A stretch of 64,000 nt of DNA from Catenulispora sp. MAP5-51. Lineage in GTDB: Bacteria > Actinomycetota > Actinomycetes > Streptomycetales > Catenulisporaceae. Numbering within the stretch: position 1 is the stretch's first letter; each line of letters begins with the position of its first letter. The position numbers were made by a program, and so were the translations under genes. This document shows positions 1 through 64,000 of this stretch, piece after piece. Where the stretch lies: NCBI RefSeq assembly GCF_041261205.1, contig NZ_JBGCCH010000001.1:310001-374000 (forward strand), written 5' to 3'. Under the pieces are notes generated by a model. That model had not been told where the DNA came from. It did no database searches and saw nothing but the letters and a program-made list of their open reading frames with translations.

Positions 1-1
1 G

Positions 2-727
2 CCGGCCACCAGCACGGTGATCGGGCAGTCGTTCTGCAACGCGCAGACCAACCCGGCCCCGGCGAACAACGCGCTGCCGGCGCAGGAGAGCGGCACCCGG
101 CCGGCGCGGGCGCTGCCCTACCAGCCGAACGCGTGGGTGGACCACCTCGAGTACGACGCCAACGGGCAGATCCTGATCTGGCTGGAGATGGCGAACCAGG
201 GCGCGCAGGCCACCGCCGCCGCGCACTTCTCGGCGTACGCGAACGCCTACCGCACCGGCGGGCCCTGGCAGTACACGGTCAACGCCTACAGCAACGGCAC
301 CGACGGCAGCGTCAAGGACTTCTTCAACATCGGGACCAACTACGGCAACGGCCAGTACGACCTGACCGTCGTCGGCCCGAACCGCTTCCTGCGGCGCTTC
401 GCCGGCAACGCCAACGGCAGCGGCGCGACCGCCGAGGCCAGCACGTACTACGCGCCGGCGCCGAACACCGGGCAGCAGGCGGTGTGGTTCTCGATGAAGA
501 ACACCGGGACCAGCACGGTGACGTTCACCATCACCTCGACCAACTACCGGACCGACGGCCCGTGGACGTACCAGGTGGCGGCCGGGGCGACGGTCACCGA
601 CTACTTCAACGCGGTCGCGTACAACCACGGCTGGTACGACTTCACGGTCACGGTGAGCTCGGACTCGGCGTGGAGCCGCCGGGCGACCGGGCACATCGAG
701 ACCGGGGCGGTGAGCATCACCGGCTGA
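2..727 (+). CDS. Phospholipase C, phosphocholine-specific (C-terminal part, 5'-truncated by window)
   Basis: The reading frame is open from the first bases of the window, so the catalytic domain lies upstream and only the C-terminal ~240 residues are seen. These form two similar beta-rich repeats (about residues 40-115 and 135-220 of the visible part). Each has the Tyr/Gly/Trp-rich pattern (GPWQYTVNAY and GPWTYQVAAG, then YDLTV and YDFTV) of the DUF756 repeats that end bacterial non-haemolytic phospholipases C. These are secreted enzymes that hydrolyse phosphatidylcholine or sphingomyelin. The stop codon starts the second copy of a 14-bp tandem repeat (711-738), and a strong terminator follows. 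The family assignment rests only on the C-terminal repeats. Confidence 0.85.
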   Translation, partial: PATSTVIGQSFCNAQTNPAPANNALPAQESGTRPARALPYQPNAWVDHLEYDANGQILIWLEMANQGAQATAAAHFSAYANAYRTGGPWQYTVNAYSNGTDGSVKDFFNIGTNYGNGQYDLTVVGPNRFLRRFAGNANGSGATAEASTYYAPAPNTGQQAVWFSMKNTGTSTVTFTITSTNYRTDGPWTYQVAAGATVTDYFNAVAYNHGWYDFTVTVSSDSAWSRRATGHIETGAVSITG

Positions 728-738
728 GCATCACCGGA
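711..738 (+). repeat. 14-bp tandem duplication spanning the phospholipase stop codon
   Basis: TGAGCATCACCGGC (711-724) is followed directly by TGAGCATCACCGGA (725-738). The second copy begins with the in-frame TGA stop, so the repeat straddles the end of the gene. Confidence 0.85.
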
Positions 739-1261
739 TAAGCACACAAGCGGGCGCCCGGACCCCTGTGGGTCCGGGCGCTTCCGTGCGCCTTCGTGTG
801 TCGATCACGGAGATGTCGCCGTTGTCGCAGGAGGCCCACAGCCGGCTGCCGTCCGGGCTGATGGCTGCCTCCGTGGGATCCGTGCCGCAGACCCCGATGG
901 TGTGCGTGACCGTGTTGGTGGCAGCGTCGATCACGGCGACCTGTCCGTCTTCGCGGAACTCGCCGTTGGTGACGACGTAGGCGGTGCGCTTGTCCGGGCT
1001 CGCCACGACGGCGACCGGGCTGGTCGGCATGGGGATCGAGCCGACGACCGTGTTGGTCGCCACGTCGATGACGTGTACCTGGCCCGGGTGGAAGCCGTCT
1101 TCGTGGTCCACCACATAGGCCAGGTCCACGGCGGTCGCGGCGGGGGCGGCGTGCGCCGGCACCGCCGCCACGGTGCCGGCGACCACTCCCGCGGCGACCA
1201 GCGCGATCGCGGTCGCTGTCGACGCCGATCGACGCCAGGCGTGTCTGAGTTTGGGCAGCAC
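731..1261 (-). CDS. Secreted YVTN beta-propeller repeat protein, 3'-truncated
   Basis: 176 codons from a GTG start preceded by a GGAGGGG ribosome site. Residues 1-38 form a signal peptide (basic start, hydrophobic core, AHA cleavage region). YVTN-type propeller blades follow: LAYVVDHEDG, VHVIDVATNTVVGSIPM, AYVVTNGEF, VAVIDAATNTVTHTIGV and LWASCDNGDISVID. YVTN proteins usually carry six or seven blades in 300 or more residues, but here only about three remain. The last ~20 residues (after GDISVIDT) are non-homologous and are encoded by the neighbouring gene's terminator hairpin. I infer a 3' deletion, and the product may not be functional. Confidence 0.65.
   Translation of the reverse strand: MLPKLRHAWRRSASTATAIALVAAGVVAGTVAAVPAHAAPAATAVDLAYVVDHEDGFHPGQVHVIDVATNTVVGSIPMPTSPVAVVASPDKRTAYVVTNGEFREDGQVAVIDAATNTVTHTIGVCGTDPTEAAISPDGSRLWASCDNGDISVIDTRRRTEAPGPTGVRAPACVLIR
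754..781. terminator. Intrinsic terminator after phospholipase C
   Basis: Perfect 12-bp stem (754-765 with 770-781, all paired) with a 4-nt loop and a short T-containing tail. It lies 27 bp after the phospholipase stop. On the minus strand it falls inside the last codons of the YVTN reading frame, which is odd for an intact gene. Confidence 0.8.
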
Positions 1262-1406
1262 TTTGAGATTCCCCTCCCGAAGTCGGGCGCCGCTCCCGGC
1301 GCTCCGTACCCGAGATATTCCACCCGGTATGGCAGGGTTCGGGAAGGAGCTCGCGCGCCAAGTTCATCAGAGTTCGAAGATTCTTGTGATCTTCGCAGGA
1401 GGAGTC

Positions 1407-2759
1407 ATGCACCGCACCACATCAGGGCTCGCCGCCGCCGGGACGGCGGTCGTGCTGTCCGTCGCGCTGGGGGCCGCCGCGAAGGCCGCCCCCATTTCCA
1501 GTCCCACTCCCAGCCCTGGCCCCGGGTACCAGCACCACCACTTCAGTGCCGCCGTGAGCCGGGTCGGGGCCGCCACGACGCTCCCGGAGCGGGTCAAGCG
1601 CGTCGAACAGGCGCTGCAGTCGACGTCCCCGCAGCTCCAGCGGGCCTACGACGTCGCGCCCCTGTACGCGAACCACATCGACGGCACCGGCCTGACGATC
1701 GCCACGCTGGTGGCGTTCGGCGACAAGAACGCCAAGGGCTACCTCGACCAGTACGACGCCGACAACGGCCTGCCGGCGGCGAACCTGCAGACCATCGCGC
1801 CGGTCGGCGCGGTCCCCGGGTGCGGCGACCCGGGCGTCGACACCGGCGACTGCCGGGGCTGGGGCGGCGAGACCGACCTCGACATCGCGATGATCCACAC
1901 CCTCGCCCCCGGCGCGAAGATCCTGATCATCGCCACGCCGGTGAGCGAGACCGAGGGCGTCACCGGGTTCCCGGAGATGATGTCCGCGATGGACTACACG
2001 GTGTCCCACCACCTCGCCGACGTCATCTCGATGAGCATGGGCACCCCCGAGGACGACTTCGCGAGCTCGGCGCAGCTGCACGGCCTGGACAGCCACTTCC
2101 AGAACGCCACCGACCACGGGGTGACGGTCCTGGCCTCCTCCGGCGACGACGGCGCCGACGGTATGAAGCTGGACGGCACCACGCCGTGGGGCAAGCGCGT
2201 GGTGTCCTTCCCCGCCGACGAGTCCTCCGTCACCGCGGTCGGCGGCACGGTCCTGTCGCTGAACGACACCGGCAGCCGCACCGCGCCGGACACCCTGTGG
2301 CGCGAATCCGGCGGCGGCGTCTCGCACGAGTTCGGGGTCCCGGCCTGGCAGCGGAACACCGCCGGCGCGACCGGCGCCGCGGGCCGCGCGCTGCCGGACA
2401 TCACGATGGAGGGCACCTCGGGCACGTCGGAGTCCTCGCCGCTGATGGCCGCGCTCGTCGGGCTGGCCGACCAGTCCGCGGGCCGCGACCTGGGGCTGAT
2501 CAACCCGGCGCTGTACGCGCTCGGGCCGAACGGGAAGCGGTCGGGGATCGTGGACGTGACCGGCGGGTGCAACTCGACGGCGGCCGTCACGGGATTCTGC
2601 GCCGGCGCCGGGTACGACATCGCCTCGGGCTGGGGCACGATCGACGCCGCGAGGTTCGTACCGGCGCTCGTCGCCGCCTCAACGCCTGGCGGCAGCACGC
2701 GGATCGACGTCGGGGCGCAGGGGCCCGGACACATCAGCGTGACGGCGAAGCAGCAGTGA
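1407..2759 (+). CDS. Secreted S53 family peptidase (sedolisin/kumamolisin-like)
   Basis: 450 residues from ATG 1407, with a perfect AGGAGGAG site 3 nt before it. Residues 1-28 are a signal peptide. The sedolisin catalytic set is visible: E155 and D159 in GGETDLDIA, oxyanion Asp D247 in SSGDDG, and nucleophile S341 in GTSGTSESSP. A C-terminal calcium-site region (GYDIASGWGT) is also present. S53 enzymes are acid-active endopeptidases normally made with a propeptide of ~170 or more residues. Here only ~50 residues separate the signal peptide from the catalytic domain, so the usual prodomain is missing. A terminator follows the gene. Confidence 0.9.
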   Translation: MHRTTSGLAAAGTAVVLSVALGAAAKAAPISSPTPSPGPGYQHHHFSAAVSRVGAATTLPERVKRVEQALQSTSPQLQRAYDVAPLYANHIDGTGLTIATLVAFGDKNAKGYLDQYDADNGLPAANLQTIAPVGAVPGCGDPGVDTGDCRGWGGETDLDIAMIHTLAPGAKILIIATPVSETEGVTGFPEMMSAMDYTVSHHLADVISMSMGTPEDDFASSAQLHGLDSHFQNATDHGVTVLASSGDDGADGMKLDGTTPWGKRVVSFPADESSVTAVGGTVLSLNDTGSRTAPDTLWRESGGGVSHEFGVPAWQRNTAGATGAAGRALPDITMEGTSGTSESSPLMAALVGLADQSAGRDLGLINPALYALGPNGKRSGIVDVTGGCNSTAAVTGFCAGAGYDIASGWGTIDAARFVPALVAASTPGGSTRIDVGAQGPGHISVTAKQQ

Positions 2760-2790
2760 GCTGATCTGCGCGGGTGGGACACCGCATCAG

Positions 2791-2820
2791 GGCGCCCCGG
2801 AGCTGCGGTTTCGGGGCGCT
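2791..2820 (+). terminator. Terminator hairpin after the S53 peptidase
   Basis: An 8-bp GC stem (2792-2799 with 2812-2819) with a 12-nt loop, 31 bp after the stop codon. There is no clear U-tract, as is usual in this GC class. Confidence 0.55.
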
Positions 2821-2916
2821 CGGCCGTTCCGGCGCCGGGGTGCGGACGGCCCCGGCCGTCACCGGGCCGTGACAGCTCGGCACCGGCCCGACCGGCCGTC
2901 TGGCACAATTCCTCCT

Positions 2917-4131
2917 GTGATCCAGGCCGGTGCGCAGACGACGCGCGATCTCCGTCGCCGCAGTCGTGCCACCTTGCTCTCGTGCATCTATCTCGGGCGG
3001 GCGACGAGCCGGCCGGAGCTGGCGCGGCTGGCCGGGATGAGCTCGGCGGCGGTCAGCAACGTCGTCTCCGACCTCATCGCCGACGGCCTGGTCGCCGAGG
3101 CCGGGTCGGTGGACTCCAACGGCGGGCGGCCGCGGACGGTGCTCGCGGCGCAGCCCGGGTTCGGGTACGCCGTCGGCGTGGACATCGGCGAGACCCACAT
3201 CCACGTGGTGCTGTTCGACTGGACGCTGTCCACCCTGGCCACCTCCACGCACGAGATCCGGGTCGGACGCCTGGACCCGGACGTCGTGGTGCGCCTGGTG
3301 GTCTCCGGAGTGCGCTCGCTGCTGGACAGCACCGGCGTCCCGCACGAGCGGCTGCTCGGCATCGGCATCGGGGTCCCCGGCGCGGTGCAGGAGGGCGAGC
3401 GGGGCGTGGTGCACGCGCCGACGCTCGGCTGGTCCGGGGTGCCGCTCGGCGACGCCCTGCGCGCCGAGCTCGACGCCCCGATCCTCATCGACAACTGCGC
3501 ACGCACGCTCGGCCAGGCCGAGGCCTGGCGCGGCGCCGGACGCGACGCGCGGCGCGCGGTCGTCGCGCTGTGGGGCGTCGGCGTCGGCGCCGCGATCGCC
3601 GAGGGCTCCTCGCTGGCCGAGGCCGGCTCCAGCTCCACCAGCGAGTGGGGGCACGCGGTGATCGAGGCCCGCGGCCGGGCCTGCCGCTGCGGCTCGCACG
3701 GGTGCCTGGAGGCCTACGTCGGCGCCACCGCGATCCTGGACGCCTACCTGGAGCATCCCGCCGGCCGCCCCTTCGCCCAGGACGGCACCGAGGCCAGGAT
3801 GGCCGAGCTCGCGGCGCGCGCCGCGGCCGGCGACGACGAGGCCGCCACCGCGACGCTCGACGAGGTCGCCGAGTACCTGGGCATCGGCGTCGGCAACCTC
3901 ATCAACATGATCAACCCCGACCAGGTCATCCTCGCCGGCTGGGTCGGCGAGCAGCTCGGCCCGCAACTGCTGCCCGCGATCCGCGCCGCCGCCGAACGGC
4001 ACGCGCTGCCCTACCTGTTCGACCAGACCCGCATCGGCGTCGGCGAACTCGGCCCCGGCGCGGTCGCGCTGGGAGCGGCCACGCTGCCGGTGGCACGGCT
4101 GCTGGCGGCCGGCGGGCACGTCGCGGGCTGA
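2917..4131 (+). CDS. ROK family transcriptional regulator
   Basis: 404 residues if started at GTG 2917. An in-frame ATG at 2869 would add 16 poorly coding residues. An AT-containing CACAAT hexamer lies 8 nt before the GTG and no Shine-Dalgarno is seen, so a leaderless start is likely. An N-terminal winged helix-turn-helix (about 10-75, SRPELARLAGMSSAAVSNVV) is followed by a ROK sugar-kinase-like domain (YAVGVDIGETHIHVV; GIGIGVPG). The ROK zinc motif is intact (C256, C258, C263 in CRCGSHGCLEA). Such proteins repress sugar genes and respond to a sugar or sugar phosphate. It lies upstream of the sugar-uptake operon in the same direction and is its probable regulator. Confidence 0.88.
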   Translation: MIQAGAQTTRDLRRRSRATLLSCIYLGRATSRPELARLAGMSSAAVSNVVSDLIADGLVAEAGSVDSNGGRPRTVLAAQPGFGYAVGVDIGETHIHVVLFDWTLSTLATSTHEIRVGRLDPDVVVRLVVSGVRSLLDSTGVPHERLLGIGIGVPGAVQEGERGVVHAPTLGWSGVPLGDALRAELDAPILIDNCARTLGQAEAWRGAGRDARRAVVALWGVGVGAAIAEGSSLAEAGSSSTSEWGHAVIEARGRACRCGSHGCLEAYVGATAILDAYLEHPAGRPFAQDGTEARMAELAARAAAGDDEAATATLDEVAEYLGIGVGNLINMINPDQVILAGWVGEQLGPQLLPAIRAAAERHALPYLFDQTRIGVGELGPGAVALGAATLPVARLLAAGGHVAG

Positions 4132-4140
4132 CGCGGCACC

Positions 4141-4176
4141 AGCTGGGAACGCAGCTGGGAACTTAGCTGGGAACGC
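4141..4176 (+). repeat. 12-bp tandem repeat x3 after the ROK gene
   Basis: Units AGCTGGGAACGC, AGCTGGGAACTT and AGCTGGGAACGC, followed by a partial AGCT. They lie 9 bp after the ROK stop codon. The rest of the 298-bp gap to 4430 has no gene; it contains AT-richer sequence near 4385-4405 that may hold the promoter of the ThuA operon. Confidence 0.8.
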
Positions 4177-4429
4177 AGCTTTCGACGACGTGGCGGCCCA
4201 TCGCGAAGGGTGCAGCCTGCTGACGCTCCTGCGATAGCTCTGGTCGCGCGACCCGTCGCGTTTTCCGGCACGCCCGAACCGCGCCACCAGCGGAACCCGC
4301 AAACCGTGCGCGAAGCCCTAAAAAGCTTCCAAAGCCACCGTTCTCTTGATCCCCGGCGGCCATTGTCAGTCGTCGATCACTTCCCTTACGTTGTAGACAA
4401 AGTGAACTGCACCGTACCAGGGAGGCCCC

Positions 4430-5185
4430 ATGCCAGCCAGTTCCGCCGTCGGTTCCCCCGTTCCCCGATCCGCCCTCGTCGTTCGCGGGGGCTGGGAGGG
4501 CCATGCTCCGGTGGCGACCACCGAGTTGTTCATCCCGTCGTTGCAGGCCGCCGGGTTCGCGGTCGAGGTCGCCGACAGTCTGGATGTGTACTGCGACAGC
4601 GAGCGGTTGGCGTGTACCGACTTGGTCGTCCAGTGCTGGTCGGAGGGGGAGCGGGCTGAGGAGTTGACCAAGGAGCAGGCCGCCGGGCTGGTCGGGGCGG
4701 TCGCGGCCGGGACGGGGTTCGCCGGGTGGCACGGCGGGGTGCTGGCGGCGTTTCGGAATCCGGACTATCTGCGCATGGTCGGCGGTCTGTTTCTGTTCCA
4801 TCCGCCGGAGTTCCTCACCTACCGGGTCCGGGTCGAGGCCGAGCACGCCGGGCATCCGATCGTCGCGGGCCTGGGGGATTTCGACGTGCACAGCGAGCAG
4901 TACTGGATGCTCACCGATGACCGGAACACCGTGCTGGCCACCACTGTCGTGGAGCCGGAGGACGGTGGTCAGGGCGAGGCGCCGGTCTCGATGCCCGTGG
5001 TGTGGACCAGGCGGTGGGGGGCCGGGAAGGTCTTCGTCTCGGCGGTCGGGCACCGGGTCGAGGACCTGCGCGAACCGGCTGTCAGAACCCTGACGGAGCG
5101 CGGTCTGGTCTGGGCGGCGCGGGGGAGCGGGACTGTTACGGGGGCGTTGACAGCCTCTCCCGACCCCCTTATCTTTCATCGTTAA
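4430..5185 (+). CDS. ThuA-like domain protein (trehalose-utilisation/glutamine amidotransferase-like)
   Basis: 251 residues from ATG 4430, with GGGAGG 5 nt upstream. The whole length resembles ThuA: a class I glutamine amidotransferase-like fold (ALVVRGGWEGH start, WHGGVLAAF, HPPEF, HPIVAGLGDFDVHSEQYWM, PVVWTRRWGAGKVF, SAVGH). The reaction is not known for most members. ThuA proteins sit in sugar-catabolic operons, and ThuA/ThuB of rhizobia act in trehalose and related disaccharide oxidation. It is probably the first gene of the operon running to 10697. It ends inside an AT-rich TTAATTAA element. Confidence 0.8.
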   Translation: MPASSAVGSPVPRSALVVRGGWEGHAPVATTELFIPSLQAAGFAVEVADSLDVYCDSERLACTDLVVQCWSEGERAEELTKEQAAGLVGAVAAGTGFAGWHGGVLAAFRNPDYLRMVGGLFLFHPPEFLTYRVRVEAEHAGHPIVAGLGDFDVHSEQYWMLTDDRNTVLATTVVEPEDGGQGEAPVSMPVVWTRRWGAGKVFVSAVGHRVEDLREPAVRTLTERGLVWAARGSGTVTGALTASPDPLIFHR

Positions 5186-5239
5186 TTAAGTCCGGACGGC
5201 AGCACAGCCCCGGCGGCGACACAGAGGTCAGGATCCTTG
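5177..5239 (+). promoter_or_regulatory. AT-rich palindrome before the aldehyde dehydrogenase (candidate ROK operator)
   Basis: TTAATTAA at 5182-5189 is an AT-only palindrome in an otherwise ~70% GC context. It overlaps the ThuA stop, 50 bp before the aldehyde dehydrogenase start. A related CTAAATTAACTAAG sequence lies at about 10766-10779, just after the operon. Assignment to the ROK regulator is an inference. Confidence 0.3.
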
Positions 5240-6670
5240 ATGAGTTCTGTCAGCACGGAAGCGGTGGAGTACACCGCCGAGGTCTTCATCGACGGCCGCT
5301 TCGAGGCCCCCGCCTCGCCGTGGCGTCCAGTCCTGGACAAGGCGGCCGGCACCGCGTTCGCCCGGTACGGCGACGCCTCCGCCGAGCAGGTCGACCGCGC
5401 GGTGGCCGCCGCGCGGCGGGCGCAGCCGGCGTGGGCCGCCACCGACGCCAACACCCGCTGCGAGATCCTGCGCGCCTTCGCCGCGCAGCTCCAGCAGCGG
5501 CACGACGAGCTGATCGCCGTGATCGTCCGCGAGACCGGCGGCACCGCGGAGAAGGCCGAGGAGGAGCTCGGGCAGGCGGTCACCCAGTTGCTGAACTCCG
5601 CGACGCAGCTCACCGAGAACGCCGGGGCGATTCTGCCGCCGTACAAGCCGGGCAAGATGTCGCTGTCCCGGGCGGTGCCGCTGGGCGTCATCGGCCTGAT
5701 CGTGCCGTGGAACTACCCGATGAGCCTGGCGATGCGCGCGCTGGCGCCGGGGCTGGCCTACGGCAACGCCGTGGTCCTCAAGCCCGCCGAGCTCACCCCG
5801 ATCGCCGGCGGCCAGGTGCTCGCCGAGGCGGCGCGCGCCGCCGGGGTGCCGGACGGCCTGCTGGCCGTGCTGCCCGGCGACGGTCCGGTCACCGGCGCCG
5901 CGCTGTCGCGGCACCCGGGTCTGGACCTGATCCACTTCACCGGGTCCTACGAGGTGGGCGCGGCCATCACCGAGCTCGGGGCGCGCAGCGGCACGCCGGT
6001 GATCACCGAGCTCGGCGGGGACAACGCCTTCGTCGTGCTCGACGACGCCGACGTCGAGCAGGCCGCGAGCTGCGCGGTCTGGACGGCGCTGTGGTATCAG
6101 GGCCAGACCTGCATCAGCGCCGGCCGGCACATCGTGCAGCGCCCGATCGCCGAAGCCTTCACCGAGGCGGTCGTGGAGCGGGTCCGCAAGCTGCGCGTCG
6201 GCGACCCGCTGCGCGAGGAGGTGGACCTGGGCCCGGTGATCAGCGCCGGGCAGCTGGCCCGCTTCCACGAACGGCTGGTGCTGCCCTCGGTCGCGGCCGG
6301 CGCGCGGGTCGCCGTCGGGGCCGAGTACGACGGCCTGTTCTACCGGCCGACCGTCCTGACCGGCGTCACGCCGGACATGCCGATCTTCCAGGAGGAGACG
6401 TTCGGTCCGGTCATGCCGGTCACCGTCGTCGATTCCGAGGCGGAAGCGCTGGAGCTCGCCAACCGCCACCGGACGCTGATGAACTCCGTGTTCTCCGGCG
6501 ACCCGCTGCGCGGCTACGCGTTCGCCGAGCGGATGCACAGCAACGAGGTACACGTCAACGACGGCTACGCCCGTCACGGCGGAGAGGGTCAGCTCGCCGG
6601 GTTCACCCGGCGGCAGTGGATCGGTCTGCAGACCACGCCGGTGTCCTACCCGGCCTGGGCCAATCTCTAA
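5240..6670 (+). CDS. NAD(P)+-dependent aldehyde dehydrogenase
   Basis: 476 residues from ATG 5240 (a TTG directly before is also possible), the usual size of the aldehyde dehydrogenase superfamily. It shows the Rossmann phosphate-binding FTGSYEVG, general-base Glu E257 in ITELGGDN, nucleophile C291 in GQTCISAGR, and the late EETFGPVMPV motif. It oxidises an aldehyde to an acid. In this setting the aldehyde is probably an intermediate in breaking down the imported sugar. The stop codon overlaps the AGGAGG ribosome site of the next gene, so the two are co-transcribed. Confidence 0.92.
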   Translation: MSSVSTEAVEYTAEVFIDGRFEAPASPWRPVLDKAAGTAFARYGDASAEQVDRAVAAARRAQPAWAATDANTRCEILRAFAAQLQQRHDELIAVIVRETGGTAEKAEEELGQAVTQLLNSATQLTENAGAILPPYKPGKMSLSRAVPLGVIGLIVPWNYPMSLAMRALAPGLAYGNAVVLKPAELTPIAGGQVLAEAARAAGVPDGLLAVLPGDGPVTGAALSRHPGLDLIHFTGSYEVGAAITELGARSGTPVITELGGDNAFVVLDDADVEQAASCAVWTALWYQGQTCISAGRHIVQRPIAEAFTEAVVERVRKLRVGDPLREEVDLGPVISAGQLARFHERLVLPSVAAGARVAVGAEYDGLFYRPTVLTGVTPDMPIFQEETFGPVMPVTVVDSEAEALELANRHRTLMNSVFSGDPLRGYAFAERMHSNEVHVNDGYARHGGEGQLAGFTRRQWIGLQTTPVSYPAWANL

Positions 6671-6683
6671 AGGAGGCAATAGA

Positions 6684-8012
6684 TTGCGTACCACCCTCAT
6701 AAGAGCCACCACAGCCCTGACGGCGCTCGCCGCCGTCGCGGTCATGGCCGGATGCGGTTCCTCGACGTCCGCCAAGAGCGGCACCGGCAGCGCCGCGGGC
6801 GGCTCCCACGGCAAGGTGACGCTGTCCTTCGTCAACTGGGACGGCGGCATGCAGACCGCGGTGGACCAGTGGAACAAGGCGAACCCCGACATCCAGGTGC
6901 AGCTGACCAAGCCGTCGGGCACCGGCTACACCCTGTACAACAAGCTGATCACCAACAACGCCGCCGGCACCAACCCGGACGTCACCGAGGTCGAGTACCA
7001 GGCGCTCCCGGCGCTGATCGCCAACAAGGTCATCGTCCCGATCGACCAGTACATCGGCGACATCTCCGCGGACTTCGACAAGTCCTCGCTGGCGCAGGTG
7101 CAGTTCGAGGGCAAGACCTACGGCGTCCCGCAGAACGTCTGCCCGATGGTCTTCTTCTACCGCAAGGACGTCTTCGACTCCCTGGGTCTGAAGCCCCCGA
7201 CCACTTGGGACGAGTACGCGGCCGACGCCGCGACCATCCACGCCAAGAACCCCAAGCAGTACATCGGCAACTTCTCGGCCGTGGACTCCGGCTGGTTCGC
7301 CGGGCTCGCGCAGCAGGCCGGCGCCAACTGGTGGACCACCACCGGCACCACCTGGAACGTCGCCATCGACGACGCCCCCACGCAGAAGGTCGCGAACTAC
7401 TGGAGCGGCCTGATCGACAAGGGCCTGGTCTCCCCGGAACCGAACTGGTCCCCGCAGTGGAGCACCGACATGAACGACGGCACGATCATCGGCTGGGTGA
7501 GCGCGCAGTGGGCGCCGAACCAGTTCCCCTCGGTGGCCAAGGACACCTCCGGCAAGTGGGTGGCCGCGGCGCTGCCGGCCTGGAGCGCCGGCGACCCGAC
7601 GGTGGGCATCTGGGGCGGTGAGACCGAGGCCGTGACCTCCAACTCCAAGCACCCGGCCGAGGCCGCGAAGTTCGTGAAGTGGCTGAACTCTTCACAGGAC
7701 GGCGTCAAGACCCTGATTCAGCAGGTCGACGTGTTCCCGGCGTCGCTGGCCAACCAGGACCAGGACGCGCTGAAGACCCCGCCGCCGTTCATGTCCGACC
7801 AGTCGGACTACAACACCCTGATAGCGCAGCAGGCCAAGAACGTGCGCACCTTCCAGGTCTGGGGCCCGAACGCGAACGTCACCTTCGACGCGTACTCCAA
7901 CGACTTCGCCGCCGCGCTGCAGAACAAGACGCCGCTGTCCGCGGCGCTGACTCAGATGCAGCAGGCGACCGTCGACGACCTGAAGAAGCGCGGCTTCTCG
8001 GTGACGGGCTGA
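6684..8012 (+). CDS. Sugar ABC transporter substrate-binding lipoprotein (family 1)
   Basis: 442 residues from a TTG start placed 9 nt after a perfect AGGAGG. A lipoprotein signal ends in the lipobox VMAGC (C24), giving a diacylglyceryl-anchored extracellular protein. The rest reads as an MalE-type binding protein: VTLSFVNWDGG, YTLYNKLITNNAAGTNPDV, KTYGVPQN, WGGETEAVTSNSKHPAEAAKFVKWL. It captures a mono- or oligosaccharide and delivers it to the two permeases immediately downstream. The ligand cannot be read from sequence. Confidence 0.92.
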   Translation: MRTTLIRATTALTALAAVAVMAGCGSSTSAKSGTGSAAGGSHGKVTLSFVNWDGGMQTAVDQWNKANPDIQVQLTKPSGTGYTLYNKLITNNAAGTNPDVTEVEYQALPALIANKVIVPIDQYIGDISADFDKSSLAQVQFEGKTYGVPQNVCPMVFFYRKDVFDSLGLKPPTTWDEYAADAATIHAKNPKQYIGNFSAVDSGWFAGLAQQAGANWWTTTGTTWNVAIDDAPTQKVANYWSGLIDKGLVSPEPNWSPQWSTDMNDGTIIGWVSAQWAPNQFPSVAKDTSGKWVAAALPAWSAGDPTVGIWGGETEAVTSNSKHPAEAAKFVKWLNSSQDGVKTLIQQVDVFPASLANQDQDALKTPPPFMSDQSDYNTLIAQQAKNVRTFQVWGPNANVTFDAYSNDFAAALQNKTPLSAALTQMQQATVDDLKKRGFSVTG

Positions 8013-8032
8013 GGAAGGGCGAGGCATACCCG

Positions 8033-8923
8033 ATGAAGGTTCGCCGCCGGCGTCACACGCTGCTTCCACAGGCCCTGCTCCTGCCGGCCGTGGTGTTGTT
8101 CCTGCTGTTCACCGTCGCCCCGGGCGGCTATGCGATCTACCTGAGCTTCATGAAGCAGAAGGCCGGCGGCGGCCTGTTCGGGACGGACAACCCGACGACC
8201 GTCTTCGCCGGGCTGGAGAACTACACAGCGGCCTTCAGCGACGGGGAGTTCTGGCACAGCATCGGCCGGATGCTGCTGGTTGCGGTCATCGGTGTGCCGG
8301 CGACCATCGGCTTCTCGACGCTGTTCGCGCTGTGCCTGGACGCCAAACGGGCCCGGCTCGTCGGTTTCTCGCGACTGGCGATCTTCCTGCCGTACGCGGT
8401 GCCCGGCGTGGTCGCCACCTTGCTGTGGGGCTTCATGTACCTGCCGGCGACCAGTCCGATCGGCGGGAACACCGTGAACTACTTCGGTTCGCACACGGTG
8501 TTCTTCTCCGTGGCCAACGTGGCGGTGTGGGGCGTGTTGGGCTTCAACATGGTCGTCATCTACACCTCTTTGCGCGGCCTGCCGCGCGAGCTGTTCCAGG
8601 CCGCCGAGCTGGACGGGGCCAGCGAGCTGCAGATCGCGCTGCGCATCAAGCTGCCGATGCTGGCCCCGACGCTGACGCTGGTGACCGTCTTCTCGCTGAT
8701 CGGCGCTCTGCAGCTGTTCAACGAGCCGACCACGCTCAAGCCGGTCACCAACGCGATCAGCTCCACGTGGGTGCCCCTGATGCGCGTCTACACCGACGCC
8801 TTCGTCGACAACGACATCTACCGCGGGGCGGCCGCCTCGTTCCTGCTCATCGTGCTGACGGTCGCCGCCACCGTGGCCGCCAACACGGTGCTCCGTCTGA
8901 TAGCGCGTAGGAGTGAACGATGA
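8033..8923 (+). CDS. Sugar ABC transporter permease (MalF-like)
   Basis: 296 residues from ATG 8033. There are six predicted membrane segments, beginning LLPAVVLFLLFTVAPGGYAIYL, and the cytoplasmic EAA loop that docks the ATPase is present (FQAAELDGASELQIALRIKLP). It overlaps the next permease by 4 bp (ATGA), indicating translational coupling. Confidence 0.92.
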   Translation: MKVRRRRHTLLPQALLLPAVVLFLLFTVAPGGYAIYLSFMKQKAGGGLFGTDNPTTVFAGLENYTAAFSDGEFWHSIGRMLLVAVIGVPATIGFSTLFALCLDAKRARLVGFSRLAIFLPYAVPGVVATLLWGFMYLPATSPIGGNTVNYFGSHTVFFSVANVAVWGVLGFNMVVIYTSLRGLPRELFQAAELDGASELQIALRIKLPMLAPTLTLVTVFSLIGALQLFNEPTTLKPVTNAISSTWVPLMRVYTDAFVDNDIYRGAAASFLLIVLTVAATVAANTVLRLIARRSER

Positions 8924-9759
8924 AGGCGCGCACCAACTGGATCCCGACCATCATCCTGCTGATCGGCGCGGTGTACTGCGTGCTGCCGGTGGTGTGGATC
9001 GTGATCGCGTCCACCAAGACCAACAGCGAGCTGTTCTCCACCGCGCCGTTCGCGCCGTCCTTCCACGGCGGCTTCTTCTCCAACCTGCGCGCGCTGTTCG
9101 CCTACGACCACGGCATCTTCGCGCGCTGGGCGGTCAACTCGGTGATCTACGCCGTCGGCGGCGCGACGCTGTCCACGATCGTGTGCGGCTGCGCCGGCTA
9201 CGCCCTGGGCAAGTACCGCTTTTACGGCAGTGTCTGGCTGTTCCGGCTGATCGTCGCCGCGGTCCTGCTCCCGCAGATCATGCTGGCCATCCCGCAGTTC
9301 CTGCTGCTGGCCGAGTTCGGGCTCACCAACAACTACGCGGCGGTGATCCTGCCGCAGCTGGTCAGTCCGTTCGCCATCTACCTGTGCAAGGTCTACGCCG
9401 AGGCCTCCGTCAGCGACGAGGTGCTGGAGGCGGCCCGGTGCGACGGGGCCTCGGAATGGCGGATGTTCGCCTCCATCGGCTCGCGGCTGATGATGCCGGC
9501 GCTGGTGACGGTTTTCCTGCTGCAGTTCATCGGGATCTGGAACAACTTCCTGCTGCCGTTCGTGATGCTCAACCGGGACCAGCTCTTCCCGCTGACCGAG
9601 GGGCTGTACGGGCTGCTCATCATCACCGGCGGCCAGGCCGCGCAGTACACGATCGTCATCGTCGGGGTGTTGGTGTCGATCGTTCCGCTGGCGGCGGTGT
9701 TCCTGTTGTTGCAACGGTATTGGCGGGTCGATCTGGTTTCCGGAGGAGTCAAGGCATGA
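8920..9759 (+). CDS. Sugar ABC transporter permease (MalG-like)
   Basis: 279 residues from ATG 8920, starting inside the stop of the upstream permease. It has six membrane segments and an EAA loop (LEAARCDGASEWRMFASI). No ATPase gene occurs anywhere in the locus. Actinobacterial sugar importers of this type often share one multi-use ATPase (MsiK) encoded elsewhere. It overlaps the aldo/keto reductase by 4 bp. Confidence 0.92.
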   Translation: MKARTNWIPTIILLIGAVYCVLPVVWIVIASTKTNSELFSTAPFAPSFHGGFFSNLRALFAYDHGIFARWAVNSVIYAVGGATLSTIVCGCAGYALGKYRFYGSVWLFRLIVAAVLLPQIMLAIPQFLLLAEFGLTNNYAAVILPQLVSPFAIYLCKVYAEASVSDEVLEAARCDGASEWRMFASIGSRLMMPALVTVFLLQFIGIWNNFLLPFVMLNRDQLFPLTEGLYGLLIITGGQAAQYTIVIVGVLVSIVPLAAVFLLLQRYWRVDLVSGGVKA

Positions 9760-10697
9760 CGGTCGATCTTCCCCGCCTGGGCTTCGGCGCGGCCGCGATC
9801 GCGAACGACGGGGTCGGCCTCGGGCAGGCCCTGGACTGTGTGGACGCCGCGTGGGAGAGCGGGATGCGCTACTTCGACACGGCGCCGATGTACGGATCCG
9901 GACACTCCGAACGTCTGCTCGGCCTGGCCCTTCGGGGCCGGCCGCGCACGGAGTACGTGCTGAGCACCAAAGTCGGGCGCCTGGTCCGGCCCACCCACCC
10001 CGACACCGCACAGACCGGCGCTCCCTGGATCTACGACTTCAGCCCGGACGGCGTGCTCACCTCGCTGGAGGAGAGCCTGCTGCGCCTGGGCGTCGACAGC
10101 GTGGACCTGGTATACATCCACGATCCCGACGACCATTGGCGCGAGGCCCTGGAAGGCGCCTGGCCGACGGTGGCCCGGCTGCGCGACGAGGGAGTGGTCC
10201 GCGCGGTCGGGGTCGGGATGGTGCAGGCGCCGATGCTGGCGCGTTTCATCCGGGAGACCGACATCGACCTGGTGCTGGCGGCCGGCGTCTATACCCTGCT
10301 GGACACCCAGGCCATCGACGATCTGCTCCCCGAGGCGCAGCGGCGCGGCATCGGTGTCGTGGCGGCCCAGTCGTTGCACGGCGGGCTCATCGACGGCGTC
10401 GCGAACCCGATGTTCCGTTACCGGCCGGTCGACGAACAGACGCGCGCGAAGACGGCGCTTATCGCAAAGGTTTGTCATGAGTTCGGGATGCCGACGGCGG
10501 CCGTGGCCTTGCAGTTCCCGTACGGGCATCCGGCGGTGCGCTGCGGTCTGACCGGCCCCGCCTCGCGTGCGCAGTTGGCGCAGAACCTGTCCTGGGCCTC
10601 GCAGCCGATACCGCCTGCCCTGTGGGGCCGACTGCGGGAGGAGGGTCTGCTGCCGACCGACGTCCCGGTGCCCTCGGCGGATCTGACGATTGTTTAG
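9756..10697 (+). CDS. Aldo/keto reductase, L-fucose/D-threo-aldose dehydrogenase-like
   Basis: 313 residues from ATG 9756 (ATGA overlap with the permease). The aldo/keto reductase tetrad is complete: D41 and Y46 in YFDTAPMYG, K72 in LSTKVG, H122 in YIHDPDD. The pattern (FGAAAIAN start, ERLLGLAL, PDGVLTSLEESLLRLG) resembles the group that oxidises L-fucose or related aldoses at C1 to the lactone. Together with the aldehyde dehydrogenase and ThuA protein this suggests oxidative, non-phosphorylating breakdown of the imported sugar. The exact sugar is an inference. Confidence 0.85.
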   Translation: MTVDLPRLGFGAAAIANDGVGLGQALDCVDAAWESGMRYFDTAPMYGSGHSERLLGLALRGRPRTEYVLSTKVGRLVRPTHPDTAQTGAPWIYDFSPDGVLTSLEESLLRLGVDSVDLVYIHDPDDHWREALEGAWPTVARLRDEGVVRAVGVGMVQAPMLARFIRETDIDLVLAAGVYTLLDTQAIDDLLPEAQRRGIGVVAAQSLHGGLIDGVANPMFRYRPVDEQTRAKTALIAKVCHEFGMPTAAVALQFPYGHPAVRCGLTGPASRAQLAQNLSWASQPIPPALWGRLREEGLLPTDVPVPSADLTIV

Positions 10698-10848
10698 TTT
10701 GCAACAACTCGATTACTTGTCGAACGGACTTGCTCGAAGCCGCGCTTCTCCCAGCATCAGGGGGCTAAATTAACTAAGAACTCTGCAACACAGCTCCAGC
10801 ACCCACCCTGGCTCCGGCGCCACAGCCTCTCCCGGAGGACGGTTCTCG
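10698..10848. promoter_or_regulatory. Intergenic region with AT-rich motif upstream of the kinase gene
   Basis: 150 bp without a gene. It holds TTTAGTTTGCAACAACT just after the aldo/keto reductase stop and CTAAATTAACTAAG at about 10766-10779. Both are unusually AT-rich here and may be operator or promoter elements. The first resembles the half-sites of ROK operators only loosely. Confidence 0.3.
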
Positions 10849-12696
10849 ATGCGGACGCGGACAGGGCAGCCGCCCCAAGCGTTTCACCCCGCCCACATCG
10901 GGCCGTACGAGGTCTTGCGCCGCCTTGGCGCCGGGGCGATGGGCGAGGTGTTCCTCGCCCGTTCGGCCTCCTCGCGGCTCGTGGCGGTCAAGACCATCCG
11001 GTCCGGGCTGGCCGAGCACCCCGGCTACCGCCGCCGTTTCGCCCACGAGGTGGACGCGGCCAAGCGGGTCAGCGGTGCCTTCACCGCCGCGGTGGTGGGC
11101 GCCGATCCGCACGCCGACCTGCCGTGGCTGGCCACCGTCTACGTGCCCGCGCCCTCGCTGGAGGAGCTGGTCACCACCTGCGGGCCGATGGCCGTGTCGA
11201 CGGTGCGCTGGCTGGCCGCCGGCTGCGCCGAGGCGCTGGAGTGCGTACACCGGGCCGGGCTGGTCCACCGGGACTTCAAGCCGGCCAACGTGCTGGTCAC
11301 CGCCGACGGCCCGCGCGTCATCGACTTCGGGCTGGCCCGCAGCGACGGACTGCCGCAGGGCACCGCGGCCGGCATGGTGATGGGGACGCCGCTGTACATG
11401 GCGCCCGAGCAGGCGATGGGGGACCGGGCCGTCGGACCGGCCGCCGACGTGTTCGCCCTCGGCGCGACGTTGTACCACGCGGCCACCGGCGCGGCCCTGT
11501 ATCAGGAGGAGAAGGCGGTCGGCGTCCTGCTGCAGAAGATGCGGCAGTCTGCGGACCTCACACCGGTGCCCAGGGAACTGCGCGGACTGATCGCCGGATG
11601 CCTGGCGCTGGAGCCGGACGACCGGCCCACGCCCGCCTCGCTGATCGCCGCCCTGGCGCCGCACCTGGCCGCGGCCGACACGGTGCACCCGCTGCCCGAG
11701 GCGGTGCTGGCGTACATCGAGGACTACCGCACCGCGCAGCTGGAGCTGACGCGGTCGCGGCGCTCCGCAGGGCCGGACGGGGCCGGCGCTGCCGCCGGGG
11801 CGGCGACGCATGTGGCGGCGCGCGACGGCGATCTCGGCGAGCCCGGCGACTCCGAGGAACTCGCCCTCGGGGGCGGCGGCGGGCGCGGTGACAGCGGGGA
11901 TCGTGGCGGCGCCGCGGCTTTTGCCGGCGGCGCGCACTTCGCCCATGACGGGACCGTGGAGCAAGACCTGCGGCCCCGTCACCCGTCGCTGCCCCCGGAC
12001 GAGGCATCGGCGAACCGCTCCACCGCCAACCGCCGGCGGTACCGGGCCCATTGGTGGGAGCGCGACCGCTTCGGGCGGCGCTCACCGGTGGTGCCGACCG
12101 TGGTCGCGGTGTGCGTCCTGCTGGCCCTCGGCGGCGCGGCGATCAGCGGTCTGCTGCTGATCGGGTCGCTGAAGGACGGCAACAGCGGCGACTCGGCGCG
12201 TCCGGAGGCCGGCGGTCCCGCGGCCACGGTGACGACGACCGCGGGGCCGGGCCCCACGGGCTCGGCACCCGGCTCGCCGCCCGGCTCCCCTCCTCCGACC
12301 AACTCCCCGCCGCCGCCGACCCGGGAGGGCGGGCCGCCGCTGGGTGGCGGGCCGCCGTTCGGCGGCGGTGGCGGCGGCCCGGCCAGCCCGCCGCCCGGCG
12401 CGGTCACCCAGGTCGGCGGCACCCAACTCGGGGTGCGGCCGCCGTTCGGCGACCCCCGGACCACCTACATCCTCAACGGCAACGGCTGGCCGGCCGGTCA
12501 GACCGTCACCATCACGTTCCTCGACGCCTCCGTGCCGCCGGTCAAGACCGTGGTGGACGGCAGCGGGATGTTCAGCGTCGCCCTGGACCAGGGCGCCGGC
12601 GCGGTGGTGCTGCCCGACGGGCGCTACCACGTGCGGGCCGCGCTGGGGAGCCGGTCGCTGGCGGTGTCGTTCGTGGTCGGGCCGCCGCTGTACTGA
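10849..12696 (+). CDS. Membrane Ser/Thr protein kinase (PknB-like) with C-terminal extracellular domain
   Basis: 615 residues from ATG 10849 with CGGAGGA upstream. The kinase domain (about 18-285) has a glycine-rich loop (RLGAGAMGEVF), ATP-binding K48, catalytic D142 in HRDFKPAN, and DFG D159. A low-complexity juxtamembrane region leads to one membrane helix (about 413-437, VVPTVVAVCVLLALGGAAIS). Outside are a Pro/Gly-rich stalk (to about 525) and a small beta domain (about 525-615, YILNGNGWPAGQTVTITFLD...). This is not the PASTA type. It suggests sensing of an extracellular signal. It appears monocistronic, and the stop lies inside an 11-bp tandem repeat. Confidence 0.9.
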   Translation: MRTRTGQPPQAFHPAHIGPYEVLRRLGAGAMGEVFLARSASSRLVAVKTIRSGLAEHPGYRRRFAHEVDAAKRVSGAFTAAVVGADPHADLPWLATVYVPAPSLEELVTTCGPMAVSTVRWLAAGCAEALECVHRAGLVHRDFKPANVLVTADGPRVIDFGLARSDGLPQGTAAGMVMGTPLYMAPEQAMGDRAVGPAADVFALGATLYHAATGAALYQEEKAVGVLLQKMRQSADLTPVPRELRGLIAGCLALEPDDRPTPASLIAALAPHLAAADTVHPLPEAVLAYIEDYRTAQLELTRSRRSAGPDGAGAAAGAATHVAARDGDLGEPGDSEELALGGGGGRGDSGDRGGAAAFAGGAHFAHDGTVEQDLRPRHPSLPPDEASANRSTANRRRYRAHWWERDRFGRRSPVVPTVVAVCVLLALGGAAISGLLLIGSLKDGNSGDSARPEAGGPAATVTTTAGPGPTGSAPGSPPGSPPPTNSPPPPTREGGPPLGGGPPFGGGGGGPASPPPGAVTQVGGTQLGVRPPFGDPRTTYILNGNGWPAGQTVTITFLDASVPPVKTVVDGSGMFSVALDQGAGAVVLPDGRYHVRAALGSRSLAVSFVVGPPLY

Positions 12697-12726
12697 GGCT
12701 GGACTGAGGCTGGACTGAGGCTGGAC
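12694..12726 (+). repeat. 11-bp tandem repeat x3 starting at the kinase stop codon
   Basis: TGAGGCTGGAC occurs at 12694, 12705 and 12716, followed by TGA at 12727. The unit length is not a multiple of three, so the successive TGA triplets place stop codons in all three frames. Confidence 0.9.
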
Positions 12727-12757
12727 TGATGGCGGGCCGGCGCAGGTCGGGAGCCTC

Positions 12758-12810
12758 TTGACTTCCCAAGACCACCGGATCAGATTCCTGATGCATCGTC
12801 AGGTTTCTGA
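12758..12810 (+). promoter_or_regulatory. Promoter with overlapping inverted-repeat operator
   Basis: TTGACT (12758-12763), a 17-bp spacer and CAGATT (12781-12786) form a sigma-70-type promoter. A 12-7-12 inverted repeat, TCAGATTCCTGA (12780-12791) and TCAGGTTTCTGA (12799-12810), with 10 of 12 pairs matching, covers the -10 box and probable start site. It lies just before the ribosome site of the flavoprotein gene. The regulator is not adjacent. Confidence 0.6.
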
Positions 12811-12825
12811 TTGGGAGGGTTCCGC

Positions 12826-14589
12826 ATGCCTGAGCAGGGAACACCAGACCTCTCCCGCCGCCGTGTCCTCCAGGGCGCCGCCGCGGGGACCGCCGCTCTG
12901 GTCGGCGCAGGGGCCTTCACCGCCGCCACCAGCGCCTACGCCGACGCCCCGGTGCTGGGCACGTACGACGTCGTCGTGGTCGGCTGCGGCGCCGCCGGGA
13001 TGACCGCCGCCCTGACCGCCGCCGCCCGCGGGCTGTCCGTGGTCGTCGTGGAGAAGGCCCCGACCTTCGGCGGCTCGGCCGCGCGCTCCGGGGCCGGGAT
13101 CTGGATCCCGAACAACTCGGTGATCCTGGCCGCCGGAGTCCCGGACACCCCGGCCCTGGCCGCCGAGTACCTGGCCGCCGTCGTCGGCGGCGGATCGACC
13201 CCGGCCCGGCAGAACGCCTTCCTGGCCAACGGCCCGGCGATGCTGTCGTTCGTCATGGCGCACAGCCCGTGCCGTTTCAAGTGGATGGACGGCTACTCCG
13301 ACTACTATCCGGAACTTCCCGGCGGGATGCCGGGCGGCCGCTCCATCGAGCCCGACGTCATCGACGGCAACATCCTCGGCTCCGAACTCGCCAACCTCAA
13401 CCCGGCCTACCTCCCGGTCCCGGCGGGCCTGGTGGTGTTCAGCCAGGATTACAAGTGGATCAACCTGGCCGCCGTCAACGCCAAGGGCACGGCCGTCGCC
13501 GCCGAGGCCGCCGCACGCGGCGCCGCCGCGGCCCTGGCCGGCCAGAAGCCGCTGACCATGGGCCAGTCCCTGGCCACCGGGCTGCGGGCCGGGCTGATGC
13601 AGGCCGGCGTCCCGGTGCTGCTGAACACCCCGCTCACCGACCTGAACATCGTCAACGGCGCCGCGGCCGGCGTCGTGGTCACCCAGAACAGCAGCCCCGG
13701 CCTCATCAACGCCCGGCGCGGCGTGATCGTCGGTTCCGGCGGGTTCGAACACAACGCCGCGATGCGGGCCCAGTACCAGCAGCAGCCGATCGGCACGAGC
13801 TGGAGCGTCGGGGCCAAGGAGAACACCGGCGACGGCATCCTGGCCGGCCAGCGTGCCGGCGCCGCCCTGGCCCTGATGGACGACGCCTGGTGGGGTCCGA
13901 CGATCCCCAGCGGCGACGGACCGTACTTCTGCCTGGCCGAGCGGACCCTGCCCGGCGGCCTGATCGTGAACCAGGCCGGGCACCGGTTCGTCGACGAGGC
14001 GGCGCCGTACGTGGACGTGGTGCACACGATGTACCGGCAGAACGCCACCGCCCCGGACATCCCGGCCTGGCTGATCATCGACCAGAACTTCCGAGACCGC
14101 TACGTCTTCCGCGACATCCTGCCGACCCTGCCGTTCCCCGACTCCTGGTACCAGAACGGCTCGGTCTACAGGGACCTGACCCTGTGGGGCCTGGCCGGCC
14201 AGATCGGGGTCTCGCCGTCGGTCCTGACGAACACCGTCGCGCACTTCAACGGCCTGGCGATCACCGGCAAGGACACGGACTTCGGCCGCGGGGTGAGCGT
14301 CTACGACCACTACTACACCGACCCCGCCATCATCCCGAACTCGTGCCTGGCACCGCTGTGGCTCGCCCCGTTCTACGCCCTGAGGATCGTCCCCGGCGAC
14401 CTGGGCACCAAGGGCGGCATGGTCACCGACGAACGGGCCCGCGTCCTGCGCCCCGACGGCTCGGTCATCGGCGGCCTCTATGCCGCTGGAAACGCCAGTG
14501 CAGCCGTCATGGGACACAGTTACGCCGGCGCCGGGTCCACCATCGGCCCGGCGATGACGTTCGGCTACATCGCCGGCAACGACATCTGA
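12826..14589 (+). CDS. Tat-exported FAD-dependent oxidoreductase, KstD/fumarate-reductase flavoprotein type
   Basis: 587 residues from ATG 12826 with GGGAGGG upstream. The N-terminus carries a twin-arginine signal (SRRRVLQGAAAG, then a hydrophobic stretch ending AYADAP), so it is probably exported folded with FAD. The FAD-binding fold follows (YDVVVVGCGAAG, about 46-58; VVVVEKAPTFGGSAARSGAG). The C-terminal GGLYAAGNASAAVMGHSYAGAGSTIG is typical of the 3-ketosteroid delta1-dehydrogenase and fumarate reductase flavoprotein family. KstD enzymes desaturate steroid rings but are normally cytoplasmic, so the substrate of this exported form is uncertain. Confidence 0.85.
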   Translation: MPEQGTPDLSRRRVLQGAAAGTAALVGAGAFTAATSAYADAPVLGTYDVVVVGCGAAGMTAALTAAARGLSVVVVEKAPTFGGSAARSGAGIWIPNNSVILAAGVPDTPALAAEYLAAVVGGGSTPARQNAFLANGPAMLSFVMAHSPCRFKWMDGYSDYYPELPGGMPGGRSIEPDVIDGNILGSELANLNPAYLPVPAGLVVFSQDYKWINLAAVNAKGTAVAAEAAARGAAAALAGQKPLTMGQSLATGLRAGLMQAGVPVLLNTPLTDLNIVNGAAAGVVVTQNSSPGLINARRGVIVGSGGFEHNAAMRAQYQQQPIGTSWSVGAKENTGDGILAGQRAGAALALMDDAWWGPTIPSGDGPYFCLAERTLPGGLIVNQAGHRFVDEAAPYVDVVHTMYRQNATAPDIPAWLIIDQNFRDRYVFRDILPTLPFPDSWYQNGSVYRDLTLWGLAGQIGVSPSVLTNTVAHFNGLAITGKDTDFGRGVSVYDHYYTDPAIIPNSCLAPLWLAPFYALRIVPGDLGTKGGMVTDERARVLRPDGSVIGGLYAAGNASAAVMGHSYAGAGSTIGPAMTFGYIAGNDI

Positions 14590-14696
14590 GCGGCCAGCGC
14601 GGGCAACCTTTTCCCCGCCCAGCGAGTGTCAATGTCCACAAGCCGCGCGGCGACCGGACCGCGCGGGGCGGACCACGGCGAAGGCGGGGACGACAG

Positions 14697-15233
14697 ATGG
14701 CGGGCAGCGAACCGGCCGGGTTCCGCGAGTACATCGCCGCCCGCAGGAAGGGGCTCCTGGCCACGGCCTACGTACTCACCGGTTCCCAGCACGGCGCCGA
14801 GGACCTGGTGCAGGCCACGCTGGTGAAGGTGTGGCCGCGCTGGAACCGGGTCGCCGCGGCCGGCGACCCGGACGCCTACGTCCGCAAGGCGCTGCTGAAC
14901 ACGTTCCTGTCCTGGCGGCGGCGCGACGGCGGCCGCGAGGTCCTGAGCCAGGACGTCGGTGCGGTCGCGGCGCCGCGAGCCGGCATCGGCGGTCTGGACG
15001 CCGATCCCGGCGCCGGCAACGCGCTCACCGGCGTGCTGGACCGGATGGTCGTCCGGGATCTGGTGCGTGCCTTGCCACGGCGCCAGCGCGCTGTCGTGGT
15101 GCTGCGTTACTTCGCCGACCTGTCCGAGGCGCAGATCGCCGAGACGCTGGACTGCTCGGTCGGCACCGTCAAGAGCCAGCACGCCAAAGCCCTGGCCACC
15201 CTCCGTCGCCGCACACCGGCCGAAGACCGATAG
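14697..15233 (+). CDS. SigE-family ECF RNA polymerase sigma factor
   Basis: 178 residues from ATG 14697. Sigma region 2 (FREYIAARRKGLLATAYVLTG..AEDLVQATLVKVW) and region 4 (LPRRQRAVVVLRYFADLSEAQIAETL..GTVKSQHAKAL) are both clear. The FREY..AYLLTG form is that of the actinobacterial SigE-type ECF subfamily. It directs RNA polymerase to a small regulon. The gene follows the flavoprotein by 107 bp. The next gene starts 11 bp after its stop and is probably its anti-sigma partner. Confidence 0.9.
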   Translation: MAGSEPAGFREYIAARRKGLLATAYVLTGSQHGAEDLVQATLVKVWPRWNRVAAAGDPDAYVRKALLNTFLSWRRRDGGREVLSQDVGAVAAPRAGIGGLDADPGAGNALTGVLDRMVVRDLVRALPRRQRAVVVLRYFADLSEAQIAETLDCSVGTVKSQHAKALATLRRRTPAEDR

Positions 15234-15244
15234 GAGCGGATCCG

Positions 15245-15874
15245 ATGAAGCAGCAGAACGTGCCGGACTTCGACACCCGTCCGCTGGCCGAGGGCCTTCG
15301 CGAGCTGGCCGGCCAGGCCGCCGACGCCCCGGGCCTGTTCGACGCCGTGGCCGCCGGCGCGCGCCGCCGGTCCGCCCGGCTGCGCGTGTCCGGCGCGGTC
15401 CTGGCGGTCGGCGGCGTGCTGGGGATCGCGGCTGGGGTGGCGGCGTGGCTGCCGGCGTCCGGGGCGGGCGACGCGATCTCCTCGGCGGCTGTCGCGCCGG
15501 CCCGGTGCCCGGAGCAGGCTCCCACCGGGGTCCGTTCCGACGGGCCCGCCAACCGTCTGTACTCCGGAACACCGGCCGCGGCGACCCTGTGCGTCTACGG
15601 GTACTCCGCCCGCCAAAGCGGAGCGTCGGTGCGAGCGGACCAGATCACCGGGTCCTCGTTCAAGACACTGATCCACGTTCTGACCCGCGCGCGGACACCC
15701 GGATCCCAGATGTGCACGGCCCAGGCCGTCAACCCCGAGCAGCTGTTGGTCGTCCAGTTCCCCGACGGCTCGTCGCAGGACCTGGTCATCAACCTGAGCG
15801 GATGCGGGACCGTGACGAACGGGGTTCGCACGGTCCTGCTTCCGAGGGAGCTGTTCGACCTGGTCAGGTACTGA
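15245..15874 (+). CDS. Putative membrane anti-sigma factor / SigE-associated membrane protein
   Basis: 209 residues from ATG 15245. The N-terminal ~40 residues are cytoplasmic ([30 protein letters not shown]), followed by one membrane helix (about 46-66) and an outer domain with four cysteines (RCPEQ, TLCVYG, QMCTAQ, LSGCGT). No zinc anti-sigma HxxxCxxC motif is present. Position right after a SigE-type sigma factor is the main evidence for the anti-sigma role. It overlaps the converging darcynin-like gene by 11 bp. Confidence 0.6.
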
Positions 15875-16232
15875 TCGTGGCGACGTTCTCCAGGCCGTAG
15901 GTCCGGGCGTAGCCGTTCTCGGTGCCGACCAGCAGGTCGACGACCTCGAAGTAGCGGTCCCAGAACGGGGTCTCGCGCAGGGCGTCGATGAGGAGCTGGT
16001 AGGCGTGGTGGTCCTCGGCCTCCCAGACCCAGACGTCGGTGACGCGCGCGGAGTAGAACTCCGTGTCGTAGAACCGTGACCGGACGCCGCTGGTCTTGGC
16101 CTGGATGGCCGGCAGGACCTGGGTGGTGAAGGCGTGCACGCGCTCGGCCACGGTCAGGGCCAGCCACTCGGGAGTGGTCTTCACCAGCATGAACGCGGTG
16201 ACCGGCGGTTCGGTGCGAGTCTCAGTGCTCAT
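15864..16232 (-). CDS. Darcynin-like small protein
   Basis: 122 residues from ATG 16232, sharing one base (TGATG) with the upstream NmrA stop, so translation is coupled. The sequence ([65 protein letters not shown]) matches the darcynin family, small dimeric alpha/beta-barrel-like proteins related to ABM monooxygenases. No catalytic role is established. Pairing with an NAD(P)-binding protein suggests a joint redox or detoxification task. Confidence 0.75.
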
Positions 16233-17122
16233 CAGGACTCCACCGCCGGCTTGAGCGTCCGCGCGCACCACTGCTCGAAGGTGGTGGGGGAGGAGGTCTG
16301 CGGCGTGCGCTCGACGCCGGCGTCCAGGCCCTCGTCCTTGGCCCGCTTCATGTCCACGATGCCCTGGACGAACTCCGCGTTGAGGCCGTAGCCGACCAGC
16401 GTGGAGTGCATCTCCTCCAACGGCTGGCGCTCGTAGCGGACCGGGCGGCCGAGCTGCTCGGTCATGATGCGCGCCAGGTCGTTGGCGGACAGGTCCTGCG
16501 GCCCGAGCACCGGCACGCTCCCGACGCCGGTCCACGACCGGTCCAGCAGCAGGCGCGCCGCGGCGGCCGCGATGTCGGCGACGGCGACCAGGGGCGCCTT
16601 GCGGTCGGGCTCGACGGTGTCGACGAAGACTCCCTTCTCGCGGATCGAATCGGCCTCCTCCAGGAAGTTCTCGAAGAAGGACGGGTTGGCCAGGGCCCGG
16701 TAGGCGACTCCGCTGTCCGCGATGAGGTCGTCCATGGCCAGGGAGGCGGTGACCAGGCCGGCCCGGTCGGCCAGCGGGGTGCCCCGGCCGAGCGCGGAGA
16801 CGCCGACGACGTGCCCGACGCCGTGTGCGGCGAGCGCCTTGGCGGCGGGGCGGGTGAACGCGGTCCAGGCCTCCAGCGGGGTCAGGGCGGAGTCCGGCGG
16901 CACGAGCCAGAACACCGCGTCGGCGCCCTCGAAGGCCCGGTCGACGACCTCGGCGTCGCCGTGCGAGCCGGTGACGATCTCGACGCGTCCGCGCGCCGCC
17001 TCCGAAAGCCTGGCCGGGTCGCGCACGATCACGCGCAGCGTCTCCTCGGCCGGGGCGGATTCCAGCAGAAGGCCGAGCAGCTGCCGGCCGATGTTCCCGG
17101 TGGGAGCAGTGATGACGATCAT
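16232..17122 (-). CDS. NmrA-family NAD(P)-binding oxidoreductase
   Basis: 296 residues from ATG 17122 with AGGGAAA upstream. The atypical short-chain dehydrogenase nucleotide site is at the very N-terminus ([14 protein letters not shown], GxxGxxG type). NmrA features follow ([51 protein letters not shown]). Members act as NAD(P)H-quinone reductases or redox-sensing proteins. Transcribed divergently from the LysR gene, which probably controls it. Confidence 0.85.
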
Positions 17123-17237
17123 GAATTTCCCTGAAAGGTCGTCCGGTTGGGGTACGCCTCTCATCGTGCTGAGGAGCTCGGTGATGCCACAATGGGAACT
17201 TCGGCACGGAATACTTGACGGAAATGGAATAACCCAG
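17123..17237. promoter_or_regulatory. Divergent NmrA/LysR intergenic region
   Basis: 115 bp between divergent genes, the usual LysR-operator position. It contains palindromic candidates such as TTCGGCACGGAA near 17200, and a TGGAAT hexamer ~8 nt before the LysR GTG that would fit a leaderless start. No single site can be assigned firmly. Confidence 0.35.
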
Positions 17238-18230
17238 GTGAGCAGTACAGGTCTGGCAAGCAGTACCGGTTTGGCAAGCAGTACGGGTCTGGCAAGCAGT
17301 ACCGACCCGGCCACCATCGACGCCAATCTCGCCATCGCGCTGGACGCCCTGCTGGCCGAGAACAGCGTGACCCGGGCCGCCGCCCGGCTGCACACCTCGC
17401 CGGCGGCCATGAGCCGCACTCTGGCCCGCCTGCGCCGCATCCTGCAGGACCCGCTCCTGGTCCGGGCCGGGCAGACGATGGTCCCGACTCCGCGGGCCCA
17501 GGAGCTGCGTGAGGAGGCGGCTGCGGTGGTGCGCAGCCTCGGGGTGCTGCTGAGTCCCGGCGGGAGCGTCGATCTCGCGAGCCTGCGAAGCACCTTCACG
17601 CTCCAGGCCGCCGACCTGATCGGCGCGGCGCTGGCTCCCGGACTGTTGAACCTGGCGCGGCACGAGGCGCCGGGGGTCTCGTTCCGGATCCGCGCCGAGG
17701 ACCTGGAGGCCGGCCCGGCTCTGCGCGACGGCCGGATCGACCTGGAGGTCGGCGCCATCGACCACGTGGACCCCGAGACGAAGGTCGAGGAACTGGTCTG
17801 GCTGCGCATGGTGCCGGCCGTGCGGCCCGGGCACCCGCTCGCGGACGGGGCGGTGACCCCGGCCCGGCTGGCCGCGGCCGAGCACGTCGTGGTCAGCCGC
17901 CGCGGCCGGTTCACCGGTCCGCTCGACGCCGCCCTGGCCCAGCGGGGTCTACAGCGGCGGGTGAACGTCGTGCTGCCCAGCCACCTGGCGGCGATGGCGC
18001 TGGCCGCGCACAGCGACGTGGTGTGCCTGGTCCCGGCGGCGCTGCCGGGCGCCGCGGCCTCGCCGCTGAGCCGGCAGGCCGTCGCGTTCGGACTGCGGCT
18101 GCTCGACATCCCGCTGGAGCTGCCGCCGTTGGCGATCGCGATGGCCTGGCATCCGCGGCATACGGCCGACGGCGCTCACCGCTGGCTGCGGGGCGCCGTC
18201 CGCCGGACGCTGGGTGCGACGGCTACTTGA
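17238..18230 (+). CDS. LysR-family transcriptional regulator
   Basis: 330 residues from GTG 17238. The N-terminus is unusual: three in-frame SSTGLA repeats precede the winged helix-turn-helix (about 22-80, [33 protein letters not shown]). The C-terminal effector-binding domain is of the type-2 periplasmic-binding fold. LysR proteins usually regulate the divergent neighbour, here the NmrA-darcynin pair. The 3' end overlaps the convergent sugar-binding gene by 8 bp. Confidence 0.9.
17241..17294 (+). repeat. 18-bp in-frame tandem repeat x3 in the LysR N-terminus
   Basis: Three 18-bp units (17241-17258, 17259-17276, 17277-17294) differ at only three positions. Each encodes SSTGLA. A partial fourth unit follows. 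Confidence 0.9.
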
Positions 18231-19308
18231 TGCCGTCCGCGGCGCACGCGGCCGCGAACTGGGGCGTGCAGACCTGGGCCTTGGTGACCGCGCCGGCCGT
18301 GATGACGTCCTCGATGTTGGACTTCACGATGGCCTCCGGCGTCAGCTCCACGGACTGCACCAGCTTGCCGGTGACGGTGTCGGCGACCATCGCGTTGGCC
18401 GCCGTCGCCGTCTGCCCCTTGGCGAGGTTGACGGCCAGTTCGGCGCCGGCCTGGGCCTCCTTCACGGAGTCCTTGAACACGGTCATGCACTGGTCGCCGG
18501 TCAGGACCGACTGCAGCCCCGCGACGGTCGCGTCCTGGCCGGTGACCGGGACCTTGCCGTTGAGGTGGTGCGCCTTCAGGACCGCGATGACCGCCTGGGC
18601 CATCCCGTCGTTGGCCACCAGGACGCCGCCGATGTTCGGGGCCTGGGCGAGCATCTTGGTGAAGTTCTTGCCGGCGGTGGTGTTGTCCCAGCCGTCCGTG
18701 GACTGGTTCGGGCCCCGCACGTAGGTGCCGTTGTTGTAGAGCTGGCCCAGGACCGAGTCGTAACCCTGCGCGAACAGGGTCGCGTTGTTGTCCGTGGGGG
18801 AGCCGTTCACCTCGGCCACGACCGGCTTGGTCTGGCCCTGCAGGCACTGCACCAGACCCTGGCCCTGGAGCTCGCCGACGTCCACGTTGTCGAAGCTGAC
18901 GTAGTAGTCGGCGTGGCCGCCGAGAGTGAGGCGGTCGTAGTCGATGGTGGCCACGCCCTCCTGCCGGGCCTTGGTCAGCACCGCGATGCCCGAGGCGGCG
19001 TCGAGGTCCACGATCATCAGGACGTTGACGCCCTCTTTGAGCATGTGGTCCGCGATCGCGGCGAACTGAGCCTTGTCACCCTGGGCGTTCTGGATGTCGT
19101 ACTTGACGCCCTTTGCCTTGAACGCCGCTTCCAGGGCGGGGTGGTCCTGGGTCTCCCAGCGGGCTGAGGACGTGGTGTCGGGCAGGATCACGCCGATGTA
19201 CGGCGTCCGGCCCTTCGCCGACCCGTTGGAGGAGCTGCTGCTGCAACCCCCCAGGGCAAGGGTCGCGACGGTACCGGTCGCCATGGCGCGGATGATCAGT
19301 TGTCTCAA
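18223..19308 (-). CDS. Sugar ABC transporter substrate-binding lipoprotein (XylF/RbsB type), orphan
   Basis: 361 residues from TTG 19308 with AAGGAA upstream; an internal ATG is a less likely start. A lipobox LALGGC places it on the outer face of the membrane. The body is a periplasmic-binding-protein-4 fold (YIGVILPDTTSSARWE, IADHMLKEGVNVLMIVDLD, VLVANDGMAQAVIAVLKAHHLNGKVPVTGQDATVAG) closest in style to xylose-binding XylF. No permease or ATPase gene is nearby, so it must work with a distant transporter or as a sensor. Confidence 0.88.
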   Translation of the reverse strand: MRQLIIRAMATGTVATLALGGCSSSSSNGSAKGRTPYIGVILPDTTSSARWETQDHPALEAAFKAKGVKYDIQNAQGDKAQFAAIADHMLKEGVNVLMIVDLDAASGIAVLTKARQEGVATIDYDRLTLGGHADYYVSFDNVDVGELQGQGLVQCLQGQTKPVVAEVNGSPTDNNATLFAQGYDSVLGQLYNNGTYVRGPNQSTDGWDNTTAGKNFTKMLAQAPNIGGVLVANDGMAQAVIAVLKAHHLNGKVPVTGQDATVAGLQSVLTGDQCMTVFKDSVKEAQAGAELAVNLAKGQTATAANAMVADTVTGKLVQSVELTPEAIVKSNIEDVITAGAVTKAQVCTPQFAAACAADGIK

Positions 19309-19603
19309 CGTTGGTTCCTTTTAGTGTGCCGAAGGCGCACGCCGTTGTCTGTATGTCGTTCCGTTGGTTCCGTGACGGATTCCGCGGTTTGGCACGGGAT
19401 CCGTACAGCAGGTGGCGTTGCGTACGGCGTTGACGCGGGACGGTCCTCACGCGTCACTGTCAGGGCGGCCAACGAAATGCTCTTTTGGAGAGTCGAAAAC
19501 TATGGGGCGCGAAGGGGTCCGCGCCAGAGGGCTGTGGCCGGAATCTCGTCAAACCGCCGTAACGATTCGGACACACGAATTTGTTGTCTACGCACAAAGA
19601 GAA
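19309..19603. other. Intergenic region upstream of the sugar-binding gene
   Basis: About 300 bp without a convincing gene in either strand; the open frames here lack coding character. It presumably holds the promoter of the minus-strand sugar-binding gene. Confidence 0.5.
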
Positions 19604-19625
19604 GGGGCCGCCCGAAGGCGGCCCC
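19604..19625. terminator. GC-rich terminator hairpin
   Basis: Perfect 9-bp stem GGGGCCGCC/GGCGGCCCC closed by CGAA. It lies 42 bp beyond the small secreted-protein gene on the minus strand. The same 22-nt core recurs at 31770-31791. Confidence 0.65.
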
Positions 19626-19666
19626 GGCGGGCTTCGCTCAGCTCGGTCTTCTCCATTAAGGGCTGG

Positions 19667-19900
19667 TCAGAAGTCGGAGTGCCGCTTCTGGTGGTGGTCG
19701 GTGGTGTCGCACGGCCGGGTTCGCAGGAGTGTGCCGTTCGCAACACTGTTTGTGATCAGGCACTGGGGGCGCACGGCCCCACGGCCACCGCGCCGTCGTC
19801 CCGGGCCGGCGCGCGCCGCCTTGCCCGGATCCACGATGGCCGGCAGCGCCATGACGGCCGAGGAGGTGAACAGGGTTGCGTGCTTGGTCAGGAATCGCAC
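19667..19900 (-). CDS. Putative small secreted or membrane peptide, unknown function
   Basis: 77 codons from GTG 19900 with GGAG about 8 nt upstream. The N-terminus looks like a short signal peptide (RFLTKHATLFTSSAVMALPAI). The remainder is basic and contains two cysteines (PQCLITNSVANG..TRPCDTT). A strong hairpin precedes it and a terminator follows, so it appears to be its own unit. A frameshift in the arginine-rich middle is possible. No family was recognised. Confidence 0.35.
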   Translation of the reverse strand: MRFLTKHATLFTSSAVMALPAIVDPGKAARAGPGRRRGGRGAVRPQCLITNSVANGTLLRTRPCDTTDHHQKRHSDF

Positions 19901-19974
19901 GGGTCTGCTCCGATCGGTGCTGGAATGCTTCGAAGGCAGTGCTTTCGAGGACCAGCGTGCTCGGAGAAGCCGTG

Positions 19975-20017
19975 GGTGTCGCGTTCCGTTCCGGTCACCG
20001 GAACGCAACGCGACACC
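19975..20017. terminator. Terminator after the lipase/TIG gene
   Basis: Long near-perfect inverted repeat (GGTGTCGCGTT..TTCCGG with CCGGAA..AACGCGACACC), 24 bp beyond the stop of the minus-strand lipase gene. Confidence 0.7.
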
Positions 20018-20040
20018 CTTGGCCGGATCGGTGGTCGGTC

Positions 20041-21654
20041 TCAGTTCTTGGCGGGGTACGTGAACTCGTCGGCGGGGCTGGACGGGCTCGAGTATCCGTT
20101 CACGGCGACGGTGACGTTGAAGGTCTTGCCGTCGAGCCGCTGCTTGAGCACCTCGCCCGGGACCTCCACGGTGAGGTACGGCCCCTCGGGGTCCGTGAAA
20201 CCGAGCTTGACGCTCGGCGACGGGTGGGGGCCGAAGAACACCGCGGCGCCCTCCGCGAAGCCGTGGCCGTAGACCGAGATGGTCTCCCCGATGGCGGCGG
20301 TGGCCGGCGAGATGCTGGAGACCCACACCGGTTCCGGGCCGCCGACGGCGAACTTGGACAGCGGGGACGCGGCGGACGTCCCCAGCGGGGTGGTGACGCG
20401 GACGTCGACGACGCCGCAGACCGGCGGCATGCCGGTGATGGTGATCCGGGTGTCGTTCACGACGGTGATCGTCGAAGCCGGGCAGGCATAGGTGCCGAAG
20501 TCGACGCCGAGGTTCGTGGCGGGGTCGAAGCCCTTGAAGCCGGTGCCGGCGATCTCGACCGTCCCCGTGGTGGCCTGGATCGAGGTGGGGATCAGGCCGT
20601 CGACGGTGGGCGGGGTCAGGAGTTTCAGCGGCGAACCCAGCAGAGCCAGGTAGGTGGCGTTGTCGTGCTGGAACGCGATCTGGCCCATGAAGTCCTCGAG
20701 CGTGTTCGCCGTCAGTTTCTCGTCCCGCAGGCTGTAGAGGGGGTTCAGGTTCAGGGTCTGCTGGTTGTTCGGTCCGGGCTGGTAGTAGGTGTTGTTCCCC
20801 GGGAGCGTCTCGATGATCCTGACGATGTCCGCCAACTCGCCGACCACCTGCGTGCCCTTCGGGTACCAGGGCGGGTTCTTGTTGTCGGAGCCCGGGTTGT
20901 TCGGGTCGCTCAGGACGTTGCCCAGCGTGGCCCAGGCCTGCGGCACGATGTCGTACACGTTCACGAAGAACTCGCACTGGACCAGTACCGATTTGCCGAT
21001 CAAGGTGTCGGTGAAGTAGTCGGCGAAGTCCTTCAGCCCGGCGGTCGGCGCGGCGAAGGTCAGGATCCCGAACGACGGCGGCTTCGGCCATTTGTTCTGC
21101 GTGCACTGGGTGACCAGATACGGCGTGACCATGGTCGCTATACAGCCGCCGAGGCTGTGGCCGATCACGAAGACCGTCGCGTTCTCGGGCAGGGACGAGA
21201 GCGTGGCGACGAGCGCCTGCTCCATCGCTCCGCCGGCGAATCCGCCGACGGCGGCGGCCTCGGTGTTGACGAGTTCGGTGAACGCCGCCATGGCGCCGCT
21301 GGACACCGAGACCGTCGTCGTCGCCCCGCTCGCCGGGAACGGCACGGTCGTGCTGACGGCCAAGTCCTCCATCGTGTCGGTGACATTGGCGTTGGTGCCC
21401 CGCAGCACCACGGCGACCTGGTTCGAGGCGCTGTCGACCGCGATATAGGCCAGGTTCGCGTTGGTCGGGGTCATCAGGAGCCATGCGGCCTCCCACCCGG
21501 GTGCGTTGGCATCGAGCTGCAGCTTGATGCCGGCGGCGATCCGCTCGCACTGTTGCTGCTGGGTCTCCCCCGAGGGGCGCGTCGTCGCCCCCGTGGAGGC
21601 GGCCGCGGCCAGCACCATGGCCGTCGCTTTGTCGAGTTGTTGGGTGGCCGCCAT
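20041..21654 (-). CDS. Class 3 lipase-like alpha/beta hydrolase with two TIG/IPT domains
   Basis: 537 residues from ATG 21654 with GAGGAGC upstream. The N-terminal ~300 residues form a lipase_3 domain with nucleophile elbow GHSLGG (S167), preceded by VVLRGTNANVTDTMEDL, a usual feature of fungal-type lipases. Two immunoglobulin-like TIG domains follow (about 345-440 and 440-535; VDGLIPTSIQATTGTVEIAG, VSSISPATAAIGETISVYG). No signal peptide is evident, so export would need a non-classical route or it acts inside the cell. Lipase_3 plus TIG domains is an uncommon arrangement. Confidence 0.8.
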   Translation of the reverse strand: MAATQQLDKATAMVLAAAASTGATTRPSGETQQQQCERIAAGIKLQLDANAPGWEAAWLLMTPTNANLAYIAVDSASNQVAVVLRGTNANVTDTMEDLAVSTTVPFPASGATTTVSVSSGAMAAFTELVNTEAAAVGGFAGGAMEQALVATLSSLPENATVFVIGHSLGGCIATMVTPYLVTQCTQNKWPKPPSFGILTFAAPTAGLKDFADYFTDTLIGKSVLVQCEFFVNVYDIVPQAWATLGNVLSDPNNPGSDNKNPPWYPKGTQVVGELADIVRIIETLPGNNTYYQPGPNNQQTLNLNPLYSLRDEKLTANTLEDFMGQIAFQHDNATYLALLGSPLKLLTPPTVDGLIPTSIQATTGTVEIAGTGFKGFDPATNLGVDFGTYACPASTITVVNDTRITITGMPPVCGVVDVRVTTPLGTSAASPLSKFAVGGPEPVWVSSISPATAAIGETISVYGHGFAEGAAVFFGPHPSPSVKLGFTDPEGPYLTVEVPGEVLKQRLDGKTFNVTVAVNGYSSPSSPADEFTYPAKN

Positions 21655-21859
21655 CTCATGCTCCTCAGGTTTGGACGGGATTATGCGGTTTCGGACCGAG
21701 GTCCTCCGTCATCCTGGTTCTCGGCCTTCCGGTTTTCGCCCTTGGGACGCCGTTCGGGCGATGGGATAGCATCCAGCGCCGCTCAGGTCCGTCACCGACG
21801 GCGGTGTGTGGCTTCATCGGGCGATGGCGATGGCGATGGCGAAGGCGAAGGGCGGGGAC

Positions 21860-22636
21860 GTGGCGGACCGGACGGCGACGTGGCGCCTGCTGGTGGTCGA
21901 CGACGATGCCGCGCTGCGGCGCGGGCTGGGCCGGGCCCTGGGCCTGTCCGGCTTCGCAGTGGAGACCGCGGCCGATGGCGAGTCGGCGCTGGGGATCCTG
22001 GGCGGCGGCGGCATCGACGCGGTGGTCCTGGACGTCTCGATGCGAGGGATGTCAGGGGTCGATGTCGTGCGGCGGCTGCGGCAGCACGGCGACGACGTCC
22101 CGGTGCTGATGCTCTCGGCCCTGGACGACGTCACCGACCGGATCGCCGGCCTGGCCGCGGGAGCCGACGACTACGTGGTCAAGCCGTTCTCGACCGCCGA
22201 GCTGGAACTGCGGGTCCGGGCGCTGCTGCGGCGCGGGCGCCCGGTGCCGCACGGGGTGGTCGCGGCGTGCGGGATCGTGATGGACACCGACGCCCGCACG
22301 GTCACGGTCGCCGGCTGCCCGGTGGAGCTGACCCGGCGGGAGTTCGACGTGCTGGAGGTGCTGGCGCGCAACGCCGGGGCGGTGCTGACCCGCGACCAGC
22401 TGCTGGACCGGGTGTGGGGGTACGACTTCCAGGTGCGGTCCGACGCGGTGGACACCGTGGTCAGCTATCTGCGGCGCAAGCTGGAGGCCGACGGCCGGCC
22501 TCGGGTGCTGCACACGGTGCGCGGCGTCGGCTTCGCGGTGCGCGGGGGGCTGGAGGGCGGCGGCTTCGAGAGCGGCGGCTTGGGGAGCGGCTTGGAGGGC
22601 GGCTTGGAGAGCGCTCCGGAGGAGGGTCGGCTGTGA
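21860..22636 (+). CDS. OmpR-family response regulator
   Basis: 258 residues if started at GTG 21860, six residues before the receiver domain. GTG 21806 or ATGs in a GATGGC repeat further upstream are alternatives. The receiver has the acidic pair (VVDDD), phosphoacceptor D58 (VVLDVSM) and K108 (YVVKPF). The winged-helix output domain is complete (ELTRREFDVLEVLARNAG..VDTVVSYLRRKL). A Gly/Leu/Glu repeat tail of ~28 residues is unusual. The stop overlaps the kinase start (GTGA). Confidence 0.92.
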   Translation: MADRTATWRLLVVDDDAALRRGLGRALGLSGFAVETAADGESALGILGGGGIDAVVLDVSMRGMSGVDVVRRLRQHGDDVPVLMLSALDDVTDRIAGLAAGADDYVVKPFSTAELELRVRALLRRGRPVPHGVVAACGIVMDTDARTVTVAGCPVELTRREFDVLEVLARNAGAVLTRDQLLDRVWGYDFQVRSDAVDTVVSYLRRKLEADGRPRVLHTVRGVGFAVRGGLEGGGFESGGLGSGLEGGLESAPEEGRL

Positions 22637-24027
22637 GGCTCTCGACCCGCTTCGCCTGGGCCTCGGCGGCGCTGCTGCCGGTGCTGATCATCGCGGCCGG
22701 CGCCGCGCTGGTCCCGTGGGAGAGCGCGGACCTGCGCGCGGAGCGCGACACGTACCTCCGAACGCGCGCCGATACCCTTGCCCCGCAAGCGTCTTCGCTG
22801 GCCGCGCAGTCCTCGAACCCGGCGTCCCGGGTGCGGGAGGCGTTGCAGGCCCCGGACGACGCGGTCGTGCTCGCGGTGCGCGGCACGGACGTCACGGTCG
22901 GCGACGCGCCCTCGGCCGGGCGGCTGCCCACCGTCGACGGCGCGTTCAGCGTGCACGAAGGACTGCGCCAGTGGCGCGGCTACTCGGCCTCGGACCAGGC
23001 GACCGGGGCGCGGGTGTGGGTCGTGGAGCCGGAGTCGGTCCTGTCGGCCAAGGTGCGCCGGCTCCGGGGCCGGGTGTGGCTGATGGCCCTGATCGTCTCG
23101 CCGGTGGCGTTCGCGGTGGGCGGGCTGCTGGGGCGGCGCACCATCAGGCCCTTGACGGTGTTGCGGGAGCGGGCCCGCTTGGTGAGCTCGGGGACCGGGG
23201 CGCGGATCGCGCTGCGGACCGGCGTCGACGAGATCGACGACGTCGCCGGGATCCTGGACGCGGCCCTGGCCCACCGCGACGAGCAGGAGATGCGCATCGT
23301 CGAGGCCTGGCAGGCGGCGCGGTCGTTCGCGGCGACGGCGGCCCACGAGCTGCGCACGCCCCTGACCGGGATCCAGACGGCGCTGGACGTGCTGGAACAC
23401 CCGGGCGCCGAGGCCGCGGACCGCCGTGAGGCGCTGGACGACCTGCGGGCGGCGCACACCCGGGTCCTGGGGCTGCTGGAGGTGCTGCGCGCGCTGTCGC
23501 GGGCCGAGCTGGCGCGTCCTGAGCAGTTCGCCGAGGTGGACGTCGCCGAGCTCGCCGAGACGGCGCTGTACGCGGCGCGCGGCCGGCATCCCGGCGTCCG
23601 GTACGACGCGCGCGTGGACGCCTCGGCCGAGGGCGGCGCGGCGGTGCTGGCGGGCTGGGCCGACGGGCTGCGGATGATCATGGACAATCTACTCGACAAC
23701 GCTGCCGTCCACGGCGTTCCGGCACCCGGCCCAGGTTCGGGCCCGATAGTGCTCGGCCTCGCACGGGAGCCCGGATTCCTCGTCCTGACGGTCGACGACC
23801 ACGGTCCCGGAATCGCGCCGGAGCTGCGCGGACGCCTGTTCGACCGGTTCGTCGCCTCCGAGGCCAGCCCCGGTTTCGGCCTCGGGCTGACGATCGTGGC
23901 CCAGGTCGTCGGACTGCATCAGGGCACTGTCGAGGCGCTGCCGGGACCGGCCGGGCGCGGCACCCGGTTCCTGGTCCGGCTGCCGTCACCGTCGCCGTCA
24001 CAAGGTTTTCCCAAAGAGCGCTTCTAA
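22633..24027 (+). CDS. Sensor histidine kinase
   Basis: 464 residues from GTG 22633, coupled to the response regulator. It has two membrane helices (about 8-28 and 155-175) flanking a ~125-residue extracellular sensor, a HAMP-like linker, the HisKA domain with H238 (AATAAHELRTPLTG), and HATPase motifs (MDNLLDNAAVHG, DDHGPGIA, GFGLGLTIV). It autophosphorylates and passes phosphate to the adjacent regulator. The signal is unknown; the downstream small exported proteins may belong to the same response. Confidence 0.92.
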   Translation: MRLSTRFAWASAALLPVLIIAAGAALVPWESADLRAERDTYLRTRADTLAPQASSLAAQSSNPASRVREALQAPDDAVVLAVRGTDVTVGDAPSAGRLPTVDGAFSVHEGLRQWRGYSASDQATGARVWVVEPESVLSAKVRRLRGRVWLMALIVSPVAFAVGGLLGRRTIRPLTVLRERARLVSSGTGARIALRTGVDEIDDVAGILDAALAHRDEQEMRIVEAWQAARSFAATAAHELRTPLTGIQTALDVLEHPGAEAADRREALDDLRAAHTRVLGLLEVLRALSRAELARPEQFAEVDVAELAETALYAARGRHPGVRYDARVDASAEGGAAVLAGWADGLRMIMDNLLDNAAVHGVPAPGPGSGPIVLGLAREPGFLVLTVDDHGPGIAPELRGRLFDRFVASEASPGFGLGLTIVAQVVGLHQGTVEALPGPAGRGTRFLVRLPSPSPSQGFPKERF

Positions 24028-24075
24028 CTTCGGTCACGAGCGGCCGCCGGACTCGGGCGGCCGCACCGACCGAAG
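24028..24075 (+). promoter_or_regulatory. Two-tier hairpin between the histidine kinase and the small exported protein gene
   Basis: Outer arms CTTCGGTC (24028-24035) and GACCGAAG (24068-24075) enclose an inner GCGGCCGC/GCGGCCGC stem. The outer 3' arm overlaps the GAAGGGG ribosome site of the next gene. It could therefore act as a terminator, attenuator or translation-masking element. Confidence 0.5.
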
Positions 24076-24084
24076 GGGACACCC

Positions 24085-24501
24085 ATGTCTCGCACGTCTC
24101 GCACCACCTGGGCGGCCGCGGTGCTGACCGCCGGACTGTTCGCGGGCTCGACCGGCGCGGCGTTCGCCGACAGCCCCACGTCCGCTCCCGGCTCCGGCAG
24201 CGGCGCGGCGGACCTCCGCACCGCGGCCACGCGGGATTGCGCGCTCATCAAGGACCTCGGGCCGACGGTCACCGACCTGCTGGCCATCGTCAACGGCGAC
24301 GCCAGCACGCCGGGCTCGGTGGCGTGGCTCAACGCCGGGGCGGCGAAGGCGAAGGCCGCCGGTCGCGCGAACCTCGCCTCCTGGCTGACCACGCGTGCGA
24401 CGCTGCGGCAGGAGCAGGGCGCGGTACTCCAGACGCGGCAGCAGCTGCTCACGACCGGGACGTCGTGGTGCCAGGCGCATGGGTTCGGGGCGGCGGCGTG
24501 A
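24085..24501 (+). CDS. Small secreted protein, unknown function
   Basis: 138 residues from ATG 24085, with GAAGGGG 6 nt upstream that is part of a hairpin arm. A signal peptide of ~29 residues ends AAFADS. The mature part is largely helical (LRTAATRDCALIKDLGPTVTDLLAIV; NLASWLTTRATLRQEQGAVL) with two cysteines near its ends (RDCAL, SWCQAH) that may pair. No family was recognised. It follows the two-component genes by 57 bp and overlaps the lipoprotein gene by 4 bp. Confidence 0.75.
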   Translation: MSRTSRTTWAAAVLTAGLFAGSTGAAFADSPTSAPGSGSGAADLRTAATRDCALIKDLGPTVTDLLAIVNGDASTPGSVAWLNAGAAKAKAAGRANLASWLTTRATLRQEQGAVLQTRQQLLTTGTSWCQAHGFGAAA

Positions 24502-24869
24502 GGGGCGTGCGCGGTGTGCGGGCCATGAGCGGCATTGGCGGCGTTGGCGGCGTTGGCGCGCGGGGCGCGCGCTGGTGTGGTGTGCTGTGTGCGACGGTGG
24601 CCTTGGCCGCGGGCCTTTCCGGGTGCCGGCCGCGAGCGGTCGCCAACCAGAACATGCCGTCGATCCCACCATCGACGGCTGCGACCGATTCGGGCTCGGC
24701 AGCCGACTCGGGTACCGCGACCAGTTCTGGTCCCACTACCAGCTCCGGAACAGGCCGGCTCGGCCAGCAGGACATCGACAGCCTCAACGGCATCATCGCC
24801 TCCGTCGGCGGCGCCGCGACCTCGGTCCGCTCGGCGCTCGGCGCCGACAGCCCGACCGCGAACGGGTGA
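24498..24869 (+). CDS. Small lipoprotein, unknown function
   Basis: 123 residues from GTG 24498, overlapping the upstream stop (GTGA). Glycine-repeat codons (GIGGVGGVGARGAR) precede a hydrophobic segment with lipobox LSGC. The mature part is a Ser/Thr linker and a short helix (QQDIDSLNGIIASVGGAATSV). The coupled position suggests joint expression with the preceding secreted protein. Function unknown. Confidence 0.65.
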   Translation: MRGVRGVRAMSGIGGVGGVGARGARWCGVLCATVALAAGLSGCRPRAVANQNMPSIPPSTAATDSGSAADSGTATSSGPTTSSGTGRLGQQDIDSLNGIIASVGGAATSVRSALGADSPTANG

Positions 24870-24878
24870 TGGAGCACC

Positions 24879-26978
24879 GTGAGAAGAGTCCCCTTCGCCA
24901 CGGCCGTCGCCTCGATCTGCCTGATCCTGGCCACGGCCCTGTCCGGCTGCCAAAGCGACTCGGCGGCCTCGCCCGCCCCGTCCACCGCCCCGGTGGGCAA
25001 GTCCGCACAGAGCATCCAGATCGGCGGCGCCACCCGCACCTTCCACCTCTACCGGCCGCAGGACCTGCCGGCCCACGCACCCCTGGTCGTCATGCTCCAC
25101 GGCGGCTTCGGCAGCGGCACCCAGGCCGAGCAGGCCTACGGATGGGACCAGGAAGCCGACCACAACGCCTTCGCCGTGGCCTACCCCGACGGCCTGAACC
25201 ACGCCTGGAACACCGGAGGCGGCTGCTGCGGCACCCCGGCGAAACAGAACACCGACGACGTCGCCTTCATCAAGGCCATGCTGACGACCATCCAGGCCGA
25301 GATCCCGATCGACCCGGCCCGCATCTACGCCACCGGCATCTCCAACGGCGGCATCATGGCCTACCGCCTGGCCTGCGACACCAACCTGTTCGCCGCCATC
25401 GGCCCCGACTCGGCAACCCTCCTGGGCACCTGCCCCACCCCGAAACCCCTGTCGGTCCTCCACATCCACGGCACCGCCGACACCCGCATCCCCTACGCAG
25501 GCGGCGAAGGCCAGGGCTACGCCCACATCAACGGCCCACCGGTCCAAACCGTGGTGGCGACCTGGCGCACCACCGACGCCTGCGCAGCACCGACACAGAC
25601 CACCGCCGGCCCCCTCACCACCTCGACAGCATCCTGCCCGAACGGGCGCACCGTCGAGCTGATCAGCATCGCCGGCGCAGGCCACCAGTGGCCGGGAAGC
25701 GCGCAGAAGCCTGTGAAAGAGGCCTTGCTGGGGACCGATCCGCCCTCGAAGGCGCTGAACGCGACGGATGTGTTCTGGCAGTTCTTCGCGGCGCATCCGA
25801 AGGTGGGTCAGGGCGGCACTGCCGTGTATTCGCCGGACCGCCCCGGATCAGTGGCGGCTGAACGCCACGAACTTGCCGAAGTGATTGCCGCTGAAGGTGT
25901 TCCCGGACCCGCCGTCCCGGTCTGCGATGTCGGCGGGCTTGTTGCCGGTGATCTTGTTGCCGGTGACGGTGTTGTCGGTGTCGGGGCCGCCTTTGTAGCT
26001 GCGGAAGAGGACGACGCCGCCGGACATGGGGGAGGCGCCGACGTTGCCGTGGATGCGGTTGTGGGTCAGGACCGTCTTCTCCACGCCGGTGAGGACGATG
26101 CCGATGCCTTGCAGGTACGGCAGCCTGTCCTTCGGGGGGCAGTACTCGTTGTTCGTGCTCACCTGGTTGTTGCGGATGGTCAGGTCGCCGCCGCGGGGGA
26201 CGCCGTCGTCGCCGACGACGAAGACCCCCGAGCAGTTGCCGGTGACGGTGTTGTTCTTGAACACCAGGTTGCGGGCCCGGCGCAGGTCCGCGCCGAACCG
26301 GTTCGCGGTCATCCGATTGCCGGCGATCACGGTGCCCTCCGTGTCGATCGCGCCGCCCTTGCCGTTGGCCATGTTCGTCACGAAGATCCCGGCCTGGCCG
26401 TTGCCGACGGCCTGGTTGCCGATCAGCCGGCCGCGTGTCGACTTCTCCTGGCTGATGCCTTCCGCGCCGTTGCCGTTGACCAGGACGTGGCGCACCGTCA
26501 TCCGGTCGGTCCCGGAGCCCGAGACGCCGTTCTGGGGGAAGTCCGAGACGGTGAGGGACTCGATGCGTACGCCGGTCACCGGGTGGTCGGCCGTCCCGAG
26601 CACACAGATGCCGTTGCCGGGAGCCGAACAGTCGTCGCCCACGGGCTCGGCGCCGCCGACCCCCTGAGCCGATCCCGTGGCGGCACCGGCCGGGGCGGCC
26701 GGAGTGATCACGGTCGCGGCACCGGCGCCCCGGATGGTCAGGCCCGAGACGCCGACCAGGACGCTTCCGTGGTAGACGCCGGGCAGCAGCACGATCGTGT
26801 CGCCGGCATGCGCCGCGTCGACGGCCCGCTGGACCGACCCGCCGGGCCGGACGACGATCCGGGCGGACCTGGAGGCGGAAGCCGAAGCGGCCAGGGCGGG
26901 CAGCGCGGCGGCCACCATCGCCGTGCCGCTGGCGAGGACGCCCGCACCGGTGATCATCAGACTTCGGGCACGACGTGA
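24879..26978 (+). CDS. LpqC-type PHB depolymerase/feruloyl esterase lipoprotein; reading frame lacks its normal stop
   Basis: Starts at GTG 24879 with GGAG close upstream. A lipobox (ALSGC) makes it a surface lipoprotein. The first ~310 residues are a complete esterase: HGGFGSG oxyanion loop, S155 in GISNGG, D201 in HGTADTR, H269 in GAGHQW, C-terminal FWQFFAAHP. The family ends here, yet the frame continues without a stop for ~390 more codons, wholly antisense to the beta-helix gene, with no plausible protein character. The true stop seems lost by a small mutation, or the database entry has an error. The functional gene ends near 25810. Confidence 0.75.
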   Translation: MRRVPFATAVASICLILATALSGCQSDSAASPAPSTAPVGKSAQSIQIGGATRTFHLYRPQDLPAHAPLVVMLHGGFGSGTQAEQAYGWDQEADHNAFAVAYPDGLNHAWNTGGGCCGTPAKQNTDDVAFIKAMLTTIQAEIPIDPARIYATGISNGGIMAYRLACDTNLFAAIGPDSATLLGTCPTPKPLSVLHIHGTADTRIPYAGGEGQGYAHINGPPVQTVVATWRTTDACAAPTQTTAGPLTTSTASCPNGRTVELISIAGAGHQWPGSAQKPVKEALLGTDPPSKALNATDVFWQFFAAHPKVGQGGTAVYSPDRPGSVAAERHELAEVIAAEGVPGPAVPVCDVGGLVAGDLVAGDGVVGVGAAFVAAEEDDAAGHGGGADVAVDAVVGQDRLLHAGEDDADALQVRQPVLRGAVLVVRAHLVVADGQVAAAGDAVVADDEDPRAVAGDGVVLEHQVAGPAQVRAEPVRGHPIAGDHGALRVDRAALAVGHVRHEDPGLAVADGLVADQPAACRLLLADAFRAVAVDQDVAHRHPVGPGARDAVLGEVRDGEGLDAYAGHRVVGRPEHTDAVAGSRTVVAHGLGAADPLSRSRGGTGRGGRSDHGRGTGAPDGQARDADQDASVVDAGQQHDRVAGMRRVDGPLDRPAGPDDDPGGPGGGSRSGQGGQRGGHHRRAAGEDARTGDHQTSGTT

Positions 26979-26984
26979 GGGCAT
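25848..26984 (-). CDS. Secreted right-handed parallel beta-helix protein (NosD/pectate-lyase-like fold)
   Basis: 378 residues from ATG 26984, chosen because AAGGAGA precedes it; an ATG 21 nt upstream is less likely. A signal peptide (~35 residues, ending PALAASA) is followed by IVVRPGGSVQRAVDAAHAGDTIVLLPGVY, the usual opening of such helices. Many short NxVxGN coils then follow (IGNQAVGNGQAG, IAGNRMTANRFGAD, FKNNTVTGNCSG, IRNNQVSTNNEY, VTGNKITGNKPAD). Members bind or cleave polysaccharides; no catalytic residues can be named with confidence. It converges on the esterase. Confidence 0.85.
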   Translation of the reverse strand: MPSRRARSLMITGAGVLASGTAMVAAALPALAASASASRSARIVVRPGGSVQRAVDAAHAGDTIVLLPGVYHGSVLVGVSGLTIRGAGAATVITPAAPAGAATGSAQGVGGAEPVGDDCSAPGNGICVLGTADHPVTGVRIESLTVSDFPQNGVSGSGTDRMTVRHVLVNGNGAEGISQEKSTRGRLIGNQAVGNGQAGIFVTNMANGKGGAIDTEGTVIAGNRMTANRFGADLRRARNLVFKNNTVTGNCSGVFVVGDDGVPRGGDLTIRNNQVSTNNEYCPPKDRLPYLQGIGIVLTGVEKTVLTHNRIHGNVGASPMSGGVVLFRSYKGGPDTDNTVTGNKITGNKPADIADRDGGSGNTFSGNHFGKFVAFSRH

Positions 26985-27135
26985 TGCTTCCCATCTCCTT
27001 GCCATAGGCGAGTTCGGCTGTTGAGACGACTCAGACTCCCTGACGTTATGGGCCAGCCGCGGCGCTCGCTAACGGACGTTGGGCCGGATGGGTCCGCATC
27101 CTCGTTCCCCGGCTCGGCAATCAGCCCGCCAACGC

Positions 27136-27830
27136 TCACTCACGCGGCGTTTCGGGCGTGTCGCTGCCGGGGTGCCGACGACGACGGAGCGAGAGGTTGG
27201 CCTGCACCGAGGTGATCTGCAACTGTGCGGAATCGCGGTGGTGCTCGGCCCAGGCATCCCGCGTCGCGGGGTCCGCGAACTCCGCCCCGATCACGCCGTC
27301 GCCGTTGACGATGCCGAACGCCTCGAAGCCGCCGTGGTCGGCTGCGTAGTCTTGGGCAAGGGCGAGGAAGTCGGGGTCATGATGGTCGACGTGGATGTCG
27401 GCCGCGGTGACCACTGCGTCGGTGATCGCGCAGACCGCGGTCCGTCCTCAGCCAGAGCCTCCTGTTTGAACGCCACGACTTGGTCCTTGACGGCGCGGCG
27501 CATCGCGGTCAGGACACGGTCCCTGTGTGTGGCCGGGGTGAGGCATCGCAGAAAGCTGAAGTCCGTGACGGTGCCGTCGACGCGGATGATGAAGAAGCCC
27601 GGCTGGTGGAACTCCTCGGTGAGCCGGACCTCGAAGTGGTCGATGCCGACGCCGCGCTTGCCTGCCGCGTCCTGATGCAGTTCCAGCAGGTCGTGGAGGA
27701 AGGCCTCATCAGGCGGATCGTCGATGACCGAGCCTGGCGGGTAACGGTAGAGCAGATCACGGCAGGCCTGCTGGGCGTCTCCCTTGCGCGGAAAGTAGAC
27801 GTCGCCGATGATCACGGGTTTGGCGACCAT
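27136..27830 (-). pseudogene. DCL/DUF3223 family protein, split by a frameshift
   Basis: Start at ATG 27830 with a perfect AGGAGG, 10 bp after the helicase stop, so it is second in that operon. The first frame encodes a DCL-type domain (VYFPRKGDAQQAC, DEAFLHDLLELHQ, GKRGVGIDHFEVR, FFIIRVDGTVTDFSFLRCL) and runs out of coding sense near 27435. The next frame picks up as CAITDAVVTAADIHVDHHDP, resembling the HNH-like ending of DUF3223 proteins, and continues to the stop at 27136. One base change near 27425-27445 would join them into ~230 residues. A natural break or a sequencing error are both possible. Function unknown; a DNA-binding or nuclease role is an inference. Confidence 0.7.
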
Positions 27831-27840
27831 GGGTCCTCCT

Positions 27841-30288
27841 TCAACCGGAGTCCGCCGAAGCGATGCGTTGTCGGACGGGGGTCGGGAAGCCGGCGGGCGT
27901 TCGGTGCCCACGCAGCTTGAGCTGGAGCAAGCCGCGAAGGCTGGCCAGTGAGCGAGTGCAGCCCAACGATTGCAGGAACTCCTCGACGCTCCAGGTGATC
28001 ATCGCGCCCTGGCGGGAGAGGTAGAGCCCGAGGCGGTTGATGCGATAGCGGTCGTCGTAGTCCAGGAGCAGGTATCCGGCGAGCTGGTAGATCTCCTCGC
28101 GCCCCAGCGAGCGGGGGTGCCGGGTGGCTTTGCAATCCAGGAGGAGTCCGTCGAGGATGAAGTCGGCATCGGCGCCTCCGAGATCGGCGCTTCCTGCGAA
28201 GGCGGGCCCGCAGACTTTCTTGCCGCTCGGCAGCGCGCGCAGCGCGGCGAAGGGATCGATCGAGAGTGCGAATTGGCGGGCCAGGTCTTCGATGGCGTAC
28301 TCCGGTACCGCCGCGGTCAGCTTTGAGAGAGTGATCTGCGATGTGGCGCCCAGGAGCATGTTGCCGCGTTGAAGGCGTCCAGTGCGATAGATGGCTTCGT
28401 AGGAGGCCGCGACAAAGCACAGACGGCTGAGTTGTTCCTCATCCAGTGAGGATGTTCCGTCGAGGTGATGCCGTAGCAGGGTCTGTAGTTCCATACCGGC
28501 GGCCTGGAGTGCGGTTCGGGTTGCGGTGTCCGGTGCGCCTGGCAACTGCACCCTTGTGCCGAGCACAGTCACTCCGTGGGACACGGCGTCGCCGAGGCTG
28601 GATCCCAGGGACAGCCGTAGGCGGTAGTCGATCGCGTGGCCGAGGTCGGGCCAGGCGGGGGATCGGACGTCGATGGGCTGGACGGGGTGCGGGAGTGGCG
28701 CGGCGAACTTCAGGTACCGGACGTGCAGTGGGCCCACATGCGGAAGGTGCTCGGCCATGAAGCGCGAAACCGGGGATTCGGAGAACTTCAGCTGCCCGGT
28801 GAGCGGGAGTCCTGCGAGCGCTTCCGTGCTCGGCCGTGAGCCGGTCTCCACGGCCCGCTTCTCGTAGTCGCCGATCCAGGACAGAGATGACTGGTCGAGC
28901 ACGTGGCGGGCGCGGGTGACCGCGACATAGATCAGCCGTGCCTCGTCGGCACGCAGCGGACGCTGCAGCCCGTTCTCGTCGAAGGACGGCGCGTGGAAGC
29001 CAGCACCGATGCGTACGGTGTTCCACTCACGCCCCTTGGACTTGTGCGCGGTGGAGATGATGACGCGGGCCTCCTGCTCGTCCGACAGCCGGCCCACCGC
29101 GTCGATGATGGTGTCGGGGCCGAAGCTGTCGATGAGGTTGACGATGGTGCGCAGGCTCTGGGCTTCCGGGTCGCTGTCGGCGTAGTCCTGGACTTCGCCC
29201 CAGTTCGCGAACAGGAACAGTTCCGGATGACTGGTCCGCCGCCCGGCCTTCAGGTCGATGGCTGCCTCGGCCAGGCGTCTGAGCTCTTTGCCGCCGCCGA
29301 CGAGCGCGACGGGTATGCCCTGGTCCAGATGCGTGAGTACTTCGCGCATGGCGTCGGCGTTGCCCCGGCACAGCACCGCGTCGGGACGGTCGAGCGCGCG
29401 GACGGCACTGTCTCCCGGCCCTCGTCCTGTCAGGCGCATCTCGGAGCCGGCGTGGGCGAGCCAGCGGTTGGCCTCGTCGGCGATCGGGGGACCGAACCGA
29501 AAGGATTCGGTCAGGAAGAGGTGGTCGGCGGGGAAGCCGGTCATCACATCGCGTGCGTTGCGCCACGCGTAGATCTGCTGTGCTGGATCGCCGACGCACA
29601 CGCGTTGGGCGTCCTGTGCCAGGAAGACCTCCTCGACCACGGGGTTGGTGTCCTGTGCCTCGTCGAGCAGGATGAAGTCGGCCGCGAGCACCGGGCGGGA
29701 CAGCCCCCACATCTTCATGTAGTGCTCGTGGTCGAACTTCAGTACGCCGTCGAGCGCGCAGATGTCCTCCCATGCCTGGCGCGCGTACGGAAGGAGCTGC
29801 TGGGACAAGCGGTCTTGAGCGGCGGGGTCCAGGCCGTTGACGCGTGCCATGTGCCGAGCCGACACCTCTGGATCGGCGGTGCGGCAGTAGCGGGCGACCA
29901 TCTCCATGACCAGGCGAGCCTGATGGGCCTGGGTGATCTGGATCGTTCCCTCTTGCACGGCATCGGTGAGTCCGAGAAGCCTCGCGGTCTCCTTCCCCGG
30001 ACGGCGCGGCGAGTGTTCGAGCCTGTGTTTGTAGCGGACGCCCACCGCTTGGTAGGCGAGGGCGTGCGATGTACGACATTCGACGTTGCCGCCGAAACGG
30101 CGTCGGGCATCTTCGGCAGCGGCCTTGTTGTATGCCATGTACAGGCCGCGCTTCCTTGTGGCCGAACCCATCAGCACCAGAGTCGAGGTCTTGCCCGCTC
30201 CCGCACCCGCGATCAGCGCCAGATCGCCGCCCGAGGCGAACGCGTCGCGAGCCGCCTGCTGCTCCGCCGTGGCCTGAATCATCCCCAC
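27841..30288 (-). CDS. UvrD/FBH1-like SF1 helicase with C-terminal PD-(D/E)XK nuclease domain
   Basis: 815 residues from GTG 30288 (ATG 30282 also possible). All SF1A motifs are present: Q-motif (ATAEQQAARDAF), Walker A (GAGAGKTST), MAYNKAAAEDARRRF and ECRTSHALAY (typical of FBH1-like enzymes), Walker B (LLDEAQDTN), VGDPAQQIYAWR, LTESFRF, STAHKSKGREW, YVAVTRAR. Residues ~690-770 look like a PD-(D/E)XK nuclease: D709, then D718-C-K720, and Q735 (IYQLAGYLLL). The protein should unwind and cut DNA. It heads an operon with the DUF3223 gene and diverges from a CoiA-like nuclease. Base composition looks less GC-rich than the neighbours. Confidence 0.85.
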   Translation of the reverse strand: MGMIQATAEQQAARDAFASGGDLALIAGAGAGKTSTLVLMGSATRKRGLYMAYNKAAAEDARRRFGGNVECRTSHALAYQAVGVRYKHRLEHSPRRPGKETARLLGLTDAVQEGTIQITQAHQARLVMEMVARYCRTADPEVSARHMARVNGLDPAAQDRLSQQLLPYARQAWEDICALDGVLKFDHEHYMKMWGLSRPVLAADFILLDEAQDTNPVVEEVFLAQDAQRVCVGDPAQQIYAWRNARDVMTGFPADHLFLTESFRFGPPIADEANRWLAHAGSEMRLTGRGPGDSAVRALDRPDAVLCRGNADAMREVLTHLDQGIPVALVGGGKELRRLAEAAIDLKAGRRTSHPELFLFANWGEVQDYADSDPEAQSLRTIVNLIDSFGPDTIIDAVGRLSDEQEARVIISTAHKSKGREWNTVRIGAGFHAPSFDENGLQRPLRADEARLIYVAVTRARHVLDQSSLSWIGDYEKRAVETGSRPSTEALAGLPLTGQLKFSESPVSRFMAEHLPHVGPLHVRYLKFAAPLPHPVQPIDVRSPAWPDLGHAIDYRLRLSLGSSLGDAVSHGVTVLGTRVQLPGAPDTATRTALQAAGMELQTLLRHHLDGTSSLDEEQLSRLCFVAASYEAIYRTGRLQRGNMLLGATSQITLSKLTAAVPEYAIEDLARQFALSIDPFAALRALPSGKKVCGPAFAGSADLGGADADFILDGLLLDCKATRHPRSLGREEIYQLAGYLLLDYDDRYRINRLGLYLSRQGAMITWSVEEFLQSLGCTRSLASLRGLLQLKLRGHRTPAGFPTPVRQRIASADSG

Positions 30289-30340
30289 CCTGTCCTCAAC
30301 GCCGACTGAATCAGAGGTCTACCATAGGCGCAACGCGCAC

Positions 30341-30380
30341 ATCGACGCTTATGTCAGAGTTCGTAGTTACTCTGACAGTG
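30341..30380 (+). promoter_or_regulatory. Leaderless promoter with perfect inverted-repeat operator
   Basis: TGTCAGAGT (30352-30360) and ACTCTGACA (30369-30377) are perfectly complementary 9-bp arms around an 8-bp spacer. They end 2 nt before the GTG start at 30380. A candidate promoter (ATCGAC 30341-30346, 17-bp spacer, TAGTTA 30364-30369) would start transcription at about the GTG. No Shine-Dalgarno is present. The repeat would occlude the -10 region if bound. Confidence 0.6.
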
Positions 30381-31726
30381 TGACTCAGACTGTCTGGCAC
30401 GCTGGGTACCGCATCGCCATCAACCTGTCACTGGACGACCTCGGACATCCTGACCGGCCGGGTCTGTGGGAAGAGATCTACAAGCCGGACCCGTCCCGGC
30501 CTCGTCTTCTGCGCTGCATGGCGATCGACGATGACGACGGCACGGAGTGCCCTGAGGCGATGTACATCCTGGTGCGAGACGGTCTCCGTATCGCCTCTCA
30601 CTGGCGAAGCGGTGCGAAGCCGCATCGGAATGAGGGCCCCAAGCACAAGGCGCTCAAAGAGCGGATAGCGAACGTCGCGCAGCGTGCCGGCTTCGCCGCC
30701 GACGTCGAGGATGTCTCCGCGGACGGAACCCGGCGTACGGACGTCCTGGTCGGCGGGGGCGACGGCGGTCCCATCGGATGGGAGATCCAGTTCTCGCACA
30801 TCACCGGCCCCGCGGCGATCAAGCGCACCGCGACTGCCAAGGTCCACGGCATCACGCCGATGTGGACGGTCGACCACGACCGGTCGCAGGTCATCGACCG
30901 GGGGCCGTGGAACCGTCTGGACAAGATCACGGACTGGCGGCAGGTCGCGGGCAAGCAGCTGAACGTCCGAGGCGGCGTTCGCACCTTGCGCATGGAACGC
31001 TGCCAGAAGGGCTTCGGGCCGTGTCCGGTGAAGAAGCGCGGGTCGTGCGGAGACTGGCACGGCGTTTGGCTCGCGGCCAGAGGCGTGTACCTCGACAGCT
31101 TCGTGGCCGAGACCGCCGCGGGCGAGTACGTGCCGCTCTACCGGCCGGCCACCACACGCCGCGGCGGGAACTACATGTGGGTCACGCCGGTCGACAAGGC
31201 CGAGTTCCTTCAAGACCGCACTGAGGTGGACCCCTACGCCGGCGTCGGGACGCTGGAGACCGAGCCGGGTGACTGCCAGGTCCCCAAGCCCATCGACCCG
31301 CGGTGCCACTACGGCGAGCCCGGCAAACCGGCGACGAAGCGCGCGCCTCGCGATACCGGCGACCGGATAGCCGTCGGCGAGTGGCTCACGCGAGCCTTCG
31401 CGGACGGCCCCGGCGTGGGAGTGACCGACCCGGACCGTGTCCCCGACGAACTGGTGCGGCTCCAGCTGGCCTTCCTCCGGGCGGACGCGGAATGTGAGCG
31501 AATCAGCGCCGCGCTGCCGTCGAGCCTGGACGTCGTGGCAGGCCTGGCGGTCATCGACGCCCAGCAGCGTGTCGACCTGGAGGTGGCGCGGGCGGAGCGG
31601 CTCGAAGTCGTTCTGGCCAAGTATGAGCACCCCTGGTGGGGCGTTGTCGCCAACCGCTATGAGGCCGATGTGCGACTGCGTGCGGTCGTTCAAGAACGTG
31701 TGGACAGGGCACGGCGCCAGGTGTGA
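30380..31726 (+). CDS. Competence CoiA-like nuclease family protein
   Basis: 448 residues from GTG 30380, probably leaderless. Residues ~70-165 resemble the CoiA nuclease core, a PD-(D/E)XK variant: SHWRSG, E85 and H89 in NEGPKHKALKER, D121 in RRTDVLVG, and E135-x-Q137 in WEIQFSH, followed by KRTATAKVHGITPMWTVDH. CoiA proteins act on incoming DNA during transformation, but in actinobacteria their job is not known. The remaining ~280 residues contain cysteines (RCQKGFGPCPVKKRGSCGDW) that may bind metal and a helical C-terminus. It is divergent from the helicase-nuclease, with 91 bp between. A terminator follows. Confidence 0.78.
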   Translation: MTQTVWHAGYRIAINLSLDDLGHPDRPGLWEEIYKPDPSRPRLLRCMAIDDDDGTECPEAMYILVRDGLRIASHWRSGAKPHRNEGPKHKALKERIANVAQRAGFAADVEDVSADGTRRTDVLVGGGDGGPIGWEIQFSHITGPAAIKRTATAKVHGITPMWTVDHDRSQVIDRGPWNRLDKITDWRQVAGKQLNVRGGVRTLRMERCQKGFGPCPVKKRGSCGDWHGVWLAARGVYLDSFVAETAAGEYVPLYRPATTRRGGNYMWVTPVDKAEFLQDRTEVDPYAGVGTLETEPGDCQVPKPIDPRCHYGEPGKPATKRAPRDTGDRIAVGEWLTRAFADGPGVGVTDPDRVPDELVRLQLAFLRADAECERISAALPSSLDVVAGLAVIDAQQRVDLEVARAERLEVVLAKYEHPWWGVVANRYEADVRLRAVVQERVDRARRQV

Positions 31727-31767
31727 TGACGACGCAGCCGCCCTGTGCGATGACGGATAGCAGCAGG

Positions 31768-31793
31768 TCGGGGCCGCCCGAAGGCGGCCCCGA
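31768..31793. terminator. Bidirectional terminator between CoiA-like and SDR genes
   Basis: Perfect 11-bp stem (31768-31778 with 31783-31793) with a CGAA loop, between two converging genes. Its core equals the hairpin at 19604-19625. Confidence 0.75.
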
Positions 31794-31810
31794 GCCACAG
31801 CATCAGCCGC

Positions 31811-32650
31811 CTACGACATCATCCCGATCCACTGCCCACCGGTAACGTTCAGCACCTGCCCCGAAACGTAGTTCGACCACGGCGAGCACAGGTAGAACAC
31901 CCCGCCCGCCGCCTCCTCCGGGGTGCCGGGGCGGCCCAGCGGGATCAGGAAGCTGGTCGCGCCGACCATGGCCTCCGGGATGCCCAGTTGGACGGTTTCG
32001 CCGCCGATCTCCATCGTGTTGTCGTCGCTCTTGGCGGCGGTGAGGCGGGTTTCGATGTGGCCGAAGGCTACTGCGTTGACGTTGACCTTGAACTGGCCCC
32101 ATTCCTTGGCCAGGGTCTTTGTCAGGCCTACGACTGCTGATTTGCCGGAGCTGTAGTTCGCCTGGCCGGCGTTGCCCATGGTGCCGGAGACGGAGGAGAT
32201 GTTCACGATCTTGCGGAAGACTTCGATGCCCTGTTCGCGCTCTTTCTTCGCGGGGTCGCGGAAGTAGGGGGCGGCTGCTCGGATGGTGCGGAAGGGGACG
32301 ACGGTGTGGATGTCCAGCATGCGCTGGAACCAGTCGTCGGTCATCAGGTGGATCGGCTTGTCGAGGGTGTAGCCGGCGTTGTTGACCAGGATGTCGATCT
32401 TGCCGAAGCTGTCCGCCGCCTTGGCCACCAGGGCTTCCGGGATGCCTTCGGCGGTCAGGTCGCCGGCGAAGACGGCGGTGTCGGTGCCGTGGGCCTTGGC
32501 GATCTCGGCCGCGGTCTCGGCGGCGGCGTCGCCGTCGAGGTCGTTGATCAGGACGCCGGCGCCCTGCGAGGCCAGCAGGTCGGCGGTGGCGCGTCCGATG
32601 CCGCGCGCCGATCCGGTGACGATCGCGACCTTGCCGTCCAGGACTCCCAT
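31811..32650 (-). CDS. SDR oxidoreductase, 3-oxoacyl-[acyl carrier protein] reductase-like
   Basis: 279 residues from ATG 32650. Classical SDR motifs are present: TGSARGIG cofactor site, NNAG, catalytic Ser in NISSVSG, and YSSGK (Tyr-x3-Lys). FabG-like enzymes reduce 3-oxoacyl groups or oxidise 3-hydroxyacyl-CoA. It is directly downstream of the MaoC hydratase gene on the same strand, so a joint role in fatty-acid or sterol side-chain beta-oxidation is likely. Confidence 0.9.
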   Translation of the reverse strand: MGVLDGKVAIVTGSARGIGRATADLLASQGAGVLINDLDGDAAAETAAEIAKAHGTDTAVFAGDLTAEGIPEALVAKAADSFGKIDILVNNAGYTLDKPIHLMTDDWFQRMLDIHTVVPFRTIRAAAPYFRDPAKKEREQGIEVFRKIVNISSVSGTMGNAGQANYSSGKSAVVGLTKTLAKEWGQFKVNVNAVAFGHIETRLTAAKSDDNTMEIGGETVQLGIPEAMVGATSFLIPLGRPGTPEEAAGGVFYLCSPWSNYVSGQVLNVTGGQWIGMMS

Positions 32651-32726
32651 GTACGCTCCTTGGCTCTGGTGGTGGTGCCGGTGGTGGCTCTGTTGGCGGT
32701 GCTGGTGATGCTGCTGGTGAGTGCGA
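32651..32726. other. GGT-rich spacer between SDR and MaoC genes
   Basis: A short stretch rich in GGTGGT/GCTGGTG triplets (32666-32718). No gene or hairpin was recognised. Confidence 0.5.
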
Positions 32727-33569
32727 CTACGACTGGCGGAAGACCGCGAGGCCGTCCTTGATCACGACCAGGTCGGTGTCCGAGGACGTCTCGAAGGCGA
32801 AGCCGCCGGGGCTCCCGGCCGCCCATACCCGGGTGCTGATGTCCTGCCCGGGCAGGACCGGCTTGGCGAAACGTACAGCCAGCCGCTCCAGGTTGCGAGG
32901 GTCCTTTTCGGCCACGCCGAGCACCGCGTGCGAGGCGAACGCCATCGTGCTCAGGCCGTGGTTGATGATGCCGGGCAGGCCCACGGCCCGGGCGAAGTCC
33001 GGGTCCAGGTGGATCGGGTTGTGGTCGCCGGAGGGCTCGGCGTAGCGGGCCGCCTGGTCGGCGTCGACGTGCTGCTTGGCCTCGCCGACGGGGTCGGTGG
33101 CGCGGACCGCCTCCTGCAGCGCGTGGCCCGGTGCCTGTTCGCCGCCGCCGGGTTCGTCCTGCGCGCCTCGGAAGAAGGTGGACATCCACTGCTCGTTGAC
33201 CAGTTCGCCGTCGGCGGTGCGGGTCTCGGACTTCACCGCGACCACGACGCCGGCCGAGGTCTGGCGGACGCCCAGTGGCGCCGAGCGCGTCACCAGCTCC
33301 AGGCCCGGGGTGATCGGCCGGTGGTAGAAGAAGTCCTGCTCGCCGTGGACCAGCATCATCAGCAGCTCCGGCGGGGCCACCGCCAGGACCGCCTCGGCGC
33401 TGGACTCGAAGGCCGGGACCACCGCGAAGACCGGCGGGGCCAGGTCGCCGGAGCGGTGCTCGGGGATCGGGTCGTTGGTCGCCGCGGCGTAGGCGGCGAC
33501 CCGCTCTTGCCCGACGGTGAAGTGCTTCGGCTCGGTCCAGACGCCGAGCGCCTCCAGGTTGAAGCTCAT
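32727..33569 (-). CDS. MaoC-family (R)-specific enoyl-CoA hydratase
   Basis: 280 residues from ATG 33569. It has a double hot-dog architecture: an N-terminal inactive-looking half (FTVGQERVAAYAAATND, VHGEQDFFYHRPITPG) and a C-terminal half with the hydratase-2 motif (YAEPSGDHNPIHLDPDFARAVGLPG, containing the catalytic Asp and His). It hydrates trans-2-enoyl-CoA to (R)-3-hydroxyacyl-CoA, which the neighbouring SDR could process. Divergent from the SCP-2 gene. Confidence 0.9.
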   Translation of the reverse strand: MSFNLEALGVWTEPKHFTVGQERVAAYAAATNDPIPEHRSGDLAPPVFAVVPAFESSAEAVLAVAPPELLMMLVHGEQDFFYHRPITPGLELVTRSAPLGVRQTSAGVVVAVKSETRTADGELVNEQWMSTFFRGAQDEPGGGEQAPGHALQEAVRATDPVGEAKQHVDADQAARYAEPSGDHNPIHLDPDFARAVGLPGIINHGLSTMAFASHAVLGVAEKDPRNLERLAVRFAKPVLPGQDISTRVWAAGSPGGFAFETSSDTDLVVIKDGLAVFRQS

Positions 33570-33610
33570 TGCCGTTGCCCCCTTGCGGACGCCGCGTTGC
33601 CGGAGAACAC

Positions 33611-33638
33611 TGTGACGCAACTGAACGTACCGTAGAAT
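33611..33638 (+). promoter_or_regulatory. Promoter of the SCP-2 gene
   Basis: TGTGAC (33611-33616), a 16-bp spacer and TAGAAT (33633-33638), in the 101-bp divergent gap. A GAGGGGA ribosome site follows at about 33653. Confidence 0.5.
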
Positions 33639-33670
33639 GATGTAACGATCCAGAGGGGAACCCACCCGCC

Positions 33671-34177
33671 ATGACCGACGCCCATGCCTCCACCGATGGC
33701 CATGCCTCTACCGGTGCCCAGACCTCCGGCCTGCCCATCGAGCTGGCCGGCTCCGACCCGAACCAGCTCGCCGGCATGGTCGGCCAGCTCTCCGACGCCG
33801 AGCTGCGCGAGGTGCTGTCCGACGGCGCGCTGCGCGGCCAGGTGCTGGACGAGATCTTCCGCCGCATGGGCGACCACTTCCGCGCCGACAAGGCCAAGGG
33901 CCAGACCGTCGCCGTGCACTTCGTCATCACCGGCGGCCCGGACGGCACCAAGGACACCTACCAGGCGTCCATCAAGGACGGCGTGTGCACGACGTCCAAG
34001 GAGCTCACCGAGCACCCCCGCGCCACCATCACCGCCGACGGCGTGCCGTTCCTGCGCCTGGTCACCGGTGCCGCCGGCGGCGTCGAGCTGTTCTTGAAGG
34101 GCAAGCTGAAGGTCGGCGGCGACATGATGTTCGCCGCGAACGTGGCGGGGTGGTTCGCCATTCCGGGCGGCAAGTAG
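33671..34177 (+). CDS. SCP-2 sterol transfer family protein
   Basis: 168 residues from ATG 33671. A Thr/Ser/His-rich N-terminal ~20 residues (HASTDGHASTGAQTSG) precede a helical segment and the SCP-2 domain (about 60-165; VAVHFVITGGPDGTKDTYQA, ATITADGVPFLRLVTG, VELFLKGKLKVGGDMMFAANVAGWF). SCP-2 folds bind hydrophobic ligands such as sterols or acyl-CoA. Divergent from the MaoC-SDR pair, which supports a lipid-metabolism role. Confidence 0.88.
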   Translation: MTDAHASTDGHASTGAQTSGLPIELAGSDPNQLAGMVGQLSDAELREVLSDGALRGQVLDEIFRRMGDHFRADKAKGQTVAVHFVITGGPDGTKDTYQASIKDGVCTTSKELTEHPRATITADGVPFLRLVTGAAGGVELFLKGKLKVGGDMMFAANVAGWFAIPGGK

Positions 34178-34186
34178 TCGATCATG

Positions 34187-34236
34187 GATGAGCGCTGATG
34201 AGTGCCGATGAGTACCGATGAGTGCTGATGAGCGTG
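34187..34236 (+). repeat. 10-bp tandem repeat x5 after the SCP-2 gene
   Basis: Five degenerate units of the form GATGAGYGCY (34187-34236), 9 bp after the stop codon, directly before a terminator hairpin. Confidence 0.8.
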
Positions 34237-34237
34237 A

Positions 34238-34275
34238 CGGCGCGCGGAGGGCCTCGGGGGGCCGTCCGCGCGCCG
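34238..34275. terminator. Terminator between SCP-2 and BBE-oxidase genes
   Basis: An inverted repeat with arms 34238-34252 and 34261-34275 (one internal mismatch) separates the two converging genes. Confidence 0.7.
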
Positions 34276-34318
34276 AAGGCGTGGGTCCACTTATATGGCC
34301 GTCATACCTATATGACAG

Positions 34319-35707
34319 TCACCCCGCCGGCTTGATGTTCGCGTTGTGCCGGAACACGTTCTCCGGGTCGTACTCCCGCTTGATCGCCGCCAGCCGCCGG
34401 TATTTGTCCGGCCCGTACGCGGCGACGACCCGCTCCTGGTCGGGCTCGACCATGAAGTTCACGTAGCTGCCGGCGCCGCGGGAGTACGGCAGCAGCGCCT
34501 CCCAGTACGCCCTGACCCACGCCGTGTCCGCGTTCAGCAGTTCCGGGGACGGAGCGATACCGGCCAGGTTCACGGCATAGGTGGGACGTCGCAGTCCACT
34601 GAAGGCCGTCGCGTCGTCGTCGACCTCGGTGAAGGCGCCGCCCAGGGTGAACACCGGGGCGAAGGACATGGGAGAGCTCTTCCTCCCGGCGAACTCCGTC
34701 ATCACGGCGATCACGTCGTCGTCGAGCCCGTCGAAGTACAGCGCCCGCTCGTAGCCGAGGATCCCGGGCGGCGCGGCGTCGTCGAGCAGGGACTGCAGCG
34801 CGGTGTAGGGCATCGGCGTGGCCAGGTCGAACAGCGGCGGCAGTTGCTCGCGGACGCTGTCGACGACCTTCTCGTGCACGTCCGCGCCGCCGAAGCCGAC
34901 GATGATCAGCGCGTGTCCGGGCGCCAGGTGGAACTGCTCCGGGACGAACGGCGCGGGCGGCGCGTTCATCCCGACCCCCAGCATCCCGGAGAAGCCGGCG
35001 GGCAGGCCGTCCAGCGTGTCGCGCATGGTGCGCAGCGCCTCGGCGCCCTGGTCGATCGGCCAGAACAGCAGCCCGACCTGCACGATCGGCCCGACCGGGT
35101 GCAGGTCGAACCGGAACTCGGTGACCACGCCGAAGTTGCCGCCGCCGCCCCGGATCGCCCAGAACAGGTCCGGGTGGGAGTCCGCGGAGGCCTCGACGAT
35201 CCGGCCGTCGGCCAGCACCACCTCGGCCGAGCGCAGGTTGTCGATGCTCAGGCCGTGCTCGCGGGTCAGCCAGCCGAAGCCGCCGCCGAGGGTCAGGCCG
35301 CCGACGCCGGTGTGGCTGACCGTGCCGGCCGGCACCGCCAGGCCGTGTTCCTGGGTGGCGGCGTCCAGGTCGGACAGCAGAGCGCCGCCCTGGCAGTACG
35401 CCGTTCGTGTGACGGGGTCGACCCGCACCGCGGACATCGCCCGCAGATCGATGGTCAGCGAGTCCGGCCAGACGGCGTTGCCGCCGAAGTTGTGCCCGCC
35501 GCCGCGTACCGACACGTCCAGGCCGCGGATGCGGGCCGCGATCAGCGCCGCGGCCACGTCCTGCGTGCTCCGGCACTGCGCGATCGCCGCGGGCCGGTGG
35601 TCGATCGCCCCGTTCCAGACCATGCGGACGCTGTCGTAGTCGGGATCGGCCGCGGTGACGACCCGTCCCGAGAAGTTGGGGTACACGCCGTCGGTGTGAC
35701 CGGACAT
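34319..35707 (-). CDS. FAD-linked oxidoreductase, berberine-bridge-enzyme family
   Basis: 462 residues from ATG 35707. The FAD-binding PCMH domain (about 35-205) includes RGGGHNFGG, whose His is the usual covalent FAD site, and GGLTLGGGFGWLTREHG. The BBE C-terminal motif is present (PENVFRHNANIKP). In bicovalent members a Cys precedes the VGGLTLGGG stretch; here the sequence is GTVSHTGVGG, with Ser, so only single covalent attachment is expected. It oxidises sugars, alkaloids or polyketide-like molecules. It is 35 bp downstream of a VOC-family gene on the same strand. Confidence 0.9.
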   Translation of the reverse strand: MSGHTDGVYPNFSGRVVTAADPDYDSVRMVWNGAIDHRPAAIAQCRSTQDVAAALIAARIRGLDVSVRGGGHNFGGNAVWPDSLTIDLRAMSAVRVDPVTRTAYCQGGALLSDLDAATQEHGLAVPAGTVSHTGVGGLTLGGGFGWLTREHGLSIDNLRSAEVVLADGRIVEASADSHPDLFWAIRGGGGNFGVVTEFRFDLHPVGPIVQVGLLFWPIDQGAEALRTMRDTLDGLPAGFSGMLGVGMNAPPAPFVPEQFHLAPGHALIIVGFGGADVHEKVVDSVREQLPPLFDLATPMPYTALQSLLDDAAPPGILGYERALYFDGLDDDVIAVMTEFAGRKSSPMSFAPVFTLGGAFTEVDDDATAFSGLRRPTYAVNLAGIAPSPELLNADTAWVRAYWEALLPYSRGAGSYVNFMVEPDQERVVAAYGPDKYRRLAAIKREYDPENVFRHNANIKPAG

Positions 35708-35742
35708 CGTCGTGTCCTTACTCTTGGCACTCTTGGCTGTCC

Positions 35743-36108
35743 TTATTCTTCGAGCACCGCCAGCCAGTTCCCTGCCGGGTCCTTGAACCAGGCGATCAAC
35801 GGCCCGCCCAGCCGGCTGATCCCGTCCTCGTCGACGCCGGGCAGCCGCTCGAACTCCACGCCGCGGTCGCCCAGGCTCTTCACCGCCGCCTCGATGTCGT
35901 CGACGGGGAAGTTCAGGATGGTGAAGTCGGCGGGCGTGTGTGCCGCGCCTTTGGGATAGACCAGGATCTCGGTGTCGCCCCCGACGTGCAGGCGGAGCAT
36001 GCCGTTGGCCTCGGTGACCGGGATGCCCAGGATTTCGCCGTAGAACTTCTTGGCGGCGGGGATGTCGTCCACGGAGAAGCCGCTGAAGGCCTTCGTGTTT
36101 TCGAACAT
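35743..36108 (-). CDS. VOC family (glyoxalase/bleomycin-resistance fold) protein
   Basis: 121 residues from ATG 36108. One glyoxalase-like module pair: FSVDDIPAAKKFYGEILGIPVTE at the start, FPVDDIEAAVKSLGDRG in the middle, WFKDPAGNWLAVLEE at the end. VOC proteins bind metals or small hydrophobic molecules. It forms a probable operon with the BBE oxidase. Confidence 0.88.
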   Translation of the reverse strand: MFENTKAFSGFSVDDIPAAKKFYGEILGIPVTEANGMLRLHVGGDTEILVYPKGAAHTPADFTILNFPVDDIEAAVKSLGDRGVEFERLPGVDEDGISRLGGPLIAWFKDPAGNWLAVLEE

Positions 36109-36160
36109 GGTTGGGACGCTACCCGCTGCCGCCCGGCGCTGCCTGTCCTGAGCACGTGCC

Positions 36161-36197
36161 GAAGCCCGGCGCCAGGGAGTACCTGCCGCCGGGCTTC
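36161..36197. terminator. Terminator after the DHA2 exporter gene
   Basis: Perfect 10-bp arms GAAGCCCGGC (36161-36170) and GCCGGGCTTC (36188-36197), about 80 bp beyond the exporter stop on the minus strand. Imperfect CCTGCC/CCGACC repeats fill the gap to 36275. Confidence 0.65.
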
Positions 36198-36275
36198 GTC
36201 CTGTCTGACCAGCAGTCCGACCAGCTGTCCGACCGTTCCTGCCGTGCCTGCCTGACCGTGCCTACCGCGCCTGCC

Positions 36276-37808
36276 TCACGCGTCGGCGTGCACCGGCAGG
36301 ATCGCGACGTGGTCGGTCTCCTCGGCGAGCTCGATCGCGTGCTCGTCGACCTTCGGCATCGCGTTCTTGCCGGGCAGCAGGAACAGCGTCGCGAGCGCGG
36401 CCAGCAGGCCCAGGCCCGCGCCGACCAGCAGCGCCGTGCCGAAGCCGCCGGACAGGGCCTGCGCGGCGTTGTCGCCGGTGCCGAGCAGGTGCGAGGTGCG
36501 GGCCGAGGCCACCGCGGCCAGGACCGCCAGGCCCAGGGCGCCGCCGACCTGCTGGGCGGTGTTCAGCAGGCCCGAGGCCAGGCCGGACTCCTCCTCCGAG
36601 GCGCCGGCGGTGCCGGCCACGGTCAGCGCGACCCAGGCCATGCCGCCGCCCAGGCCGATCACGATCTGGGGGAGCAGCAGGTCGGTGACGTAGCTGCCGT
36701 TGGCCGGCATCCCGCTGACCCACAGCAGGCCGGCGGCCATCACGACCATGCCCGCCACCGTGGTGGCCTTGATCCCGACCTTGGCCACCAGCTGTCCGGC
36801 GGCGGTGGCGGCGATCATGATCGACACCGCGATCGGGACCAGCGACAGGCCCGACTTCAGCGGCGAGTAGCCCAGGACCTGCTGGGTGTACAGGGTCATG
36901 AAGAAGAACGCCGGCATCAGGCCCATGACCTGCAGCATCGAGGCCACGTTCGCCCCGCGCAGCACCGGGCGCCGGAAGATCGACAGCGGGACCAGCGGCT
37001 GCTTGGTGCGCTGCTCGATGACCACGAAGGCGGCCAGCAGCAACACGCCGACCGCGCCCAGGCCCAGGGTCTCCGGCGAGGTCCAGCCCACCTTCTGGGC
37101 GTTGACGAGCACGAACACGATCCCGGCCAGGCCCGCGGTGACGGTGAAGGCGCCGGCCAGGTCGAACCCGGAGCGCTGGCCGCTGGGCGCGCCCACCGGC
37201 AGGATGCGCGGCGCGAGCAGCGCGGCGGCCACGCCGATCGGGACGTTCACCCAGAAGCAGGCCTGCCAGCCGAACCAGTCGGTGAGCATGCCGCCCAGGA
37301 TCAGGCCGACGGCGCCGCCGGCCCCGGCCACGGCGCCCCACACGCCCAGGGCCTTGTTGCGCTCGGCCTTCTCCTCGTCGGTGTTGTCCGGGAAGGAGAT
37401 CAGCAGCAGGGACAGCGCGGCGGGGGAGACCACGGCGGCGGCGAAGCCCTGCACGGCGCGGGCGCCGATCAGGAAGCCGGGGTCCGGGGACAGCGAGCCG
37501 GCCAGCGAGGCCACCGAGAACAGGATCAGGCCGCCCATGAACATCCGGCGGCGGCCCAGGTAGTCGGCCAGCCGCCCGCCCAGCAGCAGGAAGCCGCCGA
37601 ACATCAAGGTGTAGGCGTTGGTGACCCAGGACAAGTCGGCCTGTGCGAAGCCCAGTCCCTTGACCAGGGACGGCAGCGCGACGCCGACGATGCCGGCGTC
37701 CAGGATCAGGACGAACTGCGTGACCGCGAGCAGCGTGAGCGCCGTGCCGCGGTTGATCGCACGGCCGCCGAGCGGGGCCGGGGCTGCGTTCGCAGCAGCT
37801 GCTGACAT
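36276..37808 (-). CDS. MFS drug:H+ antiporter, DHA2 family (14 TMS)
   Basis: 510 residues from ATG 37808; the open frame extends 28 codons upstream through the operator region, which is unlikely to be translated. About 14 membrane segments are predicted. The DHA2 hallmarks are present (FVLILDAGIVGVALPSL, LADYLGRRRMFMGG, GARAVQGFAAAVVSPAALSLLL). It exports hydrophobic drugs or dyes. A TetR gene is divergent and shares the operator-rich gap. Confidence 0.9.
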   Translation of the reverse strand: MSAAAANAAPAPLGGRAINRGTALTLLAVTQFVLILDAGIVGVALPSLVKGLGFAQADLSWVTNAYTLMFGGFLLLGGRLADYLGRRRMFMGGLILFSVASLAGSLSPDPGFLIGARAVQGFAAAVVSPAALSLLLISFPDNTDEEKAERNKALGVWGAVAGAGGAVGLILGGMLTDWFGWQACFWVNVPIGVAAALLAPRILPVGAPSGQRSGFDLAGAFTVTAGLAGIVFVLVNAQKVGWTSPETLGLGAVGVLLLAAFVVIEQRTKQPLVPLSIFRRPVLRGANVASMLQVMGLMPAFFFMTLYTQQVLGYSPLKSGLSLVPIAVSIMIAATAAGQLVAKVGIKATTVAGMVVMAAGLLWVSGMPANGSYVTDLLLPQIVIGLGGGMAWVALTVAGTAGASEEESGLASGLLNTAQQVGGALGLAVLAAVASARTSHLLGTGDNAAQALSGGFGTALLVGAGLGLLAALATLFLLPGKNAMPKVDEHAIELAEETDHVAILPVHADA

Positions 37809-37843
37809 GGAGACATCCCCTAAAAACGGAAGGTGAATTACGG

Positions 37844-37920
37844 TTCCGGTTAACAGGTGAGACAGTAGCGGAACCGTCCCTCCGGTTGTCAAGTGGAACC
37901 GGAGGTCAGCTTCCGGTTAA
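37844..37920. promoter_or_regulatory. Divergent MFS/TetR control region with repeated operators
   Basis: TTCCGGTTAA occurs at 37844-37853 and 37911-37920, and GGAACCG (its partial complement) at 37870-37876 and 37895-37901. On the minus strand a TTGACA box (37892-37887) lies among them and would serve the exporter. Such spaced half-sites are typical of a TetR protein controlling itself and its pump. Confidence 0.6.
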
Positions 37921-37945
37921 TCCAGGGAAGGTGTACCGTTCAACC

Positions 37946-38551
37946 ATGGTCCTGTCGCAGACGCCGCCCACGAGCCGTCCCCTGCGCGCCGACGCCCGGC
38001 GCAACCGTGAGGCGATCGTCGCCGCCGCCGACGACCTGTTCCGCGTGGACGGCATGTCGCTGCAGATGGACGAGGTGGCCCAGCGCGCCGGGCTCGGCGT
38101 CGGCACCGTCTACCGGCACTTCCCGACCAAGGAGGCGCTGACCGTCGAGCTGGTCCAGCACCGCGTGGAGACCACGATCAACCGGGCCGAGCAGACCATG
38201 CAGGACTGCGACCCGGCCAGCGCGCTGCGCCGCTTCATCCGGGACATGGCCACGGTGATGGGCGAGGACATCGGGCTGCGCGAGTCGTTCCAGATGCAGG
38301 TGCTGGCCGACAACCAGCTCGACGAGTGCGTGTACTACCGCCAGGACCTGCACGAGCGGAAGCTGTCGATGGTGAAGCGGGCCCAGGAGGCCGGCGTGGT
38401 GCGCGGCGACCTGGCGCTGGAGGACTTCGACGCCCTGATGTGCGGGATGGGGCAGGCGATCGTGGCCGGCGGGAACCCGGCGCTGATGGCCGATGTGCTG
38501 CTGGAGGGGTTGCGGGTGCCGCGGGCCCTGGACGCCGACGAAGCTGAGTGA
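37946..38551 (+). CDS. TetR-family transcriptional regulator of the divergent exporter
   Basis: 201 residues from ATG 37946. The N-terminal helix-turn-helix is intact (NREAIVAAADDLF..LQMDEVAQRAGLGVGTVYRHFPTKEAL). The helical C-terminal domain binds the inducer. Divergent arrangement with repeated operator motifs makes it the probable repressor of the DHA2 pump. Confidence 0.9.
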   Translation: MVLSQTPPTSRPLRADARRNREAIVAAADDLFRVDGMSLQMDEVAQRAGLGVGTVYRHFPTKEALTVELVQHRVETTINRAEQTMQDCDPASALRRFIRDMATVMGEDIGLRESFQMQVLADNQLDECVYYRQDLHERKLSMVKRAQEAGVVRGDLALEDFDALMCGMGQAIVAGGNPALMADVLLEGLRVPRALDADEAE

Positions 38552-38609
38552 ACCGCGGGGGAGCAGCCCTCGGAAGGACTGTCGGTGCGGTGGTCTATCG
38601 TCGCCCACA

Positions 38610-39596
38610 ATGGAAGACGTGTCCGCGAATCCGAACCCTGTCTCAGTCCCCGCACCCTCCCCGGCGCCTGATCGCCTTTGTACCGGCCTGAGCTGGTTCG
38701 AGGAGAAGCCCGCCCTGACCTCGGTCGAGGGCGGAGATCTGCGTCTGAAGGCGCTGAGTCCGGGCACGCGCCTGGCCCTGAGCTGGTCCGGCCGCCGCCG
38801 CTGCGTCGGCTGGACGGCGCCGGGAAAAGGCCGCACCGCGTGTGCCGATGACGCGGAGATCGACGGCGGGGCGACCCTGGCGCAGTGCCCGGCCTGCCAG
38901 AACCGCGACCACGGCCTGGCTGTCGCGCGCGACCGGATCACCGACGACGGCCGCTCCTACCAGCTGTACCTGGCGTGGTTCGCGCCCGGCATGCTGAAGG
39001 TCGGGATCACCGGCGTGCAGCGCGGCGTGGCCCGACTGCTGGAGCAGGGCGCGATCGGCTACACGGTGATCGCCACCGGCACCCTCCCGGCCGCTCGCCG
39101 CGCCGAACTCACGGTCTCGGCCTCCGGGCTGGCCAAGGAGCGGTACCGCTCGCGGGCGAAGGTCGAGGCGTGGTGGGGGCTGCCGGAGACCGAAGGGCTT
39201 CGCTCGGCGCTCACCGAGGGTCGGAGTAAAGCGCTGCGGATGCTGGCCGACCACACGCTCGACACCTTCCCCGACGGTTCGCTGGTCGACAACACCGCCT
39301 TCTTCGGGCTCGGCGACGGGGCTCCGGCGACGTACCGCGAGGTCGAGGCGCTGGAGGACAGCGGCAGCCTGGCCGGCGAGGTGCGCTCGGTGATCGGCAA
39401 GCACCTGTTCCTGGCGACCGAGGGCGGCGGCGCGCCGCTGCTGCTCGACACGCGGCTGCTCGCCGGACGGCACACGGTGCCGATGGCGGGGGCGAACGCG
39501 GCGGCGGATGTGGCCGGTGCCGGTTCGGGACCGACCGGGATGCGGACGGTGGAGCGTCGGCGGCCGCTGCTGTACGACACGCCGACGCTGTTCTAG
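38610..39596 (+). CDS. DUF2797 family protein
   Basis: 328 residues from ATG 38610, no clear ribosome site. A cysteine cluster (RRCVGW, RTACAD, QCPACQNRDHG) may bind zinc. The segment YQLYLAWFAPGMLKVGITG..RLLEQGAIGYTVIATGTL has the spacing of a GIY-YIG-like core, which several DUF2797 proteins show. The function is not known; nucleic-acid binding or cutting is an inference. Monocistronic. Confidence 0.75.
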   Translation: MEDVSANPNPVSVPAPSPAPDRLCTGLSWFEEKPALTSVEGGDLRLKALSPGTRLALSWSGRRRCVGWTAPGKGRTACADDAEIDGGATLAQCPACQNRDHGLAVARDRITDDGRSYQLYLAWFAPGMLKVGITGVQRGVARLLEQGAIGYTVIATGTLPAARRAELTVSASGLAKERYRSRAKVEAWWGLPETEGLRSALTEGRSKALRMLADHTLDTFPDGSLVDNTAFFGLGDGAPATYREVEALEDSGSLAGEVRSVIGKHLFLATEGGGAPLLLDTRLLAGRHTVPMAGANAAADVAGAGSGPTGMRTVERRRPLLYDTPTLF

Positions 39597-39698
39597 GCGT
39601 ACTGGTTCGCGCTGGATGTCATCCGCGACGCGCTGGACCAGGTCCGGAGCGGCTGATAGAGATGTGAGAGTCCTGCGATCCTCGAACGGGGGCGGCTG

Positions 39699-40301
39699 AT
39701 GGGTCAGGCGCGGAACTGGGAGGCGATCGGGGCCGTCGCCGGCATCGCCGGGGTGTTGATCGCCCTGGTCGCGTTGGTGGCGCCGAACGACTCCTCCTCG
39801 CAGGCGGGAACGGCGCCGTCTACGCCGGAGAACACGTCGACGGTGCGTGTCAGCCCGACCTTTTACTCGCCGCCGCCGGTCACGACCGCGCCGCCCAGCA
39901 CGTCGCCGCCGTCGTCATCGACATCGACATCGACGCAGCCACCGACCCAGCCATCTACGCAGCCGACGACGCAGCCGCCGCCGGCCCCGCCTTCCTCCGT
40001 GCCGGCGGTCCGGCCCCTCGGCTGTGACGAATCCTTCGACGCCATCAACACCTTCGACCAAGCCTGGGCGGCGGCCACGACGCCGGGGGCTCGCTACATA
40101 GCCGCGAACAACGGCTACAAGGCGATGTCGGGCATCGTGCTCTACGCCGACGACCCGCCGAAGTCGCAGGACAATGTCCTGTCCGGGGACTTCGTGGGCA
40201 TCGTGGGGCCGTTGATGGACGACGAGCCTGTCCCGCCCGGCCAGATCAGCCGGCTCAACGCCGACATCGGCGGCCTGCGGGCCGCGTGCGGCGCCTCCTG
40301 A
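39699..40301 (+). CDS. Membrane-anchored protein with Pro/Thr-rich stalk, unknown function
   Basis: 200 residues from ATG 39699. One N-terminal membrane helix (about 9-28, AIGAVAGIAGVLIALVALV), a Ser/Thr/Pro/Gln-rich stalk (about 30-105, many TQPPTQPST-type steps), then a ~95-residue outer domain with two cysteines (LGCDESF, RAACGAS). No family was recognised. Confidence 0.65.
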   Translation: MGQARNWEAIGAVAGIAGVLIALVALVAPNDSSSQAGTAPSTPENTSTVRVSPTFYSPPPVTTAPPSTSPPSSSTSTSTQPPTQPSTQPTTQPPPAPPSSVPAVRPLGCDESFDAINTFDQAWAAATTPGARYIAANNGYKAMSGIVLYADDPPKSQDNVLSGDFVGIVGPLMDDEPVPPGQISRLNADIGGLRAACGAS

Positions 40302-40355
40302 GCTCGGCCGCTGACCTGCCCGCTGCCTGCTGAGTTCTGCACAACCACGCCCGTA

Positions 40356-40400
40356 TTGCCCGCGATCGTCCCGTCGCCTAGACTGAATGAACGTTCATTC
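40356..40400 (+). promoter_or_regulatory. Promoter and palindromic operator of the SDR-TetR operon
   Basis: TTGCCC (40356-40361), a 17-bp spacer and TAGACT (40379-40384) are followed at once by the perfect 16-bp palindrome GAATGAACGTTCATTC (40385-40400), which covers the transcription start. GGAGG follows directly. The AACGTTC core is the common TetR operator type, and a TetR gene is the second gene of this operon. Confidence 0.75.
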
Positions 40401-40411
40401 GGAGGTACGAG

Positions 40412-41350
40412 ATGAGCTGGACCGCGAACGACATCCCCGACCTGCACGGCCGCACGGCCGTCGTCACCGGCGCCAACGGCGGGCTCGGGCTCGTGACCGC
40501 CAGGGACCTGGCGGCGAAGGGCGCGCACGTCGTGATGGCCATGCGCAACCAGGCCAAGGCCGCCGCCGCGCTCGACCAGATCCGGGCCGCCGTCCCCGAT
40601 GCCGCCCTGGAGCCGGTCGTGCTCGACCTGTCCTCGCAGGCGTCGGTGAAGGAGGCCGCCGCGCGGATCCTGGACGCGCACGAGCGCCTCGACCTTCTGG
40701 TCAACAACGCGGGCGTGATGGCGATCGCCGAGACGCGCAGCGTCGACGGCTTCGAGATGCAGTTCGCCGTGGATCACCTGGGCCACTGGACGCTGACCGC
40801 GCTCCTGCTGCCCGCCCTGCTGCGCACGCCCGGTTCCCGCGTCGTGACCGTGACCAGCACGGCCCATCACCAGGGGCGTCCGGTCGACGTCAGCAATCCG
40901 CACCTGCACGGCCGCTACGGGCCCTGGCGTGCTTATGGCCAGGCGAAGCTGGCCAACTTCCACTTCGGGCTGGGGCTCCAGCGCGACCTGGAGCGGGCCG
41001 GCGCGCGCACCGCCAGCCTCATCGCGCATCCGGGCCTGTCCGACACCGACCTGCAGGCCGTCAGTGTGCAGGGCTCCGGCGGCGGCGCCTCGCAGCGCTT
41101 CTTCCACGCTCTGGCCCAGCGCACCGGCATGTCCCCGGACAAGGGTGCGCTGCCCCAGCTGCGCGCGGCCACCGATCCGGCGGCCAAGGGCGGCGAGTTC
41201 TACGGCCCGATGTTCGTGAACAACGGGGCCCCGATCCGTAAGCCGATCCTGCGCAGGTTCGGGATGGACCGGGCGATCGCGAAACTCTGGGAGGTCTCCG
41301 AGCGGGAAACCGGAGTCGCGCTCGACCTGCGTACCCCGGCCGGCGCGTGA
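40412..41350 (+). CDS. SDR family oxidoreductase (retinol dehydrogenase-like)
   Basis: 312 residues from ATG 40412 after GGAGG. The cofactor site TGANGGLG, NNAG motif, catalytic Ser (VTVTSTAHH) and YGQAK (Tyr-x3-Lys) are complete. Length and the insert around HHQGRPVDVSN match the retinol-dehydrogenase-like group. The substrate is unknown. It overlaps the TetR gene and is probably repressed by it. Confidence 0.9.
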   Translation: MSWTANDIPDLHGRTAVVTGANGGLGLVTARDLAAKGAHVVMAMRNQAKAAAALDQIRAAVPDAALEPVVLDLSSQASVKEAAARILDAHERLDLLVNNAGVMAIAETRSVDGFEMQFAVDHLGHWTLTALLLPALLRTPGSRVVTVTSTAHHQGRPVDVSNPHLHGRYGPWRAYGQAKLANFHFGLGLQRDLERAGARTASLIAHPGLSDTDLQAVSVQGSGGGASQRFFHALAQRTGMSPDKGALPQLRAATDPAAKGGEFYGPMFVNNGAPIRKPILRRFGMDRAIAKLWEVSERETGVALDLRTPAGA

Positions 41351-42033
41351 TGGCGGCACCTGCTTCCGCGGCGCCGGCCGACCGGATGCCGACCGACCGG
41401 GCGCCGACCGACCGGATGCCGACCGACCGGGCGGCGGCGGTCCGCGCGGCGCTGCGCACCCTGGTCGCGCGCAACGGCTTCCACGGCGCCTCCATGAGCG
41501 CCGTCGCCCGCGAGGCCGGCGTGGCCACCGGCACCGCCTACACCCACTACGCGTCCAAGGACGACCTGGTGCTGGCCGCGTACCGGGAGACCAAGACCGC
41601 GCTCGGCGCCGCCGTCACGGCGGGCCTGAAGCAGGACGTCCCGGCCGCCGAGCGCTTCCACACGCTGTGGCTGGCCTGCTACCGCTACCTGAAGGCGAAC
41701 CCGGAGCACGCGCAGTTCCTTCTCCAGGTGGAGCACTCCCCGTACCGCGCCGCCGCCCACGGCTCCGTGCTCGCCGACGGGAACGACCCGCTCGTGGCAC
41801 AGGCGGCCGTGCCCGAGATCGCCGCGCGCCTGCTCCCGCTGCCCCTCGACGTCATCTACGAGCTCTCCTTCAGCCCGGCTGTCCGCCTCGCCGCGGGCGG
41901 TGCCGAGCTGACCGGGGATCAGCTCGATGAGATAGCCGATGCTTGTTGGCGTGCTGTCAGCCGGCCGGGTGTCGACCCGGCGTTCCACCGCACCACGGCG
42001 GTCCGGTCCACGGGCCACTGGAACCTGGTGTAG
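41350..42033 (+). CDS. TetR-family transcriptional regulator
   Basis: 227 residues from ATG 41350, which overlaps the SDR stop by one base (a GTG at 41347 is also possible). A variable leader contains a repeated PTDRM/PTDRA motif (about residues 14-28) before the helix-turn-helix (RAALRTLVARNGFHGASMSAVAREAGVATGTAYTHYASKDDL). It probably binds the 40385-40400 palindrome and represses its own operon. Confidence 0.9.
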   Translation: MAAPASAAPADRMPTDRAPTDRMPTDRAAAVRAALRTLVARNGFHGASMSAVAREAGVATGTAYTHYASKDDLVLAAYRETKTALGAAVTAGLKQDVPAAERFHTLWLACYRYLKANPEHAQFLLQVEHSPYRAAAHGSVLADGNDPLVAQAAVPEIAARLLPLPLDVIYELSFSPAVRLAAGGAELTGDQLDEIADACWRAVSRPGVDPAFHRTTAVRSTGHWNLV

Positions 42034-42154
42034 GCCGGCAGCCGGCCGAACCCGACCTCCATCCGACGTACCACGACACCGACGTCGAACTGCTCCAGAA
42101 CGCGCCGCAGTTCACCGCCTACCCGACCTGTGCCGGATGGAGTAGAAGCCGTAC
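42034..42154. other. Intergenic stretch between converging TetR and GNAT genes
   Basis: 120 bp with no convincing gene. It begins with a small GCCGGCAGCCGGC hairpin near 42035-42050 that may terminate the TetR transcript. Confidence 0.4.
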
Positions 42155-42718
42155 TCACGGGCTTGATCTTTCCACGCCCCGGGGCGCGACGACCGTCTCC
42201 GGGCCGCGCCGGTGCTCCCACTTGAACAGCTCGTAGCTCCGCCCCTTGTCGGTGACCGTGCTGGACTCGGCGTCGCAGGGCTCGAAGCCGGCGGCTCGTG
42301 CGACGGCGGCGCTGGCGTCGTTGTCGGCCTCGATCTCCAGGTACACCACCGGCAGGTTGAGGCTGGTGTGTGCGTACTCGGTCAGCACCAGCAGGGAACG
42401 CGTCGCCAGCCGCTGTCCGCGGTGGGCCGTGCCGACGGCGTATCCGAGGCTGGGGGCCTTCATACCGATCATGATCTCGCCGAGAGGGTTCCGCCCGTCG
42501 AGGGTGATCGCCAGGTGCAGGCGTTTGCCCTCCTTCCGTGCCGCCCGCGCGCCGCGCACGTAGCGCAGCGCGGCGGCCTCGTCGAACGGCGACTCCAGCG
42601 GTGTCCGGTACGCCACGTCGGGATCGTCGAAGAGTTCGGGCATCGCGGGCACGTCGTCATCGGTCCACTCCCGCAGGGTCAGGCCGTGGCCGGTGATGAC
42701 GATCGGATCGGTCTGCAT
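42155..42718 (-). CDS. GNAT family N-acetyltransferase
   Basis: 187 residues from ATG 42718, 23 bp after the PEP mutase-like gene; the open frame upstream of this ATG is a shadow. RimJ/RimL-like pattern: LTLREWTDDDVPAMPELFDDPD, GEIMIGMKAPSLGYAVGTAHRGQRLATRSLLVLTEYAH and LEIEADNDASAAVARAAGFEP. The acetyl-CoA loop reads HRGQRLA. It transfers an acetyl group to an amine on a protein or small molecule. Last gene of a four-gene minus-strand operon. Confidence 0.85.
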   Translation of the reverse strand: MQTDPIVITGHGLTLREWTDDDVPAMPELFDDPDVAYRTPLESPFDEAAALRYVRGARAARKEGKRLHLAITLDGRNPLGEIMIGMKAPSLGYAVGTAHRGQRLATRSLLVLTEYAHTSLNLPVVYLEIEADNDASAAVARAAGFEPCDAESSTVTDKGRSYELFKWEHRRGPETVVAPRGVERSSP

Positions 42719-42741
42719 GCCCGCAATCCTGTCAGTCCGGC

Positions 42742-43569
42742 TCAGCCGAAGTAGCGCTCGATGTCGGCGTGCGGGAGCACTCCGCTCTTGCCGAACTCGA
42801 ACGTCCCGTGCTCCGCGATCTCCCTCGCCGCGCCGATGGCGGCGCTCATCGCGGTGCGCGCGAGGTTCGAGCCGAGGCTGATGCGGCGCACGCCCCATTC
42901 GCCGAGCTGCTCGACGGTCGCGTTCAGGCGCGCGCCGCCGGCCAGGACGTTGACCGGCTTGCCGACCTCGGAGGTGATCGTGCGGATCTGCTCCTCGGTG
43001 GTCAGGCCCGGGGCGAACAGGACGTCGGCGCCGGCGGCCTCGAAGGCCTGCAGGCGGGCGACGGTGTCCTTCAGGTCCTCGTGGCCGTAGAGGAAGTTCT
43101 CGGCGCGCGCCGTCACGGCGAAGGGGAAGGGGAGTGCGCGTGCTGCCTCGATGGCGGCGGTCAGGCGGTCCAGGGCCTGCGGCAGCGGGATGATCGCGTC
43201 GTCCACGGCGTCCTCGATCGAGCCGCCGACCAGGCCGGCCTCGGCGGCCAGGCCGATGGTCTCGGCGATCTGCTCCGCGGTGGTGCCGAAGCCGTTCTCC
43301 AGGTCGCCGGCGACCGGCAGGTGGGTCGCGCCGACCAGGGTGCGGGCGTTGGCCAGGCTGGCCTCCCGGGTGATGTCCCCGTCGCCCAGGCCCAGGCTGT
43401 GCGCGATGCCGGCGCTGGTGGTGGCCAGGGCCTTGAAGCCCAGGGCGGTGAGGATCTTCGCGGTGCCGGCGTCCCAGGCGTTGGCGATCACGAATACGTC
43501 GGGGCCGGCGTGCAGGGAGGCCAAGGTCTCGGCGCGGCAGTACTGGTCTTCGGGGGTCAGCAGGCTCAT
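42742..43569 (-). CDS. Isocitrate lyase/PEP mutase superfamily protein
   Basis: 275 residues from ATG 43569. TIM-barrel motifs of the family are present: VIANAWDAGTAK, ATTSAGIAHSLG, metal-binding DLENGFG, GSIEDAV, VTARAEN. The isocitrate-lyase KKCGH signature is absent, so it belongs to the wide PEP mutase-like group that forms or cleaves C-C or C-P bonds next to a carboxylate. Substrate unknown. Ten bp downstream of the P-loop kinase. Confidence 0.88.
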   Translation of the reverse strand: MSLLTPEDQYCRAETLASLHAGPDVFVIANAWDAGTAKILTALGFKALATTSAGIAHSLGLGDGDITREASLANARTLVGATHLPVAGDLENGFGTTAEQIAETIGLAAEAGLVGGSIEDAVDDAIIPLPQALDRLTAAIEAARALPFPFAVTARAENFLYGHEDLKDTVARLQAFEAAGADVLFAPGLTTEEQIRTITSEVGKPVNVLAGGARLNATVEQLGEWGVRRISLGSNLARTAMSAAIGAAREIAEHGTFEFGKSGVLPHADIERYFG

Positions 43570-43579
43570 ACACCGAACC

Positions 43580-44158
43580 CTACGCGGTGAACACTTCGGC
43601 GAGCGCCGAAACCTTCGGGAGCAGGCGGTCGTGGCCGGGGAAGGAGGTGTCGAGCTCGTGGTGCGGAACCGGCGGGGGAGTGTCGGGGCGGATGGCGGCG
43701 GCCCACGCGTCGAAGTCCGCGAGTTTCGCAGCGTCCTCAGCCCGGCCGCGCGCCGAGATCCGGGACCTCAACGCATTGATGTCGCAGCGGACCCAGACCA
43801 GGTGCACCGTCCCGCCGCCGAGCTCGGCGCACCACCGCGACCAGCGCGCGGGGTCCCGGATCTGCGAGGTGAACGGCGCCACCAGCATCACCGGGCAGCC
43901 GGCGGAGCGGATCTCCCGCGCGGTCGCCGTCATCCCGCCGTATTCGTGGACCTTCACGTGCTCGTCGTACCAGGCGCCCTCGCGCTCGCCGAAAGGGCGC
44001 CCGGCCGCCGTCAGCACCTCCGAGGCGAAGCCGCGGTACATGGTGTCCTTGTCCAGGACGGCCGGGACCGGCGCCAGCCGCGCGGCGAGCAGCCCGGCCA
44101 CCGTCGACTTCCCGACGCCGGGTGCCCCCGCGACCACCCACACGCCGGCCATAGGCAT
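43580..44158 (-). CDS. P-loop (AAA/kinase-like) nucleotide-binding protein
   Basis: 192 residues from ATG 44158; a second ATG two codons later is also possible. Walker [10 protein letters not shown] (about 11-19). The layout ([60 protein letters not shown]) matches small zeta-toxin/gluconate-kinase-like kinases that phosphorylate small molecules. The C-terminus HHELDTSF is common to these kinases. Second gene of the operon, 10 bp after the lipase. Confidence 0.8.
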
Positions 44159-44168
44159 GCGGTGCAGC

Positions 44169-45080
44169 CTAAACCAGAGGACCTACCGGACCGGTCAGCA
44201 GATCCGCGCAGGTCGTCGGCGTCGCCTCCGCCGGGTCCAGCGCGTTCGCCGCCTCGTGGAACGCGACGCCGTCGACCGTCCCGACCAGGACGTGGTCCGG
44301 GACGTCCAGCGGGCACAGGTCCTGCACCACGACGTTGTGCACGTCCGGTCCGTTCAGGAACTGGTTCGTGTACGGCGTCACCAGCTCGTCGTTGCGCGTC
44401 ACGATCGTCGTGTACTGAACGCCGGGCACGGTGTCCCCGCCGGCGTCGAGCCGCCGGTTGAACGCCGACCCTGCGAACTGCTCCACGCACGCCGGACACG
44501 CCGTCCCGATCACCGACGTCGCCCCGGGGATCTGCTGCGCGACGGTGAACAGCCCCGACGCGGTCCCGCCGTGGTTGGTCGGCGCGATCCCGACCAGCGT
44601 GTGCACCTTCGGCGCGCCCCCGAGGAACTTCAGGTAGTACCGCGGCAATGCTCCGCCACCCTGGGAGTGCCCGACGATGTCCACCTGGTTCGCGCCGGTC
44701 GCGGCCAGGACCCGGTCCACATACGCCGACAGTTGCCGGCCGGATTGTTCGATCGGCGCGATTCCGTGCACGAGCGGGATTCCGTTGTACTGGCCGTAGT
44801 CGAGCTCGAACACGCAGTAGCCGAGGTCGGCGAAGTAAGGACCGCCGATCGGCCATTGTTCGGCGGGGTTGAGGAAGGTTCCGTGCAGCAGAACCAGGGG
44901 CCGGGGATGCTCGGTGCTCGGTCTGCATCCGAAGTCGTTGATACCGGAGGAGAAGGCCGGGGCCTCGTCCGCGTGCGCCGGGGTGGCGGCCAGGGCCGCG
45001 GGGCCGGCGAGCAGGGCGGCGGCCAGGAACCGGGCCGTACGGTGTCGCAGGGTTCGAGGACGGGAGGAAGCCGGTCGCAT
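44169..45080 (-). CDS. Secreted triacylglycerol lipase/esterase (alpha/beta hydrolase)
   Basis: 303 residues from ATG 45080 with AAAGGAG upstream. A signal peptide of ~37 residues ends THAHADE-like (TPAHADEAP). The lipase core is clear: [11 protein letters not shown] oxyanion loop, GHSQGGG nucleophile elbow, late Asp/His ([18 protein letters not shown]). Close in style to Streptomyces EstA/LipA-type secreted lipases. First gene of the minus-strand operon to 42155. Confidence 0.9.
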
Positions 45081-45294
45081 GACTCCTTTCTAGGCGCGTG
45101 GCGCGCTTGCGTACATTCTCAACCCCATGACATTCACCCGTCTGGCCCCAAGGCTGCCCGACCACGGGCGGGGTATTGACGCGGGCTCCAATTTACCGGA
45201 GGGTAACTTTCAGCGAGCAGCACCCGAAGTACCCGCAGCACCCGCAGCACCCAGCGTCCACGGACGAAAGCACGGACGAAAGCAGGTACCGACC
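45081..45294 (+). promoter_or_regulatory. Leader region of the first acyl-CoA synthetase
   Basis: 214 bp between divergent genes. TTGACG lies at about 45176-45181 with AT-containing sequence (CCAATTTACCGG) downstream. Then come 9-bp CCCGCAGCA-type repeats (about 45222-45255) and a repeated GGACGAAAGCA. The frame from ATG 45127 stays open but has no family similarity. Confidence 0.35.
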
Positions 45295-46920
45295 ATGCCC
45301 GGCCCGGCAGGCGCGACCATCGACGGCGGCGGCTCCCACCTGGCGGTGGCCGCGACCCTGGTACGGGCCGGCGTGATCCGTCCCGGACCCCCGCACCGCA
45401 GCGTCGGCCAGTTGCGCGCGCTGGCCTCCTGGGGCGCGACGATCGCCGGCGGCTTCCGGGCCGCCGCGAAGCGGACCCCGAACGCCGAGGCCGTGATCGA
45501 CGAGCGCGTCGTGCTGACCTACAAGCAGCTCACCACCCGGGCCACCCGCCTGGCCAACGGCCTGCAGGCGCGCGGCGTCGCCCCCGGGGACAAGGTCGCG
45601 CTGCTGTGCCGCAACCACGCCGGCATGGTGATCTGCTTCATCGCCTGCGCCGAGCTCGGCGTGGACGCGGTGCTGCTCAACACCGGCCTGTCCGCCGGCC
45701 AGATGACCCAGGTCATCACCGAGCAGCAGCCCAAGGCGGTGATCGCGGACTCGGAGTTCGACGCCGTGCTCGGCGACTGTCCCGACGGCGTCCTGCGGAT
45801 CAACGCCTGGCCCGAGCCCGGCGCCGGGGTCGCGCTGAGCCTGGACGAGGTCATCGACGCCGCCGCGGCCACGCCGCGCAAGCCCCCGGCCAAGCCCGGC
45901 CGCATCATCGTGCTCACCTCCGGCACCACCGGCGCCCCCAAGGGCGCGCGCCGCCCCAACCCGCCGGGCATCGGCGCCGCGGCCTCGATCCTGAGCCGGA
46001 TCCCGCTGCACGCCGGCGAGCGGATCCTGGTCCCGGCCCCGATGTTCCACTCCTGGGGCCTGGCCGCGCTGCAGATCAGCATGCCGCTGCGGGCCACGCT
46101 GATCATGCAGCGGCGCTTCGATCCGGAATCCACGCTCAAGGCGATCCAGACCAAGCGGCCCACGGCGATGTTCGCGGTGCCGGTGATGGTGCAGCGGATG
46201 CTGGACCTCGGCGAGGACGTGATCAAGAAGTACGACACCTCGACGCTGCGCATCGTCGCGCTGTCCGGCTCGGCGATCCCGGCCGCGGCGGTGACCAGGT
46301 TCCTGGACACCTTCGGGCCGGTGCTCTACAACTTCTACGGCTCCACCGAGGTCTCCTGGGCCTCCATCGCCGACCCCAAGGACCTGCGCCAGGCCCCGAC
46401 CACGGCCGGCCGCCCGCCGCTGGGCTCCAAGATCGTGATCCGCGACGTGGCCACCGGCGACCCGGTGCCCACCGGCACGGTCGGGCGCATCTTCGTCTGG
46501 AACGACATGCTCTTCGAGGGCTACACCAACGGCGCCAACAAGGAGACCGCCGACGGCTACATGGCCACCGGCGACCGCGGCTACGTCGACACCCACGGCC
46601 TGCTGTTCGTCTCCGGCCGCGACGACGACATGATCGTCTCCGGCGGCGAGAACGTCTTCCCGCGCGAGGTCGAGGAGCTCATCGCGGCCCAGCCCGGGGT
46701 GCGCGAGTGCGCGGTGGTCGGGGTGCCCGACGCCGAGTGGGGGCAGCGCTTCGCCGCCTACATCGCGCTGCTGCCGGGCGCCGCGATGACCGAGGAAGAG
46801 GTCAAGGCCTTGGTGAAGGCGGGCCTGGCGCGCTTCTCGGTGCCCCGGGACGTGCACTTCGTGGACGAACTGCCGCGCAACGCCACCGGCAAGGTCGTGA
46901 ACCGGCTGCTCGCCGACTGA
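45295..46920 (+). CDS. Acyl-CoA synthetase (AMP-binding), long/medium-chain type, copy 1
   Basis: 541 residues from ATG 45295. Adenylate-forming motifs are complete: P-loop IIVLTSGTTGAPKGARR, FYGSTEVSW, GRIFVWNDMLFEGYTNG, hinge GRDDDMIVSGGENVFPREVE, and catalytic Lys in LPRNATGKVVNRLL. It activates a carboxylic acid as acyl-AMP and transfers it to CoA. The tandem neighbour at 47121 is a clear paralogue with the same order of motifs. Confidence 0.92.
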   Translation: MPGPAGATIDGGGSHLAVAATLVRAGVIRPGPPHRSVGQLRALASWGATIAGGFRAAAKRTPNAEAVIDERVVLTYKQLTTRATRLANGLQARGVAPGDKVALLCRNHAGMVICFIACAELGVDAVLLNTGLSAGQMTQVITEQQPKAVIADSEFDAVLGDCPDGVLRINAWPEPGAGVALSLDEVIDAAAATPRKPPAKPGRIIVLTSGTTGAPKGARRPNPPGIGAAASILSRIPLHAGERILVPAPMFHSWGLAALQISMPLRATLIMQRRFDPESTLKAIQTKRPTAMFAVPVMVQRMLDLGEDVIKKYDTSTLRIVALSGSAIPAAAVTRFLDTFGPVLYNFYGSTEVSWASIADPKDLRQAPTTAGRPPLGSKIVIRDVATGDPVPTGTVGRIFVWNDMLFEGYTNGANKETADGYMATGDRGYVDTHGLLFVSGRDDDMIVSGGENVFPREVEELIAAQPGVRECAVVGVPDAEWGQRFAAYIALLPGAAMTEEEVKALVKAGLARFSVPRDVHFVDELPRNATGKVVNRLLAD

Positions 46921-47120
46921 ACCGTGATCGCGCGCCGTGAATGAAGTCCGGCCGCCGGGATAACGGCGGTCCGTCCTCATCACGATCCGCGGGCTCGTGC
47001 CGCCACCGGCACGGGCCCGTGCCGCCAGCCATCGCCCGGCTGGTGCACCTGAACGGAACCGGAACACTGCACGCCCACACGCACAGCCATCCGTCACCCC
47101 GACAGGAGGGCACCGCCGCC
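46921..47120 (+). other. Gap between paralogous synthetase genes
   Basis: 200 bp. It contains an imperfect GC hairpin (GGGCTCGTGCCG with CGGCACGGGCCC, about 46991-47018) that could attenuate read-through. AGGAGGG at about 47104 is the ribosome site of the next gene. Confidence 0.4.
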
Positions 47121-48809
47121 ATGTCCGCAAACCGCGCCGAACCCAGTGAGATCACCGGCCCCAAGGGCACCTCCCTGCGGGTCCTTCGGATTCTGATGCG
47201 TTCGGGGATCCTGCGCCCGGCGCGCCCGGACCGCACCGTGCGCCAGCTGCTGAGCCTGGGGCGCTGGGGCGCCACCGTGGCCGGCGGCTACCGGGCCGCC
47301 GAGGCCCGCTCGCCGCGCCGGGTCGCCGTCATCGACGAGCGGCGCGCCGTGACCTACCGCGAGGTGCACCGCCGCGCGGTCCGGCTGGCCAACGGCCTGG
47401 AGAAGCTGGGCGCGGTGCCCGGCAGCCGGGTGGCCGTGCTGTGCCGGAACCACGCCTGGTTCGTCGAGGCGGTGGTGGCCGCCGCCGAGCTCGGCGCGGA
47501 CGTGGTCCTGGTCAACACCGGCCTGACCGTGCGCGCCACCGCCGAGGTGCTGCGCGCGCACGAGCCGGCCGTGGTGATCGCCGACGCCGAGTTCGCCGAC
47601 CACGTGGCCGCCGCCCGGCTCGGCGTGCCGTTCCTGATCGCCTGGCCGGACGCCACCGGACCCGGTTCGGGGCGCCCCTTCGACTCGCCCGCGCACCGCC
47701 GGGCCGCCACGGCGACCGTGGACGACGTCATCGCCACCGCCAGCGCCGCCAAGCGCCGCCCGCCCAAGCGGCCCGGCCGCATCATCGTCCTGACCTCCGG
47801 AACCACCGGCGCGCCCAAGGGCGCACAGCGCGCGAACCCGCCGGGGCTGTCCGCCGCGGCCGGCCTGATCTCCCGAATACCGCTGCGCAGCTGCGAATCG
47901 GTGCTCGTGGCCACGCCGCTGTTCCACATGTGGGGCCTGGCCGGGCTGCAGATCAGCATGGCGCTGCGCAACACCCTGGTGTTGCAGCGGCGTTTCGAGC
48001 CCAAGGCCGCGCTGCAGGCGATCGACGAGCAGCGCTGCTCGGTCGTGTTCGGCGTCCCGGTGGTGCTGCAGCGGATCCTGGAGCTGCCGCCGGAGCTGCG
48101 CGACTCCTACGACGCCTCGTCGCTGCGGATCGTGGCCACCTCCGGCTCGGCGATCCCGACGCCGGTGGTCACCACGTTCATGGATGTCTTCGGCGACGTC
48201 CTCTACAACTTCTACGGCTCCACCGAGGTCTCCTGGGCGGCCGTCGCCGAGCCCGCGGACCTGCGCATCGCCCCGAACACCGCGGGCCGTCCGCCGCTGG
48301 ACTCGCGGCTGAAGGTGCTCGACGACCGCGGCGAGGTGGTGCCGCGCGGCGTCACCGGCCGGATCTTCGTCTGGAACACGCTGCTGTTCGAGGGCTACAC
48401 CAACGGCGGGACCAAGGAGCACCGCGCCGGGTACATGGCCACCAACGACCGCGGGCACCTGGACTCTTCCGGGCGGCTGTTCGTGCACGGCCGCGACGCC
48501 GACATGATCGTGTGCGCCGGGGAGCAGCTGTTCCCGCGCGAGGTCGAGGATCTGCTGGCCTCGGTGCAGGACATCCGCGAGGCCGCGGTGGTCGGCGTGC
48601 CGGATGCCGACCAGGGGCAGCGGTTCGCCGCCTACGTCGTGGTGCGGCCCGGGGCCGAGATGTCCGCGCCGCAGGTGCGCGGCGTCGTGGCGCGCTACCT
48701 GCCGGGCAACGCGGTGCCGCGCGATGTCGTGTTCGTCGACGCCCTGCCCCGCAACGCCACCGGCAAGGTGGTCGTGCGGGACCTGCCGCCGTCACTGGCC
48801 GGCGCCTGA
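47121..48809 (+). CDS. Acyl-CoA synthetase (AMP-binding), copy 2
   Basis: 562 residues from ATG 47121. Same motif set as copy 1: IIVLTSGTTGAPKGAQR, FYGSTEVSWA, GRIFVWNTLLFEGYTNGG, GRDADMIVCAGEQLFPREVE, LPRNATGKVVVRDL. The hinge has CAGEQ instead of SGGEN, and the N-terminal ~20 residues differ, so the copies have diverged in substrate or partner. Tandem duplication within one transcription direction. Confidence 0.92.
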   Translation: MSANRAEPSEITGPKGTSLRVLRILMRSGILRPARPDRTVRQLLSLGRWGATVAGGYRAAEARSPRRVAVIDERRAVTYREVHRRAVRLANGLEKLGAVPGSRVAVLCRNHAWFVEAVVAAAELGADVVLVNTGLTVRATAEVLRAHEPAVVIADAEFADHVAAARLGVPFLIAWPDATGPGSGRPFDSPAHRRAATATVDDVIATASAAKRRPPKRPGRIIVLTSGTTGAPKGAQRANPPGLSAAAGLISRIPLRSCESVLVATPLFHMWGLAGLQISMALRNTLVLQRRFEPKAALQAIDEQRCSVVFGVPVVLQRILELPPELRDSYDASSLRIVATSGSAIPTPVVTTFMDVFGDVLYNFYGSTEVSWAAVAEPADLRIAPNTAGRPPLDSRLKVLDDRGEVVPRGVTGRIFVWNTLLFEGYTNGGTKEHRAGYMATNDRGHLDSSGRLFVHGRDADMIVCAGEQLFPREVEDLLASVQDIREAAVVGVPDADQGQRFAAYVVVRPGAEMSAPQVRGVVARYLPGNAVPRDVVFVDALPRNATGKVVVRDLPPSLAGA

Positions 48810-48830
48810 GCGACACTGTCGGTGGTGAAA

Positions 48831-48865
48831 CCGGATGGCGCGCCCGCCAGGCGCGCGCCATCCGG
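48831..48865. terminator. Bidirectional terminator
   Basis: Perfect 13-bp stem CCGGATGGCGCGC (48831-48843) with GCGCGCCATCCGG (48853-48865), between converging genes. Confidence 0.8.
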
Positions 48866-48896
48866 CCGCTCTCCAATTGCCCGCGCGGGGCCCCTG

Positions 48897-51800
48897 CTAT
48901 CCCCGTCGTCGCCGAATCTCTACCTTCGAGCGTGTCACCAGGACCGCTCCGATCCCGGCGAGCATCGGAACGATCACGATCGTCCCGAGCAGGAACCACC
49001 ACGGGATCGCCAGGTAGCTCTGGGCGTGGACGCCGGGACCGGATCTGCCTTCGAGCGCGGACTGCACGAAGCTGTGCGACCGGGCCTCGACCACCGCCAC
49101 CGCCGGCACCAGCCCGGTCGCCGAGCCCAGCACGGCGCCCATCGCGGCGGTGATCGTGGCCTGCGATCCGGCCAGGGTGCGGCGCACGCGCGGGCGCGCG
49201 CCGACCGCCGCGAGGGTCTCCAGGTCGGCCTGGCCGTCGGTGATGGCAAGGCCCGTGGAGATGGCCGCGGCGCCGAGCGTCACGAACGCCGCGACGGCGG
49301 CCAGGGCCAGCATCGTGGTGTCGTCGCCGCCCTGATAGCCGCGCTCGACCTTCAGCAGCGCCGTGGTGCCCAGCGTCTCGGCGGCGGCGTTGGCACGCTC
49401 CTCCTCGGCCTTGGTCGGCATGCGCGTGGTGTCGAACAGGATCATCGAGGGCTGGTACTTCACGCCGTAGCCGGTCGCCGCCGACTGCGGGATCAGGGCC
49501 CGGACGCCGTTGACGGCGCTGCCGTCCTTGGTTTTGGCCACGGCCGCGGGCAGGGTCAGCGGGGCCGGCGGCGGTCCGCTGCAGAAGGGCGCGAACTGCT
49601 GGCGGACGACGTCCGGCAGCTGCGCGTCGGACGGTGGGCAGCTGCGCTGCAGGGCGATGGTCGCGGTCGCCGTGCCGGTGGCCGGATCCGTGCCGGTCAG
49701 GTCGTAGGGGCTGAACACGACCATGCCCCCGGCCGCCAGCACTTTCTCGGCCTGCGGGTCGACGGTGCCGGTGAGGGCGCGCAGGGTGGCGGCGTCCCCG
49801 GGCACGACCTGGCCGCCGCTGAACGCCGCGACGCAGCGCGGGTCCGCTTGGATCATCGATTCGCTGTCGCCGCCGGAGGGGAGCGTGACGAGGCCTTGGC
49901 CGCCGTTGAAGAACGGGCAGTCGTTGGCCACGGTGCGCTTGATGACGATGTCCTGCGGCACGAAGCCGGAGAAGTCCTGGGTGGGGATCACGGCGGCCGA
50001 TCGCACCGGCAGCGTGGCGCTGATCGCGGAGATCGCCTTGCCCGTGTCCACCGGCGCGGTGTTCGGCCCGTTCGAGTCGCCGTACCCGCCGTACCCGCTT
50101 AGCCCGCCGTATCCCATGCCGAAGGCGGGCTGCATCCCGGCCTGCTGGGCGGCGGCGGGACCGAACATCAGCGCCACCTGCCCGGGCCGCAGGGTGCTGT
50201 GATACTGCGCGCGGCCGCGGGCGTCGTCGGTGGTCAGCAGCGTGGCCACCGCGGTCGAGCCGGCGACGGCGGCCAGGATCGCCGCGACGGCCGGCGCCGT
50301 GCGGCCCCGGTTGCGCGCGCTGTCGCGCAGCGCCATCCGGCCGGTCAGCGGCAGCAGCCGGCCCGCCTTGCCGGTCAGCGCCACCAGCAGCGGGGTACAG
50401 GCCACCACGCCGAGCTCGCAGACCGCGATGCCCGCGACCAGCGGCACGGTGTGGATGCCGGGCTTGTAGACGGCGTAGCCGGTGGCGGCCATCCCGGCGG
50501 CCAGGATCACGGCACCGAGCAGCGCCAGCTTCCACGGCACGCCGCGCGCCCCGCGCCGTCCGCCGGTCAGTGCTTGCAGCACATGTTGCCGCCCGGTGAT
50601 GACCGCGGGGATCAGCGCCGCGATGAGCCCGGTCACCACCCCGATCAGCGCCGCCCCGGCCAGGTCGCCCGGCGCGATCCGGAACGCGCCGGGCTCGCGG
50701 TGCGTGAGGGTCACCGCCTCCGGCAGGGCCAGCCGCCCCAGCCCGATCCCGGCCACCGCTCCGACCACGCCGCCGACGGCGCCCAGCACCAGCCCGTCGG
50801 CCAGCACCACGGCCCGCACCATGCGCTGGTCGGCCCCGGCCGCGCCCATCAGCCCGAAGTCGCGCCGCCGCTTGCGCGCCCCGACCGCGAACGCGGGCCC
50901 GGCCAGCAGCACCACCTCCAGCAGCGCCATGACGATGCCCAGGGCGCCGACCGCGACCAGTGCCTGGGTCAGCCTGCTGCTGCCGACCGAAGCCGCCTGG
51001 TAGTGCTGCATCAGCGGAACCGCGGAGTCCGGCGGCGGGTTCTCGGCGACCAGCAGGGACTCCGCGGAGTAGCCGCTCTGGTTCAGCTTGAGCACCTGGG
51101 CCCAGCTCAGGCCGCCGGGGACCTGCGCGAGCCACTGGGTCGGGCCCGGATCGCCCTGGGCGTCCGGGGATGCCTGGCTGTTCTGGGCATCTTGGCTGTC
51201 TTGGGCATCTTGGCCGTCCTGCGCGGCGGGCAGCGTGCCGGGGTAGGCGAGGAGCCGGTCGGCGTCCAGGTGCGCGGGGTCGTCGTACTCGCCGACGATG
51301 GTCAGCTGGTGCTCGGGCAGCCGGCCGTCCGCCCCGGGATGCTCCCCGGCGCTGAGGAACTCCGCGCTCACCTGGTCGCCGACGCGCTTGTCCAGGACGG
51401 AGAGCAGCGAGGTGGACAGCGTCACCTCGCCCTTGGCGTGCGGTGCGCGGCCCGCCTTTTTCACATAGAGACCGTCGAGCAGCGGATCGCCCAGATCCCG
51501 CTCGGCCCCCTGCACCGAATACGCACCCTGCGGTGAGCTCACCCGCAGTTCCTGCGCGGCCGGCAAGGGCACGACCCGCGACCCCGGCGGCAGCACCCCG
51601 GCGTCCACCGGCGAGGCCACCTGCGTGCCCTGCAACGCCCCGGCCAGCATCCCGGCGGCCTGCGGCGGGGTGGGCACGCTCCCGTCCGGCAGCTGTTCGA
51701 TCGGTGCCGGCGCCACGAAGGAGACCAGCGCGTCGGCGTGCCCGATGTCCCGCCGCACCTGCTCCACGGTGGTGAGCTTGGTGGTGTGGTAGAGCGTGTC

Positions 51801-51914
51801 GGCCGCGCTCGCGCCGGCCACCGGCAGCGCGAGCATCGCCGCCACCAGCGCGGAGCGGCCCTTGTGGCGCAGGGCTTCGCGGCGCGCGATGCGGACGGCG
51901 ACCTTCCAGATCAT
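48897..51914 (-). CDS. Large FtsX-domain ABC transporter permease (MacB/LolC-like)
   Basis: 1005 residues from ATG 51914; the open frame further upstream is a shadow. Membrane topology is that of two FtsX modules: a first helix (SALVAAMLALPVAGASAAD), a large extracellular region, three helices about 365-510, a central pair, a second large extracellular region, and a last three-helix FtsX block ending VTRSKVEIRRRRG. An (Q)DAQDSQD repeat lies in the first outer domain. Such permeases pair with an ABC ATPase to export peptides, lipids or drugs. The only MacB-type ATPase here is at 57748-58554, not adjacent. Confidence 0.85.
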   Translation of the reverse strand: MIWKVAVRIARREALRHKGRSALVAAMLALPVAGASAADTLYHTTKLTTVEQVRRDIGHADALVSFVAPAPIEQLPDGSVPTPPQAAGMLAGALQGTQVASPVDAGVLPPGSRVVPLPAAQELRVSSPQGAYSVQGAERDLGDPLLDGLYVKKAGRAPHAKGEVTLSTSLLSVLDKRVGDQVSAEFLSAGEHPGADGRLPEHQLTIVGEYDDPAHLDADRLLAYPGTLPAAQDGQDAQDSQDAQNSQASPDAQGDPGPTQWLAQVPGGLSWAQVLKLNQSGYSAESLLVAENPPPDSAVPLMQHYQAASVGSSRLTQALVAVGALGIVMALLEVVLLAGPAFAVGARKRRRDFGLMGAAGADQRMVRAVVLADGLVLGAVGGVVGAVAGIGLGRLALPEAVTLTHREPGAFRIAPGDLAGAALIGVVTGLIAALIPAVITGRQHVLQALTGGRRGARGVPWKLALLGAVILAAGMAATGYAVYKPGIHTVPLVAGIAVCELGVVACTPLLVALTGKAGRLLPLTGRMALRDSARNRGRTAPAVAAILAAVAGSTAVATLLTTDDARGRAQYHSTLRPGQVALMFGPAAAQQAGMQPAFGMGYGGLSGYGGYGDSNGPNTAPVDTGKAISAISATLPVRSAAVIPTQDFSGFVPQDIVIKRTVANDCPFFNGGQGLVTLPSGGDSESMIQADPRCVAAFSGGQVVPGDAATLRALTGTVDPQAEKVLAAGGMVVFSPYDLTGTDPATGTATATIALQRSCPPSDAQLPDVVRQQFAPFCSGPPPAPLTLPAAVAKTKDGSAVNGVRALIPQSAATGYGVKYQPSMILFDTTRMPTKAEEERANAAAETLGTTALLKVERGYQGGDDTTMLALAAVAAFVTLGAAAISTGLAITDGQADLETLAAVGARPRVRRTLAGSQATITAAMGAVLGSATGLVPAVAVVEARSHSFVQSALEGRSGPGVHAQSYLAIPWWFLLGTIVIVPMLAGIGAVLVTRSKVEIRRRRG

Positions 51915-52002
51915 GGGATCCAGGACTACCGCGTATGTTCGAGCCCTGCATCGTGCGGAATGCGTAGATCGTTTGATGCGGGGCGGGGTGCGGCGTCCAG
52001 CC

Positions 52003-52036
52003 GTCCCGGCCGCCGTCAGGAGACGGCGGCCGGGAC
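52003..52036. terminator. Strong terminator after the secreted beta-protein gene
   Basis: Perfect 15-bp stem (52003-52017 with 52022-52036) with loop AGGA, 14 bp beyond the stop codon of the minus-strand gene at 52051. Confidence 0.85.
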
Positions 52037-52050
52037 GCGCGTGCCGGGTG

Positions 52051-52596
52051 TCAGCCGACGGCGTGGTCGAAGCGCAGCGAGGTGTAGCCCTGCCCGTCGG
52101 AGTAGATCTGCGCGATGGAGGCCGCGCCGGCGGCGTCGACGCGCCTGGCCTGGAGGCGGATGGTGGTCGGCTTGTCGACCGTGACCAGCTCGTCGATCGG
52201 CGCGGTGTTGTTGCCGCCGGCCTGCGCCGTCCCGGCGTTGAGGTCGATGATCTGGTAGACGAGGCGCTCGCTCTGCGGGAGCTCCGCATTGGCCGTGACG
52301 TTCCACAGCCGTGCGGTGATGTACGCGTTGACCGCGGGATTGCCCGCGAGCCGGCCGCGGACGTTCGCGTCGAGGTCATAGGTGCCCGCATGGGGCAGGT
52401 TGACCTCCACCGGGGTGTCGGTCCAGACGCCGTTGGGCAGGTTGACCTGCGTGTTCAGGTAGGCGATGCCGTGCGTCACCGGCTTGGCGTGCTGCGGCGA
52501 CGTCGCAGCCTGGGTGACGCCGACCGACGCGCAGAGGGCGAGCGCGGCGGCACCGGCCGCCGCGAGGGGGCGGTATGTGCGGGCAGGGATGGTCAC
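52051..52596 (-). CDS. Secreted beta-sandwich protein, unknown function
   Basis: 181 residues from GTG 52596, which follows AAAGGAAACAGGTCA and starts at the signal peptide (TIPARTYRPLAAAGAAALALCASVGVTQAATS). The mature part is rich in beta-strand pattern (VNLPNGVWTDTPVEVNLPHAGTYDLD; ITARLWNVTANAELPQSERLVYQI; TTIRLQARRVDAAGAASIAQIYSDG). It has no cysteine and no named family. Monocistronic with its own terminator. Confidence 0.7.
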   Translation of the reverse strand: MTIPARTYRPLAAAGAAALALCASVGVTQAATSPQHAKPVTHGIAYLNTQVNLPNGVWTDTPVEVNLPHAGTYDLDANVRGRLAGNPAVNAYITARLWNVTANAELPQSERLVYQIIDLNAGTAQAGGNNTAPIDELVTVDKPTTIRLQARRVDAAGAASIAQIYSDGQGYTSLRFDHAVG

Positions 52597-52741
52597 TGAC
52601 CTGTTTCCTTTCCAGCGGGTGGGTATTGCGCGCGATAACTCCCCGCGGAAGGGTGCCTTATGCCCTTTTGTCACGAAGGTGTGAAAGGTGTGACGAGCGA
52701 CGAGGATCTTTCTTCGTGTCCTGATCTCAGGGGGCTGACCC

Positions 52742-52778
52742 TGGCCGGCGGCCGGCCGCTACCGATGGCCGGCCGGCC
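52742..52778. terminator. Terminator after the GH20 gene
   Basis: GGCCGGCGGCCGGCC and GGCCGGCCGGCCC arms around CTACCGAT, about 65 bp beyond the GH20 stop on the minus strand. The remaining 52597-52741 sequence holds the promoter region of the secreted beta-protein gene; no exact promoter was assigned. Confidence 0.55.
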
Positions 52779-52843
52779 CGCTGGGGATGTCGTGCGCGCC
52801 GAAGGGCGGTCGGCTCAACGCGGCCGGGACCCCGTAGGGTCGC

Positions 52844-54457
52844 TCACTGCCACGGCACCTCGGGCGACTTGTAGTAGGCGATCCCCAGCTTGTCCCACAG
52901 CGGCCCCTGGTCGGCCAGCCGGTGGGAGAACTTCGCCCAGTCGTGCGTGTTCGGCGCCGACCAGCCGATCTCGGCGATCGCGGGCAGCCTGGGGAAGGCC
53001 AGCGTCTCGGCGTCCGCCAGGCTCTTCACCGTCTCGCTCCACAGCGGGGCCTCGACGCCGAGGACCGATGAGGGCCCGATGCCCGGCAGCACCGTCACCG
53101 GATCCCAGTCGTAGGCCTTGGACACCGGGATGTACCCGGCCCAGTGCAGGCCGAGGCGGAAGCCGGCGACCGGCTGCTGGTCCAGGTAGGCGTGGCTGCC
53201 CGGCGCCATGATCAGCTTGGTGCCCTTGGCGGCGGCCTGCAGGACGTAGGACTGCGGCTGTGCGGTGTTCCAGTACTCCAGCACCGTCTGCGGGAGCAGG
53301 GGTGCGGTGCCGGCCTCGGCCCAGGCGATCGGGGTGCGGCCGTGGCCGGCCACCAGGTTCTGGGCCTTCTGGACGAAGGCGTTGTACTGCGTCAGGTTCA
53401 GGGCCTGGGCCTCGTCGCCGCCCATGTGCAGGTAGGTGCCGCCGGGGGTGGCGTCGGCCGCCGCCTTCGTCGCCGAATCGACAAATCTGTATGTTGATGT
53501 ACTGCTCGTGCACAGCGCGTCGTAGGCGGGGGACAGGCTGGTCACCGGGCCGTGGTGCCGTCCGTCGCAGGCCAGCGACGTGTCGGCGTAGACGGCCGCG
53601 CCGACGTGCCCGGGCATGTCGATCTCCGGGATCACGGTCATGTAGCGCGAGGCCGCGTAGTCGACGATCTCCTTCAGGTCCGCCGGCGAGTACGAGCCGC
53701 CGGGGCCGCCGCCGACCTGCGTGGAGGCGCCGAGGGTGGTCAGCTTCGGGTAGCCCGGGACGGCGAAGCGCCAGCCCTGGTCGTCGGTCAGGTGCAGGTG
53801 GAACTCGTTGACCTTGTACAGCGCGGCGGCGTCGATGTACGCCTTGACGTCGGCCACGCTGTAGAAGTGCCGCGCGACGTCGAGCATGACGCCTCGGTAG
53901 GCGAAACGCGGATGGTCGGTGACGGTGCCGTCCTGGAGCTTGGTGCCGACCAGCAGCTGCCGCAGGGTCTGCACGCCGTGGAAGAGCCCTGCGTCGGTGG
54001 CGGCCGTGATCTTGACCGAGTCCGGCGCGATCGCCAGGGTGTAGCCCTCGGTGCCCAGCGACGGGTCGCCGCCGGTGGGTTGCAGGGTGAGCTGGACCGC
54101 GGCGTCAGTGTTCTGCGTTGTTTGTGGCGCCAGGCCCGTCTGCTGCTGGAGATAGGCGGCGAGATCCGCCGCGACCGCCTCGGCGCCGGCCGAGGCGTGG
54201 ATCGCGGTGGCACTCGTGAGGGTGAAGGTCCCGGCGGCCGCGGTGATGGCGGCCGGTTCCGGGACGACCCGTTCCAGCGCCGCCGGGTCGGCGGGGGACA
54301 ACGGCTCCGACGGCGTCGGCGTGCTGCTGTTCGCGCTGGTCGGCGGCGCAGAGCTCTGAGCTTCGCTGCTGCCGCCGGTGCACGCGGACAGGCTGAGGAA
54401 GGCGGCGCAGGTGCTGATCGCCGCGATGGTCCGGAGCGTGGGGGGTCGGCCGGTCAC
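52844..54457 (-). CDS. Beta-N-acetylhexosaminidase, GH20, lipoprotein
   Basis: 537 residues from GTG 54457, overlapping the MFS stop (GTGA). Lipobox LSLSAC gives a surface lipoprotein with a Ser/Thr/Pro linker (to about 55). A GH20b-like N-terminal domain (about 60-185) is followed by the TIM barrel (FAYRGVMLDVARHFYS, FHLHLTDDQGWR, VIPEIDMPGH). The catalytic pair is D348-E349 in LHMGGDEAQ. It removes terminal GlcNAc/GalNAc from chitin fragments or glycoconjugates by substrate-assisted catalysis. Last gene of the Rrf2-MFS-GH20 operon. Confidence 0.93.
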   Translation of the reverse strand: MTGRPPTLRTIAAISTCAAFLSLSACTGGSSEAQSSAPPTSANSSTPTPSEPLSPADPAALERVVPEPAAITAAAGTFTLTSATAIHASAGAEAVAADLAAYLQQQTGLAPQTTQNTDAAVQLTLQPTGGDPSLGTEGYTLAIAPDSVKITAATDAGLFHGVQTLRQLLVGTKLQDGTVTDHPRFAYRGVMLDVARHFYSVADVKAYIDAAALYKVNEFHLHLTDDQGWRFAVPGYPKLTTLGASTQVGGGPGGSYSPADLKEIVDYAASRYMTVIPEIDMPGHVGAAVYADTSLACDGRHHGPVTSLSPAYDALCTSSTSTYRFVDSATKAAADATPGGTYLHMGGDEAQALNLTQYNAFVQKAQNLVAGHGRTPIAWAEAGTAPLLPQTVLEYWNTAQPQSYVLQAAAKGTKLIMAPGSHAYLDQQPVAGFRLGLHWAGYIPVSKAYDWDPVTVLPGIGPSSVLGVEAPLWSETVKSLADAETLAFPRLPAIAEIGWSAPNTHDWAKFSHRLADQGPLWDKLGIAYYKSPEVPWQ

Positions 54458-55701
54458 TCCGCGAGGGTAGACCACCGGCGCCCGCGCGAGCGCCCCGTTG
54501 CCGCGAGCCAGCCGAGCGCCCCGCACGCGACCAGGGCCGCGACCGTGAACATCTTGGCCGCCCCGGAGGCCACCAACAGACCGCCGGCGGCGGTCCCGAT
54601 GCCGATGCCGACGTAGATCGCCGACGCGTTGAGCGCCATCAGCAGCGGCGCCTCGGCGGGCGCGGCGCTGAACAGCCGGTGCTGCTGGGGAGGGGTCTGA
54701 CACCAGGTCGAGGCGCCCCAGACGACCGCGAGCAGCACGACCAACAGCGGCGCGTGCACCCCTGTCGCGGCCAGCACCGCGAAGGCCGCCATGCTCGCGG
54801 CCATGAGCGTGTACCCGGCGGCCAGGACCCGCGTCGGGCCGAGCCGGTCGGCGGCGATCCCGGCGGCCAGGTTCCCGGCCACCGCGCCGACGCCGTACGC
54901 CGACAGGATCCACGCGGTCGCGCCGTCGGCGATGCCGAGGGCGTGCAGGGCCGGGATGGCGTAGGCGTACACGGTGTAGGCCGCCGCCATGCCCAGCGCG
55001 GTCAACGGCAGCACGGTGGCCACGCCGGGGCGGCGCAGGGCGGCCACGCGCGCCGCCAGCGGGACCGGCGCCGAGCCCGGCAGCGTCGGCATCAGGGCGG
55101 CCGCGGCGAACGCGGTGAGCAGGCACAGGCCCGCGACCAGGCCGAGCGCGGCGCGCCAGCCCATGACCGAGCCGACCGCGTCGCCCAACGGCACGCCGAG
55201 CGCGGTCGCCACAGTCAACCCTGCGACGACCACCGACAGCGCGCGACCGCGCATCTCCGGGCGCACCAACGCCGCCGAGACCGCGCCGGCGGTCGGCGTG
55301 TAGCCCGCCGCGCCCGCCGCCGCGAGCACCCGGGCGGCCAGCAGGAAGGGCAGGTTCGGCGCGAGGGCCGAGGCCGCGTTTGCGGCGGCCAGCACCACCA
55401 GCGCCGCGACCAGCAGCAGGCGGCGCGGGAAGCGGGCGGTGAGCGTCGCGACCACCGGGGAGGCGACGGCGTAGGCGGCGGCGAAGACGGTCACGGCCTG
55501 GCCCGCGCCGGCGGTGCTGGTGTGCAGGGACTTGGCGACGTCGGGGAGGAAGCCGGCCAGGACGAAGGCGTCGGTGCCCACTGCGAAGGTGCCGAGGGCG
55601 AGGATGAGGGTGCGGCCCAGGCCTCCAGAGGAGGGCTCGTCTCGGCTTCCTTGTCGTTGCTGTTCGGCGGAGTCTTCGCGCGGTATCGAGATACTCGACA
55701 T
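54454..55701 (-). CDS. MFS transporter, DHA1 family (12 TMS)
   Basis: 415 residues from ATG 55701. Twelve membrane segments; AraJ/Cmx-like pattern (LALGTFAVGTDAFVLAGFLPDVA, RFPRRLLLVAALVVLA, GYTPTAGAVSAALVRPEMRGRALSVV). It may export drugs or small sugars. Placed 56 bp after the Rrf2 gene and translationally coupled to the GH20 enzyme. Confidence 0.9.
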   Translation of the reverse strand: MSSISIPREDSAEQQRQGSRDEPSSGGLGRTLILALGTFAVGTDAFVLAGFLPDVAKSLHTSTAGAGQAVTVFAAAYAVASPVVATLTARFPRRLLLVAALVVLAAANAASALAPNLPFLLAARVLAAAGAAGYTPTAGAVSAALVRPEMRGRALSVVVAGLTVATALGVPLGDAVGSVMGWRAALGLVAGLCLLTAFAAAALMPTLPGSAPVPLAARVAALRRPGVATVLPLTALGMAAAYTVYAYAIPALHALGIADGATAWILSAYGVGAVAGNLAAGIAADRLGPTRVLAAGYTLMAASMAAFAVLAATGVHAPLLVVLLAVVWGASTWCQTPPQQHRLFSAAPAEAPLLMALNASAIYVGIGIGTAAGGLLVASGAAKMFTVAALVACGALGWLAATGRSRGRRWSTLAE

Positions 55702-55757
55702 CCCGAATTACCTTTCCCGAGAGCCCGGCCGGGTGGCCGGGCGGACGTTTTTGGGTG

Positions 55758-56237
55758 CTAGAGCGTGATGTCCTGATAGAAGCGGCGCACGCGGGCCGGC
55801 GCGGTGCCTGAAGCCAGTCCCATGAGATCGGCGAGCGTCTGCGCGGCCAGCTCCCGCCGCCACGCCATCTCCGCGCGCCGCATGGCCTTCGCGATCCCGC
55901 ACGGCTCGCCGAACTCGTCCGCCGCCGCGAGCGTGCCGGCCCCCTGCTGCCGGATCTCGGTGCAGCGGAACGCCTCGTCGCGTCCCTCGACGGCGGCCAC
56001 GACGTCCATGAGCGTGATCTGCTCAGGGCTCCGCGCCAGCGCGTAGCCGCCCCGGGCGCCGGGGGAGGAGCTGAGGATGCCAGCCCTGACCAGCGGTTGC
56101 AGGCGCTTCTTCAGGTACTCCGGCGGCAGATCGAAGATCTCCGCCAGCCGCCCCGTCGCCACCGGCGCGTGGTCCTCCAGCCAGGCCAGCGCCAGCAGGC
56201 AGTGCAGGCCCCATTCGACGCCCTCGCCCATCTGCAT
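55758..56237 (-). CDS. Rrf2-family transcriptional regulator
   Basis: 159 residues from ATG 56237 (ATG 56231 also possible). Winged helix (WGLHCLLALAWLEDHAPVATGRLAEIFDLPPEYLKKRLQPLVRAGILSSSPGARGGYALARSPEQITLMDVVAAVEG is the Rrf2 layout, residues about 5-85). The C-terminal loop has two cysteines (FRCTEIR, GEPCGIA) rather than the three of IscR, so Fe-S binding is uncertain. No Shine-Dalgarno is evident; TAACAT upstream fits a leaderless start. First gene of the operon and probably its regulator. Confidence 0.85.
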   Translation of the reverse strand: MQMGEGVEWGLHCLLALAWLEDHAPVATGRLAEIFDLPPEYLKKRLQPLVRAGILSSSPGARGGYALARSPEQITLMDVVAAVEGRDEAFRCTEIRQQGAGTLAAADEFGEPCGIAKAMRRAEMAWRRELAAQTLADLMGLASGTAPARVRRFYQDITL

Positions 56238-56308
56238 AATCGGGATGTTACACGTCTCGATTGCCGGGCGCACCCCGACTGTCGTCGGCAAGGACTACAT
56301 TCGCGGCC

Positions 56309-56746
56309 ATGACCGACAACGACAGCCACGTCTTGCGGGAGCACTTCCGGGACACGACCCGCTGGGTGATCGGCGACGCGGTGGGCGACGGACTGTCGGC
56401 CGAGCAAAGCGACGCCCTGGCCGAGGAGATCGCGGTGATCCTGTCCTCCGGCCTGGCCCCGATGCTGCGTCGCGAGACGGAGCACCAGGCCGAGAAAGCG
56501 ATCGCGGAGCTGCAGAAGGGCCCGGTGTCCTTCAGCTACGAGCACGAGCTGCTGGTCGACGGATTCACCGTGCCGGACCTGGTGAAGCTGCTCGACGCGG
56601 TCGGCCGGCTGGTCGACGGCGACGGCGACGGCGACGTCCGCCGGACCATCAGCGGGCTGCACGACACGCACCAGCGGATGCTGTACCGCGCGCACGATCA
56701 CTGGCGTGCGAAGAACGGTTTGGCGGACGGGGCGTCCGAGCTGTGA
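56309..56746 (+). CDS. Hypothetical protein, helical, acidic
   Basis: 145 residues from ATG 56309. TACATT lies 8-13 nt before the ATG and there is no ribosome site, so it is probably leaderless. Predicted mostly helical and soluble (EHFRDTTRWVIGDAVGDGLSAEQSDALAEEIAVILSS is the opening; a VDGDGDGDVRR stretch could bind a metal). No family was recognised. Its stop overlaps the next start (TGATG). Confidence 0.6.
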   Translation: MTDNDSHVLREHFRDTTRWVIGDAVGDGLSAEQSDALAEEIAVILSSGLAPMLRRETEHQAEKAIAELQKGPVSFSYEHELLVDGFTVPDLVKLLDAVGRLVDGDGDGDVRRTISGLHDTHQRMLYRAHDHWRAKNGLADGASEL

Positions 56747-57084
56747 TGCCCGATTCCGGTGCCCGCCGACGGCAGGTGGTCGACGCTCTGGTGATGCTGG
56801 CTGCCGAGGCGACCGGGCAACGCGCCTGGGTCGAGAAGCACGGCGTGGCGGCGGACGAGCTTGCCTTGATCTTCGACGACGCGTTCAGGCTGGTCCCCGT
56901 CCTGGTGGCAGAGGGTCATCTCGACGCGGGCGTCTTTCCGGATCTGCAGGCGATCGACGAGATGTTCCGCGCCATGAGCGGCCGGCAGAACGCCGGCCGC
57001 TGGTCGGTCGGCGCGCTGGCCGACGATGCGGGGTGGATCATGGTTCGGGAGACGGCGCGGCGGGTTCTGGCCGTGGTCGGGTAA
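56746..57084 (+). CDS. Hypothetical protein, coupled to the upstream gene
   Basis: 112 residues from ATG 56746, overlapping the upstream stop by one base. Helical, soluble (RRRQVVDALVMLAAEATGQRAW; EKHGVAADELALIFDDAFRLVP). The coupled pair may form a small complex or toxin-antitoxin-like unit, but nothing in the sequence shows toxicity. No family was recognised. Confidence 0.6.
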   Translation: MPDSGARRRQVVDALVMLAAEATGQRAWVEKHGVAADELALIFDDAFRLVPVLVAEGHLDAGVFPDLQAIDEMFRAMSGRQNAGRWSVGALADDAGWIMVRETARRVLAVVG

Positions 57085-57110
57085 CGGCCGCCGCCTTGCC
57101 TGGCCGCCTG

Positions 57111-57127
57111 TATACCGGGTAGGTATA
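57111..57127 (+). promoter_or_regulatory. Inverted repeat in the PadR promoter
   Basis: TATACC (57111-57116) and GGTATA (57122-57127) around GGGTA, ending 6 nt before the PadR ATG at 57134. The second arm also looks like a -10 box for a leaderless message. Probable PadR auto-operator. Confidence 0.6.
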
Positions 57128-57133
57128 GCTGAC

Positions 57134-57751
57134 ATGTCCGTCAAACACTCCCTGCTGGCCGGCCTCGCCGGCGGCGAGCGCTATGGCTACCAGCTGCGCG
57201 CCGAGTTCGAGGAGCGCACCGGGGCCACGTGGCCGCTCAACATCGGGCAGGTGTACACCACCCTGAACCGGCTGGAGCGCGACGGGCTTGTGGAGGCGGC
57301 CGGGGAGGACGTGCAGGGGCACGTCTTCTACCGGATCACCGACGCCGGGCGCGAGGAGCTGCTCGGGTGGTTCGCGCGGCCGGTGACCCGGGCCGAGCGG
57401 CCGCGGGACGAGCTCGCGGTGAAGCTGGCGCTGGCCGTCACCGTCGAGGGCGTCGATGTGGCCGGGATCGTGCACGCGCAGCGCAAGCACGCGCTGGCGG
57501 CGTTGCAGGACTACACGCGGGTCAAGGCGCGCCTGGACCCGGAGGAGCTGGCTGCGGGGCTGGTGGTCGAGTCGGTGATCTTCCAGTGCGAGGCCGAGAT
57601 CCGGTGGCTGGACCATGTCGAGGCCCGGGTGGCGCGGCAGGCGCGGACCCGGCGCTCGGCGGGCGCGGCAACCCCTGCGGGCCCCGCGGCGTCACTACCT
57701 GTGGAACCATCCAAGGCCGATGCCGCCGCCAGGGAGGGCACAGCGCGATGA
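57134..57751 (+). CDS. PadR-family transcriptional regulator
   Basis: 205 residues from ATG 57134. Winged helix-turn-helix of the PadR type at the N-terminus (KHSLLAGLAGGERYGYQLRAEFEERTG..LNIGQVYTTLNRLERDGLV) and a helical C-terminal dimerisation domain of the Vir type. It overlaps the ABC ATPase gene by 4 bp (ATGA), so it most likely controls this transporter. Confidence 0.9.
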   Translation: MSVKHSLLAGLAGGERYGYQLRAEFEERTGATWPLNIGQVYTTLNRLERDGLVEAAGEDVQGHVFYRITDAGREELLGWFARPVTRAERPRDELAVKLALAVTVEGVDVAGIVHAQRKHALAALQDYTRVKARLDPEELAAGLVVESVIFQCEAEIRWLDHVEARVARQARTRRSAGAATPAGPAASLPVEPSKADAAAREGTAR

Positions 57752-58554
57752 GCGGGGACCCGACGTCCGAAACCGGGGCACATACACAGACCGGGGCACA
57801 TACACAGACCGGGGCACAGCGACAGACCGACCCGGTGCTGCACATGCGCGCCGTCGCCCGCGTCCACGGCAAGGGTGCCGCCGAGGTCCACGCGCTGCGC
57901 GGCGTCGACCTCGCCGTGGCGGCCGGGGAGCTGGTGGCGGTGATGGGCCCGTCGGGCTCGGGCAAGTCCACGCTGTTGTCGCTGGCCGGCGGTCTGGACA
58001 TGCCGACCAGCGGCGAGGTGGTCATCGAGGGCACGACGCTGGCCTCGCAGAGCAAGGCGCAGCTTGCTGCGATCCGGCGGCGCTCGGTCGGCTACGTGTT
58101 CCAGGACTACAACCTGATTCCGGCGTTGACCGCGGCCGAGAACGTTGCCCTGCCTCGGGAACTGGACGGCATGTCGGCCCGCAAGGCGCGGCAGGAAGCG
58201 CTGACAGCGCTCGAAGAGGTGAATCTGCGTGCTGAGGCCGATCGCTTCCCGGATGAGATGTCCGGCGGTCAGCAGCAGCGGGTGGCGATCGCCAGGGCCC
58301 TGATCGGCGAGCGCCGGCTGATCCTCACCGACGAGCCGACCGGCGCGCTGGACACCGAGACCGGTGAGGCGGTGCTGCGTCTGCTGCGCAAGCGCTGCGA
58401 CGAGGGCGCCGCCGGGGTGCTGGTCACGCATGAGGCCCGGCATGCCGCCTGGGCCGACCGCATCGTCTTCATCCGCGACGGATTGATCGTCGACGAATCC
58501 GCGCCCTCCCAGCGTGCCGAGGACCTGCTGGTGGCGGGCGGGACCGACCTGTAG
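57748..58554 (+). CDS. ABC transporter ATP-binding protein (MacB/LolD type)
   Basis: 268 residues from ATG 57748. A variable leader with three GAHTQT-type repeats precedes the ATPase: Walker A GPSGSGKST, Q-loop VFQDYNLIP, signature MSGGQQQR, Walker B LILTDEPTGALD, H-loop VTHEARHA. LolD/MacB-type ATPases drive FtsX-domain permeases. No permease follows. A converging gene starts 42 bp later, so the partner must be elsewhere, possibly the FtsX protein at 48897-51914. Confidence 0.92.
   Translation: MSGDPTSETGAHTQTGAHTQTGAQRQTDPVLHMRAVARVHGKGAAEVHALRGVDLAVAAGELVAVMGPSGSGKSTLLSLAGGLDMPTSGEVVIEGTTLASQSKAQLAAIRRRSVGYVFQDYNLIPALTAAENVALPRELDGMSARKARQEALTALEEVNLRAEADRFPDEMSGGQQQRVAIARALIGERRLILTDEPTGALDTETGEAVLRLLRKRCDEGAAGVLVTHEARHAAWADRIVFIRDGLIVDESAPSQRAEDLLVAGGTDL
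57772..57825 (+). repeat. 18-bp in-frame tandem repeat x3 in the ATPase N-terminus
   Basis: Units 57772-57789 and 57790-57807 are identical; 57808-57825 differs at a few bases. Together they encode (T)GAHTQ repeats. Confidence 0.9.
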
Positions 58555-58596
58555 GAGGGCGGTCCCGCCCGCACCGAGGAAAGAGCGGGAGAGACC

Positions 58597-59394
58597 TCAG
58601 CTGGCCGAGTCCTCGGCCGGGTCGCCGCCGCCGGACTCGAACATCGAGAAGTACCCGCCCTGCGGGTCCTGGCAGACCGCGAAGCGGCCCATCGGGATCG
58701 GCGTCGTGGGCACCACGACCGTGCCGCCGAGCTCGCCGACCTTCTTCACCGAGGCTTCGCAGTCGTCCACGCCGAAGTACACGGCCCAGTGCGGGGGCGT
58801 CTCCTTGGGGAAATGCGCGTCGTCCATCACCATCATCCCGGCCACCGTGCGGCCGTTCACCTTGAGCTCGGTGTACTCCATTCCGTCCATCTGGGCGGTC
58901 GAGGAGTCCCAGCCGAAGGTCGCGGTGTAGAAGGCCTTGGCCGCCTCGGCGTCCCGGGTGTTCAGCTCGTCCCAGGTCAGCGAGCCGGGCTCGTTGACCA
59001 GGGCGGCGCCCTTCATCGACTTGGGCTGCCACAGGCCCAGGACCGCGCCGGTGGGGTCGGCGAACATCGCCATGCGGCCGACGTCGGTGACGTCCATCGG
59101 GGGCATGATGGTCTGCGCGCCGGCCTGTTGGGCCTTGGTCATGGTGGCGTCGGCGTCGGTCACGGCCACGTAGGTGCTCCAGGCCACCGGCTGCTCCGGC
59201 GACATCGTGGTCATGGCGCCGGCCACCTGCTCACCGCCGCGCAGGAACATGGTGTAGCCGCCGGCCGCCGGGTCCTCGGCGACCTGCGACGTCCAGCCGA
59301 ACAGGCCGCCGTAGAACTTCTTGGCGCCTTCCAGGTCGGTGGTCCCCAGGTCCACCCAGCACGGGGTGCCGGGGACGTACTCTGTCATCTTCAT
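58597..59394 (-). CDS. Double-VOC (glyoxalase-fold) protein, CFP30B-like
   Basis: 265 residues from ATG 59394 with AAGGAG 7 nt upstream. Two related VOC modules: residues about 8-125 (VPGTPCWVDLGTTDLEGAKKFYGGLFGW, MAMFADPTGAVLGLWQPK) and about 135-255 (LTWDELNTRDAEAAKAFYTATFGWD, FAVCQDPQGGYFSMFES). This matches mycobacterial 27-kDa antigen CFP30B-like proteins and hydroxylase-type VOC proteins in antibiotic loci. Function unknown. Converges on the ABC ATPase gene. Confidence 0.85.
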   Translation of the reverse strand: MKMTEYVPGTPCWVDLGTTDLEGAKKFYGGLFGWTSQVAEDPAAGGYTMFLRGGEQVAGAMTTMSPEQPVAWSTYVAVTDADATMTKAQQAGAQTIMPPMDVTDVGRMAMFADPTGAVLGLWQPKSMKGAALVNEPGSLTWDELNTRDAEAAKAFYTATFGWDSSTAQMDGMEYTELKVNGRTVAGMMVMDDAHFPKETPPHWAVYFGVDDCEASVKKVGELGGTVVVPTTPIPMGRFAVCQDPQGGYFSMFESGGGDPAEDSAS

Positions 59395-59538
59395 CGCGGG
59401 GCTCCTTCGACCCGGCCATGATCGGCCTGATGTGGTTTGGGCTGATTCGCCTTCCGAACGTACCCGGGCCCGACCCGTTCCGCCCCCGGAATGCGGCACC
59501 CCGCGCCCGGCGAGTCGGCGGGGCGCTACGTTGGGAGC

Positions 59539-62500
59539 GTGCCCGACCGATCTTCCTTCGCCAAGCCCGCGGGCCTCAGCCTCGGCGGTAGCCCTGACCT
59601 GGCCGAACGTCGCTGGCGGCAGGCGCTGGCCGACGCCGGCCTGGACGTCGGCTTCGGCGCGCGGCGGCGTGCCGAGTACAGCGCCGACGCCTCCAACTAC
59701 CGGCACGTGCCCCGCGGCGTCGGCTTCCCGCGCGACGCCGACCAGGTCGCCGCGGCCGTCCGGATCTGCCGCGCGCACGGCGTGCCGGTGACGCTGCGCG
59801 GCGGCGGCACCTCGGTGGCCGGGAACGCCATCGGCGAAGGGCTGGTACTGGACTGTTCGCGGTACTTCGGGCGGGTGCCGGAGGTGGACCCGCACGCCCG
59901 GACGGCGCGGGTGGAGCCCGGAGTCGTCCTGGAGGCGCTGCAGGCCGCCGCGGCCCCGCACGGGCTGCGCTTCGGCCCCGACCCCTCGACGGCCTCACGC
60001 TGCACGGTCGGCGGCATGATCGGCAACAACGCCTGCGGGGCCCGCTCGCTGGCCTTCGGCACCACCTCGGACAACGTGCTGGCCCTGGACCTGCTGCTCG
60101 CCGACGGCACGCGGACCACCGCGCGCCGCGGCACCAGCGGCGTGGCAGCCCTCGACGACCGGCTGCGGGTCCTGGTCGGCAAGCACGGCGAGGCCGTCCG
60201 CCGCGAGCTGGGCCGCTTCCCGCGCCAGGTGTCCGGCTACGCGTTGCAGCACCTGCTGCCCGAGAACGGGTTCGACGTCGCCAAGGCGCTGGTCGGCTCC
60301 GAGGGCACGCTGGCCGCGGTGCTCGGCGCCGAGCTGCGGCTGGTGCCGGTGCTGCGGGACCGGGTGCTGGTCGTGGCCGCGTACCCGGACATGGTCACGG
60401 CGGCCGCCGACGTGCCGCGCGCGCTGCCGCATCAGCCCTCGGCGATCGAGGGCCTGGGCTCGGAGCTGGCCGAGGTGTGGGCCGCGCGGCGCAAGCGGGC
60501 GCTGCCCGCCTCGCTGCCGGCCGGCGGCGGCTGGCTGTTCATCGAGACGACCGCGCGGCAGGCGCCGGCGGTGGTCGCGGACCTGGCCGGGGCGCACGCC
60601 ACCCGGGTGGTCGCCGACGAGGCCGGGCAGCGCGAGCTGTGGCGCATCCGGGAGGACGGCGCGGGCCTGGCCACGCGGACGGCCGAGGGCTCCGAGGCGT
60701 GGCCGGGCTTCGAGGACGCGGCGGTGCCGCCGGAGCGGCTGGCGGACTACCTGCGCGGGTTCGAGGCCTTGATGCAGAGCGCGGGACGCAAGGGGACGGT
60801 GTTCGGGCACTTCGGCGAGGGGTGTCTGCACGTCCGGATCGACCACGATCTGCAGACCGTCTCAGGACGCCAGCAGTTCGCGGAGTTCACCGCCGCCGCG
60901 ACCGAACTGGTCGTCACGCACGGCGGCTCGGTGTCCGGCGAGCACGGCGACGGACAGGCGCGCTCGGCCTTGCTGGCCGCGATGTACAGCCCTGAGCTGC
61001 TGCACGCGTTCTCGGAGTTCAAGGCGGCCTTCGACCCCGGCGCGGTCCTGAACCCCGCGATCCTGGTCGCGCCGCGCGATTTCGCCGCGGACCTGCGCGC
61101 GCCCGGGGTGACGCAGGCGGCGCCGCCGGAGCTGGCACTGGCGGCCGACGACGGGGACTTCGGGCGCGCGGTGCGGCGGTGCGTGGGCGTGGGCAAGTGC
61201 CGCAGCGCGGCGGGCGGGGTGATGTGCCCGTCGTTCCGCGCCACCGGGGACGAGAAGGACTCCACGCGCGGGCGTGCCAGGGTGCTGCAGGAGATGCTCG
61301 ACGGCCGCACGGTCGGCGGCGGGTACCGGGCCCCGGAGGTACTGGACGCGCTGGACCTGTGCCTGGCGTGCAAGGGCTGCAAGACGGACTGTCCGGTCGG
61401 GGTCGACATGGCCGCGTACAAGACGGAGGTGCTGGCGAAGCACTACCGGGGGCGGCTGCGGCCGGCGGCGCACTACTCGCTGGGGTGGCTGCCGGTGTGG
61501 GCGCGGCTGGCGGGCTTCGCGCCGCGGGTGGTGAACCGGGTGATGGCCTCGTCGCTGGCGCCGGCGCTGAAGCGGGCCGGGGGGATCGCCGCGGAGCGGG
61601 CGCTGCCGCGGTTCGCGGTGCGGTCTTTCTCGCGGCGGCGGAGCGATGCGGCTGCGGCGGGGCGGCGGTTCGGCGGGGTGGGAGGTTCGCGGCCGGGTGC
61701 CGGCGGACCGGCGCCGGTGGGCTCGCAGGTTGGCGGCGACGCGGGGTTGCGAGCCGGCGGCGAGGCGGCTCCGGCGCCGGAAAACGGTGTGGGCTCAGGG
61801 CCCGGCGCGTGGTCGGCGTCGGGGCTGTGGGAGCTGGCCGGCACGCGCACCGTGGTCCTGTGGGCCGACACCTTCACCGAGAACTTCACTCCGGCGGTCG
61901 GCGAGGCGTTGATCGCGGTCCTGCGCGCCGCGGGCTTCCGGGTGCTGCTGCCGCCGCGTACCGGGTGTTGCGGGCTCACGTGGATCTCGACCGGCCAGCT
62001 CGGGACCGCGCGCCGCGTCATGGCCCGGACGCTGGAGGCGATGCGCCCGGCGGTGGAGGCGGGGCTGCCGATCGTGGTGCCCGAACCCAGCTGCGCGGCG
62101 ACCCTGCGCGAGGAGCTGACCGAGCTGCTGCCCGCGCACCCGCTCGCGGCGAGCGCCGCGGAGCTGGTGACCGGCCCGGCGCAGTTCCTGGCCCGGCACG
62201 CGCCGGAGTGGCGCCCGCCGGCGTCGCCCTGGCGCGGGCACAAGGCCCTGATCCAGATCCACTGCCACCAGTACGCCTCCGGCGCGACCGGCGAGGCCGA
62301 GGTCGAGCTGCTGGCGCGCGCCGGTGTCGACGCACGCGTCGTGTCCGGGTGCTGCGGACTGGCGGGCGACTTCGGCGTGACCGACGGCCACTACGAGGTG
62401 TCGATGGCCGTGGCCGAGCTGAACCTGCTGCCCGCGATCCGCTCGGCCACGAGCGACACCCTCCTCATCGCCGACGGGTTCAGCTGCCGCACGCAGATCG

Positions 62501-62577
62501 AGCAAGCCGTGGCCGAGCGCCGGGTGTGGCATGTCGCGGAGGTGCTGGCGGCGGGGCTGCCGACGGTTGAGGGGTGA
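59539..62577 (+). CDS. FAD-linked oxidase fused to Fe-S CCG-domain protein (GlcD-GlcF/YdiJ-like)
   Basis: 1012 residues from GTG 59539; TACGTT 7 nt upstream and no ribosome site suggest a leaderless start. FAD-binding PCMH domain (about 55-235; TLRGGGTSVAGNAIG, GGMIGNNACGARS) and FAD-oxidase C domain with VSGEHGDGQARS. Then come two Fe-S clusters (CVGVGKC..GVMCPS; CLACKGCKTDCPVGVD), a low-complexity Gly/Ala/Pro linker (about 705-755), and two CCG domains (GCCGLTW, CCGLAGDFG). It oxidises D-lactate, D-2-hydroxyglutarate or glycolate and passes electrons to the respiratory chain. Monocistronic. Confidence 0.9.
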   Translation: MPDRSSFAKPAGLSLGGSPDLAERRWRQALADAGLDVGFGARRRAEYSADASNYRHVPRGVGFPRDADQVAAAVRICRAHGVPVTLRGGGTSVAGNAIGEGLVLDCSRYFGRVPEVDPHARTARVEPGVVLEALQAAAAPHGLRFGPDPSTASRCTVGGMIGNNACGARSLAFGTTSDNVLALDLLLADGTRTTARRGTSGVAALDDRLRVLVGKHGEAVRRELGRFPRQVSGYALQHLLPENGFDVAKALVGSEGTLAAVLGAELRLVPVLRDRVLVVAAYPDMVTAAADVPRALPHQPSAIEGLGSELAEVWAARRKRALPASLPAGGGWLFIETTARQAPAVVADLAGAHATRVVADEAGQRELWRIREDGAGLATRTAEGSEAWPGFEDAAVPPERLADYLRGFEALMQSAGRKGTVFGHFGEGCLHVRIDHDLQTVSGRQQFAEFTAAATELVVTHGGSVSGEHGDGQARSALLAAMYSPELLHAFSEFKAAFDPGAVLNPAILVAPRDFAADLRAPGVTQAAPPELALAADDGDFGRAVRRCVGVGKCRSAAGGVMCPSFRATGDEKDSTRGRARVLQEMLDGRTVGGGYRAPEVLDALDLCLACKGCKTDCPVGVDMAAYKTEVLAKHYRGRLRPAAHYSLGWLPVWARLAGFAPRVVNRVMASSLAPALKRAGGIAAERALPRFAVRSFSRRRSDAAAAGRRFGGVGGSRPGAGGPAPVGSQVGGDAGLRAGGEAAPAPENGVGSGPGAWSASGLWELAGTRTVVLWADTFTENFTPAVGEALIAVLRAAGFRVLLPPRTGCCGLTWISTGQLGTARRVMARTLEAMRPAVEAGLPIVVPEPSCAATLREELTELLPAHPLAASAAELVTGPAQFLARHAPEWRPPASPWRGHKALIQIHCHQYASGATGEAEVELLARAGVDARVVSGCCGLAGDFGVTDGHYEVSMAVAELNLLPAIRSATSDTLLIADGFSCRTQIEQAVAERRVWHVAEVLAAGLPTVEG

Positions 62578-62586
62578 GAGGGCGTC

Positions 62587-63321
62587 TCACTTACTGATCG
62601 GCGCGCCCCACCCGTCGTAGTACCCCCCGAGCCGCTCGGCCATCTCGTGCAGCTCCCACACCACCCCGTGGATGTAGTCCAGCTCGACCGCGTCCTCGCG
62701 CTCGACGTGCACCATCCACTGCCCGTTCCGCTCCTCCACCTCGCCGGTGAACCCCGCGTTCTGCGCGTCGGCCAGCAGGGTCCGGGCGCGCGCCTCGTCC
62801 GGGACGCCCATGTAGTGGTCCACCGGGCGGGGCATGTCGTGCCGGTCTCCGTGTTCGGCCAGTGACTGCACGACACGGCGGTCCATCAGGTACTGCATGC
62901 TGCGCACGTCCGGCCACAGGAACTCGTGGTAGTACCGCCACTCCGGGTCTTCCTCGGCGAAGGTCTCCAGCTCGTAGTCGCCCGACTCGCTCTCCACCTT
63001 CGCCACCACGGCGCGGCCGTCGGCGTGCGCGGGCAGGTGGAAGAAGTGCTCGCGGTAGCCGCCGTTGGTCAGGCAGGCCAGGTAGATCGCGCGCGTCTGG
63101 TCGCCGAGGGCCTGGACCAGGGCGTCCTGGAGGGCGTACATCGCCTCGTTCTCGGTGCCGTCGGGCAGGCCGTTCTCGCGCGGGGCGCGCAGGGCGTGGC
63201 GGACGTGCAGGCGCTGGGGGTGGGTGCCGCTGTCGGCGACGTCCTGCAGGTCCAGGTCCAGGCTGATCACCGCCGGCGTGCCGTCGACCCGGCAGGTGTA
63301 GACATCCCAGCCCAGACTCAC
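62587..63321 (-). CDS. DUF695 and RraB-domain protein
   Basis: 244 residues from GTG 63321 with GGGGG upstream; the open frame before it is less likely coding. The N-terminal ~130 residues match the DUF695 layout (WDVYTCRVDGTPAVISLDLDL, YREHFFHLPAHADGR). The C-terminal ~90 match RraB (DHYMGVPDEARARTLLADAQNAGF, VHVEREDAVELDYIHGVVWELHEMAERLGGYYDGWG). RraB regulates RNase E in gammaproteobacteria; its role in actinobacteria is unknown. Ends 9 bp from the converging oxidase stop. Confidence 0.8.
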   Translation of the reverse strand: MSLGWDVYTCRVDGTPAVISLDLDLQDVADSGTHPQRLHVRHALRAPRENGLPDGTENEAMYALQDALVQALGDQTRAIYLACLTNGGYREHFFHLPAHADGRAVVAKVESESGDYELETFAEEDPEWRYYHEFLWPDVRSMQYLMDRRVVQSLAEHGDRHDMPRPVDHYMGVPDEARARTLLADAQNAGFTGEVEERNGQWMVHVEREDAVELDYIHGVVWELHEMAERLGGYYDGWGAPISK

Positions 63322-63416
63322 GAGAACCCCCTCGGCGTGGCCGGCATGATCCCGGCGGCGTGCCGATTTTCGCACGCCGCGGGCGCCGGCGAGGGCCGTT
63401 CTCGCCGATCAGACGA

Positions 63417-63983
63417 TCAGCCCGTCGGGCCGCCGGTCGGGGTGGCGTTGCCCAGGCCGTTGGCCGAGGAGCTCTGCGTCGGCGGGTTCGGGGTGCTCGG
63501 CACGCTCGAAGGGCTCCCGCTGCCGCTCGGCGACGAGGTCGGACCCGAGGGGGAGCTGCTGGACCCGGTCGAGGTGCCCGTCGAGGGCGTGTCCGGCGTG
63601 GTCGGCGCGGAGTCGGAGCTCTGCGGCGTCGAGGGCGTGGTGCCCGGGTCGCTGGAGCCGGACGAGGCCGGGGAGGAGGAGTCCGGCTTCTGCGACGGGG
63701 TCGAGTTCTCGTGCGTGCCGCCGCCGGGGTTCTGCTCGCCGGGCTGGTTGGTGGAGCCACCGCTGTGACCGGGGTCGTTGGTGAACACATTGCTGTGGTA
63801 ACCGGGGAACTCGCCCTTGCGGGCCACTTCCAGCGCCGTCACCGCGCCGGTGCCGATCATGAAGCTCGCGATCGCCGCCGCCAGCAGTGGCTTGCGGCCC
63901 GGGAGGCGGTCCTTCCAGCTGCGCGGAGTGTCCGATATGTCTGAAGTGTCCGAAGGATCCGGAATGACCGTCGGGAGCACCAC
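63417..63983 (-). CDS. Membrane protein with long Ser/Thr/Pro/Gly-rich C-terminal tail (possibly 5'-truncated)
   Basis: 188 residues if started at GTG 63983, but the frame stays open to the window end (PHAQTV upstream), so the true start may lie outside. A basic segment and one membrane helix (KPLLAAAIASFMIGTGAVTALEVA, about 32-55) are followed by ~125 residues of Ser/Thr/Pro/Gly low complexity. The tail is probably extracellular. It could be the C-terminal part of a kinase or other membrane protein. No domain was recognised. Confidence 0.55.
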   Translation of the reverse strand: MVLPTVIPDPSDTSDISDTPRSWKDRLPGRKPLLAAAIASFMIGTGAVTALEVARKGEFPGYHSNVFTNDPGHSGGSTNQPGEQNPGGGTHENSTPSQKPDSSSPASSGSSDPGTTPSTPQSSDSAPTTPDTPSTGTSTGSSSSPSGPTSSPSGSGSPSSVPSTPNPPTQSSSANGLGNATPTGGPTG

Positions 63984-64000
63984 GGTCTGCGCGTGCGGCC

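Follow-up and report, generated by a model that had tools for sequence, protein, structure and literature searches.

A 4.7-kb island of a Catenulispora chromosome encoding an FBH1-like helicase-nuclease, a broken HamC-like gene and a CoiA-like protein, possibly a cassette captured from plasmids

What a helicase-nuclease, a DCL/DUF3223 protein and a divergent CoiA-like protein do side by side in the chromosome of Catenulispora sp. MAP5-51, and how they came there, is the question raised by the locus described here. A first-pass annotation, made from the letters alone, had proposed a defence or DNA-uptake island. The window, i.e. the whole stretch of DNA analysed, measures 64,000 nucleotides (contig NZ_JBGCCH010000001.1, positions 310,001 to 374,000). 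The relevant features, in window coordinates, are the following.

25848..27096, minus strand, beta-helix protein gene with the region upstream of it, bordering the island on the right
27097..31770, no strand, inserted island of 4,674 bp, replacing 170 bp (L046:2044-2213) of the closest Catenulispora relative, G008
27136..27830, minus strand, DCL/DUF3223 (HamC-like) gene, 10 bp past the helicase stop, frame broken
27433..27442, no strand, perfect palindrome of 10 nt, at or near the break of the dcl frame
27841..30288, minus strand, FBH1/UvrD-like helicase with a C-terminal PD-(D/E)XK nuclease, 815 aa, GTG start, an ATG at 30282 being possible too
28084..28164, minus strand, PD-(D/E)XK core of the helicase by alignment (D709, D718-C-K720, Q735)
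30380..31726, plus strand, gene for a CoiA-like nuclease of 448 aa, in divergent orientation to the helicase, 91 bp separating the two starts
30740..30790, plus strand, CoiA-like nuclease core D121, E135-x-Q137, invariant in 12 of 12 homologues
31771..32650, minus strand, SDR gene with its terminator-like hairpin, bordering the island on the left

Judged by its sequence, the island is a lateral insertion into the Catenulispora chromosome. In local alignments of both flanks, homology with G008 reaches position 31771 coming from the SDR gene and position 27096 coming from the beta-helix gene; the had-SDR-beta-helix-esterase order is uninterrupted in this relative, in which the SDR and beta-helix genes adjoin each other, and represents an empty site. 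All ten Catenulispora genomes searched have a match to the SDR gene. The status of island is supported because the empty site is accompanied by abnormal GC3 and by a second copy, located elsewhere, in C. pinistramenti. The low third-codon GC, previously noticed by eye, is borne out by computation: among the window genes of at least 150 aa (n=50), the three island genes rank 1, 2 and 3 from the bottom (0.816, 0.820 and 0.844; median 0.942), the dcl value of 0.816 being partly out-of-frame; the two in-frame dcl pieces yield 0.844 and 0.863, the next gene 0.875. An intact lone CoiA gene of G008 diverges from the window CoiA gene with a dS of 0.55, vs. 0.10-0.18 for four flanking genes; dS and genomic position disfavour vertical inheritance followed by loss. 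Vertically inherited core genes of normal composition, an outcome that by the first-pass annotation would have overturned its proposal, are refuted. Searches for flanking repeats or a target duplication at the island returned nothing past short matches, which we take for chance. The surroundings are ordinary: a two-component pair, an esterase, the beta-helix protein, the SDR, SCP2, an FAD/berberine-bridge-type oxidase, MFS and TetR proteins, and a HadAB-like gene whose match is below its own cut-off. None of nine flanking proteins matches PADLOC at 1e-5.

That the locus carries a nucleic-acid-acting gene set is supported. In the helicase, UvrD-helicase and UvrD_C are above Pfam cut-offs, and the closest protein of solved structure is F-box DNA helicase 1 (PDB 9xzj; phmmer E 4.9e-36, profile E 7e-57), which outscores Rep/UvrD by about 100 bits. 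The helicase core is common to FBH1 and FBH1-like phage and plasmid helicases, but the island protein has an extra C-terminal nuclease and lacks the F-box half: its match starts at residue 23, vs. residue 388 of the FBH1 chain, and there is therefore no room for an N-terminal F-box. The nuclease residues D709, D718-C719-K720 and Q735, singled out in the first-pass annotation, are unchanged in 10 of 10 full-length helicase sequences, as in the 8 nuclease regions of a separate alignment, and the nuclease region matches RTasPDDEXK, a defence-associated PD-(D/E)XK profile of PADLOC (E 1.4e-8). A PDB profile search with the nuclease alignment gave nothing useful, and the AlphaFold model consulted for the nuclease fold (mean pLDDT 46.6) is too poor for use. 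Identity with RecB or AddA was rejected (recB 33.6 bits vs. a cut-off of 696; addA 21.5 vs. 708). The gene is intact in both Catenulispora species, with a dN/dS of 0.13 against the C. pinistramenti copy and 0.13-0.34 among plasmid pairs; motif invariance and the dN/dS of 0.13 count for a working enzyme.

The CoiA-like protein features CoiA_nuc at 32.8 bits (Pfam cut-off 20.3). The second PD-(D/E)XK core attributed to it is upheld for D121, E135 and Q137, but E85 lacks conservation; it is nearly complete at E94 and H89, and E94 sits in the helix preceding the strands of an AlphaFold model otherwise of very low confidence (mean pLDDT 37), likewise too poor for use. C208, C215, C223 and H227 are invariant in the homologue alignment, and possibly bind zinc. 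A PDB profile search with the CoiA alignment gave nothing useful. The CoiA_nuc domain and the D plus E-x-Q core are shared with the CoiA competence protein, from which the island protein differs in its extra N- and C-terminal regions, in the invariant C/H set and in the lack of a competence context. CoiA homologues are found in 21 of 394 genomes of the class, source genome included, as accessory genes in varied surroundings. A DNA-uptake (competence) island is a reading to which we assign very little probability: the CoiA_nuc domain above cut-off speaks for it, but the relatives are accessory, and no uptake gene occurs among the annotated flanking proteins. Nor does helicase or DCL reside at any of the 20 other loci with a CoiA homologue that were retrieved; these cover 19 of the 20 remaining genomes with a match, all but G069, and one of two places in G316, some stretches measuring only 4-9 kb and several being cut short by contig ends. 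Nothing but the CoiA name favours the uptake originally suggested.

The DCL gene is real, but is spread over two frames, a break overlooked in the first-pass annotation, whose end coordinate for the gene results from a reading that crosses it. The N-terminal part (27291-27830 frame, ATG at 27830) matches DUF3223 with 61.7 bits (cut-off 21) and PADLOC HamC2 with E 1.8e-26; the C-terminal part, in the other frame (27139-27444, stop at 27136), matches HamC2 with E 1.5e-8. A sequencing error caused by the palindrome could account for the break. Profile matches in PDB are 2K0M and the largest subunits of plant RNA polymerases IV and V. The tail, described earlier as HNH-like, shows the pattern C-x2-[TS]-G ... 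[HN]-x-[DNS]-H-x2-P-x-F in many of 13 aligned rows; as the pattern is missing in L121, L148 and L150, and Pfam HNH models find no match in the tail, this is a resemblance only. Within the class, DUF3223 is confined to 2 of 394 genomes, one of which is the source genome.

On recurrence of the gene set, by which the first-pass annotation had set store, the outcome is divided. The linked trio was met only once more, in C. pinistramenti, at another genomic place and decayed, both dcl and coi being truncated; as a conserved system it was not found outside Catenulispora. The helicase-DCL and CoiA-helicase pairs do recur. Of 18 loci with a full-length helicase, 5 have DCL next to it, on two separate tree branches and in two gene orders, and 13 have no DCL. 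Three of the pairs are in Streptomyces, with DCL upstream of the helicase, the two genes being 150, 334 and about 340 bp apart; the pair of the S. canus linear plasmid (L132:6250-9537) is intact. A CoiA-type gene is near a related helicase in three further loci, and the Nocardia CoiA-helicase pair adjoins type I-G CRISPR genes. Among the plasmid matches listed (for the helicase the best 40 of 1909 and the best 60 of 1440 records, for DCL 40 of 41), at least six records have a helicase match and a CoiA homologue, adjacent in one, and at least five combine DCL with a helicase match, side by side in two. All three families reside in S. canus NZ_CP107990 and in NBC_01334 NZ_CP130719, CoiA being distant.

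The helicase leads to plasmids. Eight PLSDB records have a full-length match among those listed, all Streptomyces plasmids annotated as linear. Replication genes or their remnants are found within about 4.5 kb of the helicase in 8 of the 18 full-length loci (RepL2 by annotation in two, Prim-Pol/P4 primase in four, truncated P4 primase plus DUF6009 in two), and 10 have no replication gene nearby. RepL2 is the annotators' name, Pfam giving only weak helix-turn-helix matches, below cut-offs. Of 8 linear Streptomyces plasmids, 4 carry the helicase in the outermost 3% of the half-record (about 0.9 kb from the record end in S. sp. NBC_00704), vs. 1 of 48 for CoiA homologues and 0 of 24 for relatives ending before the nuclease; the bias is weaker once two nuclease-bearing fragments are added (p 3.8e-4 and 0.005), and the set is small, with about five independent plasmid lineages, because plasmid pairs are close relatives. 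In three contigs of the genus Streptomyces, 5.3-8.0 Mb long, the helicase is about 24, 47 and 76 kb from the contig end. Accessory genes abound at the chromosome ends of Streptomyces in any case. The copies of the window and of G104 are not close to an end, and orientation relative to the replicon end is mixed. In its frequent location near the ends of chromosomes and plasmids the gene resembles that of TtrA, the terminal helicase of Streptomyces linear replicons. Identity was rejected, the island protein being a UvrD (SF1) helicase with a nuclease, and TtrA a putative DEAD-box helicase according to a passage of PMC8743542.

A phage origin was set aside. The helicase core alone occurs in phages (phrog_1967, E 6e-96), and in 62 relatives on viral contigs every match ends at residue 516 or earlier. 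DCL and CoiA have no match in phage records and viral contigs, the contigs having been searched for DCL with a distant Agrobacterium protein.

The defence proposed at first is plausible. According to this possible reading, which we hold to be somewhat doubtful, a helicase-nuclease effector and a HamC-like accessory make up a module similar to Hachiman type II with an unrelated motor, degrading replicating phage or plasmid DNA and serving as plasmid cargo against competitors. The likeness to Hachiman type II lies in HamC (DUF3223/DCL) beside a helicase and a nuclease, directly after the motor gene. HamC was named with Hachiman, its function being recorded as unknown in a passage of PMC8565338. 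Seven proteobacterial loci were hand-picked out of the 41 plasmid records with DCL, and two of the seven were taken for a listed overlapping neighbour; in all seven DCL starts -1 to 28 bp past the upstream gene, which encodes a Hachiman-type helicase in four (one checked with PADLOC), PDC-S06 in one (E 6e-271), an SMC/LmuB-like ATPase in one and an unknown protein in one. The window has the same order, with DCL 10 bp behind the helicase. Patchy spread, foreign composition and decay fit defence genes too, as does the vicinity of the Nocardia pair to CRISPR genes, and anti-phage or anti-plasmid activity of the candidate module is plausible. Yet HamA (DUF1837) is missing, nine flanking proteins give no PADLOC match, the motor is of the SF1 UvrD/FBH1 type and fused to a PD-(D/E)XK domain, unlike the DEAD-box HamB, and dcl is broken in both Catenulispora copies. 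The Streptomyces pairs, with DCL upstream and wider gaps, are unlike the defence layout, and the adjoining replication genes weigh against defence as well. Gabija shares a UvrD-type motor, GajB being the top but weak PADLOC match of the helicase (E 2.6e-15); it was discarded, as the similarity covers helicase stretches only, the nuclease is fused, and GajA has no match in the island or in nine flanking proteins.

The decay itself suggests another explanation, a hitch-hiker devoid of present role, i.e. an integrated plasmid fragment being lost, which seems improbable. The broken frame of dcl and the truncation of dcl and coi in C. pinistramenti are in its favour, as is the result of a consensus promoter scan, a weak test for actinobacteria, in which the sole promoter-like site (0.4 expected by chance) falls within the helicase gene. 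Against it stand the possible sequencing error at the palindrome and the helicase, intact and constrained in both species, although selection may predate capture and have acted on plasmids.

The reading that we prefer, and to which we give not quite an even chance, is that the locus is a laterally gained 4.7-kb DNA-processing cassette with a HamC-like accessory, from an actinobacterial, largely linear, plasmid pool, captured in the Catenulispora chromosome. The SF1A (FBH1-type) motor would load on single-stranded DNA at a fork or an end, and unwind DNA or strip protein off, while the fused PD-(D/E)XK domain would trim or cut the strand; the HamC-like DCL protein may be an accessory tuning the enzyme or its substrate choice. 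On linear plasmids this would help the replicon to replicate, to recombine or to have its ends processed. As the helicase is intact and dcl broken on the chromosome, the island would be a partly decayed remnant, and the activity of the chromosomal copy may be confined to recombination or to foreign DNA that is replicating. As for the CoiA-like nuclease, its gene may be mobile on its own and have been added to the cassette.

A broader proposal, put forward tentatively and with more doubt than belief, is that a class of helicase-nucleases of which no description was found works on forks or ends of linear replicons in actinobacteria, partly paired with DCL/HamC, the latter being a swappable accessory of several DNA-acting motors unrelated to one another (HamAB, PDC-S06, SMC-like ATPases and the FBH1-type enzyme). 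If true, plasmid-end maintenance and anti-phage immunity would be linked via one common subunit. That members of the DCL family directly adjoin four kinds of DNA motor suggests a general, testable accessory role, and the helicase-nuclease near linear plasmid ends would be a new candidate for end handling, besides Tap/Tpg and TtrA. The island would illustrate how plasmid genes enter chromosomes, and then decay.

The island genes are arranged as follows in the window, which occupies positions 310001-374000 of contig C1 of the source genome (G000; 10.9 Mb, 87 contigs).

27841-30288, minus strand: helicase gene, UvrD domains over Pfam cut-offs
27830 down to 27136, minus strand: DCL/DUF3223 gene (dcl), 10 bp behind the helicase gene
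30380-31726, plus strand: CoiA-type gene (coi), divergent from the helicase gene

The block is an insertion, and the cassette is foreign. The SDR gene left of the island is matched in all 10 Catenulispora genomes searched. The SDR-side place was fetched in nine other genomes of the genus (one stretch, L053, ends at its contig end), and neither helicase, dcl nor coi was found there by tblastn. At one of these nine places, that of the closest relative, G008, the had, SDR, beta-helix and esterase genes are contiguous. In alignment, window 27097-31770 (4,674 bp) replaces 170 bp of G008, in agreement with the island outlined in the first-pass annotation, and flank homology runs up to 31771 on one side and 27096 on the other; the island ends showed neither a target duplication nor a convincing flanking repeat. 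The lower third-codon GC perceived earlier by eye is borne out by computation, helicase, dcl and coi having the lowest GC3 of the 50 window genes (0.844 and 0.863 for the dcl pieces read in frame). Low GC3 is not unique to the island, as 12 of 147 genes called in other Catenulispora stretches, including the lone CoiA gene of G008, feature values of 0.844 or less.

Judged from sequence, the motor and nuclease motifs of the helicase are intact and conserved. Among solved structures its best match is F-box DNA helicase 1, and the PD-(D/E)XK residues originally assigned (D709, D718-C719-K720, Q735) do not vary across an alignment of ten full-length sequences. The core assigned to the CoiA-like protein holds in part: D121 and E135-x-Q137 are kept in 12 of 12 homologues, E85 is not, and the nearly invariant E94 and H89 are candidates in front of D121; C208, C215, C223 and H227 are invariant in the same set. 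The two halves of dcl match profiles of HamC, named in the PADLOC paper (PMC8565338) as the DUF3223 member of Hachiman type II, but lie in two different frames, the gene being broken. A 10-nt palindrome is located at the frame break, which may be a true mutation or a sequencing error.

Full-length helicase relatives reside in two of the 10 Catenulispora genomes, the window's own and C. pinistramenti (G003). The G003 copy is 90% identical, is flanked on its two sides by genes that by eye resemble an acyl-CoA dehydrogenase and a response regulator, and is accompanied by dcl and coi both cut short. Such damage would suit a functionless remnant; this reading is improbable, as the dN/dS of 0.13 between the two helicase copies points to a protein under constraint, on plasmid or chromosome. 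An intact lone CoiA relative is present at another place in G008 (L122, 87% identity), and G007 encodes one that is more distant (L123). The CoiA genes of the window and G008 have a dS of 0.55, four flanking genes one of 0.10-0.18; vertical orthology of the CoiA pair is hence unlikely. G008 also hosts a helicase-core relative (L043:9193-10653, 486 aa, 52% identity) with no nuclease match, in a same-strand gene run which by its look resembles an integrative element.

As a linked neighbourhood the three genes were not found beyond Catenulispora among the loci examined. The CoiA-like protein matches 21 of 394 genomes of the class, own included, and neither helicase nor DCL was found, within the stretch covered, at any of 20 CoiA loci fetched from 19 other genomes. 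A role in DNA uptake, to which the CoiA-like gene might have pointed, is very improbable. DUF3223 occurs in two of the 394 genomes, own included; the helicase query matches 141, mostly via the UvrD core. Across the order, its C-terminal part matches 26 of 382 genomes at 1e-20. The C-terminal part (nuclease and preceding region) is also found alone, with no helicase match in the fetched stretch, in G020 (L127:8011-8967, 318 aa); further such proteins reside in G567, G110 and G640.

Full-length loci, helicase homologues including the nuclease, number 18: the window, G003, G365, G104, G690, G562, G663, G677, G647, G502 and, among the matches listed, eight PLSDB plasmids, that of S. sp. NBC_00704 being the G121 locus. 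DCL adjoins the helicase in five (window, G003, where it is broken, S. canus, S. sp. NBC_01334, G502), and three (window, G003, Alt3) have a CoiA-type gene at a distance of up to about 2 kb, plasmid tallies resting on the incomplete PLSDB gene table. The helicase-DCL order differs between Streptomyces and the window, as DCL is upstream in the three Streptomyces cases (gaps 150, 334 and about 340 bp). In a midpoint-rooted tree of 17 rows, without G502, the two Catenulispora copies branch apart from the group of S. canus and NBC_01334. CoiA neighbours were also observed at two less close helicase relatives, in S. sp. NBC_00887 and Nocardia transvalensis; in the latter (L003:1-10109) the CoiA gene (E 2.3e-11) abuts an FBH1-like helicase, beside type I-G CRISPR genes (Cas_GSU0053, Cas56g).

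Many helicase-nuclease relatives reside on linear plasmids, often near replication genes or ends. Each of the eight PLSDB records carries the annotation linear. RepL2, by annotation, adjoins the helicase in two; Prim-Pol and P4-type primase genes, of which one each was checked beyond annotation, are no more than about 4.5 kb away in four, two of which also have ParA/ParB at a greater distance; in the remaining two the helicase lies some 1 kb inside the record end, the gene being split in two in one. A truncated P4 primase and DUF6009 lie next to the helicase in G365 and G562, so that replication genes or their remnants are found at 8 of 18 loci. Measured as relative distance from whichever record end is nearer, the median position is 0.07 for the eight helicase plasmids, 0.50 for CoiA-homologue records (n=48) and 0.39 for core-only Streptomycetaceae records (n=24), in which the helicase match stops short of the nuclease, some control records being circular. 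The terminal 3% holds the gene in 4/8, 1/48 and 0/24 records, respectively. Mann-Whitney p values are 3.9e-5 against CoiA and 0.002 against core-only records, 3.8e-4 and 0.005 with two nuclease-bearing fragments added, and 3.3e-4 and 0.003 for five lineages. The helicase is about 76, 47 and 24 kb from the contig end, a putative telomere, in G690, G562 and G663 (contigs of 5.3, 8.0 and 6.7 Mb), some 50 kb from the contig end in G502 (479-kb contig), and internal in G104 and the window; G365, G677 and G647 (contigs of 24-156 kb) were left out of the comparison. Plasmid-borne DCL genes of Streptomycetaceae tend less strongly towards the ends (median 0.27, n=15 records).

DCL genes accompany several motors. 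DCL relatives occur on 41 plasmid records, of which twelve were inspected, seven hand-picked from Proteobacteria and five from Streptomyces. Each of the seven proteobacterial DCL genes begins -1 to 28 bp behind the gene upstream of it. Four are Hachiman by annotation (DUF1837 and DEAD/DEAH helicase, then DCL), one being confirmed by PADLOC (HamA2 E 1e-145, HamB2 E 0); the other upstream genes encode PDC-S06 (E 6e-271), an SMC/LmuB-like ATPase (E 2.6e-21) and an unknown 498-aa protein. The PADLOC paper (PMC8565338) puts HamC in about 3.8% of Hachiman systems and gives its function as unknown. A defence role for the island, as first proposed, would suit this company; it is plausible but less likely than plasmid DNA processing, and against it stands the replicative setting of 8 of 18 helicase loci. 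No recognisable DCL partner was found at three Streptomyces plasmid loci without helicase link, hypothetical proteins or no gene lying in front. Further hits of the DCL profile are the R. rubrum structure 2K0M and the largest subunits of plant RNA polymerases IV and V.

Further associations were noticed. On an Erythrobacteraceae plasmid (L259:1764-4771) DCL lies directly behind, and overlaps, the gene of the candidate defence ATPase PDC-S06, and may therefore be its second component. On a Bradyrhizobium plasmid (L263:1506-4708) the SMC/LmuB-like ATPase and DCL genes reside beside AbiE toxin-antitoxin genes and SbcD. A conserved four-gene cluster (L055:10640-15330, L056:12495-17194, L121:11998-16838; about 262, 366, 489 and 437 aa in L055, with 42-60% identity to L121) lies close to a CoiA homologue in G316/G378 and, in G252, to a DUF3223 gene; for the L055 genes PADLOC gave no more than weak matches, and the cluster may mark a hotspot of accessory genes or represent an unnamed system.

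Processing of plasmid DNA is tentatively favoured as the role of the island, at close to even chances. The helicase would load onto single strands at forks or ends, the fused nuclease would trim them, and DCL would be an accessory. A precedent is PA1372 of Pseudomonas aeruginosa, described as a UvrD-like helicase that was gained by horizontal transfer and affects a plasmid replication gene (PMC4410645). The known terminal helicase TtrA differs, being described as a putative DEAD-box protein needed for SLP2 conjugation (PMC8743542). The domains are known; neither their combination, a DCL-partnered FBH1-type helicase-nuclease, nor its end-proximal setting was found described in open-access full texts, and older linear-plasmid work may name the enzyme. 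The plasmid-processing and defence readings overlap, as a plasmid-borne enzyme attacking rival replicons would fit both.
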